DNA of 64,000 nt from Alphaproteobacteria bacterium (lineage in GTDB: Bacteria; Pseudomonadota; Alphaproteobacteria; TMED109): NCBI GenBank assembly GCA_021296265.1, contig JAGWAT010000011.1, positions 1-64,000 of the forward strand. Direction: 5' to 3'. The translations under genes were made by a program, and so were the position numbers. The first letter of the stretch is position 1, and each line of letters begins with the position of its first letter. Positions 1 through 64,000 of this stretch are shown here, in pieces. The notes beneath the pieces were generated by a model. That model had not been told where the DNA came from. It searched no databases and saw only the letters and a list, made by a program, of their open reading frames with translations.

Positions 1-71
1 ACCATCGCATGTGCGCGCGTCGGGACGGCCGCTTGCCCGTCAGCTGCGCCCGCAACGGTTCGACAGGACTT

Positions 72-515
72 CTAGTGGCAGGACTTCCCGAGGACCCGCA
101 TGCGCCAGTAGTTGTACGGCAGTGGCACCAGGAAGCCCGCCGCCAGCATCGGCGGGATCACCCACCACGTGAGCCGGGCGCCGCCAGTGAGCAGGATGTC
201 CACGGCGTTCATGGCCACCTCCATGCCGAGCATGGACAGCAACGACATTCCGAACGCGGTCCGCACAGCTTCCCGCAGTCGCATGATGCGCACCAGTAGA
301 ATGGTCTCGAGCACGAAGCTGGTGGCAATGCCGTTCACCATGGCGAGGCTCATGATCAGCCAGACGGGCCAGGTGACTCCTGCGAGCTGGCAGACCCAGA
401 TCGTCCCCAGATCACCGAGCGCGCAGCCGAAGAGGCAGGCCACCGTATTGCGGCAGGCCAGGCGCAGCAACTGCCAGCGCGAACCGGTGATCGGAACGGC
501 GCTCGACATGCCCAT
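72..515 (-). CDS. DUF4396 domain membrane protein
   Basis: This 147-residue protein is an integral membrane protein of unknown function that fits the DUF4396 family. Four hydrophobic segments are visible at about residues 30-46, 52-74, 87-110 and 116-137. Family-like features are the GCALGD stretch at the start of the first segment, the MVNGIATSF stretch in the second, and the C-terminal YNYWRMRVLGKSCH, which resembles the conserved Asn-Tyr...Lys-x-Cys-His end of the family. The Cys-His end suggests metal or redox chemistry, but that is inference. The ATG lies 9 bp beyond the eno stop on the same strand, so it may be the last gene of the tpiA-eno operon. In many alphaproteobacteria a FtsB-like gene follows eno instead. 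Confidence 0.75.
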   Translation of the reverse strand: MGMSSAVPITGSRWQLLRLACRNTVACLFGCALGDLGTIWVCQLAGVTWPVWLIMSLAMVNGIATSFVLETILLVRIMRLREAVRTAFGMSLLSMLGMEVAMNAVDILLTGGARLTWWVIPPMLAAGFLVPLPYNYWRMRVLGKSCH

Positions 516-524
516 GCCGACTGC

Positions 525-1817
525 TTAGCGTTCCTGGCGCAGCGCTTGCCAACCCGCATACCTGGCGCCGGCGCCGAGTTCGTCCGTAATCGCCAGAAGC
601 CGATTGTACTTCGCGGTGCGTTCACCGCGCGCAAGGGAACCGGTCTTGATCTGCCCACACCCCGTCCCGACCGCCAGGTCCGCGATCGTCGTGTCTTCGG
701 TCTCGCCCGACCGGTGCGACGCGATCACGCCGAAGCCGACCGCCGCCGCCCGCTGCATGGCATCCAGCGCTTCGCTCAGCGTGCCTACCTGATTGACCTT
801 CGCCAGCAGGGCATTGGCGGCGCCGCCGTCAATGCCCTTGTCGAGGCGACCGACGTTCGTAACAAACAGGTCGTCCCCGACGATCTGCAGCCGCTTGCCA
901 GCGGCGGCGGTGAAGGCCTGCCAGGCGTCCCAGTCGTCGTCGCCGAACGGATCCTCGATCGACACGATCGGGTGCCGGTCGAGCAGGGCGGTCCAGTACG
1001 CCGCCAGCTCCGCCGCGTCCAGCGTGCGGTCCTCCCCGGCGAGCCGGTACCGCCCGTCCTCCAGCAACTCGCCGGCCGCCGCGTCCAGGGCGATCCCGAC
1101 CTCCTCGCCCGGCCGGTAGCCCGCCCGCTCGATCGCCTGCAGCAGGCACCCGATGGCCGCGTCGGTGCTTGCGAGGGCCGGTGCAAAGCCGCCTTCGTCC
1201 CCGAGGCCGGTGCCGTGTCCGGCCTCGGCCAGCAGGTCGGCCAGCGTATGGAAGATCTCGGACCCCCAGCGTACGGCCTCGGCGAACGTCGGCGCCCCGC
1301 CCGGGACGATCATGAACTCCTGCACATCCAGGCCGTTCCGCGCGTGTGCGCCGCCGTTCAGCAGGTTCATGAGCGGCGTCGGCAGGGTCCGCGCACCGAG
1401 GCCGCCCAGATGTCGGTAGAGCGGGACGCCCTGGGACCGGGCCGCCGCGCGGGCGGCGGCCAGGCTGACCCCCAGCAGGGCGTTCGCACCCAGCCGCGAC
1501 TTGTCGGGCGTACCGTCGAGCGTGTTGAGCGCATCGTCGAGGGTGCGCTGATCCATCGCGTCGAGGCCGATCACCGCGTCCTGGATTTCCCCCTCGACGG
1601 CGGCCACCGCCGCACGGACCCCGCGGCCACGGTACCGGGCCGGATCCCCGTCGCGCCGTTCGTGTGCCTCGTGGGTCCCAGTGGAGGCGCCGGACGGCAC
1701 CGCGGCCAGCGCCCGGATGCCCGCCTCGAGGGTGACTTCCACCGCCACTGTCGGATAGCCCCGGCTGTCCAGAATCTCGCGCGCCCGGAGCGCGCGCAGG
1801 GCCGTCGTCGCCATCAT
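525..1817 (-). CDS. eno: Enolase (phosphopyruvate hydratase)
   Basis: Enolase interconverts 2-phosphoglycerate and phosphoenolpyruvate in cytosolic glycolysis. The protein is 430 residues, the normal length. It begins with [12 protein letters not shown], carries the substrate loop [11 protein letters not shown] near residue 40, acidic Mg ligands in the EDPFGDDDW region, the signature [13 protein letters not shown] and the SHRSGETED motif. Two adjacent ATG codons are available at 1817 and 1814. I chose the first because it overlaps the kdsA stop as TGATG, implying translational coupling. The open frame continues upstream into kdsA but has no enolase homology there. Placement after pyrG and kdsA is the usual alphaproteobacterial order. 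Confidence 0.97.
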
Positions 1818-2644
1818 CACTGTTCCTTGGCCAGCCGGTCGAACGCCACCAGCGTGCCGAGCAGCGCCGGGAGACCGGCCATCGGCACCATGTTCGGGCC
1901 GTCGCTCGGCGCGCGGTCGGGGTCGGGGTGCGTCTCCATGAACACCGCCGCTACGCCGATCGCGCAAGCCGCCCGCGCAAGGACGGGGACGAATTCGCGG
2001 CGGCCGCCGGAACGGCTCCCCTCCCCGCCTGGCTCCTGCACCGAATGCGTCGCATCGAACACCACCGGGCAGCCGGTCTCGCGCAGCACCGGGAGGGCGC
2101 GCATGTCGTTCACGAGGCGATTGTAGCCAAAGGACGTGCCGCGCTCGCACACCAGGACCTGGGCGTTACCCGCGCCGCGCAGCTTGTCGACCACGTTCTG
2201 CATGTCCCAGGGTGCGAGGAACTGCCCCTTCTTCACCATGACCGGTTTCCCGGTCACGGCGGCGGCGTGCAGGAGATCCGTCTGGCGGCACAGGAACGCG
2301 GGGATTTGCAGCAGGTCGACGTGCTCGGCCACCGGCGCGCACTGCTCGCGCTCGTGCACGTCCGTCACCACGACGGCCCGGAGCCGCTCGCGCAGCTCCG
2401 TAAACACGTCGAGCGCCGGCGCCATCCCCAGCCCGCGCGGGCTGGCGGAACTCGTCCGGTTCGCCTTGTCGAACGATGTCTTGTAGACGAGCCCCACTCC
2501 CGCCTCGCGGGCGATCTCCTGCAGGGCGGCACACGTCTCCAGCGCATGCTCCCGGCTTTCCATCGCACACGGCCCGGCGATCAGGGTGAGCGGCCGTTCA
2601 TTGCCGATGGCCACGTTGCCCACCATCACCGCGTCGGACGGCAT
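1817..2644 (-). CDS. kdsA: 2-dehydro-3-deoxyphosphooctonate aldolase (KDO-8-phosphate synthase)
   Basis: KdsA condenses phosphoenolpyruvate with arabinose 5-phosphate to make KDO-8-phosphate for the lipopolysaccharide inner core, so the cell has a KDO-containing outer membrane. The protein is 275 residues. Key motifs are IAGPCAMES (residues 22-30), [51 protein letters not shown] and FDATHSVQ. Cys26 sits where metal-dependent (class II) enzymes have a metal-binding Cys and metal-independent ones have Asn, so this should be the metal-dependent type. The ATG at 2644 overlaps the pyrG stop (TGATG), and the stop overlaps the eno start. Confidence 0.95.
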
Positions 2645-4299
2645 CAGATCAGCCGCTCCTGCCGGATGGCGGCCTCGATGAACGATGTGAACAGCGGATG
2701 CGGGGCAAACGGGCGCGAGCGCAGCTCCGGGTGGAACTGGACGCCGAAGAACCAGGGATGATCGCTCAGTTCGGCGATCTCGAACAGCGCTCCATCCGGC
2801 GACTTGCCCGAGAACCGAAGGCCCGCCGCCCGGAGCCTCTCCTCGTACGCCGGGTTGACCTCGTAGCGGTGCCGGTGCCGCTCCCGGACCCGTTCCGTGC
2901 CGTAGATCGCGGACGCCCGGGTCGAGGGGTCGAGCACGCAGTCGTAGCCGCCGAGGCGCATGGTGCCGCCCAGGTTGCCGCCGGGATCCCGCGTTTCCAC
3001 TGCGCCTGCGTGAACCCATTCGGTCATGAGGCCGACGACCGGCTCCGTGCAGGCCCCGAACTCCGTCGAGCCCGCCTCGCGGATGCCGGCGATCGTCCGC
3101 GCCACCTCGACGACCGCGAGTTGCAGGCCGAGGCAGATCCCGAAGTACGGGACTTTCCGCGTGCGGGCAAACTCGATCGCCCGCATCTTGCCCGTGATGC
3201 CACGGTCGCCGAAGCCGCCCGGAACCAGGACGCCGTGAGCCTGCTGCAACACCGCGAGCGTCTCTGGGGCCGGTTCCTCCGGTTCCAGCAGCTCCGCATC
3301 GAGCCATTGCACCCGCACGCCGACCCGGTGCGCCACGCCACTGTGCACCAGGGCCTCGATCAGCGACTTGTAGGCATCCTGCAGTCCGGTGTACTTGCCG
3401 ACGACCGCGATGTTGACCTCGCCGGCCGGCAGCCGGATCGAATCGACCACCCGGTGCCAGCGCTTGAGGTCGGGGGCCGGTTTGCCTGCGAGGTCGAAAT
3501 AGCGGAGCACCTTCGTATCGAGCCCCTCCCGGCGGTAGATCGCCGGCACCTCGTACACCGTGTCGGCGTCGATGGCCGGCACCACGCAGTCGGGGTCCAC
3601 GTTGCAGAACAGTGCGAGCTTGGCCCGCTCCGCTTCGGGGATCGGCCGGTCGCAGCGGCACAGCAGCAGATCGGGCTGGATCCCGATGCCGCGCAGCTCC
3701 TTCACGGAATGCTGGGTCGGCTTGGTCTTCTGCTCACCCACCGCCTCCAGGTACGGCACGAGCGTGAGATGCAGGTACAGCACCCGGGCCCGACCCACCT
3801 CGTTGCCGAACTGGCGGATGGCCTCGAGGAACGGCAGGCCTTCGATGTCACCGACCGTGCCGCCGATCTCGACCAGCACGAAGTCCTCATCGTCGGTGTC
3901 GGCGCCGATGAATTCCTTGATCGTGTCCGTCACGTGGGGGATGACCTGGACGGTACCGCCCAGGTAATCGCCGCGCCGCTCGCGGGCCAGCACCCGCTCG
4001 TAGACGCGGCCCGACGTCACGTTGTCGCTGCGGTGCGCCTCGACACCCGTAAAGCGCTCGTAGTGGCCCAGATCGAGGTCGGTCTCGGCGCCGTCGTCGG
4101 TGACATAGACCTCGCCATGCTGGTACGGGCTCATCGTCCCGGCATCGACGTTCAGGTACGGATCGAGTTTCCGCAGGCGCACCCGGTAGCCGTGCGCCTG
4201 CAGCAGGGCGCCCAGGGCGGCCGCGGAGAGGCCCTTGCCGAGGGATGACACGACGCCGCCCGTAATGAACAAGAAACGCGGGCGGGCGTCGGACATCAC
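2644..4299 (-). CDS. pyrG: CTP synthase
   Basis: CTP synthase aminates UTP to CTP using glutamine-derived ammonia and ATP. The protein is 551 residues, typical for the family. The N-terminal amidoligase domain begins [16 protein letters not shown] and includes the [17 protein letters not shown] and IGGTVGDIE motifs. The C-terminal class I glutamine amidotransferase domain has PGGFGDRG, the nucleophile Cys389 in FGICLGLQ, and FHPE with the triad His and Glu. The start is one of two adjacent ATG codons (4299 or 4296). It sits between secG and kdsA in the standard alphaproteobacterial order, with a 55-bp gap to secG. Confidence 0.97.
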
Positions 4300-4354
4300 A
4301 CCGGGCCGGGGCTGGCGCGGCGCGGAACGGGGATGCCGGCGACCGCGAAGGTCG

Positions 4355-4702
4355 TCACTCTCCAGTCGGCGGCGCCGGCTCGGAGTCTGCCTCGTCGGTC
4401 ACGGGTTCCAGGATGCCGCCCGGCAGGGTCTCCTCGGTAATCGGCACCACCGACAGCGGGTCGTCGTCGGGGATGCTCGCCAGCACCGCCAGCAACAGGC
4501 TGATTCCCATGAATGCAACGGCCAGCACGGCCGTCGTGCGCGTCAGCAGGTTGGCCGAGCCGCGGCTGCTCATGACCCCGCCGAACGGGTCGGAGCCGCC
4601 GCCGATCCCGCCCAGCGCCCCGCCGTCGCTGCGCTGCAGCAGGATGGTGCCAACCAGGGCCGCGGCGACGCAGACGTGGATCACGAGCAGGAAAGCTGTC
4701 AT
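4355..4702 (-). CDS. secG: Preprotein translocase subunit SecG
   Basis: SecG is the small accessory subunit of the SecYEG protein-export channel in the inner membrane. The 115-residue protein has two hydrophobic segments, about residues 3-23 (ending in the conserved LLQRSDGG) and 55-73, joined by a Gly/Ser-rich loop containing [12 protein letters not shown]. It ends in an acidic Pro-rich tail. The start used is the ATG at 4702, whose first bases overlap the tpiA stop (ATGA), giving the expected SecG N terminus; a longer open frame upstream has no SecG-like sequence. Confidence 0.9.
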
Positions 4703-5514
4703 GGCGGGACGGTCCGGGTCAGGGAGACTGCCTCGCATATGCCCCAGAACTCCCCGGGTTGCAAGGACGCGCCCCCGACGAGCAGCCCGTCGACGCCGCT
4801 CCCGGCCGCAATCGCTCCGGCATTGCGGGCCCGCACCGACCCGCCGTAGAGCACCCGCCACGGGCCGGGACCGTGGGTCCCTACCAGGGCGTCGCGAAGC
4901 GCCGCGTGCATGGCCTCGATATCAGCCACGCCCGGCGTGTCGCCGGTGCCGATCGACCAGACCGGCTCGTACGCCACCACGGTGGCCGTCGCATCGACGG
5001 ACGGCGGCAGCGAGCCGAGAACCTGATCCGTGACGTGCCGGACGGCCTGCCCGCCCTGCCGGACAGCGGCGCTCTCTCCAACGCAGACGATCGGCGTCAG
5101 GCCCACCGCCTGGGCGGCCACGACCTTCGCGCGCACCGCGGCGTCGCTCTCGTGCTGGTGCGTCCGTCGCTCCGAATGCCCGAGCAGCACGTACCCGCAG
5201 CCGGCATCGCGGAGCATCGCCGCCGCCACCTCGCCGGTGCGCGGTCCCGGTGGCGCGCTCGAGCAATCCTGCCCGCCCAGCCGGAACGGGGTCTCCCGGA
5301 CCCGCTGGCCCACCGGGACGAGCAACGGATGCGGCGGGCAGAGCACGATCTCCGCGTGCCGCACGGCCACCGGGCCGCTGGCTGCCAGGCGCTCGGCAAG
5401 GCCGTCCACAAGCGCTGTCGCCTCGGCCCGTGTCCCGTGCATCTTCCAATTGCCGACCACCAGGCAGGATGACACGGACACTGCGCAGCTCTCTTGCGAA
5501 ACCGGTGACGCCAT
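4699..5514 (-). CDS. tpiA: Triosephosphate isomerase
   Basis: Triosephosphate isomerase interconverts dihydroxyacetone phosphate and glyceraldehyde 3-phosphate. Catalytic features are Lys in VVGNWKMHG (Lys24 from the start used), His in LLGHSERR, the catalytic Glu in VAYEPVWSIGTG, and the phosphate-binding LYGGSV. From the ATG at 5514 the protein is 271 residues, about 20 longer than usual. A GTG at 5475 would give 258 residues beginning three residues before the core strand, so the start is uncertain. This is the promoter-proximal gene of the leftward tpiA-secG-pyrG-kdsA-eno series, divergent from the foldase gene at 5582. Confidence 0.94.
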   Translation of the reverse strand: MASPVSQESCAVSVSSCLVVGNWKMHGTRAEATALVDGLAERLAASGPVAVRHAEIVLCPPHPLLVPVGQRVRETPFRLGGQDCSSAPPGPRTGEVAAAMLRDAGCGYVLLGHSERRTHQHESDAAVRAKVVAAQAVGLTPIVCVGESAAVRQGGQAVRHVTDQVLGSLPPSVDATATVVAYEPVWSIGTGDTPGVADIEAMHAALRDALVGTHGPGPWRVLYGGSVRARNAGAIAAGSGVDGLLVGGASLQPGEFWGICEAVSLTRTVPP

Positions 5515-5539
5515 GGGTGGCCGGAGCGTGGCGCTCCAC

Positions 5540-5545
5540 TATAGT
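5540..5545 (+). promoter_or_regulatory. Possible -10 element upstream of the PpiD-like gene
   Basis: TATAGT matches five of six positions of the sigma70-type -10 consensus and lies 37 bp upstream of the ATG at 5582, in the divergent gap between tpiA and the foldase gene. I see no convincing -35 hexamer at the right distance, so this is a weak prediction. Confidence 0.3.
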
Positions 5546-5581
5546 CTGGCGGTCACCGCTTTTCCGTCGAGAGAGTCGATC

Positions 5582-7477
5582 ATGCTGCAGGCGCTGCGCC
5601 GCCATGCCGGGTCCTGGGTCGCGAAGGGGTTTCTGCTGCTGCTGGCGGCAAGCTTCGGGTTGTGGGGCGTCGGCGACATCTTCAGCGGGTACCGCGATCC
5701 CGTTGTCGCCGAGGTCGGCGATCGGGACATTCACGCGTCGGCATTCTTCAACCGCTACAACCAGCGCCTGTCGGAACTCCGGCGGTCTCTCGGTGGCGTG
5801 GTCGACGAGAGCCTGATCCGCCAACTCGGGCTGCCGGAGCAGGTCCTGAACGACATGGCCCGGCGTCTCCTGATCCGCGTGGAGGTGTCCGAACGCGGCC
5901 TCACCGCCGGTGAGCACGATCTCGGCACGTGGCTGCAGGACCAGGAGATGTTCCGAAACAGCCTGGGCCAGTTCGATCGCAACCTGTTCATCTACGCCGC
6001 CCGCGCCCAGGGTCTGCAGCAGGAGGAGTTCCTCCTCCTCCTCGGCGAATTGCGGACGAGTGAACTGCTGCTCGACGCCGTGTCATCGGGCGCCCAGGCG
6101 CCGGACCGCTGGCTGCGCGCCTTTCACGCGCTGGAACGGGAACGTCGCCGGGCGCGCGCCGCCGTGTTCCTGGCAGCCGATTCCGACGCGCCGGCCCCCA
6201 CGGCGGACGAAGCCGTGCGGGCCCGCCATGCCGACCAGGGCGAGCGTTACCAGACTCCCCATCGGCGCCACCTGAGCTACGCGATCCTGGACCCGGACGA
6301 CCTGAAGCGCGCGGTGGCGATTTCCGAAGACGAGCTGGCGGAGGCGTTCGACCAGCGGCGCGACGAGTACTTCGAGACCGAGCGGCGCCAGGTCAGGCAG
6401 TACCTGGCCGATTCTCGGGACGACGCTGATCGCGTGCTGGCCCGGGCGCGCGAGGGTATCGGCCTCGCCAGCGCGGCCGACGAGCTTCTGGGCGATCCGA
6501 TCACGGAGCTCGGTCTCGTGGCCCGCGAAGAGCTTGAGGCGGACTACGCGGAGGCGGTCTTCTCGGCCGGCGCGAACACGGTGCACGGCCCCGCGGAGAC
6601 GGCCTTTGGCTGGCGCATCTTTGAGGTGGCCGACATTCAGGAGGCTCGGGCACCGTCGCTCGATGACATCCGTGCAGTGCTGACCGACGCCCTGCAGCTG
6701 GAGCGCGCCCTCGACCTGCTGCACGAGCGTGCCGAGGTCTTCTATGACGAACGTGCCGGCAATGCCTCCCTCGAGGAGGCGGCCCGGGCGAGCGGCGCGG
6801 CGGTGGTGACGGTCACCGATATCGACGCGCAGGGCCGTGACATCGCCGGTGCCGCGCATCCCGACGCCCCCGACCGGGCACTCCTGGCGCTGGGCTTCAA
6901 CGTCAACGCCGGGGCCACGTCCGATCTCGAGGAACTGGAGGACGGACGAATGGTCGCCGTACGGGTGGACCAGGACATTCCGGCCCGGGCCATGACCTTC
7001 GACGAAGCACGCGCCGACATCCTCGAGGATCTCGCGGAGGAGGCCCGGCTCACCGATGCGAGGGAGCGCGCCGAAGCGTACGCGGCGGGGGCCTCCGGCA
7101 CCGCCAGCCTCTCCGCGCTGGCCACCGTACACGGCGGCATCCTGCACACCTCCGAACCGTTCACCCGCAACGGCGAGGGCGCGGCAGCCGATTTTCCCGA
7201 GGTCGCCCGGCAGGTGGCCTTCGAGCTCGAATCCGGCGGGACGAGTAGCGCCGAGGAACTCGGCGGCGGCTATGTCGTCGTGACGCTCGACGAGGTCATC
7301 CCCGCCGACGATCCCACCGACGACGACCTGGCGGCCGGCCGCACCGCGCTCGGTGCCGCGCTCGGCAGCGACGTCGTGAACTCGTTCATCGCGTCGCTCT
7401 GGACGGCGCACCAGGTGCGCATCAACCAGACGGTCCTGGACCGGGTCCTCACCGACAGCACCGGCACGGCGAACTAA
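5582..7477 (+). CDS. PpiD/SurA-type membrane-anchored peptidyl-prolyl isomerase
   Basis: This 631-residue protein is an inner-membrane-anchored periplasmic foldase of the PpiD type, helping newly exported proteins fold. One N-terminal membrane segment is visible at about residues 13-31 (KGFLLLLAASFGLWGVGDIF), followed by a SurA-type N-terminal chaperone domain (about 35-165) and a divergent parvulin-like region around 230-350 and a second weak repeat further on. The rest is acidic and helical, as in the family. The ATG at 5582 was chosen because it places the anchor directly at the N terminus; the open frame runs upstream but opposite tpiA. Next to trpE, this is a recurrent alphaproteobacterial arrangement. 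Confidence 0.85.
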   Translation: MLQALRRHAGSWVAKGFLLLLAASFGLWGVGDIFSGYRDPVVAEVGDRDIHASAFFNRYNQRLSELRRSLGGVVDESLIRQLGLPEQVLNDMARRLLIRVEVSERGLTAGEHDLGTWLQDQEMFRNSLGQFDRNLFIYAARAQGLQQEEFLLLLGELRTSELLLDAVSSGAQAPDRWLRAFHALERERRRARAAVFLAADSDAPAPTADEAVRARHADQGERYQTPHRRHLSYAILDPDDLKRAVAISEDELAEAFDQRRDEYFETERRQVRQYLADSRDDADRVLARAREGIGLASAADELLGDPITELGLVAREELEADYAEAVFSAGANTVHGPAETAFGWRIFEVADIQEARAPSLDDIRAVLTDALQLERALDLLHERAEVFYDERAGNASLEEAARASGAAVVTVTDIDAQGRDIAGAAHPDAPDRALLALGFNVNAGATSDLEELEDGRMVAVRVDQDIPARAMTFDEARADILEDLAEEARLTDARERAEAYAAGASGTASLSALATVHGGILHTSEPFTRNGEGAAADFPEVARQVAFELESGGTSSAEELGGGYVVVTLDEVIPADDPTDDDLAAGRTALGAALGSDVVNSFIASLWTAHQVRINQTVLDRVLTDSTGTAN

Positions 7478-7493
7478 GAGCGGAGCCGCCCGC

Positions 7494-9002
7494 GTGCCGG
7501 TTCAGCCCCCACGCGGCGCGTTCCGGCAGCCGTACGACGCCGGAACCCCGCAGATCGTCTGGCGCACCCTGATTGCGGACCTCGAGACCCCGGTGTCGGC
7601 CATGCTGAAGCTGGCCCGCCGCCGGCCCAACAGTTTCCTGCTCGAGTCAGTCGAGGGCGGCGACACGCGCGGGCGCTATTCCATCATCGGCTTCGCCCCC
7701 GACGTGATCTGGCGGTGTCACGGCGACCGGGCCGAGATCAACCGCAACGCCCATCGTGATCCCGACGCCTTCGAGCGCGAACCGCTCGGTGCGCTCGATT
7801 CACTGCGCCTGCTGCTGGACGAATCCCGCATCGATCTCCCGGCCGGTCTGCCGCCGATGGCTGCCGGGCTCGTCGGCTTCATGGGTTTCGACACGGTGCG
7901 CCTGATCGAGCGTTTGCCGACGGACCGCCCGCCCTCGCTCGGACTTCCCGATAGCCTCCTGATCCGGCCGACGGTCATGGCCATCTTCGACGGGGTCTCC
8001 GACACGGTGACGCTCGCGACCCCCGTCTACCCGGACCGCGGACTTGCGGCCGATGCCGCATTCACCGAGGCCGAGCGCCGGCTGGAGGATGCGGTGCGCG
8101 CACTCGCGATGCCGCTCGAGCCCGAACCGGAACCCGACACCGACCAGCTCCCGCCCCCCACGCCGGTCTCCAACATGACCCCGGACCACTACCGGGGAAT
8201 GGTGACACGGGCGCGCGAGTACATCCTGGATGGCGACATCTTCCAGGTGGTCCTGGCCCAACGGTTCGCCGCCCCCTTCCGGCTGCCGCCGTTTGCGCTC
8301 TACCGGGCCCTGCGCCGCCTCAATCCGTCGCCCTTTCTGTTCTACCTTGATCTTGCCGGCGTCGCCGTCGTGGGCTCCAGCCCCGAGATCCTGGTGCGCG
8401 CGCGTGACGGGACGGTCACCGTCCGGCCGATCGCCGGGACCCGGCCCCGTGGCGCGGACCGCGTGCGCGACCTCGCCTACGAACGCGAACTCCTGGCCGA
8501 CCCCAAGGAGTGCGCTGAACACCTCATGCTGCTCGATCTCGGCCGCAACGATGTGGGCCGGGTCAGCGTGCCCGGCTCCGTGCGGGTGACCGAGCAGATG
8601 ATCGTCGAGCGCTACAGCCACGTGATGCATATCGTCTCCAACGTCGATGGCGATCTTGACCCGAGACACGACGGCATCGACGCGCTGATGGCGGGCTTTC
8701 CGGCCGGCACCGTGAGCGGGGCTCCCAAGGTCCGGGCGCTGGAGATCATCGATGAGCTGGAGTCGGAACGGCGGGGGATCTACGCCGGGTGTGTCGGCTA
8801 CTTCTCCGTGAACGGATCGATGGATTCGTGCATCGCCCTTCGCACCGCCGTGGTGAAGGACGGAACGATGTACGTGCAGGCCGGGGCCGGGATCGTCGCC
8901 GACAGCGACCCCGAGGCCGAGTACCAGGAAACGGTCGACAAGGCCCGGGCGCTGTTCCAGGCCGCCGAAGAGGCAGTCCGGTTCGCCGGCGGCCGCGGCT
9001 AG
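7494..9002 (+). CDS. trpE: Anthranilate synthase component I
   Basis: TrpE converts chorismate to anthranilate, the first step of tryptophan synthesis, using ammonia from TrpG. The protein is 502 residues from a GTG start 16 bp after the foldase gene. The N-terminal half holds the [16 protein letters not shown] segment linked to tryptophan feedback binding. The chorismate-binding half contains [35 protein letters not shown] and [11 protein letters not shown]. There is no room for a leader peptide or attenuator before it, so it probably relies on read-through from the foldase gene or an internal promoter. Confidence 0.96.
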
Positions 9003-9030
9003 CCCGGATGCCACGGACCGGAATGCGTCG

Positions 9031-9615
9031 ATGTATCTCCTGATCGACAACTACGACAGCTTCACCTGGAACCTCTGGCACTACCTGGAGGAGCTGGGGG
9101 CGTCGGTCGAGGTCCATCGGAACGACACCCTCACGGTCGCGGACGTGCTCGCCCGCGAACCGGACGGGATTGTCCTGTCGCCGGGACCGTGTACCCCCAA
9201 CGAGGCAGGGATCTGCCTTGAACTGGTGCGCGCCGCCGCCGGCTGTACGCCGGTGCTCGGGGTGTGCCTGGGGCATCAGTCCATCGGCCAGGCCTTCGGC
9301 GGTCGGGTCGTCCGCGCCCGGACGGTGATGCACGGCAAGACCAGCCCGATCGAGCACGACGGACAGGACATCTTCCGTGGCCTGCCCTCCCCGTTCACGG
9401 CCGCCCGCTACCATTCGCTGGTGCTCGATCGGACCTCCCTGCCTGACTGCCTGCGGATCACCGCCGAAACCGCGGACGGTGTCATCATGGGCATTCGGCA
9501 CGTCGAGCACGCGCTCTTCGGGGTCCAGTTCCACCCGGAGAGCATCGCGTCCGAACAGGGGCACCCGTTGTTGCAGAACTTTCTCCAGACGACCCGGACG
9601 GAGGCGCCCGCGTGA
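9031..9615 (+). CDS. trpG: Anthranilate synthase component II (glutamine amidotransferase)
   Basis: TrpG supplies ammonia from glutamine to TrpE. The 194-residue class I amidotransferase begins [13 protein letters not shown] and has [12 protein letters not shown], the nucleophile Cys in [15 protein letters not shown], and the His-Glu pair in FHPESIAS. It lies 28 bp after trpE and its stop overlaps the trpD start as GTGA. The short length and lack of a PabA-distinguishing feature mean it might also serve 4-amino-4-deoxychorismate synthase. Confidence 0.95.
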
Positions 9616-10640
9616 GTGTCGGGCCGGAATTTCGCGACGTCCTGGCGCGGGTTGCCGACGGCGGAGTGCTCGACCGCGAGCAGGCGCAGCACGCGTTCTC
9701 GCTCCTGATGGAAGGAGCGGCCAGCCCGGCGCAGACGGCCGCATTCCTGATGGCATTGCGGGTCCGCACGGAGCGGGTGGACGAGATTGCCGGGGCCGCC
9801 CGGGCCATGCGGGCGAAGGCCACGTCCGTGAGCGCCCCGCCCGGCGCCATCGATACCTGCGGTACCGGCGGCGACGGGCTGGGCACCATCAACGTATCGA
9901 CCGCGACGGCGCTCGTGGTCGCGGGGTGCGGCGTGCCGGTCGCCAAGCACGGCAACCGCGCGGTCTCGTCGAAATCCGGATCCTCCGACGTGCTGGACGC
10001 CCTCGGGGTCAACGTCGCGGCCCCCGTCGCGGCGGTCGAAGAGGCCATGCGGACAGCCGGCGTCGGCTTCCTGATGGCCACGATCTACCACCCGGCAATG
10101 CGACACGTCGGGCCCGTGCGGGCCGAGCTCGGGTTGCGCACGATCTTCAATCTGCTGGGGCCGCTCGCCAATCCTGCCGCCGTGCGTCGCCAGGTTATCG
10201 GCGTGTTCGCCACGCGCTGGTTGACGCCCCTTGCCGAGGTGCTCCGGGAATTGGGCTCCGAGCACGCCTGGATCGTGCACGGTGCGGACGGCATGGACGA
10301 GCTCACGCTCACCGGTGAATCCTCCGTCGCTGAACTCAGGGGCGGTCAGGTGCGCAGGTTCACAGTGTCCCCCGAGGACGCCGGCCTCGCGAGGTCCGCG
10401 CCCGAAGACCTGGTCGGCGGCGATGCCGCGGCAAACGCCGCCAGCATCCGGCAACTGCTGGACGGCGCGCCGGGCCCGTACCGCGACATCGTGCTGCTGA
10501 ACGCGGGGGCCGCGCTGGTCGTCGCCGGGCGAGCCGGTGATCTCGGGGAAGGGGCCGCGATCGCCGCCCGGGCGATCGATACCGGCGCGGCCGGCGGCGC
10601 GCTCGAGCGGCTGGTCGCATGCACGCAGGTGTCCGCATGA
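9612..10640 (+). CDS. trpD: Anthranilate phosphoribosyltransferase
   Basis: TrpD transfers phosphoribose from PRPP to anthranilate. The 342-residue protein starts at a GTG that overlaps the trpG stop (GTGA). Motifs are the PRPP-binding DTCGTGGDG, the [21 protein letters not shown] segment that binds Mg-PRPP, and the anthranilate-channel region [26 protein letters not shown]. The stop overlaps the trpC ATG. Confidence 0.96.
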
Positions 10641-11443
10641 ACGACCGGCTACGCGTCATCCTCGATACCAAGCGCGCCCACGTGGCCGCCCGGCGCAACG
10701 CGGTGCCGGAGGCCGAGCTGGAGCGGCAGGCGGCCGACCAGGCTCCTCCCCGTGGTTTCGCAGCCGCGCTCCGCCAGTCGGTTACGTCCAACGCGTACGG
10801 GCTCATTGCCGAAATCAAGCGGGCAAGTCCGTCCAGGGGACGCTTGCGTGATGATTTTGATCCCGCGGTACTGGCTGGCGCTTTACACCGGGGCGGGGCC
10901 GCCTGTATCTCAGTGCTGACGGACGAGCCCTTCTTCGAGGGTGCCGATGCCCACCTCCAGGCCGCCCGCGCGGCCGCACCGGTCCCGGTGCTCCGCAAGG
11001 ATTTCATGCTGGAGCGGTACCAGATCCTGGAATCCCGCTCTCTCGGCGCAGATTGCGTGCTGCTGATTCTGGCTGCCCTGACGGACCCGCAGGCCCGGGT
11101 GATGGCGGCGGACGCGAAGGCTCTCGGGATGGACGTCCTGGTCGAAGTGCACGATGAGCGCGAACTCGAGCGTGCGGACGCCCTGGATCCGAACCTGATC
11201 GGGATCAACAATCGCAACCTCCGCACTTTCACGGTTGACCTCGCGACCACCGAACGCCTGGCGGCCCGCGCGCCGGCCGGCCGCGACCTGGTGGCAGAGA
11301 GCGGCCTCGGCGGACCAGCGGACCTCCGTCGCCTGGCCGACTGCGGGGTCCGCCGCTTCCTGGTTGGAGAGACGCTGATGCGGAACGCCGACGTCACGGC
11401 CGCGGTCCGCACCCTGCTGAGCCAGCAGGCAGACGCGGCGTGA
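10637..11443 (+). CDS. trpC: Indole-3-glycerol-phosphate synthase
   Basis: TrpC closes the indole ring, forming indole-3-glycerol phosphate. The 268-residue TIM barrel has the catalytic motifs [40 protein letters not shown] and AESG. The ATG at 10637 overlaps the trpD stop (ATGA); a start 18 bp upstream is in frame but would lie inside trpD without a reason. trpF, trpB and trpA are not in the window, in line with the split trp genes of many alphaproteobacteria. The stop overlaps the moaC start. Confidence 0.95.
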
Positions 11444-11919
11444 GCGAGCGCTTCACCCACCTGGACCCGTCCGGACATGCGCGGATGGTGGACGTGGGCG
11501 CCAAGGCCGTGACCCGCCGCACCGCCACCGCGGCAGCGCGGATCACCATGTCGCCGGCCACCCTGCAGATGATCCTGGACGGCGGGCACCAGAAGGGCGA
11601 CGTCCTCGGCGTTGCGCGGGTCGCCGGCATCATGGCGGCGAAGCGCACACACGAGCTGATCCCGCTGTGCCACCCATTGCCGCTCGATTCGGTGACGGTG
11701 GAACTGGTCTGCAATGCCGACGACGCTGCGGTCGACGTCCAGGCGACCTGCACCACCTCCGCCAAAACCGGCGTGGAGATGGAAGCGCTGACGGCCGCCA
11801 GCGTTGCGGCGCTCACGGTCTACGACATGTGCAAGGCGGTGGATCGTGCGATGCAAATCGGCACCATTCGCCTCCTCCACAAGGCCGGTGGCAAGTCGGG
11901 CACCTTCAGCGCCCCATGA
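11440..11919 (+). CDS. moaC: Cyclic pyranopterin monophosphate synthase MoaC
   Basis: MoaC acts with MoaA to turn GTP into cyclic pyranopterin monophosphate, the first intermediate of molybdenum cofactor synthesis. The 159-residue protein has the family signatures [15 protein letters not shown] and [18 protein letters not shown] followed by [10 protein letters not shown]. It starts at a GTG overlapping the trpC stop (GTGA), and its stop overlaps the moeA ATG. Its coupling to trp genes is a conserved alphaproteobacterial arrangement without an obvious metabolic link. Confidence 0.96.
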
Positions 11920-13133
11920 TCCCGGTTGCAGACGCCCGCCGGCAGATCCTCGAGGCCGTACCCCTCGTGGCGACCGAGCGGATCGCACTGTCGGAGGCGC
12001 TGGGCCGGGTGCTGGCCGCCGATGTCACCGCGCGCACCGACCAGCCGCCGGCGGCCGTGTCCGCCATGGACGGTTACGCCGTGCGGGCGGCCGACGTGGA
12101 GGTAACGCCCTGCGACCTGGCCGTCATTGGAGAGGCGCCGGCCGGCCGGCCCTTCGATGGAACCGCCCGGACCGGTGAGGCCGTCCGGATCTTTACCGGT
12201 GCCCCGCTGCCCGCCGGCACCGACAGCGTCGTCATCCAGGAGAACACGGAATCCCGGGACGACGGCCGAATCCGTGTTCTGGCCGGGGCCGCGGCCGGGA
12301 AACACGTCCGCGGCCGCGGGATCGATTTCCGCACGGGTGATGCCCTCGTGACGGCCGGGGGTGTGCTGACGGCCCGCGACATCGGCCTGTCCGCTGCCGC
12401 CGACTGGCCCTGGCTCAGCGTCCGGCGGCGCCCGCGGGTCGCGCTGCTCGCGACCGGCGACGAAATCGTCCTGCCCGGCGAGGCACGACGCTCCGGCCAG
12501 ATCGTCTCGTCGAACACGTTCGCACTCGAATCGATGATCCGGGCCGTGGGCGGCGACGCGGTCGACCTGTCGCTGGTGCCGGACGACCCGGCTGCGCTGC
12601 GGTCCGCCATCGATGGCGTGCGGGCGTTCGACCTGCTGGTGACAACCGGCGGCGTGTCCGTCGGTGCCTACGACCTCGTCGGGCAGGCACTGCAGGAGGC
12701 CGGATTGACCCGGCACTTCTGGAAGATCGCCATGCGCCCCGGCAAACCGCTGCTGTTCGGAACGCTGCCGGGCGGACCGCCGGTCCTCGGCTTCCCCGGT
12801 AACCCGGTATCCACCTTCGTCTGCGCCCTGGTGTTTCTCCTGCCCGCACTACGAGCGATGCAGGGGCTCGACCCGGGCCCTGCGTTGGCGCAGGCGGTGC
12901 TCGGACGCGACCTGCCGGCGAATGACCTTCGCGAGGATTACCTCCGGGCTACCGCCAGCCACGATCCCAACGGCGTCATGACGGTTCATCCGTTTGAACT
13001 TCAGGACAGTTCCGTGCTATCGCTGCTCGCCCGGGCCGACTGTCTGGTCATCCGGCCACCGCACGCACCCTCGGCCTCCGCCGGCACGCCCGTAACCGCG
13101 CTCCCCTTCCCGTCGGCTGCCGGCGGTCTGTGA
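11916..13133 (+). CDS. moeA: Molybdopterin molybdenumtransferase MoeA
   Basis: MoeA inserts molybdate into adenylylated molybdopterin. The 405-residue protein has the N-terminal MoeA domain ([38 protein letters not shown]), the MoCF_biosynth fold with TGDEIV and [18 protein letters not shown] and GFPGNPVS, and the short C-terminal domain. The ATG at 11916 overlaps the moaC stop. It is the last gene before the lexA promoter. Confidence 0.95.
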
Positions 13134-13188
13134 GCGCCTGCAAGCCTTGGACCCGGCCGCTCGCCGGAGAGGACGCAAAGTGGTCACA

Positions 13189-13217
13189 TTGACTTCTTGT
13201 AGCGAACAAAGTAGAAC
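13189..13217 (+). promoter_or_regulatory. lexA promoter with SOS-box-like direct repeat
   Basis: TTGACT at 13189-13194 and TAGAAC at 13212-13217 are separated by 17 bp and form a good sigma70-type promoter upstream of lexA. Two GAAC half-sites, at 13204-13207 and 13214-13217, overlap the spacer and the -10 element. Alphaproteobacterial LexA is known to bind GAAC-N7-GAAC direct repeats; here the spacing is N6, one base short. The position fits lexA autorepression, but the spacing makes it uncertain. Confidence 0.6.
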
Positions 13218-13254
13218 ATAGAGGCATGGGCCGCGGCCGCATTGGGTTCCCTGC

Positions 13255-13908
13255 ATGCTTACTCGAAAACAGCACGAACTCCTCGTCTACCTCAACAAGC
13301 GGATCGAGGAGACCGGAATCTCCCCCTCGTTCGAGGACATGAAGAACGCCCTCGGGCTCAAGTCGAAATCCGGCATCCATCGCCATCTCACCTCGCTGGT
13401 GGAACGTGGATTCGTCGAACGCCTGCCCAACCGGGCTCGCGCCATCCGGGTCGTGCGCAAGCCGGAAGAGGCCGCGGCGACGGTCGAAAGCAGCAGTCCC
13501 GGCCAGTGGGGAACCCTGATCGATCTCCCCTACTTCGGGACGATCGCCGCCGGAACGCCGATCGAGGCCATCCAGCACGAATCCTTCATCAAGGTTCCGC
13601 CCACGATGAATCTGGGCATCGGCAGCGGCGAGCACTTCGCGCTCAAGATTCAGGGTGACTCGATGATCGACGCCGGAATTCTCGACGGGGACATGGGGAT
13701 CTTCCGGCGCCAGCAGACTGCCGAGAGCGGGCAGATTGTCATCGCCTTCATCGACAGTCGCGAAGCGACGCTGAAGCGGTTCCGGCCGCGGGCCGAAACC
13801 GTTGAACTCGTGCCTGCGAACAAGGACATGGAACCGATTGTGGTGCACCCGAGCCAGCTTCAGATCCAGGGCATCATGAAGGGCCTGTACCGCACCAGCA
13901 TCTACTAG
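13255..13908 (+). CDS. lexA: LexA repressor
   Basis: LexA represses SOS genes and cleaves itself when RecA filaments form on damaged DNA. The 217-residue protein has an N-terminal winged helix-turn-helix (about residues 1-65, with SPSFEDMKNALGLKSKSGIHRHL split across helices) and a C-terminal S24 peptidase domain. The cleavage site is Ala99-Gly100 in GTIAAGTP, the catalytic serine is Ser136 in GDSMIDAG and the general base is Lys174 in EATLKRF. The FEDMKNALGL recognition helix is the alphaproteobacterial type. The direct-repeat operator just upstream suggests autoregulation. Confidence 0.96.
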   Translation: MLTRKQHELLVYLNKRIEETGISPSFEDMKNALGLKSKSGIHRHLTSLVERGFVERLPNRARAIRVVRKPEEAAATVESSSPGQWGTLIDLPYFGTIAAGTPIEAIQHESFIKVPPTMNLGIGSGEHFALKIQGDSMIDAGILDGDMGIFRRQQTAESGQIVIAFIDSREATLKRFRPRAETVELVPANKDMEPIVVHPSQLQIQGIMKGLYRTSIY

Positions 13909-13986
13909 GCTCCTGCTCCCCCTTCCGGGCGCGTGTCCGCAGCTGCGCACGCGCTGCACCTCTCGTCTGACCCGAGGCGCCCGCCC

Positions 13987-15384
13987 ATGACCGTCGTGAC
14001 CCGCTTCGCCCCGTCCCCCACCGGGTTCCTCCACATCGGCGGGGCCCGAACTGCCCTCTTCAACTGGCTGTACGCCCGTGGACACGAGGGGCGGTTCCTT
14101 CTCCGGGTGGAAGACACGGACCGCGCCCGCTCGACACCCGAGGCGACGCGCGCAATTCTCGATGGACTGGCCTGGCTTGAACTCGCGTGGGACGGCGAAC
14201 CGGTCTTTCAGTCAAGCCGCTCGGACCGCCATCGCGAGATAGCCGACACCCTACTTCGCACGGGCCACGCCTACCGCTGCTACTGCACTCCGGAGGAACT
14301 CGCCGCGATGCGGGAGCAGGCGACCGCAGAGAAACGCGCGATGTGGTACGACGGCCGGTGGCGCGACCGAGACCCGGCCGAAGCGCCCGCGGGAATCGCG
14401 CCCACGGTCCGCATCCGCACGCCGGTCACCGGGGACACGGTCATCGCCGACTCCGTCCAGGGCACCGTTACCGTCGCGAACCAGGAAATCGATGACTTCG
14501 TCATCCTGCGCGCGGACGGCACTCCCACCTACATGCTGTCGGTGGTGGTCGACGATCATGACATGGAGGTCACGCATGTCATCCGCGGCGACGATCACTT
14601 CACCAACGCCTTCCGCCAGTGCCAGATCTACGACCTTCTCGGGTGGGCACGGCCCACGTTCGCACACATTCCTTTGATCCACGGCCCAGACGGGAAGAAG
14701 CTCAGCAAGCGGCACGGAGCCCTCGGGATCGATCATTACCGGGAGGCGGGCTACCTGCCGGCGGCGCTACGGAACTATCTGCTCCGGCTCGGCTGGGCCC
14801 GCGGCGACGAAGAGGTCATCCGCACCGAGGACGCCATCCGGTGGTTCGACCTGGACGGGGTCGGGCAGAGCGCCGCACGCTTCGACCTCAAGCGGCTCGA
14901 CTACCTCAACAGCGTTTATCTGCGCGACATTGCTGATGCAGATCTTGCAGCGGCGCTCAGCGCCCGCCTGACCGCGGAGGGCCTGCCTGCCGACCCGGAG
15001 CACATCGGGCGCCTGACCCGCGGCATGCCCGACCTGAAGGCGCGCGCCCGCACGCTCAACGAGCTGGCCACGGTCGCCCGGTTCTACGTGCTCCCCCGCC
15101 CTCTCGCACTCGATTCGAAGGCCGCGCGCCTGCTCGACCCGGCCGCGCGGGCGCTCCTGCGGGACGTGTCCGAGGTCCTTGCCGCGACCGACGACTGGTC
15201 GAGCGTCGGCCTCGAGACGGGGGTTCGCGAGTACGCCTCGCGTACCGACACGAAGCTGGGCAAGGTGGCCCAGCCGCTCCGGGCGGCCCTGACGGGGGCC
15301 ACGACCTCCCCGCCTATCTTCTCGGTCATGGACGTCCTGGGCCGCACCGAGACGCTGGGCCGGATCGGCGACATCGTCGACTGA
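13987..15384 (+). CDS. gltX: Glutamyl-tRNA synthetase
   Basis: This class I synthetase charges tRNA-Glu, and in many alphaproteobacteria also tRNA-Gln for later transamidation. The 465-residue protein has the HIGH-type motif [17 protein letters not shown], the Zn-site-like CYCTPEEL, and the KMSKS-type motif [11 protein letters not shown]. Alphaproteobacteria commonly carry two GltX paralogues, so which tRNA this one prefers cannot be told. The ATG at 13987 gives the standard N terminus; an in-frame start 54 bp upstream adds unrelated residues. Confidence 0.95.
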
Positions 15385-15395
15385 GGCGCACCGGC

Positions 15396-16157
15396 TCAGA
15401 TACAGCGCCCGCCGTCCACCTCCAGCATTACCCCGGTCAGGAACTCGGCCTCGTCCGATGCGAGGAACAGCGCTGCGTTCGCCACATCCGCCGGTGTCGA
15501 GAGGCGTCCCATCGGCACCGTAGCCCGGAACCTTGCGCGGGCCTCGTCTTGGTCACCGTCGCCAAGGAAATCCGGCAGCATCGCGGTGTCCCCGGCGACC
15601 GGACAGATCCCGTTCACCCGAATGTTCTCTGGCGCGAGCTCGAGCGCCAGCGTGCGGCTCAGCGTGAGCAGGGCCCCCTTCGTCGAATTGTACGGAGCGA
15701 GCCCCGGCCGCGGCGCCAGCGCTGCCGTCGATACCGTATTCAGGATCACGCCGCCCCGTCCCTGCCGGCGCAGGACCGGCACGGCGTGTTTCGCGCCCAG
15801 GAAGCAACTTTTCACGTTGATTCGGAACAGCCGGTCGAAAAACTCCTCGTCGACCTCAACGAGCGGCGTCGGCTTCATCCCGATGGCGGCATTCTGAACC
15901 AGAATGTCGAGCTGCCCGAACGCGTCGGTGGCCGCTTCGATCATGCGCTTCGTATCAGCATCGCTGGCCACGTCGGCACCACAGGCGATGGCACCGCCGC
16001 CGGACTCCCGGATTGCCTGGGCGACCTGGTCGGCCCCGTCGCTGTTGATGTCAGCGACCACCACGCGCGCGCCTTCCTGTGCAAAGCGGTGCGCGATGCC
16101 TTCCCCGAAACCGCTGGCCCCCCCGGTGACGATCGCGACTTTGTCTTGCAGTCTCAT
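15396..16157 (-). CDS. SDR family NAD(P)-dependent oxidoreductase
   Basis: This 253-residue classical short-chain dehydrogenase has the cofactor motif TGGASGFGEG near residue 12, an acidic residue at the end of strand 2 (VVADIN) favouring NAD over NADP, the NNAG-type QNAAIG, catalytic Ser in VSTAA and the YxxxK motif in APYNSTKGAL. The ATG at 16157 is preceded by an AAAGGA ribosome-binding site, which decides the start over a longer frame. It converges on gltX with an 11-bp gap. The substrate is unknown; related annotations include glucose 1-dehydrogenase and cyclohexadienediol dehydrogenase. Confidence 0.88.
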   Translation of the reverse strand: MRLQDKVAIVTGGASGFGEGIAHRFAQEGARVVVADINSDGADQVAQAIRESGGGAIACGADVASDADTKRMIEAATDAFGQLDILVQNAAIGMKPTPLVEVDEEFFDRLFRINVKSCFLGAKHAVPVLRRQGRGGVILNTVSTAALAPRPGLAPYNSTKGALLTLSRTLALELAPENIRVNGICPVAGDTAMLPDFLGDGDQDEARARFRATVPMGRLSTPADVANAALFLASDEAEFLTGVMLEVDGGRCI

Positions 16158-16846
16158 GGCAATCCTTTCCGGCCCGCACGCGGGCTGTGTTGCAGATGGC
16201 CCCATAGGTATTGAGGACAGCACCGCGCCGCAACAACCTTGACCGGAACTCGCATCGCACTGGCTCTTGGACGGCCACGTGAGGGGCATTCGCGCTTCTT
16301 GCACGCCTCGCGATCGGGCAGTGCTCCAATGGGTACTAATGTCGCCACCCATTCGACCGCGGACGGGTTTCGGCCGAGCCACGTCATTAACCGTGCGCCT
16401 GGCTACTCCCAACTGAACTGGTTCGGCCACCCCACCCCGTGATCACCGCCGCTAAGTTTCCGCCCTGCCTGCATTCCCTTTTCCCGCCTTACCGCTCGTT
16501 GGCCTTAGGGGCTGCAACATTCAATCTGGAAGAAACCCCTGTGCTCCGGACCGCTGTGGGGCCGTGGGTGCTCATTGGAGTGTGCAATGGACGGCAGACC
16601 AGCACACTGAGAACACGACAGCATGATCGCTGACTCTGCACTCGCCGGTGTCGTGCATGCGCCGTAGTTCGCCGGCCTAGCGGTCGGTACGAATTGGCTG
16701 CCGGCGGCGAAGTCTGTCGTTGCACCGCGCGATTGCCTTGGCCACGCGGATCCAAGGTCGGACCAAGTAGCCAAAAGCCTGACGAGACCGGATCGGGATT
16801 CCCGGCGCGAAGGAACAGTCAGGGAAAACGCAGGGAGGTCAATCCT
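16158..16846. other. Gene-free stretch between SDR and hicB
   Basis: No supported gene in about 690 bp. The part next to 16157 should hold the promoter of the leftward SDR gene. One modest inverted repeat is visible: AGTGTGC at 16579-16585 and GCACACT at 16602-16608, with a 16-nt loop and no T-run. Codon-like open frames here are short and lack homology or ribosome-binding sites. Confidence 0.6.
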
Positions 16847-17269
16847 TCACACCACAGCAGTGTCACGGGTGCGCACTTCCAGCTGAAAGCCAATCGCCTT
16901 CAACGCCGTGTCCATTCGGTCCAGACGTGAGTTGTGATGCACATCGAGCACCCGGTCGACTTGTGGCAAATGCCAACCAAGCCGGCGCGCCAACTCCGCC
17001 TTGCCAATTCCCTGCTCTCGCATGCCCTGATAGAGCAAAGCTTTGATCGCCGTCAGGGTGGGAACGGTCAGATACACTTGGCCCGCTGACGGCTCCGGGA
17101 TGTCCTGCCTGGCCGCGATCCGCGCCGCGATTGCCTCCTCAAGCGCATCGACAGCCCGGGCCAGTGCTTCGTCGCGATCGTCCCCAAACGTCGTGAGCTC
17201 CGGAAAGTCCGCGCAGGTAACTAGCACAGTGCCGTCGTCATTCTCCAATGACACCGAATATGCCAGCAT
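16847..17269 (-). CDS. hicB: HicB-family antitoxin with C-terminal HTH
   Basis: HicB antitoxins neutralise the HicA mRNA interferase and repress their own operon. The 140-residue protein has an N-terminal partial RNase H-like fold (YSVSLENDDGTVLVTCADFPELTTFGD, split by a turn near residue 12) with the usual helix ARAVDALEEAIAARI, then a C-terminal helix-turn-helix (about residues 88-125, KAELARRLGWHLPQVDRVLD) of the Xre-like type. The ATG at 17269 overlaps a TGA that ends the hicA remnant upstream, the classic hicAB order. Because the toxin gene looks truncated, this is probably an orphan antitoxin. Confidence 0.85.
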   Translation of the reverse strand: MLAYSVSLENDDGTVLVTCADFPELTTFGDDRDEALARAVDALEEAIAARIAARQDIPEPSAGQVYLTVPTLTAIKALLYQGMREQGIGKAELARRLGWHLPQVDRVLDVHHNSRLDRMDTALKAIGFQLEVRTRDTAVV

Positions 17270-17379
17270 CACTTCAACCCCAGATCCTTCTTGATTTTCG
17301 CGGTCAGCTTCGGCCCTAGCTCCTTGCGAGAGCCGTGCATCGGCAACTGCGATGTCCTTGAGCCGCGTCGAATCGTCAT
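17269..17379 (-). pseudogene. hicA: hicA remnant (3' end of HicA toxin gene)
   Basis: This 36-codon frame reads from an ATG at 17379 to a TGA overlapping the hicB start. Its C-terminal part, LPMHGSRKELGPKLTAKIKK followed by DLGLK, looks like the end of HicA toxins (a Pro-x-His segment, KEL, then Ile-Lys-Lys-Asp-Leu-Gly-Leu). The N-terminal half of HicA, including the double-stranded-RNA-binding-like start and the conserved Gly-Ser/Thr-Ser-His catalytic region, is missing: upstream codons reach a stop within about 50 bp and the other frames show nothing HicA-like. I read it as a 5'-truncated toxin gene. Confidence 0.6.
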
Positions 17380-17588
17380 GCGAGGGGCGGTCCACTCGCG
17401 GCGTCCTTCGGCACATCGGTCTCACACCTAGTCCGTCGCACAGTATCCTGTCAGCAGATCACCTCGCACAACCGGTGTTCTCCGGACAATCTCCATTGGT
17501 AGCCGGCCCTTCGGCCCACATCGTCAGGCCGAGCCCGGAGTCGCTACCCTGCCGACCGCATGCACGACCTTCGCCAGGAGTCTCCCTT

Positions 17589-18683
17589 ATGCGCATCCCT
17601 GCCGACCTGCTGGAAACCTATGTCGCACAGATCTTCAGGGGCGCCAGCTGCTCCGAGGACGAGTCCAACCGGATCGCGTTCTATCTCTGCCGCGCCAACC
17701 TCGCCGGGCATGACAGTCATGGCGTGATTCGCGTTCCCCGCTACCTCTCATGGATGGAGAGCGGGTCGGTGAAGGCCGGAATCCAGCCCAACATGGTAAG
17801 CGAAGGACCCACGCACGCCGTCGTCGACGGCTGCTTCGGTTTCGGGCAGACGGTCGGCCCGTTCTGCGCGGACCTCGGCATCGCCAAGGCGCAGGCGCAC
17901 GGCCTCGCCATCGTGGCCATCCGTAATTCTGGTCATCTGGGTCGCATCGGTGACTGGCCCGAGCGGGCAGCCGATGCCGGAATCGCTTCCGTCCACTTCG
18001 TCAACACGTCGGGCCTCGGCCTGCTGGTCGCTCCCTTCGGGTCGCCCGACCGCAGGTTCTCGACCAATCCCTTCGCCGCCGGCGTTCCCATCCCCGGAGA
18101 GGAGCCGCTCATCCTGGACTTCGCGACATCGGTGGTGGCGGAAGGCAAGGTCCTGGTGGCCCACCAGGGCGGCAAACCGTTGCCGGACGGCGCGCTGATC
18201 TCCTCGGAGGGAGAGTTCTCGACCAACCCCGAGCTCATCTACGGCACCGGGACGGGGGCGAATCCCAACGACCTGCGCGGCGGCGGCGGTGCCATCCGGG
18301 CCATGGGCGAGCACAAGGGATCCGGCCTGGCCTTTCTCTGCGAAGTCCTGGCCGGTGCCCTCACGGGCTCGGGGTGTGCGACCCCCGCCCAATCGAACCT
18401 CGCCAACGGCATGCTGTCGTTCTACTTCCGTCCCAACCTGCTTGGTTCCGAAAGCGCGTTCGCTGCTGAAATGCAGCGCTATCTCGCGTTCTTCCGCACT
18501 GCGCGGCCGCTCGAGGAAGGGGGCCGGGTGATGACGCCGGGCGAGCCCGAAAACCGCTCCCGCGCCGACCGGCTCGCCAATGGGATTCCCCTGACGGACA
18601 CGACGTGGCAATCCATCTGCGCCGCGGGCGAGAAGTACGGGGTTCCCGCTCCGGATATTGCCCCGCAAGCCGTCGCATCGTGA
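17589..18683 (+). CDS. Malate/L-lactate dehydrogenase family (Ldh2/YlbC-type) oxidoreductase
   Basis: This 364-residue NAD(P)-dependent dehydrogenase belongs to the Ldh2 family, which reduces or oxidises 2-hydroxy acids such as malate, lactate or ureidoglycolate and does not use a Rossmann fold. Family features are GHDSHGVIRVPRYL, the AIVAIRNSGHLGRIGDW segment with the catalytic His, FSTNPFAAGVPI, LDFATSVVAEGKV and GEHKGSGLAFLCEVL. The ATG at 17589 has an AGGAG box 8 bp upstream. The stop overlaps the GTG of the next gene (GTGA). The substrate cannot be told. Confidence 0.85.
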   Translation: MRIPADLLETYVAQIFRGASCSEDESNRIAFYLCRANLAGHDSHGVIRVPRYLSWMESGSVKAGIQPNMVSEGPTHAVVDGCFGFGQTVGPFCADLGIAKAQAHGLAIVAIRNSGHLGRIGDWPERAADAGIASVHFVNTSGLGLLVAPFGSPDRRFSTNPFAAGVPIPGEEPLILDFATSVVAEGKVLVAHQGGKPLPDGALISSEGEFSTNPELIYGTGTGANPNDLRGGGGAIRAMGEHKGSGLAFLCEVLAGALTGSGCATPAQSNLANGMLSFYFRPNLLGSESAFAAEMQRYLAFFRTARPLEEGGRVMTPGEPENRSRADRLANGIPLTDTTWQSICAAGEKYGVPAPDIAPQAVAS

Positions 18684-19150
18684 TCCGCGGTTTCGGGTGC
18701 GCGGCCCTGCTGGCCACGCTGCTGGCCGCGCCCTCGGCCCGCGGCCAGGAGGCAACCTGCGTCACTGACCCGGCGGACGATCCGGTCTGCGAATTCCGGA
18801 TCCACGGGGCCGGTGACGGGGCATCCGATCTCGGCGTCTACAACGTCGCGCTCTCGCTGGAGCGCCTGGGGGCCGCAGTTGCAGATGAGGCAGCCTTCTC
18901 GATCGCGATCGATGCCGCGGAGTGCGGGCAGCCCTTGCGCCGATTCATTGAGGAACCGGCCAGGTTTACCGGCGAGATGACTGAACTGCGGTTCAACTTT
19001 CCGCTGTTCCTCCACGCGGCCGGGCAGGGCGGCGAATACTGCGTACGCGTCGCCGCCTCGGGCTGCGAAGGAGGCTGCGGCGGCCAGGTCGGCCTCACGG
19101 TCGGTGACTCGGCCATCATGCGTATGGAGTCAGACCCCCATCTGCGCTAG
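18680..19150 (+). CDS. Secreted Cys-containing protein of unknown function
   Basis: The family is not recognised. The 156-residue protein starts at a GTG overlapping the dehydrogenase stop (GTGA). A Sec signal peptide is clear: IRG, then a hydrophobic core (FGCAALLATLLAAPSA) and a likely cleavage after ARG or GQE-type sequence near residue 21. The mature part has about eight cysteines, including C-V-T-D...C-E-F near the N terminus and a C-terminal CEGGCGG, so disulfides in the periplasm are likely. The last bases CTAG are shared with the stop of the convergent aminotransferase gene. Confidence 0.65.
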   Translation: MIRGFGCAALLATLLAAPSARGQEATCVTDPADDPVCEFRIHGAGDGASDLGVYNVALSLERLGAAVADEAAFSIAIDAAECGQPLRRFIEEPARFTGEMTELRFNFPLFLHAAGQGGEYCVRVAASGCEGGCGGQVGLTVGDSAIMRMESDPHLR

Positions 19151-20310
19151 GCGCGCAGGCGTTGCCGGTCCCGGAGGACCTCCAGCAGCGCCGCGATGAC
19201 CCGGTCCACCGCGCGGTCGTCGAGCTCGGAGTGCATTGGCAGACTGACGATCCGGGTCGCGGTCTTCTCGGCCACCGGACATGGCACGCCCAGTTCCGCG
19301 GCATGCCGGAAGGCACGCTGGGCGGGCAGGGTCCGCGGATAGTAGACGCGCGTCGGGACCCCGCGCTCGGCGAGCGCCGACCGGACGGCATCCCTGTTAT
19401 CCAGCAGCAACGAATACTGCGCCCAGACGCTGACGTTTCCAGCGGGCACTTCGGGAGTCTCGGCCAGGCCCCGAAGGGCGTCGGTGTAGGCGTCGGCAAT
19501 GGCATTGCGGCGGGCGATTTCGTCCCGGAAGCCGGGCAACTTGGCCAACAGCACCGCCGCCTGCAGTGTATCGAGTCGGGAGTTGGTGCCGGTCCGCCGG
19601 GCATCGTACGGATCCTCGGAGGTTCCGTGCGCACTTACGCTCCGCCATTCCCCGATGCGCTCCGGGTCGTCGGTGAACATCGCACCACCGTCGCCCCACG
19701 CGCCGAGCGGCTTGCTGGGAAAGAAGCTCGTGATGGACGCATCCCCCATCGAGCCCACGCTCCGGCCATGCTGGCTGGCGCCCAGGCTCTGGGCGGCATC
19801 CACGAGCAGAAACAGGCCCTCCTCCCGGCACAGCGGCACCAGGCGTTCGTAGTCGGCCGGCAGTCCGAACAGGTCGACCGGCATGACGGCGCGCGGGACG
19901 AGATCGCCGACCCTGCGCACGTGCCGGATGGTGTCGGCCAACACCGTCGGGTCAATCACGAAAGTTCGCGGATCGATGTCGACGAACACGGGCGTGGCAC
20001 CGTTGAGGGCGACGGCGCCGGCACTCGCCACGAAGCTGAACGCCGGGACGAACACCGCGTCGCCCGGACCGATGCGCTCCGTGCGCAGCGCGATGTTCAG
20101 GGCGTCGGTGCCATTGGCGACCGTCACGACGTGCCTGGATCCTGTCAGGGCGGCCAGCTCGGCTTCCAGTTCGGCAACCTCGGGCCCGTTGATGAAGCGA
20201 CCGTGCTTGAGCACCCCGGCCAGGCGAGCATCGACCACGGGCTGCAGCCTCCGGTACTGGGCAACCGGGTCCAGGAGGGTCACCGGCGATCGGGACGGAG
20301 AATCGTTCAT
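19147..20310 (-). CDS. DegT/DnrJ/EryC1/StrS-type sugar aminotransferase
   Basis: This 387-residue PLP-dependent aminotransferase is of the type that aminates keto-sugars bound to nucleotides. It has the family N terminus (LLDPVAQYRRLQPVVDARLA), VTVANGTDAL, PAFSFVASAGAV, VDAAQSLGA, the PLP-lysine in SFFPSKPLGAWGDGG, and NSRLDTLQAAVL. The ATG overlaps the stop of the upstream oxidoreductase gene (ATGA), so the two proteins are probably made together. The pair matches the logic of GnnA/GnnB or WlbA/WlbC: oxidise C3 of UDP-GlcNAc, then aminate it. Confidence 0.85.
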   Translation of the reverse strand: MNDSPSRSPVTLLDPVAQYRRLQPVVDARLAGVLKHGRFINGPEVAELEAELAALTGSRHVVTVANGTDALNIALRTERIGPGDAVFVPAFSFVASAGAVALNGATPVFVDIDPRTFVIDPTVLADTIRHVRRVGDLVPRAVMPVDLFGLPADYERLVPLCREEGLFLLVDAAQSLGASQHGRSVGSMGDASITSFFPSKPLGAWGDGGAMFTDDPERIGEWRSVSAHGTSEDPYDARRTGTNSRLDTLQAAVLLAKLPGFRDEIARRNAIADAYTDALRGLAETPEVPAGNVSVWAQYSLLLDNRDAVRSALAERGVPTRVYYPRTLPAQRAFRHAAELGVPCPVAEKTATRIVSLPMHSELDDRAVDRVIAALLEVLRDRQRLRA

Positions 20311-21299
20311 CCGCCGTTCTCCGGGATCTGCAGTGGCACTGTCCGCCGCTCCTCCAGCGAGCGAAAACAGGCGTCGAGCACCGTCATGACCCGCAACCCC
20401 TCGTCGGCCCCGCTCGGCGGGGCCACGCCGGTTGCCACGGCCTCCACAAAGGCCGCGCATTCGCTAGCCAGTGGCTCCCGGTCGGGAACCGGTACCGGAC
20501 TCGGAGGTTGACCGGTGGGGGCCAGGGTCAATTTCGAACCGGCGGGCGCTACGTCGTCGAACACGGCCGTGGCGACGTTCCCTTCCACCTCGAAACGCTG
20601 CACCTTGGCAAGGCCCCGCCACGACACCGTCGTCTGGCTTCGGAGACCGGAGGAAAAGGCGAGCTCCACACGGGTGTGTGCCGCCGAAGGGCCATTCGAC
20701 TCCGAATCCGGCCGGAAGCAGCAGACTGACAATGGCAGCTCGTCGGTGCAGGCGAGGATCATCGCGATGTCATGCGGCGCGAACTCCCAGATCACATGTT
20801 CCCGCGGAGTTTCGGGCCCCGACGTGAGCCTGCTCGTCACGATACCGCGCAGCGCCCCAAGGCGCCCGTCGTGCACCATTGCCCGCAACGTCTCAAAGGC
20901 CGGGTGATAGTGCAGCAAGTGTCCTGTCACGAGCTGCAGTCCCGCGGCCCTGGCCTGAACCACCAACGTTCTCGCCGCGGCCAGGTCGGTGGTCATCGGC
21001 TTCTCGACGAACACGTGCAGATCCGCAGTCAGGGCCGATGCAGCGAGTTCGTGGTGCGTGCCAGCAGGTGTCGCGATCGCAACGGCATCGACGTCCCCTG
21101 ACCGGATCAGGGCCTCGGACTGGGGGAAGGCGCGCGCCGCCGGGTAGGTGTCCGCCGCGGCCCGGAGGTGGTCCGGGTCGCTATCGCACAAGCCCGCAAG
21201 GCAGCCGATCGCGTGAAAGTTTCTGGCCAGGTTCCGGCCCCAGCGGCCGAACCCGACGACGCCCACGCGGGCACGCGCACTACTCGACACCGAGATCAA
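20307..21299 (-). CDS. Gfo/Idh/MocA-family sugar dehydrogenase
   Basis: This 330-residue NAD-dependent oxidoreductase has an N-terminal Rossmann fold (VGVVGFGRWGRNLARNF), the AIATPAGTHHELA segment, the catalytic-site motif VFVEKPM with its Lys, and the His-rich GHLLHYHPAF of the C-terminal domain. It fits UDP-N-acetylglucosamine 3-dehydrogenases such as GnnA or WlbA, a prediction strengthened by the coupled aminotransferase. The start at 21299 is a TTG; a GTG at about 21290 is an alternative. Downstream lipid-A or O-antigen genes are not nearby, so the final product is open. Confidence 0.82.
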   Translation of the reverse strand: MISVSSSARARVGVVGFGRWGRNLARNFHAIGCLAGLCDSDPDHLRAAADTYPAARAFPQSEALIRSGDVDAVAIATPAGTHHELAASALTADLHVFVEKPMTTDLAAARTLVVQARAAGLQLVTGHLLHYHPAFETLRAMVHDGRLGALRGIVTSRLTSGPETPREHVIWEFAPHDIAMILACTDELPLSVCCFRPDSESNGPSAAHTRVELAFSSGLRSQTTVSWRGLAKVQRFEVEGNVATAVFDDVAPAGSKLTLAPTGQPPSPVPVPDREPLASECAAFVEAVATGVAPPSGADEGLRVMTVLDACFRSLEERRTVPLQIPENGG

Positions 21300-21325
21300 C
21301 GCTTTGGAAGTGCCAGCCTGCTTGG

Positions 21326-21757
21326 TCAGCTGGGCTGATCAGGCGGCGACCCGTCCGACGGATGCAGGACCAATGCGGCGGAGTTCAAGCAGTAACGAAG
21401 TCCCGTGGGCGGGGGCCCGTCCGGAAAGACATGGCCGAGGTGCGCCCCGCAGGCCGCGCACAACACTTCGGTCCGTACCATGCCGTAACTCGTGTCGCTC
21501 TGTTCGGTGACAGAGGTATCGGCAAGGGGAGCGGTAAAGCTCGGCCACCCGGTGCCCGAATCGAACTTTGTGTCCGAGCCGAACAGGGACGTGTCGCAGC
21601 AGACGCAGACGTACGTGCCCGGACGTTTTTCATCCCAGTAACGCCCGCTGAATGCGCGTTCGGTGCCGGCCTGACGGGTCACGGCATAGGCTTCCGGCGA
21701 TAGCCGCCTGCGCCAGTGCGCATCCCGGTCGGTCGTGTCCCTCCGGTCGTGATCCAT
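21326..21757 (-). CDS. msrB: Peptide-methionine (R)-S-oxide reductase MsrB
   Basis: MsrB reduces the R epimer of methionine sulfoxide in proteins. The 143-residue protein has the zinc-binding pairs CVCC and CAAC, the family signature [10 protein letters not shown], the [16 protein letters not shown] segment and the catalytic Cys in RYCLNSAAL. There is no signal peptide, so it is cytosolic. An AGGAG box precedes the ATG. A 7-bp palindrome containing a -10-like sequence lies about 20-36 bp upstream. Confidence 0.94.
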
Positions 21758-21776
21758 GCGCCAAGCTCCTGCAACT

Positions 21777-21793
21777 GCGGGTACTATACCCGC
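21777..21793 (-). promoter_or_regulatory. Palindrome overlapping a -10-like sequence upstream of msrB
   Basis: GCGGGTA and TACCCGC form a perfect 7-bp inverted repeat with a 3-nt centre. On the minus strand the centre reads TATAGT, a good -10 element, about 26 bp before the msrB ATG. No clear -35 element is seen. It could be an operator for a regulator that blocks the promoter, or a short hairpin near the 5' end of the transcript. Confidence 0.35.
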
Positions 21794-22069
21794 TTCATGG
21801 TGAAAGGCATGCGTCCGTCCGCTCGGTCACGATGATAGCTTCGGGAGGGTGCCGAAGCGCCCGTAAACTGCCGTGCGGTTCGGTGCCCACGACCGTCGTT
21901 TTTGCATATCCTGCCCCCCCGTTCATCATCGCTGGAGCGTCCTGCTAGGCTTTCCGGACGACACTGGACAATCCCGGTTTCCCACAGTTGCGGATCGCTG
22001 GCAAGTTCGCCTCGGGCCGCACCGATGGACCACCCGTTACTACCCGTCATGATTCGGAGCAACACCACG
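21794..22069. other. Intergenic region between msrB and the MaoC gene
   Basis: This divergent gap should hold promoters for msrB (leftward) and the MaoC gene (rightward). I see no gene. A GGAG ribosome-binding site at 22056-22059 serves the MaoC start at 22070. Confidence 0.5.
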
Positions 22070-22525
22070 ATGGCCACTGTTATTGCCCTTGCAGATTTAC
22101 CCCGATACGCCGGTACAGAGGTCGGAACCAGCCCGTGGCTGGAAATGGACCAGGAACGTATCGACCGGTTTGCAAAGGCAACCGAGGATTACCAGTGGAT
22201 CCATATCGATGCCGAGCGGGCCCGGTCCAGTCCCTTCGGTTCGACCATTGCGCACGGGTTCCTCACGCTGTCGCTGATCAGCTCCTTTACGAGCGAAATC
22301 CTCAAGGTCGAAGGCGTGGCCCGGACCATCAACTACGGCGCCAACCGGCTGCGGTTTCTTACACCGGTACGGCCCGGCGACAGGATCAGGAGTCGCCTGG
22401 AAATCCTGCGGGTCGAGGACTTCAAGGGGGGCGTCAAGGTCGAGAATCGCTCCACCGTGGAAATCGACGGGGCGGAACGGCCCGCCTGCATCGTGGAAGG
22501 GATTGCTGTCCACTATCCCGCCTGA
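22070..22525 (+). CDS. MaoC-type (R)-specific enoyl-CoA hydratase family protein
   Basis: The 151-residue hot-dog-fold protein resembles MaoC/NodN-type hydratases that add water to enoyl-CoA substrates. The hydratase motif is visible as DYQWIHIDAERA...FGSTIAHGFLTLSL, with the catalytic Asp (in EDYQWIH) and His (in IHIDAE). The start at 22070 was chosen for its GGAG box 10 bp upstream; an in-frame ATG at 22049 is possible. It stands alone, so the acyl-CoA substrate is unknown. Confidence 0.85.
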   Translation: MATVIALADLPRYAGTEVGTSPWLEMDQERIDRFAKATEDYQWIHIDAERARSSPFGSTIAHGFLTLSLISSFTSEILKVEGVARTINYGANRLRFLTPVRPGDRIRSRLEILRVEDFKGGVKVENRSTVEIDGAERPACIVEGIAVHYPA

Positions 22526-22710
22526 CGACTCCCCTCGGCATTCCCGGCGATGATCGTGCCCGGAGGTCGCGCACGCAGGTGCACGGACCGTTTGCAGTGC
22601 CCCTACCCGCTCGGGAATCTCCGAATAGCGCCTCGGCGTCGGAACCGGTCCTCGGGCCAACCCTCAGCCCGCGGCGGGACGAAGCGGACGCCGACGGGGA
22701 ACGGGCTTTC

Positions 22711-23250
22711 GTGACGTCGCCCTTGCCTTGGGCGGCGCTGCTGGCGCTCCTGACCGTGACCCTGGCCAACGGTCATCTGACGGCACTGGCGGATGAAAGC
22801 ACCTCGCCCGCCGAGACCGTCATCCCCGAGGCGGACCTGATCCCGAACTGCGCCAGGACCGGTGGCGGAATCGCGATCGCCGAAGCGGAGGGCCGGATCT
22901 ACTACTGCCTCCAGCGGGTGGTGGCGATCGAGCGCCGCTATCCCGGCGCCTCGAAGTTCTTCTTCCTGCACGAGTACGGTCACATCGCCTTGCAGTCGGG
23001 CGACGAACTCCTGGTGGACTGCTGGAGCGCGCATGAACTCTCCCATACCGCCCGGGGTGAAGAGGTGCTGACCGCCGCTCGCCGCTACATCGAACAGTTC
23101 AAGCTCTTCATCGCGAAGTACGGGGGAACGGGAGCTGATCGCTCGGAGCTCCTCGCCGGATGCTACGCGGAGGGACTGACCTGGCTCGAGCGGGCCCGGG
23201 CCGAGGGCCGGCGCCCCGCGGCGCGGGTCGGGGACCGGAATAGTCCTTGA
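22711..23250 (+). CDS. Secreted putative zinc metallopeptidase-like protein (HExxH)
   Basis: The 179-residue product starts at a GTG with a Sec signal peptide (SPLPWAALLALLTVTLANGHLTALA, residues 3-27, hydrophobic core at 8-19). The mature part contains KFFFLHEYGHIAL with His87-Glu88-x-x-His91, the zincin zinc-binding motif. Asp103 in LLVDCWSAHEL, 12 residues later, could be the third ligand, similar in layout to families with a downstream E/D-x-x-A-D-C-W segment. The family is not recognised with certainty. The gene stands alone between MaoC and pdxH. It may be a periplasmic peptidase or a dead relative; activity is inference. Confidence 0.6.
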   Translation: MTSPLPWAALLALLTVTLANGHLTALADESTSPAETVIPEADLIPNCARTGGGIAIAEAEGRIYYCLQRVVAIERRYPGASKFFFLHEYGHIALQSGDELLVDCWSAHELSHTARGEEVLTAARRYIEQFKLFIAKYGGTGADRSELLAGCYAEGLTWLERARAEGRRPAARVGDRNSP

Positions 23251-23421
23251 CCGTGTGTCGGGCTCGCGTCCGGACCGTTGACCGGTTCTTGATCTGCGAG
23301 CGGCTTCCGCGAGAAACCCCTCCCGGGCCGGCCGGAGAAACAGTGCGCTAGCGCTTGCAGGCGACGGTCCCACCGGGCGGTCGAACGGAACGGAAGCAGA
23401 GCGGATCCGGCCTGCCGGCCG

Positions 23422-24021
23422 CTAAGCGTCCTCGGTGCGCTCGTATCGCAGACGTTCGTGCAAACGGTCGTCACGGTGACGCCAGAACTCGATTCGGTGT
23501 GGTACCACGCGATAGCCGGTCCAGTGCGGGGGACGCGTCACCGGCCTTCCCGAGAACCGTTCCGAGGTATCCCTGAATTGCCGACTCAACTCGTCGAGGC
23601 CGCCGACCAGGACGCTGGACTGGGCACTCGCCCACGCGCCGATCTGGCTGCCACGGGGCCGTGACGCAAAGTACGTGTCGGCCTCCTCGTCGCTGACAGG
23701 AACCACCGGGCCTTCGATGCGGACCTGGCGGCCCAGCGCCGGCCAGTGAAGCGCCAGCGCCGCGCTCGGGTGTTCTGCTAGCTCCCTCCCCTTTCGACTC
23801 TCGCTGTTCGTGTAGAACACGAGGCCGCGAGCGTCCAGCGCCTTGATCAGCACGATTCGTGCAGCCGGAGCGCCATCCCTGCCGACGGTTGCCAGGCACG
23901 CCGCCGAGGGGTCGTGCGTCTCTTCCCGGTCGGCGTCGGCGCGCCAGCCTCGCAAGAGGTCAATCGGATCATCGACCCCCGGTAACGGTGCCATCGGCTT
24001 CTTTTCCATGCTGTTTCCCAT
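23422..24021 (-). CDS. pdxH: Pyridoxamine 5'-phosphate oxidase (short C terminus)
   Basis: PdxH oxidises pyridoxine or pyridoxamine 5'-phosphate to pyridoxal 5'-phosphate using FMN. The 199-residue protein has the FMN-binding RIVLIKALDARGLVFYTNSESRKG region (split near the Asp-Ala), VRIEGPVVPVSDEEADTYFASRPRGSQIGAWAS, and the substrate-binding RLHERLRY. Family members normally finish with about eight more residues ending Arg-Leu-x-Pro; here translation stops just after RTEDA. The catalytic Arg and His of RLHER are kept, so it may still work. Confidence 0.9.
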   Translation of the reverse strand: MGNSMEKKPMAPLPGVDDPIDLLRGWRADADREETHDPSAACLATVGRDGAPAARIVLIKALDARGLVFYTNSESRKGRELAEHPSAALALHWPALGRQVRIEGPVVPVSDEEADTYFASRPRGSQIGAWASAQSSVLVGGLDELSRQFRDTSERFSGRPVTRPPHWTGYRVVPHRIEFWRHRDDRLHERLRYERTEDA

Positions 24022-24402
24022 TGTGCCCGTGGGTCCGGCAGGAGCGACGGCCAGCCGGACCCACGCGATCGACGCACCACCGCCACGCTAGTGCCGCCTT
24101 GAGACGGCAAGGCTGCGGACTGCTGGCATGCGACCGGCGCAGCACCGGCCGACCGCGGATCCGGCCGATTGCCGGCACGACCTCGACCGCCGCCCCGGTG
24201 CCCGACGCCCCCAACGCCACCGGCGTCTCCGGCTCTACCGCGACGCTCTCCGGAAAGCTGGCCGCTCCCGCTTGCGAGAGTGTACCGCGCCTGTCCGTCG
24301 GCCGGCGTGCGCTGCCCCCGCGACCATGGCCCGAATCCGGACACTAGGCACCTGCCGGTCGCACCGCTAGAACGATGTAATCAGCAGTACTGGAGAATCA
24401 AC
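24022..24402. other. Gene-free stretch between pdxH and the AlsS-like gene
   Basis: No supported gene in this 381-bp divergent gap. It should contain the promoters of pdxH and of the AlsS-like gene. Apart from the GGAGA box at 24392-24396 that serves the ATG at 24403, I see no clear promoter, repeat or hairpin. Confidence 0.55.
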
Positions 24403-26115
24403 ATGGGCAAGGCATCAGACCTCCTGGTGCAGGCGCTGGAAGCCGAGGGCGTTGACACGATCTTTGGAATACCGGGCGAGGAAAACCTTGATTTCCTCGA
24501 CTCCCTGACCCGCTCCGACACAATCAGGCTGGTCCTGACCCGTCACGAGCAGGCGGCCGGGTTCATGGCAGCCACGTACGGCCGCTTCACCGGCAAGGCC
24601 GGCATCTGTCTCTCGACCCTTGGGCCGGGCGCGACCAACTTCACCACCGCCGCGGCCTACGCAACCCTCGGCGGCATGCCCATGATGATGATTACCGGCC
24701 AGAAGCCGGTAAAGCGATCCAAGCAAGGCCGGTTTCAGATTCTTGATGTCGTAGAAATGATGAAGCCCATCACGAAGTATGCGCATCAGATTGTTTCTGC
24801 TGACAATATCCCGACCCGGGTCCGCGAGGCCCTGCGCCAGGCGGAAGAGGAGAAGCCCGGCGCCGTGCACCTGGAACTCCCCGAAGATGTGGCCGGTGAA
24901 CCTACTCAGGAGCGACCGGTACCGGCCTCCTATGCCCGTCGTCCGATATCGGAAGAAAAGGCAGTGCGGGCGGCCGTCGAGCGGATTGCCAACGCCAAGT
25001 CGCCGATCATCGTGATCGGCGCGGGCGGCAACCGCAAGCTCACCAGCCGCATGCTGACCGAGATGGTGGAACGGTTCCGCATTCCCTTCGCCACCACCCA
25101 GCTGGGCAAGGGAGTCATCGACGAAGCCCACCCGTTGTTCATGGGCTGTGCCGCCCTGTCGGCAGGTGATTTCGTGCACCGGGCGATCGAACGCGCCGAC
25201 CTGGTCATCAACGTCGGCCATGACGTGATCGAGAAACCCCCGTTCTTCATGCATCGCGGCGATGTCCCCACGGAATCGCCGCACCAGTCAGACGTGGACC
25301 CGGTCGGCGTGACCCGGGGAACCGATGTCGTTCACGTGAACTTCCGGTCCGCGGAGGTGGATCCCGTCTATTTCCCGCAAATCGAGGTGGTCGGCGACAT
25401 CGCCAATTCGATCTGGCGGATCAGTCGCCTGCTGGAACTCGAAGAGACGTCCTGGGACTTCGCTCGCATGCGGGAGATCAAGCTCCATCACGACGCCAGC
25501 ATGGCCGAAGGGGAGGACGACGACAGGTTTCCGATTTACCCGCAGCGGCTGGTCCGCGATGTCCGAGGGGTCATGCCCGACGATGGAATCGTGTGTCTGG
25601 ACAATGGCGTGTACAAGATCTGGTTCGCCCGCAACTACCGCGCGCGCGGTCCCAACACGGTGCTGCTGGACAACGCGCTGGCAACCATGGGCGCCGGCCT
25701 GCCCTCCGCCATGGCTGCCCACCTTGTCCATCCCGGCCGCAAGGTCATGGCCATCTGCGGCGACGGGGGCTTCATGATGAATTCTCAGGAAATCGAGACC
25801 GCAGTCCGCCTGAACATGAACCTGACCTGCCTGATCCTGAATGACGGCGCCTACGGCATGATCCGGTGGAAGCAGGCGAACATGGGATTCTCCGACTGGG
25901 GACTGGAATACGGAAATCCGGATTTTCGGGCCTATGCCATGAGCTATGGAGCACAGGGACATCGCGTGGAGAGTGCCGAGGGACTCGCCCCCCTGCTCGC
26001 GACGTGTCTGTCCAGCCCCGGCGTGCACCTGATCGACTGCCCGGTCGACTACTCCGAGAACGACCATATCCTGAACAGTCACATCCAGGAGCAGAGTGCG
26101 GCAATCGGAGCATGA
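24403..26115 (+). CDS. AlsS-like ThDP-dependent enzyme (acetolactate synthase large-subunit family)
   Basis: This 570-residue thiamine-diphosphate enzyme most resembles catabolic acetolactate synthase. The N-terminal PYR domain has FGIPGEENLDFLDSL and the ThDP-activating Glu49 in RHEQAAGFMAA. The C-terminal PP domain has the GDGG...N ThDP/Mg motif (ICGDGGFMMNS to LNDGAYGM). The central domain reads VINVGHDVIEKPPFF where FAD-binding biosynthetic enzymes carry an RFDDR-type loop, which favours a FAD-free AlsS-like enzyme. No ilvH or alsD lies nearby. An SD GGAGA precedes the ATG. The stop lies 57 bp before, or overlaps with, the next start, so the GGT-like gene is likely co-transcribed. Confidence 0.8.
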   Translation: MGKASDLLVQALEAEGVDTIFGIPGEENLDFLDSLTRSDTIRLVLTRHEQAAGFMAATYGRFTGKAGICLSTLGPGATNFTTAAAYATLGGMPMMMITGQKPVKRSKQGRFQILDVVEMMKPITKYAHQIVSADNIPTRVREALRQAEEEKPGAVHLELPEDVAGEPTQERPVPASYARRPISEEKAVRAAVERIANAKSPIIVIGAGGNRKLTSRMLTEMVERFRIPFATTQLGKGVIDEAHPLFMGCAALSAGDFVHRAIERADLVINVGHDVIEKPPFFMHRGDVPTESPHQSDVDPVGVTRGTDVVHVNFRSAEVDPVYFPQIEVVGDIANSIWRISRLLELEETSWDFARMREIKLHHDASMAEGEDDDRFPIYPQRLVRDVRGVMPDDGIVCLDNGVYKIWFARNYRARGPNTVLLDNALATMGAGLPSAMAAHLVHPGRKVMAICGDGGFMMNSQEIETAVRLNMNLTCLILNDGAYGMIRWKQANMGFSDWGLEYGNPDFRAYAMSYGAQGHRVESAEGLAPLLATCLSSPGVHLIDCPVDYSENDHILNSHIQEQSAAIGA

Positions 26116-26171
26116 CCGACGCGACGGCCCGGGCAACCAGCGCCGCGACACCAATTCGTAAGGAACCTTCG

Positions 26172-27743
26172 ATGCACGGCACGACGCACTCACCTATCCC
26201 GCTCGAGACCTGGCATATCGCGAAACCTGCCGGGCATGGCCGCAAGGGAGTGGTGGTCGCGCAGGAGATCGAAGCGGCAAGGGTTGGCGCCGACATGATC
26301 TCGACCGGCGGCAACGCGGTGGACGCGGCCGTCGCCACCGCACTCGCATTGACCGTCACGGAACCCTGGATGAGCGGGCTGGGGGGCGGCGGCTTCATGG
26401 TGGCCTACATCGCCGCGGAACGCGCGGTACGGGTCATCGACTTCGCCATGGTCGCGCCCGCCGCGCTCGAGCCGTCCGACTATCCCCTGACCGGCGCCGC
26501 GGGCGCCGAGATGTTCGGCTGGCCCCAGGTCGAGGGTGACGCCAACATCCACGGTCCCAAGTCGATCGCTGTCCCCGGCTCCGTTGCGGGCTACGGCCTG
26601 GCAGGTGCAACCTACGGGCGCAAGCCGTGGGCGGACCTGGTTGCCCCGGCCATCGCGCTCGCCGAACGGGGCCACCGGGTGACGTGGTGGACTACCCTGC
26701 AGGTCGCCGCGGAGGCCGACCTCCTCGCCCGCTACCCGGTATCGTCGGCGGTTTGGCTGCCGGGCGGCCTGCCGCCGTCGATGCCCCAGGACGCGACGGC
26801 GTCGTTCCTGTCGATGGGGGCGCTCGCGCGGTCATTGCGGATGCTGGCCGATGAAGGCCCGCAGGGCTTTTACGAAGGCGCGCTGGCCCGTTCGATGGTG
26901 CACGATGTCCGGGCGGCGGGCGGCTGCCTGTCGGACGCTGATCTGGCGGGATATTCCGCTCGGATCGTGGAACCGCTCCAACTGCCCCGGGGGGAAGCGG
27001 TCTACCACGTGCCGCGCGGGCTCACCGCCGGCCCCACCTTCGCAGCGGCCCTCAGGCAACTGCCGCACCTTGAATCGGCCAGCCCCGATCCCGGCACGTA
27101 CGGCGCTTACGCCGCGGCACTTGTCGATGCCTACCGACAGAGACTGGAGCGCCTGGGGCATTCCGGCGACGACGGCAGCCGGAGTTGCACAACGCACATC
27201 TCGACCGCCGACGCCGACGGCAACCTGGTCATGCTCACGACGACGCTGCTCTCACCGTTCGGTTCCCGCATGGTGCTGCCGGACAGCGGCATCCTGATGA
27301 ACAATGGCATCAACTGGTTCGACCCGCGGCCGGGGGGACCGAATTCGCTGGCCCCCGGTCAGCGCCCGCTGACGAACATGTGTCCGATGGTCGCCACCCG
27401 AAACGGCGCCCCGTGGTTCGGATACGGCGCTTCCGGCGGGCGGAAGATCATGCCGTCCGTGTTCCAGCTCGCGTCCTTCACGAATGACTTCGGCATGGAG
27501 GTGGAAACCGCCCTGGCCCATCCCAGGCTCGATGCCAGCGGCATCGACACCCTGGTGCACGACGGCCGCCTCGATGCGGCCACAGCCGCCGCGATCGCCG
27601 CCGTGGCTCCTTCGACGCCCTGGGGTCCAACGTCGTTCCCGTCCATGTACGCCAACCCGTCCGGGGCAGCGATCACGGCCGGCGGCGGATGTGTGGGCGC
27701 CGTCCATCCGTATTCGCCGGTCAGTGGCGTGGCGGTAGCTTAG
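26172..27743 (+). CDS. Gamma-glutamyltransferase-like Ntn hydrolase
   Basis: The 523-residue protein belongs to the gamma-glutamyltranspeptidase family, Ntn hydrolases that cleave themselves to free an N-terminal Thr. The large-subunit part contains GGNAVDAAVATALALTVTEPW and SGLGGGGFMV. The cleavage site and nucleophile fall in SCTTHIST (Thr340/Thr341), followed by GNLVMLTTTL, FGSRMVLPDSGILMNNGINW and RPLTNMCP, all family-like. There is no signal peptide, so unlike classical GGT it seems cytosolic and may act on another gamma-glutamyl or acyl-amide substrate. The start at 26172 has an AAGGAA box 7 bp upstream; an ATG at 26112 overlapping the previous stop is possible. Confidence 0.82.
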   Translation: MHGTTHSPIPLETWHIAKPAGHGRKGVVVAQEIEAARVGADMISTGGNAVDAAVATALALTVTEPWMSGLGGGGFMVAYIAAERAVRVIDFAMVAPAALEPSDYPLTGAAGAEMFGWPQVEGDANIHGPKSIAVPGSVAGYGLAGATYGRKPWADLVAPAIALAERGHRVTWWTTLQVAAEADLLARYPVSSAVWLPGGLPPSMPQDATASFLSMGALARSLRMLADEGPQGFYEGALARSMVHDVRAAGGCLSDADLAGYSARIVEPLQLPRGEAVYHVPRGLTAGPTFAAALRQLPHLESASPDPGTYGAYAAALVDAYRQRLERLGHSGDDGSRSCTTHISTADADGNLVMLTTTLLSPFGSRMVLPDSGILMNNGINWFDPRPGGPNSLAPGQRPLTNMCPMVATRNGAPWFGYGASGGRKIMPSVFQLASFTNDFGMEVETALAHPRLDASGIDTLVHDGRLDAATAAAIAAVAPSTPWGPTSFPSMYANPSGAAITAGGGCVGAVHPYSPVSGVAVA

Positions 27744-27898
27744 GCCCTGGCACTGGCCGGATGGCGGGCGGCGGGCATCGGCACGGAGCCGCCGTGTCCT
27801 CCCATCCGCGTGTATAAGTCGGGCCTATCCACCGGCACGGGCAAGAATGACCTCCTGCCTGTAACCAACGCATCCCTCTACCGTCGAGACGCCTGCCG

Positions 27899-29209
27899 AT
27901 GATTCCCCGCTACGCCCGCGCCGAGATGACTCGCCTCTGGGCGCCAGAGACCAAGTATTCAATCTGGCTTGAAATCGAGGCCTTGGCCTGCGAGAAGCAG
28001 GAGCAGTTGGGAACAATTCCGCGCGGCGTCGCCGAGAAACTACGCCGCCACGGGCGCGTCGATATCCCGCGCATCGACGCCATCGAACAGGAGGTGCGCC
28101 ACGACGTGGTCGCCTTCCTGACCAGCCTGGCCGAACAGGTCGGGGAAGAATCCCGCTTCGTCCATCACGGAATGACGTCGTCCGACGTGCTCGATACCTG
28201 CCTCGCCGTCCAGTTGACGCGAGCGACGGATCTCCTCCTGAAAGACCTGGATGAGCTTCTCATCGCCCTGCGGAGCCGGGCGCACGAAGCCAAGGACATG
28301 ATCTGCATTGGTCGCTCGCACGGTATTCATGCCGAGCCGACGACCATGGGCCTCAAGTTCGCCCAGGCCTACGCGGAGTTTGACCGGAACCGGGATCGGC
28401 TGCGGGCAGCTCGCGCCGCCATCGCCTCCTGCAAGATCTCCGGCGCAGTGGGCACCTACGCGTCGATCTCTCCCGAAGTCGAAGAGCACGTCGCGAATCA
28501 GCTTGGACTGGCACCGGAGCCGATATCGACCCAAGTGGTGCCGCGCGACCGGCACGCGATGTTCTTTGCAACACTGGCCGTCATCGCCAGCTCGGTGGAG
28601 CGGGTCGCCACTGAAATCCGGCACCTGCAGCGCACCGAGGTGCGCGAGGTCGAAGAAGCGTTCGCGGAAAGTCAGAAAGGGAGCTCGGCGATGCCGCACA
28701 AGCGGAACCCCGTTCTCTCGGAAAACCTGACCGGTCTTGCGCGTCTCGTCCGCTCGATGGCAGTTCCTGCGCTCGAAAACGTGGCCCTATGGCATGAGCG
28801 CGATATTTCGCACTCCTCGGTCGAACGCATGATTGCCCCGGATGCCACGGTCACGCTGGATTTCGCGCTGGCCCGTCTGGCCAACGTGATCAAGAATCTG
28901 GTGTTGTACCCGGAAAACATGCAGGCCAACCTGGAGCAACTGGGCGGTTTGCACGCGAGCCAGGCCGTCCTGCTGGCACTGACGGAGGCGGGGGCGACGC
29001 GAGAGGTTGCCTACCGAATCGTCCAGCGCAACGCGATGCGGGCCTGGGCCAAGGAAGGGCGTTTCCGGGACCTGCTCGCTGCCGACCCCGACGTCACGGC
29101 GCATCTCGGCCCGGACCGGCTCGCCGCCGCCTTTGACGACGCCCGTCACCTCCGCAATGTCGATGTCGTGTTCGATCGGGTCTTCGGAACCGCTGTCACT
29201 CCGTCATGA
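27899..29209 (+). CDS. purB: Adenylosuccinate lyase
   Basis: PurB removes fumarate from SAICAR and from adenylosuccinate in purine synthesis. The 436-residue protein has the IWLEIEALACEKQ N-terminal segment, the HHGMTSSDVLDT motif, GRSHGIHAEPTTMGLKFA with the catalytic His, and the fumarase/aspartase signature GSSAMPHKRNPVLSEN. It overlaps the convergent ATPase zeta gene by 14 bp at its 3' end. purB beside the zeta gene is common in alphaproteobacteria, although the usual purS/Q/L genes are not here. Confidence 0.96.
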   Translation: MIPRYARAEMTRLWAPETKYSIWLEIEALACEKQEQLGTIPRGVAEKLRRHGRVDIPRIDAIEQEVRHDVVAFLTSLAEQVGEESRFVHHGMTSSDVLDTCLAVQLTRATDLLLKDLDELLIALRSRAHEAKDMICIGRSHGIHAEPTTMGLKFAQAYAEFDRNRDRLRAARAAIASCKISGAVGTYASISPEVEEHVANQLGLAPEPISTQVVPRDRHAMFFATLAVIASSVERVATEIRHLQRTEVREVEEAFAESQKGSSAMPHKRNPVLSENLTGLARLVRSMAVPALENVALWHERDISHSSVERMIAPDATVTLDFALARLANVIKNLVLYPENMQANLEQLGGLHASQAVLLALTEAGATREVAYRIVQRNAMRAWAKEGRFRDLLAADPDVTAHLGPDRLAAAFDDARHLRNVDVVFDRVFGTAVTPS

Positions 29210-29516
29210 TCTCGGACTTGGCCTGGTCGAGCAGACGCTCCATCTCGGCCCGAATTTCACTCTCGCCCTTCGGCATGCCGGCTGCCTCGAAATCGGCCAT
29301 GAGCTTCCGCACGACATCAGCGTCACCCGGCTCGTCAAAGTCGGCCACCACCACTTCCTGGGCATAGCTGGCCCGCTCCGATTCGGGGCGGCCCATGACC
29401 TCCGCTGCCCACAATCCCAGCAACTTGTTCCGGCGTGCGACCACCCGAAACTGCAACTGCTGATCGTGCACGTACTTTTTCTCGGCCTCGTCCTTGCGAT
29501 CGTCGAACGTGGTCAT
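29196..29516 (-). CDS. F1-ATPase inhibitor subunit zeta (DUF1476)
   Basis: This 106-residue protein matches the DUF1476 family, shown in Paracoccus to be the zeta subunit that blocks ATP hydrolysis by F1-ATPase. It starts MTTFDDRKDEAEKKYVHDQQ, the inhibitory N-terminal helix region, then RVVARRNKLLGLWAAEVMG, a loop, and a charged helical C terminus ending LLDQAKSEIMTE. The family is essentially alphaproteobacterial and is a good taxonomic marker. Its 3' end overlaps purB by 14 bp head-on. Confidence 0.92.
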   Translation of the reverse strand: MTTFDDRKDEAEKKYVHDQQLQFRVVARRNKLLGLWAAEVMGRPESERASYAQEVVVADFDEPGDADVVRKLMADFEAAGMPKGESEIRAEMERLLDQAKSEIMTE

Positions 29517-29757
29517 GATTGCTGTGTCCTTCTCGTAGGTTGAAGCGCCCCCGGAGGCATCTTCGTTCGTCAGGTCCGGCTATACCAGAAGGCTTTGCCG
29601 GAAGCGCTTCCATGTGCCCGGGGACCCTCTGATCCCGTGTCTGGGCAGGTTCGTCACGATGGCGGCCCCCACTTGGCGCCGTCACCGCCAGGCTGGATTA
29701 CCCGCCGCGCGCCATGGCCGGCACGCTCGCGGGGATCATCGCCCCCGCGACCCTCGG

Positions 29758-30165
29758 CTACGAGGCCATCGTGGGAGGGTCGCAGGCGACGGTCTCCATC
29801 TTCGCCGGGATCGACAGCTCCAGGATCTTCAGGTCGTCCGATGTGCCGATCTCGTTGTGCCGCATACCGCCGGGAATAAACAGGGATTCCCCTGCTTCGA
29901 GCCGGATTGTGTCCCCCGTCTCGAATTCCAGTTCGACCCATCCCTTCAACGCGTAGATGAACTGCCCCTCGCAGTCGTGGTAATGCCAGCCGGTGGGCTC
30001 CGTCATGCCGCGGATGGCCGTCATCGTTTGGGCGCGCAGTTTCCCGAGGCTGGCTTCGGTCACCCCGAGGTCCTGATAGGTGAAGAAATCGCGGCGGCCC
30101 GGCACGCTCGGCGCGTTTTCCGAGGTTGCGTGCGCCAGCTTTTGGAGGGGATGAACAGTGGACAT
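29758..30165 (-). CDS. Cupin-domain protein
   Basis: The 135-residue protein is a single-domain cupin. Cupin motif 1 is GWHYHDCEGQFIYALKGWVE (His-x-His plus Glu metal ligands) and motif 2 is GESLFIPGGMRHNE with the last His. The N-terminal 40 residues, including RRDFFTYQDLGV, are outside the fold. A strong AGAGGAG box precedes the ATG at 30165, which decides the start. The gene stands alone, divergent from the broken NRDE gene; the ligand or reaction is unknown. Confidence 0.8.
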   Translation of the reverse strand: MSTVHPLQKLAHATSENAPSVPGRRDFFTYQDLGVTEASLGKLRAQTMTAIRGMTEPTGWHYHDCEGQFIYALKGWVELEFETGDTIRLEAGESLFIPGGMRHNEIGTSDDLKILELSIPAKMETVACDPPTMAS

Positions 30166-30359
30166 GGGCGGCTCCTCTCTGGGACATAAAGTGTAGCGGC
30201 CGCCACGGTCAATGCCCAGAGAGATCGGGTCCGAAAAGCCGTGACCCGCCTCACGGTCCGTCGCGCCGGCACCCGTCGCCGGGATCGTCGATTCCGTTCG
30301 TGAATCGGAAACCGGCTTTGAGTACGATTCCGGCTGCCTGCCACCTTGGACCGGCCGAG

Positions 30360-31084
30360 ATGTGCACACTTGTCCTGCTCCTGCGCCCCGACCATCGTTG
30401 GCCCGTGATCATCGGCGCCAATCGTGACGAGCTGGTTGCACGCACGTGGAAGCCACCGGCCTGCCATTGGCCGGACTCGATCTGGAGCGGGGTGGAACCT
30501 GGCTCGCCGTGAACGAGGCCGGCGTCGTGGCGATGCTTCTCAATCGCCCCACCCCAGACCCGCTGGCGCCCGGATTCCGAACCCGGGGAGAGCTTCCCCT
30601 GCTGGCGCTCGAGCATGATTCCGCGATCGCCGCCGCGGCGGCCGTGATGCAGCTGGACGCGGGGCACTGGAAGCCGTTCAACCTGGTGATTGTCGACCGG
30701 CACGCGACCATCTGGATCCGGGCCGACGGCGACCTGACCCAGCATCGTGTTCCGGCCGGGCTGTCCCTGCTCGCCAACGGTGAGATGAATGCAATATCGC
30801 ATGCACGCATCGGTACTTATCGCCCGTTGTTCCAACAAGCTTCAGCACCGGATCCCGACCAAGATCGCTGGGAGGAATGGACCCGGCTGCTGGGACAGGC
30901 TCCGCCCCCGGGCGGTCCGCCGGAGGCCGGCATGGTGATCCCCACGGATCGCCGCGGCTTCGGGACGGTTTCCAGCACCATGCTCGCGCTGCCGGCCGAC
31001 GCGGGCAGGCGGCCCGCCTGGAAATTCGCTCCCGGGCCTCCGGACCAGATCGGCTTCGCGGCCGTTCCGATGGGAACGGCCTGA
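30360..31084 (+). pseudogene. NRDE/TANGO2-family protein, frameshifted
   Basis: The N terminus, from the ATG at 30360, reads MCTLVLLLRPDHRWPVIIGA then NRDE, the hallmark of the NRDE (TANGO2-like) family, and runs to RTWKPPACHWPD before reaching a stop at 30510-30512. The expected continuation, AGLDLERGGTWLAVNEAGVV and the rest of the family, is in another frame from about 30470 to 31084. So one gene has been split by a frameshift near 30468-30478. The shared 9-mer TGGCCGGAC at 30468-30476 fits both flanks, suggesting a deletion between short direct repeats. If real, the gene is probably dead; a sequencing or assembly error is possible. Confidence 0.75.
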
Positions 31085-31195
31085 CAGGTTTCCGGGAGCC
31101 GCGTTGACTCGACCCACCTGTCGGCACATCTTCCCTACGCACGCCCTGCCAGAAGCCGTCGAGCTAGGGGCACTACCTCCTCAGGGGTCCAACCG

Positions 31196-31807
31196 ATGCG
31201 CTACCTTTGTTCCCTCGCACTCGTGCTCGCGTTCGCCGCAACGGTACCGGAAACTGCGACGGCCCAAACCGCCGATCCCGGAGGCGGACAAATCGATCTT
31301 CGCCGTGAGACCATGGCCGCAATGTGGCAGCGGCTCGATCGCTTGTCCGCACTGATCACGGAATCGACGGCAGACGTCAGTGCCACCGGGGAGCAGATCG
31401 TCGTCCAGCCGGACCGGATGACCCCGACGGAGGTCTACGCGCTGGTGCACGGCACCGAGCCGTCGACGGATGCCCGGGACATTTCCGACCTCCTGGAGCA
31501 CGTGCGGACGCTCTGGTCACCCCGTTCCAATCGCGGCTGGCACGGGTCGACCCGGGCGGAACCCGTCATCTGGGTCCTGCCGGGCGTCTTCCAGCGCTAC
31601 TTCGATGACACGATCGGCGCTTCCGACGCGCTGGTGGCAGCGTTGTCCGGCGATGACGGCCCGGCAGCGCAGCGGGCAGTCTGCGATCTCAGTCGCACCT
31701 GCGGCCGGTGCCACGCGATTTTCCGGCGGGTCACACACGGTGATCTCAAGGTGGAAGGCAACGGATGGACCGGCAATTACGCCGCCTGCAGGGGTCTGGG
31801 CAACTGA
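31196..31807 (+). CDS. Cytochrome c'-like periplasmic protein
   Basis: The 203-residue protein has a Sec signal peptide (residues 1-24, core LCSLALVLAFAATV, cleavage after TATA-Q). A single heme-attachment site CGRCH (residues 169-173) followed by AIFR, placed near the C terminus of a helical protein, matches class II cytochromes c (cytochrome c'/c556). It is longer than the usual 130-150 residues, has a DRMTPTEVYALV segment that could be the N-terminal helix, and has two further cysteines (163 and 198). Redox partner unknown. The ccm genes in this window would mature it. Confidence 0.7.
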   Translation: MRYLCSLALVLAFAATVPETATAQTADPGGGQIDLRRETMAAMWQRLDRLSALITESTADVSATGEQIVVQPDRMTPTEVYALVHGTEPSTDARDISDLLEHVRTLWSPRSNRGWHGSTRAEPVIWVLPGVFQRYFDDTIGASDALVAALSGDDGPAAQRAVCDLSRTCGRCHAIFRRVTHGDLKVEGNGWTGNYAACRGLGN

Positions 31808-31977
31808 TCACGCTCGCCGGCCCGGCGACCGATGTCCCCAGCGGGCACGGTGCGGTGCGTTCCCGCCCGGTCTGCCGCCGTTGGGGGAGGGTGCCCACAG
31901 CCCTCGACGGGGCGGTTCGACTACGAAGGTAGGGACTGTCCCCTGCGTGCGCCGGCCCCCGTTACCAGAAATGCGTG

Positions 31978-32328
31978 CTAGCGGGCACCGGTAGCCAACG
32001 ACGTCCGGCAACCGCCGAGCGCGTCCTCGAGGCGGGTCTCCTGATGATCCGCGGCATAGGCTCGGGCCGCCCGTCGCCCGTCCTCGACGGCAGGCTCCAC
32101 GAGGAATGCATCGAGCCCAAGCTCATCAATCCGCGCTTGGAGTGCCGATGCCAGTGCTTCTGCAGCTGCTGACTCACTGACCTCAGGCGCCGCCTCCGCC
32201 AAACCCAGACACCAGGCAAGATGCGCCCCGTGGGCGGCGGTTTCCACCGCGTGGGAAACCCGCGGAGCGGCAATCAGAACCGCACCCAGCACGGCGAGCG
32301 CCAAGGGGCGCCGACCCCACGCCTGCAT
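31978..32328 (-). CDS. Small secreted alpha-helical protein of unknown function
   Basis: The family is not recognised. The 116-residue protein begins MQAWGRRPLALAVLGAVLI, a Sec signal peptide probably cleaved after SHA near residue 25. The mature 90 residues are Ala/Glu-rich and helical, with one Cys near each end (in LAWCLGLAE and GGCRTS) that may form a disulfide. It lies 37 bp downstream of the haloalkane dehalogenase gene on the same strand and could share its transcript. The start at 32328 was chosen because it gives the signal peptide. Confidence 0.5.
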   Translation of the reverse strand: MQAWGRRPLALAVLGAVLIAAPRVSHAVETAAHGAHLAWCLGLAEAAPEVSESAAAEALASALQARIDELGLDAFLVEPAVEDGRRAARAYAADHQETRLEDALGGCRTSLATGAR

Positions 32329-32365
32329 CCGCCCGACTGCGCCGGGCCGCACTCCCGCGCGCCTC

Positions 32366-33259
32366 CTACGGGAGCGTGTCAAACCAGTTCTCCAGCGCAC
32401 GGCCGATCTCGTGCGGTGAATCCTCCTGGATGAAGTGACTTCCCCTTACGGTGACTTCGGTCTGATTCTTCCAGGTACGGCAGAATTCCCGCTGCGGGCC
32501 GACGAGGATGGCCCCGGGGTCCGCGTTGATGAAGAGCTTGGGGAAGTCCGTACCGGGCAGCCAGCCCGCGTACGCCTCGACGATCTCGCACACGTCGGCG
32601 GGCGTCCCGCCCACGGGGATCTCCCGCGGCCAGGACAGCGTCGGGCGACGCGATTCACCCGGCTCGGCGAAGGGCCGCCGATAGATGTCCATTTCCGCCT
32701 CTGTCATCGGCCGCAGGACCGAACCTGGCAGCACCCGCTCCACGAACATGTTGCGTTCCAGAATCAGTTCGTCGCCCTTCGGCGAGCGGAATCCCTGAAA
32801 GATCCCCCGCGACGCTTCCGGCCACTCGTCCCAGTCAACGGGGCGAACAATGGCCTCCATGTAGGCGATGCCGCGCACGGCTTCCGGATGCCGGGCCGCC
32901 CAGTGAAAGCCGAGCGCGGAGCCCCAGTCATGGACCACGAGCGTCAGGCGCTCGCCGATACCCATCGCGTCGATGAACGCGTCCACGAAGTTCCGGTGGT
33001 CCCGGAACCGATAGGTTCCAGGCCCGGTGTCCGGGAGCGGGTCGGAATCCCCCATCCCGACGAGATCCGGCGCCACGCACCGGGCGCGGTCGGCCAGATG
33101 CGGGATGATGTTTCTCCAAAGGTACGCTGACGTGGGATTGCCGTGCAGGAACAGGACCGGATCCCCCTCTCCCTGATCGACGTAGGCCATCTCGAGGCCC
33201 GCCACCCGGATGCGTTTCTTGGGAAGTTCCTCGGCGGAAACCGTCTCAGGTGCGCTCAT
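32366..33259 (-). CDS. dhaA: Haloalkane dehalogenase (HLD-II type)
   Basis: The enzyme hydrolyses carbon-halogen bonds to give an alcohol and halide. The 297-residue alpha/beta hydrolase has the complete subfamily-II pentad: halide-binding Asn41 in FLHGNPTS, nucleophile Asp111 and halide-binding Trp112 in VVHDWGSALG, acid Glu135 in IAYMEAIVRP, and base His275 in GSHFIQEDSP. No signal peptide. The ATG at 33259 gives the normal N terminus. It lies 7 bp downstream of the PaaG-like gene, with an SDR gene before that, so a small catabolic operon is likely. Other alpha/beta hydrolases can be confused with this family, but the pentad argues for a true dehalogenase. Confidence 0.88.
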   Translation of the reverse strand: MSAPETVSAEELPKKRIRVAGLEMAYVDQGEGDPVLFLHGNPTSAYLWRNIIPHLADRARCVAPDLVGMGDSDPLPDTGPGTYRFRDHRNFVDAFIDAMGIGERLTLVVHDWGSALGFHWAARHPEAVRGIAYMEAIVRPVDWDEWPEASRGIFQGFRSPKGDELILERNMFVERVLPGSVLRPMTEAEMDIYRRPFAEPGESRRPTLSWPREIPVGGTPADVCEIVEAYAGWLPGTDFPKLFINADPGAILVGPQREFCRTWKNQTEVTVRGSHFIQEDSPHEIGRALENWFDTLP

Positions 33260-33266
33260 CGGTCCC

Positions 33267-34064
33267 CTAGCCTCCCACAAACGCAGGTGTGCGCTTCTCG
33301 GCGAAGGCCGAGACACCCTCGATGCCGTCAGGGCCCTGCGCCGTCCGCGCAATTTCCCGCGACTCGGCGTCCATCTGGCTCTCCAGCGTCTCGCCGGCCG
33401 AAGCCAGCAGGAGTCGTTTGACTGCCCCGTACGCCTGCGTCGGGCCGGCGGCAAAGTGTTCGACCTGGCGGGCCACCTCCGCATCGAGCCGGTCGTCGTC
33501 GCACACGCGGTCGATCATGTTCATCGCCAGCGCTTCCTCGGCCATGAACCGGCGGTTCGTGAGCATCAGCTCCCGGGCGCGCCGCAGCCCCACCAGCCGG
33601 GGCAGGAAGAACGTCGAGCTCCCGTCGGGCGACAGGCCCGCAGCGGTATAGGCCACGGAGAACTTCACCGAGCGGGCGGCAAATACGAGGTCACAGCTCA
33701 GCGCCAATGACAGCCCGCCGCCGGCGGCCGTCCCCTGGACCTTGCAGACAACCGGCGCGGTCATGCGATTGAAGTGGGAGATCGCTCCGTGGAAATACGT
33801 GGTGATGCGAAGGAGTTCCGCCCCCAGGTCGTTGTGCCGATCGCGGAAGCTGGTGAAGTGCTTGAGGTCGCCGCCGGCGCAGAACATGGGGCCCCGGGCC
33901 TCCAGCAGCACCACCCGCACCGCAGGGTCACTCGCTGCCGCCACGGCCGCCTCGTACAACTCCCTGGAGGTTTCAAGATCGAGGGCGTTCGCCTCGTCGG
34001 GCCGGTTCAGCATGATGCGACCGACGGCCCCCTCTCTCTCGTACAGAACTTTAGGAACGCTCAT
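33267..34064 (-). CDS. Enoyl-CoA hydratase/isomerase (PaaG-like)
   Basis: The 265-residue crotonase-fold protein has RIMLNRPDEANALD, the oxyanion-hole stretch MFCAGGDLKHF and the second oxyanion strand VQGTAAGGGLSLALSCDLV. YTAAGLSPDGSSTFFLPRLV resembles PaaG, the ring 1,2-epoxyphenylacetyl-CoA isomerase, where the Asp in SPDG is catalytic, and it lacks the Glu pair of standard enoyl-CoA hydratases at that place. The ATG at 34064 was chosen over a longer frame for its match to the family start. It is followed at 7 bp by the dehalogenase gene. Confidence 0.82.
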   Translation of the reverse strand: MSVPKVLYEREGAVGRIMLNRPDEANALDLETSRELYEAAVAAASDPAVRVVLLEARGPMFCAGGDLKHFTSFRDRHNDLGAELLRITTYFHGAISHFNRMTAPVVCKVQGTAAGGGLSLALSCDLVFAARSVKFSVAYTAAGLSPDGSSTFFLPRLVGLRRARELMLTNRRFMAEEALAMNMIDRVCDDDRLDAEVARQVEHFAAGPTQAYGAVKRLLLASAGETLESQMDAESREIARTAQGPDGIEGVSAFAEKRTPAFVGG

Positions 34065-34122
34065 AGTCGTTGAACCCTCTTGTAGATGGACGCGAAATTG
34101 CGAAGGACAGGCGTATGCCCGC

Positions 34123-34863
34123 TTACCAGGACTCAGCCCAGGGCCGGAGGTCGAACTCGAAACTCCATGCGCTTCGCGGCTGCTTATGCACCGACCAGTA
34201 GACTTCCGCAATGTCCTCGGGGTCGAGCACGTTGGGCTTCAGCGGCCGGGTCTCGAGCAGGTCCTGCCGGTGCTCGCGGATAAACGCCGTATCAATGGGA
34301 CCGTCGATGATCGCGTGCGCGACATGGATCCCCTGCTGACCAAGTTCACGGGCCATGGATTGGGCGAGTGCCCGCAGCGCGAACTTGGCTCCGGCAAAGG
34401 CCGAAAACCCGCTGGCGCCGCGTACGGACGCCGTCGCTCCTGTGAAGAAGATGCTCCCGCGGCCACGGGGCGCCATGTGCCGCGCTGCCTCGCGGCCCGT
34501 GAGAAAACCCGCATATGCGGCCAGTTCCCAAATCTTCCGGTAGACCCGGCCTGTCGTCTCGACGATCGGGAACTGCACGTTGGGCCCGATGTTGAACACG
34601 ACCACCCCGAGCGGTCCGATTTCCCGCTCGACGCGGGCAAACAGCGAGACCACCTCGTCTTCGATCCGCGGGTCGAGCGCAAAGGGATGAACGGGCAATC
34701 CCTCCGCGTGCAGCCGCTCCACCAAGCCGGCCAGCCGTTCCAGCTTGCGGCGGGTCACGACGGCGGTGTAGCCACCGCGCGCAAACCGAGTCGCAACGGC
34801 GCCGCCGGTCGCATCGCCGGCGCCGACGACCAGGATCACTTCGTTTGCATCAGCCTGAACCAT
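34123..34863 (-). CDS. SDR-family protein with Phe in place of the catalytic Tyr
   Basis: The 246-residue protein has the Rossmann motif VVGAGDATGGA and FNIGPNVQFP in the NNAG position, and the overall SDR length. The active-site segment reads SAFAGAKFAL: Lys160 is kept but Phe156 stands where classical SDRs have Tyr, so normal carbonyl/alcohol chemistry is doubtful. Many close relatives, as I recall, share the same FAGAK sequence, so it may be a subfamily trait with another reaction. It is the first gene of the leftward SDR/PaaG-like/DhaA series. Confidence 0.78.
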   Translation of the reverse strand: MVQADANEVILVVGAGDATGGAVATRFARGGYTAVVTRRKLERLAGLVERLHAEGLPVHPFALDPRIEDEVVSLFARVEREIGPLGVVVFNIGPNVQFPIVETTGRVYRKIWELAAYAGFLTGREAARHMAPRGRGSIFFTGATASVRGASGFSAFAGAKFALRALAQSMARELGQQGIHVAHAIIDGPIDTAFIREHRQDLLETRPLKPNVLDPEDIAEVYWSVHKQPRSAWSFEFDLRPWAESW

Positions 34864-34955
34864 CTGTCCACCTCCGGACCGCTTCGCGGAAGCCCGTTTC
34901 GCAAGCGTGCACGCACAACCCGCTCGCTGGCAACGGTCTATGCTGGCATCGGAAG

Positions 34956-35363
34956 ATGCCCGAACCGTTCATCCCGCGAACCCGCCGGCGGTGCATCGGC
35001 GGCGCGCTGGCGCTTGCTCTCGCGGGTCTCGGCTCCGGTGCCGGCGCCCTGGAAACCTGGCCGGTCGAGCCGGTCGAAGTCACGCCACCGCTGTGCAACC
35101 GGTTCCAGCACAGCGGCGAGCTTGCGTGCACCAACATCGTGGAAGTCGTGGTGCGGATTCCTGCCGACGCGATCAACCCCGGCCTGGTCCGTTGCGTACT
35201 GTATTCCGAAGAACAACAGGTGCTCGGCACCGGCGAGGCGATCCTGCGGCCGCCCACGGGACGGCTCTGGGTGGTACTCCGCAGACGCGCCCGGTTTGGC
35301 GTGACGACCCTGCATACCCACACGGCCTGCACGATCCAGGCTCCGTACTCGGTGCATGAATGA
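34956..35363 (+). CDS. Small secreted Cys-containing protein, unknown
   Basis: The family is not recognised. The 135-residue protein has an N-terminal signal with Arg-rich start (PRTRRRCIGGALALALAGLG), Sec-like but with a possible twin-arginine flavour, cleaved near residue 31. The mature part has cysteines in PPLCNRFQ, LACTN, VRCVLY and TACTIQ, consistent with two disulfides, and a beta-rich pattern. The start at 34956 follows GGAAG. It is divergent from the SDR gene and 315 bp from rplU. Confidence 0.5.
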   Translation: MPEPFIPRTRRRCIGGALALALAGLGSGAGALETWPVEPVEVTPPLCNRFQHSGELACTNIVEVVVRIPADAINPGLVRCVLYSEEQQVLGTGEAILRPPTGRLWVVLRRRARFGVTTLHTHTACTIQAPYSVHE

Positions 35364-35563
35364 TGACGCTACCGCGCATCGCCTAGAGCGGCGGCCAAGG
35401 TACGGTCTCCGGGCGGCCGGGACCATCAGCCCATGCCCGAATGGAGGCACCCGCCGACCGGTTCTGACCACTCGGCCGCCGCTGGGACGGGTACCGGCGG
35501 CAGACGGTGCTCATCGGGCCCCGCCCCCGCGATCCCGCAGGGTGCCAAACGGTCAACACCGGT
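35364..35563. other. Gene-free stretch upstream of rplU
   Basis: No gene seen between the small secreted protein and the rplU promoter. The 315-bp gap as a whole holds the rplU promoter and leader (next entry). Confidence 0.5.
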
Positions 35564-35591
35564 TTGACGTTGCGAACAAATGATGGATACT
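35564..35591 (+). promoter_or_regulatory. Predicted rplU-rpmA promoter
   Basis: TTGACG at 35564-35569 and GATACT at 35586-35591 with 16-bp spacing make a reasonable sigma70-type promoter. Transcription from about 35598 would give an 80-nt leader before the rplU ATG at 35679, long enough for ribosomal-protein feedback control, though no specific structure is recognised. Confidence 0.5.
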
Positions 35592-35678
35592 GCGCTCGAT
35601 GAAGCGAAACACTCGGTTACCGCCGGGTCTGCGTTCGCTTGCCATCCTTTCCAGTCTCGGTGTATCGGATTGCTGGCC

Positions 35679-36083
35679 ATGCACGCGGTCATTCGTACAG
35701 GCGGAAAACAGTACAGAGTTACTCCCGGTGACGTGGTCACCGTGGAGCGCCTCGCGGACGATGCCGGTGCCACGGTCACGTTCGAAGAGGTCTTGATGGT
35801 GTCGGACGGCGAGCAGTCGCTGGTCGGGACCCCCCTTCTGGAAAACGCCAGCGTCACAGGAACGGTGGCCGAGCAGATGCGCGCCCCGCGCGTGATCGTG
35901 TTCAAGAAAAAGCGGCGCAAGCATCACCGCAAGCGCAACGGGCACCGCCAGCAGCTGACGGTGGTTCGCATCACCGACATCAACATCCCCGACCACACGG
36001 CCGCCGGGCGCCCCGAAGACGGGCGTACCGATGCCGAGCCCGCGGCCGAAGAAGCCGTCCCGGCCGCCGACAGCACGCCGTAA
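35679..36083 (+). CDS. rplU: Ribosomal protein bL21
   Basis: bL21 is a structural protein of the large ribosomal subunit that contacts 23S rRNA. From the ATG at 35679 the protein is 134 residues, starting [20 protein letters not shown], with the basic motif [18 protein letters not shown] and the end VRITDI. The tail of about 30 residues, rich in Glu and Ala, goes beyond the usual 103-residue core, as seen in some alphaproteobacteria. A longer in-frame start at 35580 has no L21 homology. rpmA follows 12 bp later. Confidence 0.95.
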
Positions 36084-36095
36084 GGAGCACAGAGC

Positions 36096-36356
36096 ATGGC
36101 CCACAAGAAAGCAGGCGGTTCATCGCGCAACGGCCGGGATTCGGCCGGGCGTCGGCTCGGGGTGAAGAAGTACGGTGGCGAGCAGGTCCGTGCCGGCAAC
36201 ATCATCGTGCGCCAGCGCGGAACGAAGTTTCACCCGGGTAACTGTGTTGGCATTGGCAAGGACCACACATTGTTCGCGCTGGCCGACGGGAACGTCGTGT
36301 TTCGGAAGAAGGGCGGCGGCCGTTCGTACGTCTCGGTCGACGCAGCGGAGCACTAG
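36096..36356 (+). CDS. rpmA: Ribosomal protein bL27
   Basis: bL27 sits near the peptidyl-transferase centre, with its N terminus reaching the P-site tRNA. The 86-residue protein starts [20 protein letters not shown] and contains [20 protein letters not shown], the family signature. AAGGAG lies just before the ATG. A GC-rich hairpin with a short T-run follows. Confidence 0.97.
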
Positions 36357-38647
<2,291 letters not shown>

Positions 38648-38649
38648 GC

Positions 38650-39948
38650 ATGAATCCGACTGTTGCACCGGTGCGTACAGCGCCCGCCGGGGAGGACGCC
38701 GTGCGCACCATGATGGCCAAGCTGGCCGCTGCCGCCCGCACCGCCGCCGCATCCCTCGCGCGGACCCCCACCGAGGCAAAGGACGAGGCCCTGCGGGCCG
38801 CCGCCGCCGCCATCCGCGAGCGCCGGCGCGACATCCTGGCAGCCAACATGCGGGATCTCGACGAGGCTTCCGGGCTCACGGATGCTCTCCTCGACCGGCT
38901 GCGCCTCGACGATGACAGGGTGGAGGGAATCGCGGCAAGCCTGGAGCAGGTCGCGGCCCTGCCCGACCCGGTGGGCAGCGAAGCCGCCCGCTGGTTCAAC
39001 GACGCCAATCGGCTCGATATTGCCCGGGTGCGCGTGCCCCTCGGGGTGATCGGCATCATCTACGAATCGCGTCCCAACGTAACGGCCGACGCCGGCGCGC
39101 TCTGCCTGAAATCGGGGAACGCCGTTATCTTGCGCGGCGGCTCGGAGAGCTTCCACTCCAGTCACGCGTTGGTGGAAGCGCTCGGCGTCGGGCTGCGCAG
39201 CGGCGGCCTCGATCCCGCGGCGGTCCAGATGGTGCCGACGACGGACCGGGCCGCGGCCGGCCTGCTCATTACCGAATCCCAGTGGATCGACGTGGTGGTG
39301 CCGCGGGGCGGCCCCTCTCTCATCGAACGGGTGCAGCGCGAGAGCCGGGTGCCCGTGCTCGCTCATCTCGAAGGCCTGTGCCACACCTATATCGACCGCG
39401 CCGCGGACCCCGCCATGGCAGCCGACATCGTGCACAACGGCAAGATGCGCCGGACCTCCGTGTGCGGCGCAACCGAAACGGTCTTGTGCCACCGCGACGC
39501 GGCCGGCGCCCCCCTGTCGCGGGCGGTCGCCAAGTTGCTGGACAGCGGCTGTGAAGTGCGCGGCGACGCCGATGTCCAGCGGCTGGACCCCCGCGTCGTG
39601 CCCGCACTGCCGGCCGACTGGGACACCGAGTACCTCGACGCGATCGTCTCGATCCGCGTGGTCGACGACCTCGGCGCCGCGATCGAACACATCCGCCGCC
39701 ACGGTTCCGACCATACCGACGCGATCGTCACCGCCGACCCGGATGCGGCCGAACGGTTCCTGCAGGAAGTCGACAGCGCGATCGTCCTGCACAACGCGTC
39801 AACGCAATTCGCCGACGGCGGCGAGTTCGGTATGGGCGCCGAGATCGGCATCTCGACCGGGCGACTCCACGCCCGCGGGCCGGTGGGGCTGGAACAGCTC
39901 ACCACGTTCAAGTACGTGGTCCGCGGACAGGGCGGAGTGCGTCCCTGA
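38650..39948 (+). CDS. proA: Glutamate-5-semialdehyde dehydrogenase (gamma-glutamyl phosphate reductase)
   Basis: ProA reduces gamma-glutamyl phosphate to the semialdehyde with NADPH. The 432-residue aldehyde-dehydrogenase-fold protein contains [34 protein letters not shown], the catalytic Cys in [10 protein letters not shown], and the C-terminal [19 protein letters not shown]. Its stop TGA overlaps the CTG proposed as the nadD start. Confidence 0.96.
39931..39947 (+). promoter_or_regulatory. Ribosome-binding site and CTG start of nadD
   Basis: GGCGGAG at 39931-39937 followed by 7 bp and CTG at 39945-39947 supports initiation here. The TGA that ends proA uses the last two bases of this CTG and the next base. 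Confidence 0.6.
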
Positions 39949-40568
39949 ACCGGAGCGTTTCGCTCGTCCGGCGGCGTGGCCAGCGCATCGGCCTTCTCGG
40001 CGGGTCGTTCAATCCCGCACACGCCGGCCACCGCTGGATCAGCATGCAGGCCCTCGCCCGGCTGTCCCTCGATGAAGTGTGGTGGCTGATTTCCCCGCAG
40101 AACCCGCACAAGAGCTTGGAGGGCATGCAGCCCCTCGCGCACCGCATCGCCGTCGCCAGGACAATCGCATGCCACCCGCGGATCGTGGTCAGCGACCTGG
40201 AGCAACGGCTCGGCACCGTTCGGACCCACGCCACGCTCGCGCGAATCCGCCGGCGCCTTCCCGGCACCCGCTGGGTGTGGCTCATGGGGGGTGACCTGCC
40301 CGCTTCGATCCACCGCTGGGAACGCTGGGACCGGATTTTCGAGACCGCGGGCGTTGCGGTACTCGCCCGCCCGCCATATGCTCGACCTGCTTTGACGAGC
40401 ATGGCGTTCAGACGGTACCGAAGGGCTCGCGTTCGCTCGGCCTCGAGTGGCGCGCTGGCCTCCCGACGCCCCCCAGCCTGGACATATCTCGAGGGACGGC
40501 GGCATCCGGCCTCCGCCACGGCATTGCGGTTCCAGAGCCAGCCGGTCCCTGCGCCCGAGCATTCATGA
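39945..40568 (+). CDS. nadD: Nicotinate-nucleotide adenylyltransferase, predicted CTG start
   Basis: NadD joins nicotinate mononucleotide and AMP in NAD synthesis. The nucleotide-binding motif [11 protein letters not shown] lies at residues 19-29 and the second motif, SATALR, at 190-195, so the 207-residue product is complete. No ATG, GTG or TTG is in frame before the motif; the first ATG (40044) would remove it. The codon at 39945 is CTG, overlaps the proA stop as CTGA, and has GGCGGAG 7 bp upstream, a good ribosome-binding site. I therefore call CTG as the start, by the same overlap logic used by neighbouring genes. A sequencing error at the start codon is the main alternative. The stop overlaps the rsfS ATG. 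Confidence 0.85.
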
Positions 40569-40945
40569 ATCAACCGGCACCCTCGCCCGCCGCACACGCC
40601 GGCAGCGCTGAACTGCAGGATCTCATCACCAGGACGCTTCAGGACGGCTCGGCCGAGGACATCGTGAGCATCGACCTGGCCGGCAAGTCTTCCATCGCCG
40701 ACGCCATGATCATTGCCAGCGGCCGCTCCAGCCGCCACGTCGGCGCGCTCGCCGAACGGCTGATGATTGCCCTGAAGCAGTCCAGCGCGCCGCGCCTGGC
40801 CGTCGAAGGCGAACGTCAGGCGGACTGGGTTCTGGTCGATGCCGGCGACGTGATCGTGCATCTGTTCCGCGCGGAAACCCGACTCTTCTACAACCTGGAG
40901 AAGATGTGGAGCGCCCTCCCCGCCGAGTCCGGCGCGGGCGCCTGA
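40565..40945 (+). CDS. rsfS: Ribosome silencing factor RsfS
   Basis: RsfS binds ribosomal protein uL14 and prevents subunit joining, slowing translation in starvation. The 126-residue protein has the core of the family: AEDIVSIDLAGKSSIADAMIIASGRSSRHVGALAERL in pieces, then GERQADWVLVDAGDVIVHLF and ETRLFYNLEKMW. The ATG overlaps the nadD stop. In many relatives rlmH follows; here gpmI follows 3 bp later. Confidence 0.94.
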   Translation: MNQPAPSPAAHAGSAELQDLITRTLQDGSAEDIVSIDLAGKSSIADAMIIASGRSSRHVGALAERLMIALKQSSAPRLAVEGERQADWVLVDAGDVIVHLFRAETRLFYNLEKMWSALPAESGAGA

Positions 40946-40948
40946 TCC

Positions 40949-42502
40949 TTGCCGCCTGACAGTGGCCGGCGGCCAGCTCCGCTGGTTCTCTCCATCCTCG
41001 ATGGCTGGGGGCATCGCACCGCTCTGGCCGGCAACGCCGTCCGGCAGGCCCGCACACCCATTCTTGACCGCCTCGCGGCCACCGGCCGGACGGGGCTGCT
41101 CCATGCCTCCGGGCCGGCCGTCGGGCTGCCCCCCGGGCAAATGGGGAACTCGGAAGTCGGGCACATGTCGATCGGCGCGGGTCGGACCGTCCTGCAGGAC
41201 CTGCCGCGGATCAACGCTGCCCTCGAAGACGGGACCCTGTCCCGGCATCCGCTGCTCGCCCGCCTCGCCGACGCGACCCTCGAATCCGGCGGGGCCTGTC
41301 ACATCCTGGGCCTGCTCTCGCCGGGCGGCGTCCATGCGCACCAGGACCACATTGCAGCCCTCTGCCGAATCATCGCCGGGCGCGGCGTGCCGGTCCGCGT
41401 GCACGCCTTCCTCGACGGCCGGGACGTGCCTCCCCACAGCGCCCAGGAGCAATTCGGCGCCTTCCGGGATCAGATCCAGGACGTTCCCGAGGTCACCATC
41501 GCCACCCTGTCGGGCCGCTACTGGGCGATGGATCGGGACCGGCGCTGGGACCGGACCGAACGTGCATGGCGCGCGATCGCCCGCGCCAGCGGGCACGCGT
41601 TTCCCACCGCCGAGGCCGCGCTTGCCGATGCGGCCGGGCAACGGACGGGCGACGAGTTCGTGCCGCCGATCGTCATCGACGGCTACCAGGGGCTCCAGGA
41701 CGGGGATTCGCTGCTGATGGCGAACTTCCGGGCTGACCGAGCCCGGCAGATCCTCGCCGCCCTGATCGACCCCGCATTCGACGCCTTTGCGGTCGATCGT
41801 GTCCGGTACGCCTCCTGCGTTGCCCTGACACCGTGTTCCAGCCGGCTGGAACAACTGGCCCGGCCGCTCTTTCCGGCGGAAACCCCCGAACACACGCTCG
41901 GCGAGACCATCGCCCGCGCCGGCCTTCGCCAACTCCGCGTTGCGGAGACGGAGAAGTACGCGCACGTCACGTACTTCCTGAACGGCGGACGGGAAGACGC
42001 GTTTGCCGGCGAGGAACGCGTCCTCGTCGAATCGCCCAAGGTGGCCACGTATGACGCCAAGCCGGAGATGGCGGCGGCCGAGGTCACGTCGGCAGTGGTC
42101 CGGGCCCTCGAGGCCGACCGCTTCGACATCGCGGTCGTGAACTACGCGAATGCGGACATGGTGGGTCACACGGGCGACTTCGCGGCGGCGGTCGCCGCGG
42201 TCGAGGCGGTCGATTGCGAACTCGGGCGCATGGCTGCGGCGCTCGCCGGCGCCGGCGGACGGCTCCTGCTCACCGCAGATCACGGCAATGCCGAGGACAT
42301 GGGGACGGCACGCTTCCCGCAAACCGCCCACACGACCAATCCCGTGCCGCTGCTCTTCCATGACGGTACCGGGGCGGGCCCGCCGCTGGGCGAGGGCACC
42401 CTGGCCGATCTCGCGCCCACCGCGCTCCAGCTGCTCGGGGTCGACATTCCGTCCTCGATGCGCGGCACCCCGCTGGTTGACGCGCCCCCCACCTCCGAGT
42501 AA
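40949..42502 (+). CDS. gpmI: Cofactor-independent phosphoglycerate mutase
   Basis: GpmI interconverts 3- and 2-phosphoglycerate using two Mn ions and a phosphoserine. The 517-residue protein has LVLSILDGWGH, the phosphoserine in GNSEVGHMSIGAG, FLDGRDVPP, GRYWAMDRD, NFRADRARQ, NYANADMVGHTGD and LLLTADHGNAEDM. It starts at a TTG 3 bp after rsfS. With eno and tpiA elsewhere in the window it covers part of lower glycolysis. Confidence 0.95.
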   Translation: MPPDSGRRPAPLVLSILDGWGHRTALAGNAVRQARTPILDRLAATGRTGLLHASGPAVGLPPGQMGNSEVGHMSIGAGRTVLQDLPRINAALEDGTLSRHPLLARLADATLESGGACHILGLLSPGGVHAHQDHIAALCRIIAGRGVPVRVHAFLDGRDVPPHSAQEQFGAFRDQIQDVPEVTIATLSGRYWAMDRDRRWDRTERAWRAIARASGHAFPTAEAALADAAGQRTGDEFVPPIVIDGYQGLQDGDSLLMANFRADRARQILAALIDPAFDAFAVDRVRYASCVALTPCSSRLEQLARPLFPAETPEHTLGETIARAGLRQLRVAETEKYAHVTYFLNGGREDAFAGEERVLVESPKVATYDAKPEMAAAEVTSAVVRALEADRFDIAVVNYANADMVGHTGDFAAAVAAVEAVDCELGRMAAALAGAGGRLLLTADHGNAEDMGTARFPQTAHTTNPVPLLFHDGTGAGPPLGEGTLADLAPTALQLLGVDIPSSMRGTPLVDAPPTSE

Positions 42503-42664
42503 GCCCGGTTCGCGGTTCCGGATAGTCTTCGACCCGGGCAGCCGGGTCGGGGCAATCCGCTGGTAGCCTCTGCCCGGCCGGCGGGGTCGCCGTCATCCTG
42601 TCCCGCCACCGCTACTGCCTGCACCTGAACTGGCCGACCGTCCCCCAGGACCTGGAGAACCTCC

Positions 42665-43210
42665 GTGTCTCTATTCGAAATCAACAAGATTGCCGGGGCG
42701 CTGCTTGCCGCGATGCTCACTGCAGGTATCGCCACCACGATCAGCAACCTTGTCTACCCGGATCCACACGTACCCGAGGTTCTCCTCGCCGTGCCTGCAT
42801 CGGACGACGCCCCGGCCCCATCCGCCGATGCGCCGGCGACGCCGGAGAGCGTCCCGATCGCGGATCGGCTGGCAGCGGCCGATCCCGCCAAGGGCGAACG
42901 CGAGGCCAAGAAGTGCGCGGCCTGCCACACCTTCGCATCCGGCGAGCCCGCCCGGGTCGGGCCCAACCTGTACGGCCTCGTCGACCGACCGATCGCCGCA
43001 AGCGATGACTTCCGGTACTCCCCTGCCATGACCGCCCAGGGCGGTACCTGGACCTACGATGACCTGGATGCGTTCCTCGCGGGCCCCAAGGCGTATGTAC
43101 CCGGCACCAGCATGGCGTTTGCCGGTGTCCGGGACCCGGCCGCGCGCGCCGCTATCATCGCGTGGCTGCGGCTTCAAGCCGACGCCCCGGCCCCGCTCCC
43201 GACCCCTTGA
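42665..43210 (+). CDS. Membrane-anchored cytochrome c (CycM-like)
   Basis: The 181-residue class I cytochrome c has an uncleaved N-terminal membrane segment (about residues 9-29, preceded by FEINKIAG), an Ala/Pro-rich linker, heme site CAACH (84-88) and an axial Met at about 150 in YVPGTSMAFAG. This matches CycM-type cytochromes c552, which carry electrons from the bc1 complex to cytochrome oxidase in alphaproteobacteria. The GTG start has GGAG 8 bp upstream. It is followed 12 bp later by yejA, and its maturation would need the ccm genes downstream. Confidence 0.88.
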   Translation: MSLFEINKIAGALLAAMLTAGIATTISNLVYPDPHVPEVLLAVPASDDAPAPSADAPATPESVPIADRLAAADPAKGEREAKKCAACHTFASGEPARVGPNLYGLVDRPIAASDDFRYSPAMTAQGGTWTYDDLDAFLAGPKAYVPGTSMAFAGVRDPAARAAIIAWLRLQADAPAPLPTP

Positions 43211-43222
43211 TGAACCCCACCC

Positions 43223-45055
43223 ATGCGCTCCACCCTGCCCCGCCTGTGCCTCGGTGCACTGACCTGTCTGCTTCTCGGGGCGTTCGCCGCCCAGGCCGAC
43301 GACGCCGTCACCACGCACGCGCTCTCCCTCTTCGGTGAACCCAAGTACGACGCCGCGTTCACGCACTTCGAGTACGCCAATCCGGCGGCCCCGAAGGGCG
43401 GGACGGTCCGCCTCTCCGCGGACCGGACGTTCGACACCCTCAATCCGTTTACCCTGAAGGGCATCGCCGGCGCCGGCGCCGCACTCATCTACGACAGCCT
43501 GACGTACGGCACCGAGGACGAGCCGTTCTCCCAGTACGGCCTGCTGGCGGAAACGATCACCGTGGGTCCGGACAACGGCTGGGTCGAGTACACGATCCGG
43601 CGCGACGCCCGCTGGCACGACGGCGTCCCGATCACGCCGGCCGACGTCGTGTGGACATTCAACACCCTGATGACCCAGGGGCATCCCTTTTACGCCAAGT
43701 ACTACAACGACGTCACCGACGTGCAGGAAACGGGGCCGCGAAAGGTGCGCTTCGCGTTCTCCCCCGGCGTGAACCGCGAGCTCGCCCTGATCGTCGGCGA
43801 ATTCGACGTCCTGCCGAAGCACTACTGGGAGGGGCGCGAGTTCGCCGCCACGACGCTCGAGCCGCCACTCGGCAGCGGACCGTACCGCTTCGGCGTGGTC
43901 GATCCCGGCCGCTCGATCGTGTACGAGCGGGTGCCCGACTACTGGGGCCGGGATCTCGCCGTCAACATGGGCCGCCACAACTTCGATCGCATCCGCTACG
44001 ACTACTACCGCGATGCGAACGTCATGATCGAAGCCCTCAAGGCGGGCGAGTACGATTTTCGGGCCGAGAACATCGCCAAGGAATGGGCCACCGCCTACGA
44101 CATCGAGGCGGTCGACGAGGGATTGCTGGTCCGGCGCACGGTGGATCACGAGCTGCCGACCGGCATGCAGGGCTACGTGTTCAACGTCCGCCGAAAGGTC
44201 TTCCAGAACCGGACGCTGCGGCAGGCGCTGGCATTCGCTTTCGATTTCGAGTGGACCAACCGCACCCTCTTCTACGGGCAGTACGACCGCACGGAGAGCT
44301 ATTTCTCCAATTCCGAGCTGGCGTCACGCGGCGAGCCTTCGCCGGACGAGCTCGCACTCCTTGAGCCGCACCGGGCCGACCTGCCGACAGCGCTCTTCGA
44401 AGGCGCCTACCAGGCACCCGGCACGGACGGCTCAGGCAACAACCGGGCCAACCTCCGGATCGCCCAGAGAATGCTCAACGAGGCCGGGTACCGCGTGGAC
44501 GGCCAGTCCCTCGTCGATCCCGACGGTGAGCCCGTCGCGTTCGAGATTCTTCTGGGCACACCCGCGTTCGAGCGCATCACGTCACCGTTCGTCAACAGCC
44601 TCGAGCGGCTGGGCGTTCGCGCCACGATCCGCATCGTGGACCGGGCGCAGTACGAGAACCGGCTGCGCGAGTTCGACTACGACATGATGGTGATGGCGCG
44701 GGGCCAGTCCTTCTCGCCCGGCAACGAACAGCGGGACTTCTGGACATCGGCCGCGGCCAACACGCCCGGGAGCGGCAATTACCCGGGGATCGCCGATCCG
44801 ATCGTCGACGAACTCGTGGATGCGGTCATCCGCGCGCCCGACCGCACCGCGCAGGTGTCGGCCACCCGGGCGCTCGATCGGGTCCTGCTCCACGGTCACT
44901 ACGTGATCCCCCACTGGCACATCTCGAAATTCCGGCTGATCTACTGGAACCGGTTCGGGATTCCGCCAGTCGCGCCCCGCTATGGCCTCGGGTTTCCCTC
45001 GACCTGGTGGTACGACGCGGACCTTGCGTCACAAGACGGGATGCCGGCCGAATAG
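43223..45055 (+). CDS. yejA: Peptide ABC transporter substrate-binding protein YejA
   Basis: YejA binds peptides (in enterobacteria microcin C and oligopeptides) in the periplasm for import by YejBEF. The 610-residue protein has a signal peptide (residues 1-26, core LCLGALTCLLLGAFAAQA) and the SBP_bac_5 fold, with KYDAAFTHFEYANPAAPKGG and LNPFTLKG, typical of YejA. It is large, as expected. yejB, yejE and yejF follow in order. Confidence 0.93.
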   Translation: MRSTLPRLCLGALTCLLLGAFAAQADDAVTTHALSLFGEPKYDAAFTHFEYANPAAPKGGTVRLSADRTFDTLNPFTLKGIAGAGAALIYDSLTYGTEDEPFSQYGLLAETITVGPDNGWVEYTIRRDARWHDGVPITPADVVWTFNTLMTQGHPFYAKYYNDVTDVQETGPRKVRFAFSPGVNRELALIVGEFDVLPKHYWEGREFAATTLEPPLGSGPYRFGVVDPGRSIVYERVPDYWGRDLAVNMGRHNFDRIRYDYYRDANVMIEALKAGEYDFRAENIAKEWATAYDIEAVDEGLLVRRTVDHELPTGMQGYVFNVRRKVFQNRTLRQALAFAFDFEWTNRTLFYGQYDRTESYFSNSELASRGEPSPDELALLEPHRADLPTALFEGAYQAPGTDGSGNNRANLRIAQRMLNEAGYRVDGQSLVDPDGEPVAFEILLGTPAFERITSPFVNSLERLGVRATIRIVDRAQYENRLREFDYDMMVMARGQSFSPGNEQRDFWTSAAANTPGSGNYPGIADPIVDELVDAVIRAPDRTAQVSATRALDRVLLHGHYVIPHWHISKFRLIYWNRFGIPPVAPRYGLGFPSTWWYDADLASQDGMPAE

Positions 45056-45061
45056 CCCGCG

Positions 45062-46159
45062 ATGATCGCCTATCTCGTTCGGCGTCTGGTGCTGATGGTC
45101 CCAACGCTGTTTGGGATCATGGTGATCAACTTTGTCATCATCCAGTTTGCTCCCGGCGGACCCGTCGAAAGCCTGCTCGCCCAGATCCAGGGACTCGGCA
45201 CCGACGCGACCGGGCGGTTTGCCGGCGGCAGCCAGGAGCAACTGGCGCCGACCGAAGCCAGCCGCGACACCGGCACGGGGTACCGAGGGGCGCAAGGACT
45301 CGATCCCGAGCTGATCGAGCGAATCGAACGGATGTACGGCTTCGACCAGCCGGCCCACGTGCGCTTCTTCGACATGATGGGGCGGTACCTCGTCTTCGAC
45401 TTCGGCGAGAGTTTCTTCAGCGACCGGAAGGTCGTGGACCTGGTGCTCGACAAGCTGCCGGTCTCGGTGTCGCTCGGGTTGTGGACCACGCTGCTCGTCT
45501 ACCTCATCTCCATCCCGCTCGGCGTGGCGAAGGCCGTTCGCGACGGCTCCCCGTTCGACGTCTGGACCAGCGCCGTCGTGGTCGTCGGCAACGCGATTCC
45601 CGGCTTCCTGTTCGCCATCCTGCTGATCATCCTCTTCGCCGGCGGCCGCTTCCTCGACTGGTTTCCGCTGCAGGGGATCACGTCGCCCGACTGGCGCGAG
45701 ATGGGCTGGGCCGCGCGCATCCTCGACTATCTCTGGCACATGGTGCTGCCAGTCCTCTCGATGGTCATCGGCGGGTTTGCCGGCCTCGTGATGCTCACCA
45801 AGAACTCCTTCCTCGATCAGATCAACCAGCAGTACGTCCTGACGGCGCGGGCCAAGGGACTCGACCGAAAGCGGGTGCTCTACGGACATGTGTTCCGGAA
45901 CGCGATGCTGATCGTCATCGCCGGCTTTCCCGCGGCCTTCATCGGCATCCTGTTCACCGGCGCCCTCCTGACCGAGGTGATCTTCTCGCTGGACGGTCTC
46001 GGCCTGCTGGGCTTCGAGGCGGCGATCAACCGCGATTATCCGGTGATGTTCGCGACCCTCTACTTCTTCACGCTGCTCGGGCTCGTCATGAACATCATCG
46101 GCGACTTCACGATGACGGTGGTCGATCCCCGGATCGACTTCGAACACCGCAATGTCTGA
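45062..46159 (+). CDS. yejB: Peptide ABC transporter permease YejB
   Basis: This 365-residue inner-membrane permease has about six transmembrane helices and starts MIAYLVRRLVLMVPTLFGIM, a standard start for the DppB/OppB family. The EAA-type loop in LTARAKGLDRKRVLYGHVFR is present. It is longer than DppB because of an extracytoplasmic insert after TM1 (about residues 35-85), as in YejB. It overlaps yejE by 8 bp. Confidence 0.93.
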   Translation: MIAYLVRRLVLMVPTLFGIMVINFVIIQFAPGGPVESLLAQIQGLGTDATGRFAGGSQEQLAPTEASRDTGTGYRGAQGLDPELIERIERMYGFDQPAHVRFFDMMGRYLVFDFGESFFSDRKVVDLVLDKLPVSVSLGLWTTLLVYLISIPLGVAKAVRDGSPFDVWTSAVVVVGNAIPGFLFAILLIILFAGGRFLDWFPLQGITSPDWREMGWAARILDYLWHMVLPVLSMVIGGFAGLVMLTKNSFLDQINQQYVLTARAKGLDRKRVLYGHVFRNAMLIVIAGFPAAFIGILFTGALLTEVIFSLDGLGLLGFEAAINRDYPVMFATLYFFTLLGLVMNIIGDFTMTVVDPRIDFEHRNV

Positions 46160-47198
46160 GCCGGACGCGGGGAGCCCGAGGACCGGCCTCGCCGGGCGCC
46201 GCTGGGCGAATTTCCGGCGCAACCGCCGCGGCTTTCTCTCCACCTGGATCATGGTCGTGCTGCTGCTGGCCACCCTGCCGGCGGAGTTCATCGCCAACGA
46301 CCGGCCGCTCCTGGTGCAGTTCCAGGACCGTTACTACTTCCCGGTGCTCGCGAACTACCCGGAGACGACGTTCGGCGGCGACTTCGCGACCACCGCGGAC
46401 TACCGCGACCCGTACGTGCGCGACCTGATCGGCGCGGACGGCTGGATGCTCTGGCCGCTCGTCCCGTTCAGTTACCGCACCGTCGCGCTCGACCTGGGAG
46501 AGCCCGCCCCCTCGCCGCCGTCGGCGGAACACTGGCTCGGCACCGACGACCAGGCCCGCGATGTCCTGGCCCGCCTGATCTACGGCCTCAGGATCTCGAT
46601 CCTCTTCGGCGTGGTCCTCACCGCGTTCTCGTCCACGATCGGGATTGCCGCAGGCCTCGTCCAGGGGTATTTCGGCGGACTGACCGACCTGCTCGGGCAG
46701 CGCCTCATCGAAATCTGGAGCGGCCTCCCGGTCCTGTACCTCCTGATCATCCTGGCGAGCATCGTGACGCCCAGCTTCTGGCTGCTGCTGTTCCTGCTGC
46801 TGCTGTTCAGCTGGATGGGTCTGGTCGGGGTTGTCCGCGCGGAGGTGTTGCGCGCTCGCAACTTCGAGTACGTCAAGGCCGCGCGGGCACTCGGAATGAG
46901 CAACGCCCGCATCATGACGCGGCACGTCCTCCCCAACGCGATGGTCTCCACCCTGACCTTCCTGCCGTTCACGCTCGCCGGCTCCGTGACCGTCCTGACG
47001 TCCCTGGACTTCCTGGGGTTCGGGCTCCCCCCGGGATCGCCGTCGCTCGGCGAACTCCTCAACCAGGGCAAGAACAACCTGCAGGCGCCCTGGCTCGGCT
47101 TCACCGGCTTCCTCGCCCTCGCGCTGCTCCTGTCGCTGCTGGTCTTCATCGGGGAGGCGGTCCGTGATGCCTTCGACCCGCGGAAGGTGTTCCAATGA
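46152..47198 (+). CDS. yejE: Peptide ABC transporter permease YejE
   Basis: The 348-residue permease has an N-terminal helix (STWIMVVLLLATLPAEFIAN), a long periplasmic insert, and a C-terminal six-helix ABC permease domain with the EAA loop in AARALGMSNARIMTRHVLPNAM. The motif GLPPGSPSLGELLNQGKNNL is typical of DppC/YejE. It starts within the end of yejB and ends 19 bp before yejF. Confidence 0.93.
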   Translation: MSEPDAGSPRTGLAGRRWANFRRNRRGFLSTWIMVVLLLATLPAEFIANDRPLLVQFQDRYYFPVLANYPETTFGGDFATTADYRDPYVRDLIGADGWMLWPLVPFSYRTVALDLGEPAPSPPSAEHWLGTDDQARDVLARLIYGLRISILFGVVLTAFSSTIGIAAGLVQGYFGGLTDLLGQRLIEIWSGLPVLYLLIILASIVTPSFWLLLFLLLLFSWMGLVGVVRAEVLRARNFEYVKAARALGMSNARIMTRHVLPNAMVSTLTFLPFTLAGSVTVLTSLDFLGFGLPPGSPSLGELLNQGKNNLQAPWLGFTGFLALALLLSLLVFIGEAVRDAFDPRKVFQ

Positions 47199-47217
47199 CC
47201 CCCGGAAAGGCGCCCTG

Positions 47218-48831
47218 ATGCTCCGGATCCGGGACCTTGCTGTCCGGTTTCACACCGAAGACGGGCCGGTGGACGCGGTTCACGAGGTAGACCTGTCGCT
47301 GGCCCCCGGCGAAACGCTCGCGCTGGTCGGCGAATCGGGGTCGGGCAAGTCGGTCACGGCTCTCTCGGTGCTCGGCCTGCTGCCGTACCCGCGCGCGAGT
47401 CACCCGCGCGGCTCCATTCAACTGGACGATTCGGAACTGCTCGGCGCGCCGGAAGAGACCCTGCGCCGGATTCGCGGCAACGAGGTCTCGATGATCTTCC
47501 AGGAACCGATGACCTCGCTCAATCCCCTGCATACGGTCGTGCGGCAGGTTGTCGAGCCCCTCATGCTGCACCAGCAGCTCTCGCGCGAGGCGGCCCGGAG
47601 CGAGGCCCGGCGGCTGCTCGCTCGGGTTGGCCTCGGCCAGGCGGACGCCCGCATCGATGCCCACCCGCACCAGCTTTCCGGCGGCCAGCGACAGCGCGTC
47701 ATGATCGCCTGCGCCCTCGCCAATCGGCCAAAGTTCCTGATTGCCGATGAGCCGACGAGTGCTCTCGATGTCACGGTGCAGGAAGACATCCTCGCCCTCA
47801 TCTCCGAGCTTCAGCGCGAAACCGGCATGGGACTCCTGCTAATCACCCATGACCTCACGATCGTCCGGTCGGTGGCAGCCCGCACCGCCGTGATGCAGGC
47901 GGGGCGCATCGTGGAGACCGGTCTGACCGAAGACATCTTCCAGCGCCCCGAACACGCCTACACACGGAGCCTGCTGGCCAATCAGCCGGGTGCCCGAAAC
48001 CCCGCGGCGACCGCGGAGCCGGCGGGCAAGCCGCTGCTGGAGGCCCGGAACCTCCAGGTCCACTACCCGATCCGCAAGGGCATCCTGCGCCGCACCGTCG
48101 GGCACGTGAAGGCCGTCGACGGAATTGATCTCTCGCTCACCGCGGGCCGGACGCTCGGTGTGGTCGGGGAATCGGGTTGCGGGAAGACCACGCTGGGGCA
48201 GGCACTCCTGCGGCTCATTGCCAGCACCGGTTCGATCCGCTTCGAAGGGCAGGCGATCGATACGCTCGGCTGGAACGAGTTGCGGCCCCTGCGCTCGAAG
48301 ATGCAGTTCGTGTTCCAGGATCCGTATGGCGCGCTCTCGCCCAGGCTGTCGGTGTTCGGCATCGTGGCCGAAGGGCTGCTCCTCAACCGCATGGTGACAA
48401 GCACCGACGAGGCCCGAGAGCGAGTCACCACCGCTCTGGGCGAGGTCGGCCTTCCCGCCGACGTGATGGACCGCTATCCGCACGAGTTCTCCGGCGGCCA
48501 GCGACAGCGCATCTCCATCGCCAGGGCGCTGGCGCTCACGCCCAGCGTGCTGGTCCTCGACGAGCCAACCTCGGCACTCGACCTCTCGGTGCAGGCCCAG
48601 ATCGTGAATCTCCTCAACGCGCTGCAGGCGCGTCACCGACTCGCGTACCTCTTCATCAGCCATGATCTCCGGGTCGTGCGCGCCATGGCGGATGATCTCC
48701 TCGTCATGCGCTCCGGCCTGGCCGTCGAGCGGGGCCCCGCCGAAGAGGTGTTCCGTCACCCCACCACCGACTACACGAAACGGCTGCTGCGGGCCGCGCA
48801 ACTGGCACCGCCGGCGGAGAGCACCGCATGA
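47218..48831 (+). CDS. yejF: Dual ATP-binding protein YejF
   Basis: YejF fuses two ABC ATPases that power peptide import. The 537-residue protein has Walker A GESGSGKSV, signature LSGGQRQRVMI and Walker B LIADEPTS in the first half, and GESGCGKTT, FSGGQRQRISI and LVLDEPTS in the second. The ATG at 47218 has a GGAAAGG box upstream. Its stop overlaps the start of the next gene (ATGA). Confidence 0.93.
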   Translation: MLRIRDLAVRFHTEDGPVDAVHEVDLSLAPGETLALVGESGSGKSVTALSVLGLLPYPRASHPRGSIQLDDSELLGAPEETLRRIRGNEVSMIFQEPMTSLNPLHTVVRQVVEPLMLHQQLSREAARSEARRLLARVGLGQADARIDAHPHQLSGGQRQRVMIACALANRPKFLIADEPTSALDVTVQEDILALISELQRETGMGLLLITHDLTIVRSVAARTAVMQAGRIVETGLTEDIFQRPEHAYTRSLLANQPGARNPAATAEPAGKPLLEARNLQVHYPIRKGILRRTVGHVKAVDGIDLSLTAGRTLGVVGESGCGKTTLGQALLRLIASTGSIRFEGQAIDTLGWNELRPLRSKMQFVFQDPYGALSPRLSVFGIVAEGLLLNRMVTSTDEARERVTTALGEVGLPADVMDRYPHEFSGGQRQRISIARALALTPSVLVLDEPTSALDLSVQAQIVNLLNALQARHRLAYLFISHDLRVVRAMADDLLVMRSGLAVERGPAEEVFRHPTTDYTKRLLRAAQLAPPAESTA

Positions 48832-49775
48832 CCAGCCCAATCCCCGTGGCCTATTTCAGCGTCGACGATCCGGTCGAACCCTGGCGGAACCTCTGCCGCG
48901 AGCTGGCCCTCCCCGTGCAGCTCCGGGAATGGCCCGCCGAGATCGAGGACCCCGCGGCCATCGAGGCCGCGTTCGTGTGGCACGCGCCGCCCGCCATGTG
49001 GACGGATCTCCCAAACCTCCGGTTCGTGCAGACGATCGGCACCGGCGTCGACCACCTCCTCGCTCATCCTCCACCTGCCTCGGTCACGCTGGCGCGCACC
49101 GTCGACCCGACGCTCACCGAACAGATGGCGGAATACGCGGTCCTCGCCGTGCTCGCCTGTCACCGCAACCTCCACCACCATCTCCGGAACCAGAAACAGG
49201 GAGTCTGGGGGACGCCTCCGTATGCCGACACCGCCGAGACGCCGGTTGGCGTCATGGGTACCGGCGAGATCGGCGCGGCCATCCTCCAGCGGCTCCGGGC
49301 ATTCCAGTTTCCGCTTCGCGCCTGGTCCCGCACCGGGCGGACGGGCATCGATGGCGTGAACGGGTTTCGAGGGCTTGACGGTCTCGCGGCGTTTCTGGCC
49401 GGCTCCCGCATCCTCCTGTCCGTGCTGCCGGCGACTCCCGCCACGGACGGGCTGCTCGACGGCGAGCGGTTGCGGCAGCTACCGCGTGGCGCCCACGTCA
49501 TCAATCTCGGGCGCGGCAGCACCGTCGTGGAACCGGATCTCGAGGCGTGCCTGGCATCCGGCCACCTGGCCTCGTGCTTTCTCGACGTGTTCGCGGAGGA
49601 GCCCCTGCCGCCCAGCAGCCCGTTCTGGCAGCACCCGCAGGTCATCGTCACGCCGCACGCCGCCGGGGTGAACTTCGCGACTCCCTACGCCGCCCGGCTC
49701 CTGGCCGGTAATCTGGCGCGAGCACTGGCCGGCCGGCCGCCCCAGCACGGCATCTCGCACGCGCGCGGCTACTAA
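48828..49775 (+). CDS. D-2-hydroxyacid dehydrogenase (GhrA-like)
   Basis: The 315-residue protein resembles glyoxylate/hydroxypyruvate reductase A. It has the Rossmann motif GVMGTGEIGAAIL, the catalytic Arg in NLGRGSTV, the Glu in DVFAEEPLP and the His in VTPHAAG. Its ATG overlaps the yejF stop, so it may be read with the peptide importer, as is seen elsewhere. NADPH preference is likely from RSRT-type residues after strand 2 (AWSRTGRT). Confidence 0.85.
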   Translation: MTSPIPVAYFSVDDPVEPWRNLCRELALPVQLREWPAEIEDPAAIEAAFVWHAPPAMWTDLPNLRFVQTIGTGVDHLLAHPPPASVTLARTVDPTLTEQMAEYAVLAVLACHRNLHHHLRNQKQGVWGTPPYADTAETPVGVMGTGEIGAAILQRLRAFQFPLRAWSRTGRTGIDGVNGFRGLDGLAAFLAGSRILLSVLPATPATDGLLDGERLRQLPRGAHVINLGRGSTVVEPDLEACLASGHLASCFLDVFAEEPLPPSSPFWQHPQVIVTPHAAGVNFATPYAARLLAGNLARALAGRPPQHGISHARGY

Positions 49776-49792
49776 CCCCAGAAAGGCTCAGC

Positions 49793-51040
49793 ATGACGCA
49801 CCCTGCGACGAGCGATTCCTACTACGACGACCGGGAGACGCGGAATCCCGCTGAACGCGAACGGGCGCAGTTTGAAACCCTGCGGACCGTCCTGCGCAAG
49901 GCGACAGACGATGCGCCGGCCTGGTCGGAGCGACTGGCCGGGGTCGACCCGGATGCCGTGACCAGCCGCGATGCACTGGCTGCCCTGCCCGTGTTGCGCA
50001 AGTCGGACCTGCCCCCGCTGCAGCGGACTGCGCCACCGTTCGGCGGTCTGGCCACCCGCCCGGCAGGGAGCTTTCGACACGTCTTCGCTTCACCCGGGCC
50101 CATCTACGAGCCCGGGCACACGGGCGACTTCTGGCGGATGGCCCGGGTCATGCACGCTGCCGGGTTCCGACCCGGCGATCTCGTCTACAACACGTTCTCG
50201 TACCACTTCACGCCAGCCGGCTTCATGATGGAACAAGGGGCGCACGCCATCGGCTGTGCCGTCTTTCCGGCCGGGATCGGGAACACCGACCTCCAACTCG
50301 AGACCGTCGCCTCCCTGCGCCCGAATCGGTACGCGGGGACGCCCTCCTTCCTGGGCATTCTGCTCAAGGAAGGCGACGCCCGCGGCCTCGACCTCTCCTC
50401 GTTTGAAAGCGGCATCGTTGGCGGCGAGGCGCTCACCGCGAGCCTCCGGGAACAGTTCAACGCCCGCGGCATCCGGGTCCTTCAGGGCTACGGCACCGCC
50501 GATGTCGGCCAGATCGCCTACGAGACGACACCGGGCGCCGGACTGGTGCTCGACGAGGACGTGATCGTCGAGCTGGTCGAACCCGGCGGCACCCAGCCGG
50601 TCGCCTCCGGAGAAATCGGGGAGGTGGTGGTCACCCTGCTCAATCCCGACTACCCGATGATCCGCTTCGGGACGGGCGATCTCTCGAAGTTCCTCGACGG
50701 CCCCAGTCCGTGCGGACGCACCGCGCCCAGGATTGCCGGATGGCTGGGACGCGCCGATCAGACGGCCAAGGTCCGCGGCATGTTCGTCCACCCCGGGCAG
50801 GTCCAGGAAATCGCGAAACGTCATCCCGGAATCGCGCGCCTGCGCCTGGTGATCGGGCGCGAGAATGATCGGGACACCGCTGTCCTCTCCGTCTGCACGG
50901 GCGAAGATTCCGTCTCGGTTGACGAGGTTGCGGAAACCGCGCGCGCCGCGCTCCGGGTTCGGGCTGAGGTCCGAATCGTCCCGGAGGACGCGCTACCGGA
51001 CGATGGTCGACACATCGAAGACACCCGCACGCATGCGTGA
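49793..51040 (+). CDS. PaaK-like ANL-superfamily protein without a canonical P-loop
   Basis: This 415-residue protein looks like phenylacetate-CoA ligase: the middle has VLQGYGTADVGQIAYE (the A5 motif) and the end has GRADQTAKVRGMFVHPGQVQ (the A8 motif). However the N-terminal TSGTTG-type P-loop is replaced by HVFASPGPIYEPGHTG, so adenylation may be lost or changed. A strong AGAAAGG box precedes the ATG. It sits between the GhrA-like gene and ccmA and is on the same strand, overlapping the ccmA start. The substrate is unknown. Confidence 0.72.
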   Translation: MTHPATSDSYYDDRETRNPAERERAQFETLRTVLRKATDDAPAWSERLAGVDPDAVTSRDALAALPVLRKSDLPPLQRTAPPFGGLATRPAGSFRHVFASPGPIYEPGHTGDFWRMARVMHAAGFRPGDLVYNTFSYHFTPAGFMMEQGAHAIGCAVFPAGIGNTDLQLETVASLRPNRYAGTPSFLGILLKEGDARGLDLSSFESGIVGGEALTASLREQFNARGIRVLQGYGTADVGQIAYETTPGAGLVLDEDVIVELVEPGGTQPVASGEIGEVVVTLLNPDYPMIRFGTGDLSKFLDGPSPCGRTAPRIAGWLGRADQTAKVRGMFVHPGQVQEIAKRHPGIARLRLVIGRENDRDTAVLSVCTGEDSVSVDEVAETARAALRVRAEVRIVPEDALPDDGRHIEDTRTHA

Positions 51041-51650
51041 AGCCTCCGGGGGGTGCGACGACGCCCTCGTGGTCCGCGGCCTTTCCTGTGAACGTGGCGA
51101 GAGGGGACTCTTTGCCGATGTTTCGTTCGTGGTCCCGGACGGCCATCTGCTGCTCGTGACCGGGCCGAACGGTTCCGGCAAGTCCTCGCTGCTCCGCATC
51201 CTGGCCGGCCTGATGGAGCCATCGGCGGGAAGTTACCGGCCGCCGGAGCGCGGAACCTTCGCCCGTTCCATCGGGTACCTCGGGCACGCGAACGCAGTGA
51301 AGATCCGCCTCAGCGTGCGGGAGAACCTGACCTTCTGGGCGCAGCTCGCTCGAGCCCAGAAAACTGTTGAGCCGATTCTCCAGCGTGTCGGACTGGGAGC
51401 TTTCATGGACCTGCCGGCGGGCTGGCTCTCCGCCGGGCAGCTCCGCCGCCTGGCGCTGTCCCGGATCCTGATCGGGGACGCGCGCCTCTGGCTCCTGGAC
51501 GAGCCTGCAGCCAACCTGGATTCCGCTGGAGAAGCCGTGCTCCAGGCGGAACTCACCCGCCACCGTGCCGCAGGCGGCAGCGCCGTTGTGACAGCGCCGA
51601 GCGACATCGAGATGGCGGACGCCCAGCGACTGGAACTGGCGGGCCGATGA
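51033..51650 (+). CDS. ccmA: Heme exporter ATP-binding protein CcmA
   Basis: CcmA is the ATPase of the CcmABCD complex that releases heme-loaded CcmE. The 205-residue protein has Walker A GPNGSGKSSLLR, the Q-loop region, signature LSAGQLRRLALSR, Walker B LWLLDEP and VVTAP where the H-loop His is usually found. The start at 51033 lies within the end of the preceding gene; an in-frame ATG at 51003 is possible. It overlaps ccmB by ATGA. Confidence 0.9.
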   Translation: MREASGGCDDALVVRGLSCERGERGLFADVSFVVPDGHLLLVTGPNGSGKSSLLRILAGLMEPSAGSYRPPERGTFARSIGYLGHANAVKIRLSVRENLTFWAQLARAQKTVEPILQRVGLGAFMDLPAGWLSAGQLRRLALSRILIGDARLWLLDEPAANLDSAGEAVLQAELTRHRAAGGSAVVTAPSDIEMADAQRLELAGR

Positions 51651-52312
51651 CGTTTCTTCGCGCCGTTGTGGAACGCGAGCTCAGGCTCTACATGCGCGGA
51701 GTCGTGGACCTCATCGGGGTGTGGATGTTCTTCGGAATCGCGATTGCCATGCTCCCGCTCAGCATCGGCCCCGATCCCGACATCCTGAGCCGCATCGCTC
51801 CGGGCGCGGCATGGGCCATCGCGCTGCTCGCCTCCATGCTGTCGCTGGAGCGCGTCTTCGCGCCGGATCAGCGGGACGGGTCGCTGGACCTGCTGCTGCT
51901 GCATGCCCCCAGCATCCCTCTTCTGATCCTGGCGAAGAGCCTCGCGCACTGGCTGGTTACCGGCCTCCCCTTCGTCGTCCTCGCCCCGCTCGCAGCCATT
52001 GCCCTCGGCATGGATGTCCAGGGCGTCTGGCCCCTTGCCGGCGCGCTGCTGATCGGAACCCCGGCGCTGTCGTTGATCGGCACGGTGGGCTCGGCGCTGA
52101 CCGCCCCGGTCCGGCGCGGCGGCATTCTTGCCGCGCTCATTGTTCTGCCCCAAACCATTCCCGTGCTAATTTTCGGCACCGCGGCCGTCAGCGAAACCCT
52201 CAAGGGACGTGACTCCGGACCATACTTCTCGGTACTCGGAGCTTTCACACTTGCTGCGGTGGCGCTCGCACCGTATGCAGGCAGTGCCGCCCTGCGGGCC
52301 GTCCGCAACTGA
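51647..52312 (+). CDS. ccmB: Heme exporter protein CcmB
   Basis: CcmB is the integral membrane partner of CcmA. The 221-residue protein has six hydrophobic segments and begins FLRAVVERELRLYMRG, with SLERVFAPDQRDGSLDLLLL, a well-conserved family segment. Its ATG overlaps the ccmA stop. ccmC starts 40 bp later. Confidence 0.9.
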   Translation: MTFLRAVVERELRLYMRGVVDLIGVWMFFGIAIAMLPLSIGPDPDILSRIAPGAAWAIALLASMLSLERVFAPDQRDGSLDLLLLHAPSIPLLILAKSLAHWLVTGLPFVVLAPLAAIALGMDVQGVWPLAGALLIGTPALSLIGTVGSALTAPVRRGGILAALIVLPQTIPVLIFGTAAVSETLKGRDSGPYFSVLGAFTLAAVALAPYAGSAALRAVRN

Positions 52313-52352
52313 GAACGCCTTCATCACGCATGCTGCTACCTGGACCGAAGTG

Positions 52353-53102
52353 ATGGCCAAGGCATTGCACCGGCTGGCGAACCCGGCCCGGTTTCTCCGC
52401 ATCGCCGCCCCGCTGCTGCCCTGGACTGCAGCCGGCGCCGCCGTCTGCATTGGTGCCGGGCTCTGGTTCGGATTGGTCGAGTCCCCGCCGGACTATCAGC
52501 AGGGCGACGCCGCCCGCATCATGTACGTGCATGTTCCGGCTGCATGGAACGCGCTCGCCGGCTATGCCGGTCTTGCGCTTGCCAGCGCGGTTGCGCTGGT
52601 GTGGCGACACCCTCTGGCCCTGGTCGCTGCGCGCTGCATCGCGCCGATCGGCGCCTGCTTTACGGTGATCGCCCTCGCCACCGGTTCGCTGTGGGGACAT
52701 CCCATGTGGGGTACCTGGTGGGTCTGGGATGCGCGGCTCACCTCGGTCGTCATCCTGCTGTTCCTGTACCTGGGCTACATGGCGCTGATCCATGCGTTCG
52801 ACGAGCAGGAAACCGGGGAACGGGCTGCCACGGTGCTGGCGCTGATCGGGGCCGTTAACCTGCCGGTCATCCGGTTCTCCGTCGACTGGTGGAACACCCT
52901 GCACCAGCCGGCCAGCATTCTGCGCATGGACGGACCTTCGATAGACCCGGCGATGCTGTTGCCGTTGTTTCTGATGGCCGGCGGGTTCACGCTGCTCTTT
53001 GTCTGTCTGGTCATCATCCGGATGCAAACGGAACTCGCGCGGCGCCGCGTGATGGCGCTGCGCCGGGCCGCCCTTGTCGTGCCGCAGGCCAGCGATGCCT
53101 GA
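52353..53102 (+). CDS. ccmC: Heme transporter CcmC
   Basis: CcmC hands heme to CcmE through a Trp-rich periplasmic motif. The 249-residue protein has six transmembrane helices and the motif WGTWWVWDARLT, plus conserved His in MYVHVPAAWNA and WWNTLHQPAS. The ATG at 52353 was chosen to give the normal N terminus. It overlaps ccmD by 8 bp. Confidence 0.92.
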   Translation: MAKALHRLANPARFLRIAAPLLPWTAAGAAVCIGAGLWFGLVESPPDYQQGDAARIMYVHVPAAWNALAGYAGLALASAVALVWRHPLALVAARCIAPIGACFTVIALATGSLWGHPMWGTWWVWDARLTSVVILLFLYLGYMALIHAFDEQETGERAATVLALIGAVNLPVIRFSVDWWNTLHQPASILRMDGPSIDPAMLLPLFLMAGGFTLLFVCLVIIRMQTELARRRVMALRRAALVVPQASDA

Positions 53103-53274
53103 ACTGCACGCATTTCTGGCGATGGGCGGCTACGGCATCTACGTCTGGTCCGCGTACGCGGTGACCGGGCTGGTCCTCGGCCTCCTGGTCCTGGCAAGCC
53201 TTCGGGCCCGGCAATCCATGCGGGCCAGCCTCCAGGAAGCCGAGATGTCCTCGCCCCGGAGGCGCACGCGGTGA
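53095..53274 (+). CDS. ccmD: Heme exporter protein CcmD
   Basis: CcmD is a small membrane protein needed to release holo-CcmE from CcmABC. The 59-residue product has one transmembrane segment (about residues 16-36, GIYVWSAYAVTGLVLGLLVL) after MGGYG, the conserved start of the family, and a basic cytoplasmic tail. It overlaps ccmC at its start and ccmE at its end (GTGA). Confidence 0.85.
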   Translation: MPELHAFLAMGGYGIYVWSAYAVTGLVLGLLVLASLRARQSMRASLQEAEMSSPRRRTR

Positions 53275-53726
53275 CCCGCAAGCACCAACGGCTGGTCGGC
53301 CTCCTCCTGGCCGGAGCCGCCCTCGGGGTGGCGGCGACCCTGGTGTTCCAGGCGCTCGACGACACGTTGGTGTTCTTCTACAGCCCCAGCCAGGCAGCGG
53401 AGCGCGAATTCCGCCCCGGGGAAGCCATTCGGCTTGGCGGCCTGGTCAAGGCCGAGAGCGTGGAGCATTCAGCCGACAGCCTGAACGTCCGGTTTGCCGT
53501 GACCGACGGTGCCAACGAAGTCTTCGTGACCTACAACGGCATCCTGCCGGACCTGTTCCGCGAAGAGCAGGGTGTCGTCGCAGAAGGCAGCTTCCTACCG
53601 GATGGCACCTTCGCTGCGACCGAGGTGCTTGCCCGGCACGACGAGAACTACATGCCCAAGGAGGTGATGGATGCACTTCGCGAGCAGGGCATGCTCGTCG
53701 ACGAAAACGGACAGAAGAGCTACTGA
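53271..53726 (+). CDS. ccmE: Cytochrome c-type biogenesis heme chaperone CcmE
   Basis: CcmE binds heme covalently and delivers it to CcmF. The 151-residue protein has an N-terminal membrane anchor (residues 9-27), an OB-fold domain, and the heme-binding His in LARHDENYMP near the C terminus. It starts at a GTG overlapping the ccmD stop. No ccmF, G, H or I follow; after it there is a 175-bp gap and a gene on the other strand, so the rest of System I must lie elsewhere. Confidence 0.95.
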   Translation: MTRKHQRLVGLLLAGAALGVAATLVFQALDDTLVFFYSPSQAAEREFRPGEAIRLGGLVKAESVEHSADSLNVRFAVTDGANEVFVTYNGILPDLFREEQGVVAEGSFLPDGTFAATEVLARHDENYMPKEVMDALREQGMLVDENGQKSY

Positions 53727-53901
53727 AAACCATCACGCGTCGGACGGCCCACACCCGCAAACCGCCGAGTCCTTGCGTTCAGGCCCTACCTTCCCCGCAC
53801 AGACAAGGCACTCGAATCGCTGGTGAGGCCATTGCGCAGCTTGTCCGCGGCCGCACTTCCAGCGGCGGGTGCGTCCGCACCAGATTGAACGAACGGCAGG
53901 A

Positions 53902-54753
53902 TCAGGCCGGTTTCGATTGTCGCAACCACCGGGCCAGACCATGCCCCATGGTGACCATGCGCGCGACACCCCGCGGCCCGGCCACGTAGGTGGCGACCAT
54001 TTCGATTGCAGGGTCGGGAATCGCGCTGATGTCGCCCCGTAGATGGGCCAGTCGCGCGCCTTCAGCTTGCGATTGCGCAAAGACCTCTTGCATAGCGCGG
54101 TCGATGGTGCCATCCGATTGCGATGGCGCGAAGGCTTGATTGATCAACAGGAGCAGGCCGGGGTAGTGCGCGAGGTGGCGCCACAGGGTTGCCACACTGC
54201 GGGAGTTCGCACCTGCGCCAAAGCGATTGACCCGTTCCACTCGCATCCAGACGTCGAGAGCGATCTCGGATCTTTCGAGCAGGTGGGGTAGGTCCGGCAG
54301 GATCGGTGCCGCCGGCGGAACCGGATCGACCGGACTCGGGCCGACCGGCGATAGCACCAGGCCACTCAGCGCCATCATGTTGAGGCTGTTGGAACGGGTA
54401 TAGGCATCAATGATGCCGAGCGCGGCCCGCATCTCCTCGGCGCCGATGCCCGCGTCGGCCAATTGATCGGCCGCCAAGGGCGCCGGCACCGGAAACATGT
54501 CGGCACGCGATAGGCGGTCGAGCGCTGCCTCCGCCTGACCAGACAAATAAATCGGCTTGGTGGCCGCCCAGACCGTCGGCAGCCCCTCGTCGATGCTCAC
54601 CAGCGTGCGCCAAATCGAGGTCAGCAGCGGGATCTGCATGACATCGCGTATCTCGGCGAAGATGGCTGCCGTCGGGCCCGTCGCCATCTTCTCGGCGAGC
54701 GCCGTGACAGGATCCGTGCCGAGGCCTTCAGTCATGTGTGGTGTTGCGGTCAT
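53902..54753 (-). CDS. DehI-like 2-haloacid dehalogenase family protein
   Basis: The 283-residue alpha-helical protein has two similar repeats, one with SIWRTL (residues 47-51) followed by GLPTVWAATKPIYLSG and one with TLWRHL (190-194) followed by GLLLLINQAFAPS. This repeat layout and the N-terminal AIFAEIRDVMQIP resemble DehI (group I haloacid dehalogenase). I cannot match the catalytic Asp of DehI with certainty, so activity is unproven. The start at 54753 was chosen over an in-frame upstream extension with no homology; two Met (1 and 7) are available. Confidence 0.6.
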   Translation of the reverse strand: MTATPHMTEGLGTDPVTALAEKMATGPTAAIFAEIRDVMQIPLLTSIWRTLVSIDEGLPTVWAATKPIYLSGQAEAALDRLSRADMFPVPAPLAADQLADAGIGAEEMRAALGIIDAYTRSNSLNMMALSGLVLSPVGPSPVDPVPPAAPILPDLPHLLERSEIALDVWMRVERVNRFGAGANSRSVATLWRHLAHYPGLLLLINQAFAPSQSDGTIDRAMQEVFAQSQAEGARLAHLRGDISAIPDPAIEMVATYVAGPRGVARMVTMGHGLARWLRQSKPA

Positions 54754-55555
54754 GGGTTTTCCGTCATCTGGATGTTGTCCACGAGCGTAGGTGCGCCGTA
54801 GTCTCGGACGACCGTGCCCCTTCGCGCGCACTTGCTGAGCCGACGGAGCGGGGACCACGCAATCAAAGCCGCATTGCGGTAGATGTGGCCGTGTCCCCGC
54901 CATCGAAACAGGCAACAACCCGCTGGGATCATTCCGTGCGGTCGGATCCCGGCGCACCTTCCCCGGCCTACAGGTGGCTGCTTCGGCTGATCAGCCCCGA
55001 TCGATTGGTTCGGGCGCAATGTTAGTGCGCGACGGGTTGCGCGGCCAATCCGGCCAGGCGACGGAGCGCCAGGGGGCCGTGCCATGCTGCGGAACGGAAG
55101 CTCTGAGCGTCCACAACACCGGCGCCCGCTAGGCGTTGTATCGCTGGCACCCGTAGTTCGGCAGCCCGGTTCGCACTGAAGAGGTGGTGATGCGGGCAGG
55201 CGTAAGCGGTTTCGGCGCTGCATCCGGACCCGAGATGTGGCCGGCCACTATCGGGAGCGGCGCCTCTGGATGCTGGCTAGCGGGGCTTGCGCCCTGCGGC
55301 GTGGTGCATCGTGCTCAGATCGACGCGCGAGCGCGTTCTCGGCCCAGCTGTCGCTGGGGCGGCAGCAATTGACAAACATGGCGTGCATCGGGCGGTGGTG
55401 CAGCCGGCCTCCCGCCGAAACGTTGACGGCGGGGGCTACTGGGCCCTCGCACCAACTCCCAAGCTTGCTTGCGTGGGAAGACGCCTGCCGGGAGAAAGGT
55501 CTTGAGAATGGCCGGCAACCAGCGGGCCTCCCTTGGCCCCAGAACCCGACCGCTC
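54754..55555. other. Gene-free stretch of about 800 bp
   Basis: I found no supported gene. Open frames exist on both strands but lack ribosome-binding sites, homology and a protein-like composition. The region may hold a degraded gene, but I recognise no fragment. It separates the DehI-like gene from the ornithine cyclodeaminase-like gene, both on the minus strand, so these are probably separate transcripts. Confidence 0.5.
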
Positions 55556-56470
55556 CTATCGCATAAGGTTGTATGCAAGCTCGGCGGCAGCAGCGTCCAT
55601 GACTGCCACTCCGACCGAATCATAGATGACGGTGGCGCCAGACGGCACCTGCCGCACCCCGAGATACACCTCTCCGACCTCGGCAAAGATCTCGCAGCCT
55701 GAACCCCGAACGTTGCCAGACTGATCCAGGGCAGCTTCACGCGATTCCACGACGACGGTGTGACTCATGGCCGCATCATCGAGTTCTCGGCCGTCGGGGG
55801 TGTTCCACCCGACCGCCGCGACGAAAGCGCCCGGCTTCAACCAGTCCCCCATCAAGATGGGTTCCTTGGCCGCCGTGGTACAGGCCACGATGTCGGCACC
55901 CCGCACGGCACGCTCTGCATCGTCCACGAAAATCGCCCCCACCGCCTCCGCGGCGGCGCGTCCGGAAGCTTCGGTCCGCGCCCATAGCCGAAGTTCCCCG
56001 CAGGGGCGGACGAGGGCCAATGCCCGGGCATGGGCGCGGGCCTGGACACCGCTCCCCATGATCGTCACCACTTCTGGCGTCGGAACCGAAAGCGCACGGG
56101 CTGCCGCGGCCGACGCCGCCGCTGTCCGCATCTCGGTGATCAACCGCCCGTCAAGCGTCGCGATGGGCGCGCCGTTTCCCTTGTCGAACAGGAGGATGAC
56201 CGCCTGGTGGGTGGGAACATCCGTGCCGGCATTGCTGTGGTAGAACGTCACCACCTTTACGGCGATCGCACTCCCGGCGGCGGGCATGGTGCCGAGAAAG
56301 GCGTCTTGCCCCGGAACCGGCACCATCTGGCGGAGCGGCTGCGCCACCTGCCCAGACGACAGCGCACCCATTGCCTTCTCGATTTCATCGATCAGGGGTT
56401 CCCATGCCAAGACACGCGCGACTGCGGCCTCGTTGAAGAACGGCAATTCCTCCAAGCCTCGATGGGTCAA
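55556..56470 (-). CDS. Ornithine cyclodeaminase/mu-crystallin family protein
   Basis: The 304-residue protein belongs to a family that includes ornithine cyclodeaminase, alanine dehydrogenase and ketimine reductases. It has the FLGTMPAAGSAIAVKVVTF substrate region with the conserved Lys, TAAASAAAARALS, the Rossmann motif IMGSGVQARAHARA and DIVACTTAAKEPIL. I use a TTG start at 56470 because AAGGGA lies 7 bp upstream; an in-frame start at 56536 is possible but adds residues without homology. It is upstream of a large gene-free stretch and shares its strand with the ArsI-like gene. Confidence 0.82.
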   Translation of the reverse strand: MTHRGLEELPFFNEAAVARVLAWEPLIDEIEKAMGALSSGQVAQPLRQMVPVPGQDAFLGTMPAAGSAIAVKVVTFYHSNAGTDVPTHQAVILLFDKGNGAPIATLDGRLITEMRTAAASAAAARALSVPTPEVVTIMGSGVQARAHARALALVRPCGELRLWARTEASGRAAAEAVGAIFVDDAERAVRGADIVACTTAAKEPILMGDWLKPGAFVAAVGWNTPDGRELDDAAMSHTVVVESREAALDQSGNVRGSGCEIFAEVGEVYLGVRQVPSGATVIYDSVGVAVMDAAAAELAYNLMR

Positions 56471-56617
56471 TTCATTTCCCTTCGCAGTCGGCCGTCGCCA
56501 CCGTGAGGGTGCGCGGCGGGGCCATCCGGACCGCAAGGCAGGCTGACTGGCCCGAGAATCGGTGCCCCGCTTATCCTATTCCCCTACGCTGCCGCCAACA
56601 GCGCATCGCGTGGCAAC

Positions 56618-57073
56618 TCATTTCGCTTCGACGGAGGGGGGCATGCCGCAGCAACCATCCTCGGCGTCATCCGATGGAGCGTGGAGCGGGTTGGTATCGG
56701 CGCCGTACCAGGCAATGTCGTCATGCGTGTGGAACACTTCCCACCGCACTCCCACGGGATCTAATGACCAAGCCTTGTCTGACTTGCTGTAGCAGCATTC
56801 TGCCGACGGTTGCTCGATCAGCGGTGCCTCTGCCCGAGCCAGTTGCTTTGTCATCCCCTCCAGTTCCGCATCGTCATCGACCTGAATTCCGAGGTGGTCC
56901 ACGCCTTCCCTGCAGCCCCGTGAATCCAGGACAAAATTCACACGCGGGTCCTCCAGCATCCACTTCGCGTAACCGGGCTTCCTGACAGTCGGTTCCGCAT
57001 CAAACAGCGTCGTGTAGAACTCGACCGAATGCTCAAGGTCCGTGACCCCGACGGATACGTGAAGGCGTTTCAT
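56618..57073 (-). CDS. ArsI/CadI-family VOC metalloenzyme
   Basis: The 151-residue vicinal-oxygen-chelate protein matches the ArsI/CadI family: ArsI is an Fe(II) dioxygenase that cleaves the C-As bond of trivalent organoarsenicals, while CadI is a cadmium-induced homologue. Likely metal ligands are His5, His60 in VDHLGIQVD and Glu112 in WEVFHT, and the vicinal Cys93-Cys94 in ECCYSKSDKAW fits the substrate-binding pair of ArsI. A second pair, Cys141-Cys142, lies near the C terminus. A GGAAAGG box precedes the ATG at 57073. No arsR, arsC or arsM is next to it. Confidence 0.82.
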   Translation of the reverse strand: MKRLHVSVGVTDLEHSVEFYTTLFDAEPTVRKPGYAKWMLEDPRVNFVLDSRGCREGVDHLGIQVDDDAELEGMTKQLARAEAPLIEQPSAECCYSKSDKAWSLDPVGVRWEVFHTHDDIAWYGADTNPLHAPSDDAEDGCCGMPPSVEAK

Positions 57074-57472
57074 GGGTTGACCTTTCCAGTCCACCGACTT
57101 GCAGTGATTGCTCTTGTTCCCGAGCAACATCATGTGGTGCCCACACCTGATGCTGTCAATCGCCAAAGTCTCGTCTGACGCGAGCCCGTCCCTGATCGTG
57201 GCCGGCGGAACCGCGCGGTAACGGTAAGTCCCCGGCGGGGATAGGCGACCACAGCCACCGGATCATCATACCTCCGGCGCCGAACCACAAACGCCTTGGC
57301 GCTCGGTCAGACCAGCGCTCCATCACACTGAGTTGGGCCTGTGCGTTCACGCAGCCGCACCCGGCTGCCCCTGCTTCCCTCCCGAAGTAGTTCGCTCGTC
57401 AAGACACGGAACCAATTGGCCTTCCGCGCCGGTACTGGTGTACTGCGGCAACGCTCACACATGACGCGCAGG
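57074..57472. other. Gene-free stretch between ArsI-like and porin-like genes
   Basis: No supported gene, repeat or terminator is seen in this 399-bp gap. It should carry the promoter of the ArsI-like gene on the minus strand. Confidence 0.5.
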
Positions 57473-58471
57473 TCACAGCGGGACTTTGAAGCCGATTGAA
57501 ATTGCCCAATAGCTGGGCCCTGGCACCGACACGCCGTAGTAGACGGGCGCGCCGCCCGGCTCGACCGTGGACTCGTGCCCGCGCAATGGTCGCCACGCGT
57601 GCCCGTCATCGAGGAATTCGTCCAACATCCGCCCGTAACGCAGTTTCCCGGTCACGATCCGTCCACTCCTCAGAGCGTAATCCACCCCCAGGATCAGCTG
57701 ATACCCCCATAGCCAGTCCGACACGTTCGCGTCAGCCCGGGACACCTTGTTGGCTGCATCGGGATGCCGAGGCGGGTCCAGCGCCAGCAGGGCAGCTACA
57801 CCGCGGCGAATCGAGGTGGCCGAATAGCCGAACTCAACCCGCGACGTCCCCACTCCCACGCCGACAAATGGCTTCAACGCCAATTCGCCGAAGCTTGAAA
57901 AATCGTAATAAAAGTTGGCGAAGAGGCTATTAGTGTGGAACTCCCCTATTTCCTCTTCACGAACGGAGAACTCTTTCTGCTTGGGATCACCGGGGACCAC
58001 CAGGTCCACCTTGTCCCCGCCGCGGCGATGATGGATGTATTCGACCTCAAAACGATACGGCCCGGTACCAAAGTAACCGACGTGGATGCCAGCCAGTACC
58101 CCGCCATTCAGTTCGAATTCGTTCGCGCTTGACGGAAGCTCTCTCGGTTGACACTGATCTGCAGGCAACGGCAGCTGTTGCCCATCTATGACCACGGGTT
58201 CGAACCATTGGTCGCAATTTGTCGGAATGCCATGATGGGTCCGGGTGGACCGGAGCGTGGTCGCCGCAGAGATACCTACGTCAATGCCTGCATAGAACCC
58301 CGGGCGGCGCTCATCCCCCACCGCCGAAGGCACCAACACAAAGGCTGACAACAGAATACCCAGGCCGAAAGGGAGTATCGCACGAGCCCTAGGTCGCAGC
58401 GCGTTGTGCCGCCGGCGACTTCTTGTGCTGACCGAAGGCCCGCCGATTTCTGCGATTCGCGGGATCGCCAA
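57473..58471 (-). CDS. Outer-membrane beta-barrel (Opa/P44-like) protein
   Basis: The 332-residue protein probably forms an 8-stranded outer-membrane beta-barrel. It has an N-terminal signal (residues 31-56, core FGLGILLSAFVLVPSAVG), alternating hydrophobic strands such as GPYRFEVEYIHH, FANFYYDFS and LKPFVGVGVG, and ends in SYWAISIGFKVPL with a C-terminal hydrophobic strand. The start is a TTG at 58471 with GGGAGG 6 bp upstream; a long open frame upstream reaches into the next gene without homology. The 30 residues before the signal are unusual. Extracellular loops hold cysteines (in NCDQW and QCQPR). Confidence 0.7.
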   Translation of the reverse strand: MAIPRIAEIGGPSVSTRSRRRHNALRPRARAILPFGLGILLSAFVLVPSAVGDERRPGFYAGIDVGISAATTLRSTRTHHGIPTNCDQWFEPVVIDGQQLPLPADQCQPRELPSSANEFELNGGVLAGIHVGYFGTGPYRFEVEYIHHRRGGDKVDLVVPGDPKQKEFSVREEEIGEFHTNSLFANFYYDFSSFGELALKPFVGVGVGTSRVEFGYSATSIRRGVAALLALDPPRHPDAANKVSRADANVSDWLWGYQLILGVDYALRSGRIVTGKLRYGRMLDEFLDDGHAWRPLRGHESTVEPGGAPVYYGVSVPGPSYWAISIGFKVPL

Positions 58472-58551
58472 GTTCAGCCTCCCTTTGCAATTGGCGTCAT
58501 CATGCCGGTCGTACCGTCCGCCTGATTGCCCGCTACCGTCCCGACCCGCCG

Positions 58552-59574
58552 CTACTCCGGCCGGCGGGCATGGATCAGCCGGGTCATTCCCGGCACCATC
58601 TCCTCGTCCCGGGGCATGGTGAAGCCGATCTCGACCAGGCGGCCTTTCAACCAGCCAGGCGTGACCGACCGCGCTTCCGGCGTGAAGGCCATGTGTTGCA
58701 ATTGCCATAGCGCCGCCATCGGCGGCCCGGTGCGATCGTCCTCCACCATGAAATCATGGACGATGAGATGGCCGCCCGGAGCGAGGCAGTCGTATGCCTG
58801 CTGCACCAGCCGGGGCAGTTCGCCCCCGGGAACGCCGCTGAAGAGGTAGGACATGAGGATCGCGTCCTGCTCCGTCGGCCATTCGGTCTCCAGTGCATTG
58901 GCGGGGATGTAGCGCACCCGATCCACCATCCCGGCTTCGGCAATGAAGCGCCAGCCGATCTCGGCAACGTTCGGGAAGTCGATGATGGTCGAGACCAGGT
59001 CGGGAAACGTCTCCAGCAGCTGGATGGTCATGCTGCCCGTGCCGCCGCCGACATCCAGCAGGTTGCGGCAGCCCGAAAGGTCGATCAGCCGCGCCAGGGT
59101 GCGACCGGGCCCGAGTGAGCCAGCATGCTGCGCCTCACTGTAGAGCGTGGCCTGCTCCGGGTCGGACATCCAGTGCTGATAGCTGTCCACCGCCTCCGGG
59201 CCCAGCGAACCATCGAGCACTTCATTCAGTTGCGTGAGGAACGGGTACATCTGCTGGTCGATCTGGTAGCGCAGGTAATCCCCAAAATCGTGCCGGGCGC
59301 CACGCACCAGGAAGTCTGTCGCGCCCGGCGCGTTGAAATAGTTTTCGTCCTCGCGGTTCACGAGGCCGATTGCGGTCAGGGCGGTCATCAGCGTCGTCAT
59401 CCGGTTGACCGGGACGCTTGTCTTCTGGGCGAGCGTCCGCGCCGTCTTCGGTCCATCGGCGAGCTGGCTAAAGACATCGACATGCAGCGCCGCAAAGAGC
59501 GCCTTGGAAGCCATGAAGCCAAAAGCCAGCCGCGATACGTCCTCGGCCGTTTCGGCTAATCGTTCCGCCATCAT
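58552..59574 (-). CDS. SAM-dependent O-methyltransferase (acetylserotonin/CrtF-like)
   Basis: The 340-residue protein has an N-terminal winged-helix dimerisation domain (about 1-95) and a C-terminal methyltransferase fold with the SAM motif LLDVGGGTGSMTIQLL, YIPANALETEWP, and the LAPGGHLIVHDFMVEDD segment. This matches the O-methyltransferase family 2 (hydroxyneurosporene, acetylserotonin and polyketide methyltransferases). The ATG at 59574 is one of two adjacent. It faces the AT-rich 59575-60328 stretch; the substrate is unknown. Confidence 0.85.
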   Translation of the reverse strand: MMAERLAETAEDVSRLAFGFMASKALFAALHVDVFSQLADGPKTARTLAQKTSVPVNRMTTLMTALTAIGLVNREDENYFNAPGATDFLVRGARHDFGDYLRYQIDQQMYPFLTQLNEVLDGSLGPEAVDSYQHWMSDPEQATLYSEAQHAGSLGPGRTLARLIDLSGCRNLLDVGGGTGSMTIQLLETFPDLVSTIIDFPNVAEIGWRFIAEAGMVDRVRYIPANALETEWPTEQDAILMSYLFSGVPGGELPRLVQQAYDCLAPGGHLIVHDFMVEDDRTGPPMAALWQLQHMAFTPEARSVTPGWLKGRLVEIGFTMPRDEEMVPGMTRLIHARRPE

Positions 59575-59985
59575 AAATAACTCCTCGGATCCGGATATTT
59601 GCTGAACTCAATAACTTGGCACGGGACCGGCAAATTTTCAAATGCGGGAAAATGTTCGATTTGGGTTACGCGGTTTATCTTCCCTTTATCTATGATGGTG
59701 TTTCTCAAGAGTCGTAATGGCAAATCCTGAATTCGCGCTATCCTCAAAAAAAGTAGCCATCATTTCCAAGACGCTGTATTCCAGAAAGCTCACGCAGCGG
59801 CAGGTTATGTCTTCAGAGTAAACACAGATATGAATTGTACGGCTGGGCATCACTGTCCTATGATGATTGGAAAAACCTAGCTCACTTCACATTTCTGTCC
59901 TCCAAATACAAACGACCTGATCCAAGGCACAGATAACCGGGTAGTTCAAGACATATTAGAATAATCCACTGGCAGGAGGTTCGGA

Positions 59986-60147
59986 TTGTGCCTCGGACTG
60001 AGTAGTCCTTGTGACAGTGTGCACGCACGCTGTCCATCGGCGCACGAAGCTCGCATCCCGACGGGAAGGCGCTTCGTGGACACTATTGGTTACACAGATG
60101 ACGTACTAACGTGCGGAAATAGTGCCGTGACCGGAAAAATACGGTGA
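59986..60147 (+). CDS. Possible small ORF (53 aa) with strong ribosome-binding site
   Basis: A TTG at 59986 has a perfect AGGAGG at 59974-59979, 6 bp upstream, and opens a 53-codon frame ending TGA at 60145. The product would be Cys-containing and soluble, with no recognised family. The frame overlaps two inverted repeats, so the sequence may be shaped by RNA structure rather than coding. TTG start and lack of homology keep confidence low. Confidence 0.2.
   Translation: MCLGLSSPCDSVHARCPSAHEARIPTGRRFVDTIGYTDDVLTCGNSAVTGKIR
60013..60034. promoter_or_regulatory. Near-perfect 22-bp palindrome
   Basis: GACAGTGTGC at 60013-60022 and GCACGCTGTC at 60025-60034 match at nine of ten positions with a 2-bp centre. 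It is about 300 bp upstream of the TfdA-like gene, and looks like an operator for a dimeric regulator or the stem of a small hairpin. Confidence 0.4.
60043..60078. other. Inverted repeat / nested hairpin
   Basis: CACGAAGC at 60043-60050 pairs with GCTTCGTG at 60071-60078. The 20-nt loop holds TCCCG-A-CGGGA, a second small stem. A further outer pair, TGTCCA at 60031-60036 and TGGACA at 60077-60082, could extend the structure. There is no T-run, so it is not a typical terminator. Confidence 0.4.
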
Positions 60148-60254
60148 CCGCAACCAAATTGTTTGGTGGAATCACCCGGAAACCATCATCGGGTATCTGT
60201 GGTCGGCTTTTCCGGCTCAGTCGCATTTGTTTTGCACCGTTCGATCAAGGATTC

Positions 60255-60263
60255 TGGTATATT
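60255..60263 (+). promoter_or_regulatory. Extended -10 element upstream of the TfdA-like gene
   Basis: TG-G-TATATT at 60255-60263 fits an extended -10 element and would start transcription about 60270, 59 bp before the ATG. I see no strong -35 at 17 bp, which extended -10 promoters do not need. Confidence 0.4.
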
Positions 60264-60328
60264 TGTAGTTACGGAACGCGTTTGCAGCGGCAAATTCATC
60301 GTCTTTCCGCGCGCCGTCAAGAGGATGT

Positions 60329-61198
60329 ATGAGCATGTTCAGTGTGGAACCGCTGCACCCTGAATTCGGTGCACGAATTTCCGGGATGGACATGCACTTC
60401 CCGCTGACCATGGACCAGGTCAAGAACGTCCATGACCTGATCGACCGCTATTCGTTTCTTTGCTTTCAAGATCAATCGTTCAATGACGCTCGTCAGCTTG
60501 CGCTGACCTGCTGCCTGGGGGAGCCGGAAGAGAATCACGTCACCTTGGGGCAGCGTGGCGTGATCAGTTATTTCGGGACCATCGGGAACGTCCGGGAGGA
60601 TGGCAGCAAGCTGGGCAACCGTGACAAGCATGTCGTCTTCTCGACTGGCAACAACATGTGGCACACGGATTCCTCGTTTCGCCCAGTGCCATCCTACGTG
60701 TCCATCATGTGCGTGTACGAAGTGCCCGATGAGGGAGGCCACACCGAGTTCGTGAGTGCCCGCAGCGCGTATGAGCGTCTTCCCGACGCTCTCAAGACCG
60801 AGATCGAGCCGCTGACCGTGATCCACGACTACGTGTTCTCCCGCAGCAAGGTGAGCCCTGATGCCGTCACCCCGTCCCACGCGGCCTCCCTGCCCCCGGT
60901 TCGGCAACGGCTCGTGCGGACCAATCCCCGAACCGGTGCGAGGAACTACTACGTGGGATCCCACGCAAAGACCGTCGAGGGCTGGGAGGAACCGGATAGC
61001 CGTCGCCTGCTGGATGACCTGCTTGCCCGTGCAGTAGGCGAAGATCACATCTACCCCCACGCCTGGCAGCCCGGAGAGCTCGTGATCTGGGACAACCGCA
61101 CCCTTCTGCACCGCGGCACCGGCTATGACGCCGACTGCTATCGCCGGTACATGCGTCAGACCCGCGTGCGGGGTATCTCGACGCTGGAAGAAATGTGA
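60329..61198 (+). CDS. TauD/TfdA-family 2-oxoglutarate-dependent dioxygenase
   Basis: The 289-residue enzyme belongs to the family of taurine and 2,4-D dioxygenases that use Fe(II) and 2-oxoglutarate to hydroxylate a substrate. The iron ligands are His112 and Asp114 in MWHTDSSF and His261 in LLHRGTG; Arg272 or Arg276 should bind 2-oxoglutarate. The N terminus EPLHPEFGARISGMDMHFPL is typical of TfdA. The ATG at 60329 follows AGAGGATGT. It stands alone before parE. The TfdA-like call is by overall features; the natural substrate is not known. Confidence 0.85.
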   Translation: MSMFSVEPLHPEFGARISGMDMHFPLTMDQVKNVHDLIDRYSFLCFQDQSFNDARQLALTCCLGEPEENHVTLGQRGVISYFGTIGNVREDGSKLGNRDKHVVFSTGNNMWHTDSSFRPVPSYVSIMCVYEVPDEGGHTEFVSARSAYERLPDALKTEIEPLTVIHDYVFSRSKVSPDAVTPSHAASLPPVRQRLVRTNPRTGARNYYVGSHAKTVEGWEEPDSRRLLDDLLARAVGEDHIYPHAWQPGELVIWDNRTLLHRGTGYDADCYRRYMRQTRVRGISTLEEM

Positions 61199-61407
61199 TC
61201 GCGGTGAGAAGCAACCCATGACGCCGGCGGGTTCAGTCGTCTAGTGCGATCTCCAGCCGTCTGTGCCAGCTGTCGATCAGCACGCATATCAGGCCCGTGT
61301 GATTGCGCGAACGTTGGGCCGGGTCGAATTGGCGTTGGACGACCCGTGATTTCCCAACTCGCGTCGTGCCACCCCTTGCAGATCCCTAACCCTCGGACCG
61401 AAGGTCA

Positions 61408-63341
61408 GTGAAGAACGCCGACTACACAGCTTCCAGCATCGAAATCCTCAAGGGCCTAGAGGCCGTTCGGAAACATCCGGGCATGTACGTGGGCGGGACC
61501 GGCGAGACAGCCATGCATCACCTCGCCGCCGAGATTCTTGACAACGCGATCGACGAAGCCCTCGCCGGGCACGCCAGCCAGATCGGTATCACGCTCGAGA
61601 CCGGGAACGTCCTGACCATCAGCGATGACGGGCGGGGAATCCCCGTGGAACCGCATCCGGAAATGCCCGAAATGTCGGGGGTCGAGGTTGCGAGCACGCT
61701 CCTGCATGCCGGCGGCAAATTCGGAGAAACTGCGTACCGGACTTCCGGGGGGCTTCACGGGGTTGGGCTCTCCGTGGTCAACGCCCTCTCATCGGAACTG
61801 ACAGTCGAGGTCGCGCGGAATGGTGCGCGCTGGAGTCAGTCCTACCGCCGCGGGGTTCCCCAGGGACAACTCGCGGAAATAGGGAAAGCGGGCCGCCGCA
61901 CCGGTACCCGGGTCCGCTTCACGCCCGACCGCGAAATCTTCGAAGCTGGCACCGTGCTGCAGCCGTCCCTGCTCTTCGCCATGGCCCGGGACAAGGCGCG
62001 CCTCGTATCGTCGATCACGATCATGTGGCGTTGCGACCCCCTTCTGATCGAAGCTGACACCGACCTACCGGCCTCCACACTGCTTCACTTTCCGGGCGGT
62101 TTGCGCGACGCGGTCGAGGAAAGCACCCGCGGTGCGCCGACCATCACGGCCGAACCCTTCGCGGGCAGCACGGAACTCGCGGCGGGCGGACGCGTCGAAT
62201 GGGCGGTCGTCTGGCCGGAGCACAGTGACGGGGCCGTCCACAGCTGGTGCAACACCATCCCGACCCCACAGGGCGGCACGCATGAGGCGGGGCTCCGCGC
62301 GGCACTCACCCGCGGCACTCGCTCGTACGGTGATCTCGTCAAGCACAAGCGCGCCGGTGACATCACGGCGGATGATGTCTGCGGCGCCACCCGAATGGCC
62401 CTGTCCGTCTTCATCAGCGCTCCGCAATTTCAGGGGCAGACCAAGGAGAAGCTCACCACGACGGCCACCCGCCAGCACGTGGAAAGCGCCGTCCGAAATG
62501 CCTTCGAGCACTGGCTTGCGAATGATCCGAAGACCGCCAACACGCTCCTGGAACACTGCGTCCAGCGACTGGAGGAGCGTCTGCGGCGCAAGCTGGACAA
62601 ACACCTCCCGCGCGCGACCCCGGCGCGGCGACTGCGACTGCCAGGCAAGCTCGCCGACTGCACCCGCACGTCGGCCGAAGGCACCGAACTCTTCATCGTC
62701 GAGGGCGATTCTGCCGGCGGTTCCGCCAAGCAGGCCCGCTCGCGCGAGACCCAGGCGGTACTGGCGCTCAGGGGCAAGATCCTCAACGTCGCGAGCGCCA
62801 GTGCCGACAAGCTCCGCAACAACCAAGAACTCAGCAATCTGGTCCGGGCCCTGGGCTGCGGAACCGGCGAATCGTGTGATCTTGGACAACTTCGGTATGA
62901 CCGGGTTATCATCATGACGGACGCCGATGTGGACGGCGCTCACATCGCCTCCCTGCTTCTCACGTTCTTTTTTTCCGAAATGCGCCCGCTCGTGGAAGAC
63001 GGTCGCCTGTATCTCGCCCAGCCGCCGCTCTATCGCATCGCGCAGGCAGGCAATACGCGGTACGCGCGTGACGATGATCACCGAAACGAATTGCTCAAGG
63101 ATATTTTTGATGCATCAAAGAAAGTCGACATCAGTCGCTTCAAAGGTCTGGGCGAAATGCCCGCCGCGCAGTTGCGGAGCACCACCATGGATCCGGAAGT
63201 GCGAACGTTGATTCAGGTAAAGCTCCCCAGCGACGAGCGAGAAAGCGCCGATCTGCTGGTCCGGGACGTCATGGGACGAAACCCGGAGAAGCGTCTCGCC
63301 TACATTCGCGCCCGGGCTCCGCAGGCCGTGGGCCTCGACCT

Positions 63342-63345
<4 letters not shown>
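61408..63345 (+). CDS. parE: DNA topoisomerase IV subunit B
   Basis: ParE is the ATPase subunit of topoisomerase IV, which unlinks daughter chromosomes. The 645-residue protein has the GHKL ATPase domain ([38 protein letters not shown]), then the transducer and TOPRIM domains with the motifs [15 protein letters not shown] and the acidic [10 protein letters not shown]. The [19 protein letters not shown] motif fits ParE/GyrB. GTG start at 61408 after GGTCA. The short length and lack of the long GyrB insert favour ParE. The downstream helicase start overlaps its stop. Confidence 0.9.

Positions 63346-64000
<655 letters not shown>

Follow-up and report, generated by a model that had tools for sequence, protein, structure and literature searches.

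What can a protein do that has the fold of an adenylate-forming ligase without the P-loop of that fold? The question is raised by an intact reading frame at 49793..51040 (forward strand) of the window, by which is meant the whole 64,000-nucleotide stretch of alphaproteobacterial DNA that was analysed. Its product, 415 amino acids long, has the PaaK fold and belongs to the ANL superfamily; it is hereafter termed the SPG protein after the turn found at the place of the P-loop. Public plasmid records label its relatives as AMP-binding protein or phenylacetate-CoA ligase, and no description of the family or of its SPG motif was found in the literature searched, most of which lay outside subscription papers. 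ANL ligases are characterised by their P-loop, and several mutations in it leave little or no activity; either many genes bearing these two annotations have another function, or adenylation can run without a P-loop.

A PaaK-fold clade without the canonical P-loop

The solved proteins closest to the SPG protein are PaaK-type ligases (E-values of 5e-39 to 4e-34), and the 2-hydroxyisobutyryl-CoA ligase HCL is also among its solved relatives (E-value 2e-31). The Pfam AMP-binding profile (PF00501) places it in the ANL superfamily with 48.2 bits against a curated cut-off of 29.9, the match covering residues 122-280 only, i.e. behind the place of the P-loop; the same profile matched all 41 members of the family alignment. 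An AlphaFold2 model built from 41 family members (mean pLDDT 90) has the ANL N-terminal domain fold, superposing on chains of PaaK2, HCL and BT_0428 at 2.1-2.4 Å over 309-319 residues with a Z-score of about 34, in a comparison that rests on re-examined Foldseek matches. The structural comparison with PaaK proposed in a preliminary description of this DNA thus bore out the PaaK fold. The PaaK equivalog model TIGR02155, however, gave 121.1 bits against a cut-off of 646.3, and the SPG protein is a member of the ANL fold family that fails two tests of PaaK, namely the P-loop and the equivalog cut-off. Elsewhere in the window genome, L002 (G000:C21:85851-86897) encodes a distant protein of PaaK type (28% identity) whose P-loop is the normal TSGTTG.

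At the P-loop place the protein reads SPGPIYEP (residues 100-107, 50090..50113, forward strand). Where PaaK-type rows of the alignment have SSGTTGKPT or a near variant, rows of the SPG family have SPGPIYEPG or a near variant, with Ser100, Pro101 and Gly102 invariant in 145/145 rows, that of the window included. Of these rows, 58 came from searches of whole genomes, 80 from named loci and seven from plasmid loci. The named loci, on which many counts below rest, are the best 80 of at least 590 candidate loci; they were found with two patterns holding His138, Asp322, Gln323 and their neighbours, so that invariance at those positions is partly circular, and the SPG segment was part of neither pattern. 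One locus with an in-frame TGA (L021) was excluded from the alignments, whilst two pairs of loci from the same two genomes (L019/L036 and L025/L037) were all counted. From Ser100 to residue 122 (Ala122 in the window) the family rows span 23-25 residues, compared with 31 in all 14 PaaK-type rows, which were taken from genomes of the same class; the loop is therefore shortened, by 6-8 residues, as well as substituted. In the model, the predicted strands flanking the turn are retained (residues 96-100 and 104-108).

Regular expressions for the ANL P-loop and the Walker A motif matched nowhere in any of the 145 family proteins, including that of the window, and the looser ANL pattern matched 22 of 24 P-loop-bearing control rows; a P-loop relocated to another part of the protein was not found. 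The canonical P-loop is almost certainly absent throughout the family. The preliminary description had claimed its replacement by the Pro-rich segment, had called for the conservation of that segment to be checked, and had named a functional P-loop elsewhere in the protein as the finding that would overturn the claim; the replacement stands, and the SPG core of the segment is conserved throughout.

The phylogeny was inferred with a quick tree of 76 proteins, without bootstrap and with the P-loop columns included. The 53 rows of the SPG family fell on one side of a branch with an SH-aLRT value of 93, and with three sister rows bearing SPGPIFEP added they made up a single group (99), separate from PaaK, the HCL-like proteins and the other groups that have a P-loop; a single origin of the P-loop loss would be the simplest reading of this topology. 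As to phylogenetic spread, which had also been left to be examined, the SPG protein is one member of a conserved clade and not a lone odd homologue. A match (E-value of at most 1e-20) was present in 25 of the 28 genomes of the same taxonomic order, and the family was found in 84 of 289 genomes of the same class (those with at least 300 bits, plus G106 with two fragments) and at no fewer than 590 candidate loci overall. Among seven copies from the genus of the window, all of them open, dN/dS ranged from 0.07 to 0.22, indicating purifying selection. A shorter relative (L197, G062:C36:115350-116252) has an open frame of 331 amino acids, about 39% identity and the turn HRGLTL, and seems to be without most of the C-terminal domain.

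Members of the sister clade occurred in one of the 289 same-class genomes and in 39 plasmid records, 28 of which are of Pseudosulfitobacter or Sulfitobacter. Three of its neighbourhoods contain acyl-CoA dehydrogenases, hydratases and CoA-transferases, with thiolases in two of the three. At L212 (1-33134 of a Sagittula sp. P11 plasmid), L209 and L210, the gene lies in plasmid-borne clusters of beta-oxidation type with CoA-transferases; it is the sole candidate for an ATP-dependent CoA ligase among the annotated genes of L212 (33 kb), the gene tables of these plasmids being incomplete.

Retained and altered active-site residues

The preliminary description had also stated that motifs A5 and A8 are kept. 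This was confirmed, with a change in A5: the variant QGYGTADVG (residues 231-239, 50483..50509, forward strand) reads YGTAD for YGLSE, and of the 145 rows 122 have Asp as the acid and 23 have Glu. The A8 hinge GRADQTAKVRG (residues 319-329, 50747..50779, forward strand) and the A7 segment TGD (residues 294-296, 50672..50680, forward strand) conform to the patterns Rx(D/K)x6G, through R320, D322 and G329, and (S/T)GD, respectively. Both Arg320 and the ribose-binding Asp296 are invariant (145/145), and residue 322 is Asp in 138 rows and Glu in seven.

Two positions set the family apart from PaaK. His138 (50204..50206, forward strand), which is Gly in PaaK-type rows, and Pro141 are invariant in the family and common to the three sister rows; His138 was present in 58/58 rows from the whole-genome searches and in 145/145 overall, the latter count being partly circular for the 80 named rows. 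A His or an aromatic residue is also common hereabouts in other ANL proteins. The A4 row of the motif table in PMC8388817 likewise lists such residues.

A further feature, absent from the preliminary description, is the A10-like segment DGRHIEDTR (residues 404-412, 51002..51028, forward strand), in which the window protein has Arg406 where most relatives have Lys (Lys in 104/145, other residues in 41/145). Residue 406 is the sole candidate for the A10 Lys, which the window protein lacks. By motif it is likely to be the equivalent of the PaaK lysine, whilst in the alignment this equivalence is uncertain. Within the taxonomic family of the window, Lys occurs in none of 26 rows, being replaced by Arg, Leu or Ile (Arg in 7/7 same-genus rows), as opposed to 104 of 119 rows elsewhere, and on the tree, with its 53 family rows, the trait requires at least eight changes. 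Taken together, the pattern of residues suggests a protein that may bind something like AMP or acyl-AMP and alternate between domain positions, and that would not hold pyrophosphate in the usual way.

Gene neighbourhood and linkage to LIV-FadD modules

In the window, the SPG gene follows a 2-hydroxyacid dehydrogenase gene (48828..49775, forward strand; PF02826) and its stop overlaps a ccmA-like ABC ATPase gene (51033..51650, forward strand; PF00005), by 8 nt if the latter starts at ATG 51033 or by 38 nt if at ATG 51003, as read from the sequence. Next come ccmB (51647..52312, forward strand; PF03379), ccmC and ccmE. The gene context given previously, between a yej/ghrA series and the ccm genes with an overlap into ccmA, was upheld by Pfam for the dehydrogenase, the ABC ATPase, CcmB and CcmE and by the overlap itself, and ccmC takes its name from gene order and homology clustering. 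CcmF is encoded about 17 kb past ccmE and beyond the window end (G000:C58:70809-72557), the part of this interval within the window being 53727-64000, and in several relatives ccmF directly follows ccmE. Two long reading frames, 53905-54957 and 57476-58708 (both reverse strand), had no Pfam match at an E-value of at most 1e-5.

As a guide to function, this context proved misleading. Among the named loci (the best 80 of at least 590), ccmA is directly downstream in only six, including those of Sneathiella and a Geminicoccaceae MAG, compared with a liv-type ATPase directly upstream in 63; within the window's own taxonomic family ccmA follows in 16/16 examined loci, seven of which keep the upstream liv genes. 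The gene order usual in relatives is FadD-like ligase, ATPase, two permeases, binding protein, ATPase and then the SPG gene. A liv or FadD-like gene lies within eight open reading frames in 68 of the best 80 loci (FadD-like in 53), and in three the SPG gene is the first of the stretch. Names such as livATP, livH and livM rest on the gene order and plasmid annotation of the homology clusters that bear them, and other ABC ATPases may be included in the livATP cluster.

In the genus of the window, yej-like and ghrA-like genes occupy the place of the relatives' liv genes, and the SPG gene is not at the end of a LIV-FadD cluster. In the window genome the cluster is instead found on contig C10 as a separate six-gene module (L172, 4889-12326), with identities to the family references of 61% (FadD-like), 69% (ATPases), 66% and 70% (permeases) and 52% (binding protein); no SPG gene was present in the stretch fetched around it. 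Five loci (L070, L078, L106, L126 and L171, the last from G290) have liv-FadD genes, the SPG gene and ccmA in one series, which suggests how the gene came to adjoin ccm. Its ccm neighbourhood is probably positional.

The FadD-like neighbours of SPG genes have an intact P-loop in 69/69 cases, as does the FadD-like protein of the C10 module. A FadD-like gene at an E-value of at most 1e-150 was found in 63 of the 289 same-class genomes, and 63/63 also have the SPG gene; for the other 21 SPG genomes, 18 have a FadD-like gene at 1e-70 or below, where some matches may be other ligases, and three have none at this threshold (G052, G253 and G256). Shared ancestry inflates these co-occurrence counts. 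Twelve named loci had no liv genes in the fetched stretch, and all six of the genomes tested from among these carry a FadD-like gene (best identity 47-56%). A seemingly conserved in-frame TGA in second FadD-like matches of the window genus proved, in the two copies translated, to be the natural stop codon, where the alignment ends.

A functional link between the SPG protein and the LIV-FadD module is thus highly probable. The solved homologues of the binding protein (4ru0, 3eaf and 3lkb) bear generic names only, and none named a substrate for the transporter. On a plasmid of Xanthobacter autotrophicus Py2 (L151, 5394-17856), the SPG gene stands between a cobalamin-dependent acyl-CoA mutase operon and LIV-FadD genes, a setting suggestive of short branched or hydroxy acids as the substrates at this locus. 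PMC5876002 describes Castellaniella transposon insertions with an effect on growth, located within a LivH gene and a short way upstream of a gene for a phenylacetate-CoA ligase; these could not be tied to the SPG family.

Proposed function, rival readings and known systems

We propose, with a probability of about 0.5, that the SPG protein has lost ATP-dependent adenylation and acts as an accessory to carboxylate uptake, in a module that pairs a LIV-type ABC transporter with a FadD-like CoA ligase. The transporter would import an acid, the FadD-like ligase would activate it to a CoA thioester, and the SPG protein would bind AMP, acyl-AMP or acyl-CoA through the kept site (D296, R320 and H138) and hinge. 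It might then sense the bound ligand or hand it on, a step that we put forward tentatively. In the genus of the window the module lies elsewhere, and the SPG gene would have stayed beside ccm.

Judged from its residues, ordinary ATP-driven ligase activity has probably been lost. This is favoured by the lack of any P-loop or Walker A match in 145 rows and the loop 6-8 residues shorter, given the severe P-loop mutations tabulated in PMC8388817 (Gly163, 1,000-fold; Thr161, 2,000-fold; Pro168, no activity), and by the instability of residue 406. The link to the module draws on the liv ATPase upstream in 63 of the best 80 loci (from at least 590), the P-loop of the FadD-like neighbours, the 63/63 co-occurrence and the module kept on C10; a kept function is favoured by the invariance of Asp296 and Arg320 and by purifying selection in the window genus. 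Against the accessory role, most nucleotide-site residues, the A5 acid and, outside the window's taxonomic family, Lys406 (104/119) are kept, which fits a working adenylating enzyme too; mild P-loop mutations in the same table (Lys169, 4-fold; Gly166, 14-fold) and the three genomes without a FadD-like gene also count against it. The sister clade has the same turn, yet its clusters are of beta-oxidation type and have no FadD-like ligase annotated, which indicates that a LIV-only role is not the whole story.

The strongest rival, though a doubtful one, is that the SPG protein continues to use ATP for acyl- or aryl-CoA ligation, the phosphates being held otherwise by the shorter SPG turn. Its fold is that of PaaK; Asp296, Arg320, the hinge and the A5 acid are kept in 145/145 rows (Asp and Glu counted alike at the hinge and A5), and its best argument is Lys406, found in 104/145 rows and in most members outside the window's taxonomic family. 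Nonetheless, 41/145 have replaced that lysine, the loop has lost 6-8 residues, and the neighbourhood usually includes a gene for a complete ligase with a P-loop. According to PMC8388817, Ser94, Thr96 and Thr97 of PaaK1 bind the ATP phosphates, and these Ser and Thr residues are mostly gone here. An ATP-independent CoA-thioester enzyme, in which acyl transfer, exchange or hydrolysis would rely on His138 and the retained AMP/CoA sites, is unlikely. The family-specific His138 and Pro141, common to the three sister rows, speak for it, and it best fits the sister clade with its acyl-CoA dehydrogenases, hydratases, thiolases and CoA-transferases; the conserved ribose and A8 residues, however, point to a nucleotide ligand, and His138 need not be a new catalyst, since other ANL proteins have a similar residue nearby.

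Had the LIV module moved away in the window genus and left the gene to decay, this would explain the separation of gene and module and Arg406 in all seven same-genus rows, but such a relic is disfavoured as very improbable by the seven open copies under purifying selection (dN/dS 0.07-0.22) and by the match in 25/28 genomes of the order. Least probable of all is a part in cytochrome c maturation beside ccmABCE, suggested by the overlapping frames and by ccmA downstream in 16/16 loci of the window's taxonomic family and 6/80 named loci, since in the best 80 of at least 590 loci 74 are without ccmA directly downstream, 68 have liv or FadD-like genes within eight frames, and relatives mostly have liv, not ccm, genes beside the SPG gene.

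The accessory role remains our preferred reading. The preliminary description had suggested a new reaction or a non-catalytic role, and this is partly supported, being the view preferred here as well. More speculatively, an ancient ANL subfamily might serve without adenylation as an acyl- or AMP-responsive switch or thioester hand-off that couples a LIV importer to CoA activation, the sister clade on roseobacter plasmids using the same protein in CoA-ester catabolism.

With PaaK (PaaK1, 2Y27/2Y4N; PaaK2, 2Y4O; TIGR02155), the SPG protein has in common its fold (N-terminal domain at 2.4 Å over 309 residues against 2y4o_B), A7, A8 and size; unlike PaaK, it has no P-loop, a shorter loop, His138 and Pro141 for the Gly and Thr of PaaK, and an A10-like Arg. 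HCL (6HDW-6HE2) shares the fold (Z-score of about 35) and the region of the conserved Gln77, whereas HCL-like rows have TSGTTG and group apart on the tree. The 'phenylacetate--CoA ligase family protein' of Roseobacter plasmids (L209 and L210) belongs to one clade with the SPG family and shares His138, TGD and the turn, as SPGPIFEP, but differs in its identity of 35-38%, in having no GK at the A10-like place and in its beta-oxidation-type context. Closest are the proteobacterial 'AMP-binding protein' or 'phenylacetate-CoA ligase' entries at the ends of LIV clusters, such as that of Azospirillum ramasamyi (WP_111068462.1), which is of the same family with 53% identity and the SPG turn; these relatives usually lie in a six-gene LIV-FadD cluster, whereas the window gene is separated from its cluster and has Arg at residue 406.
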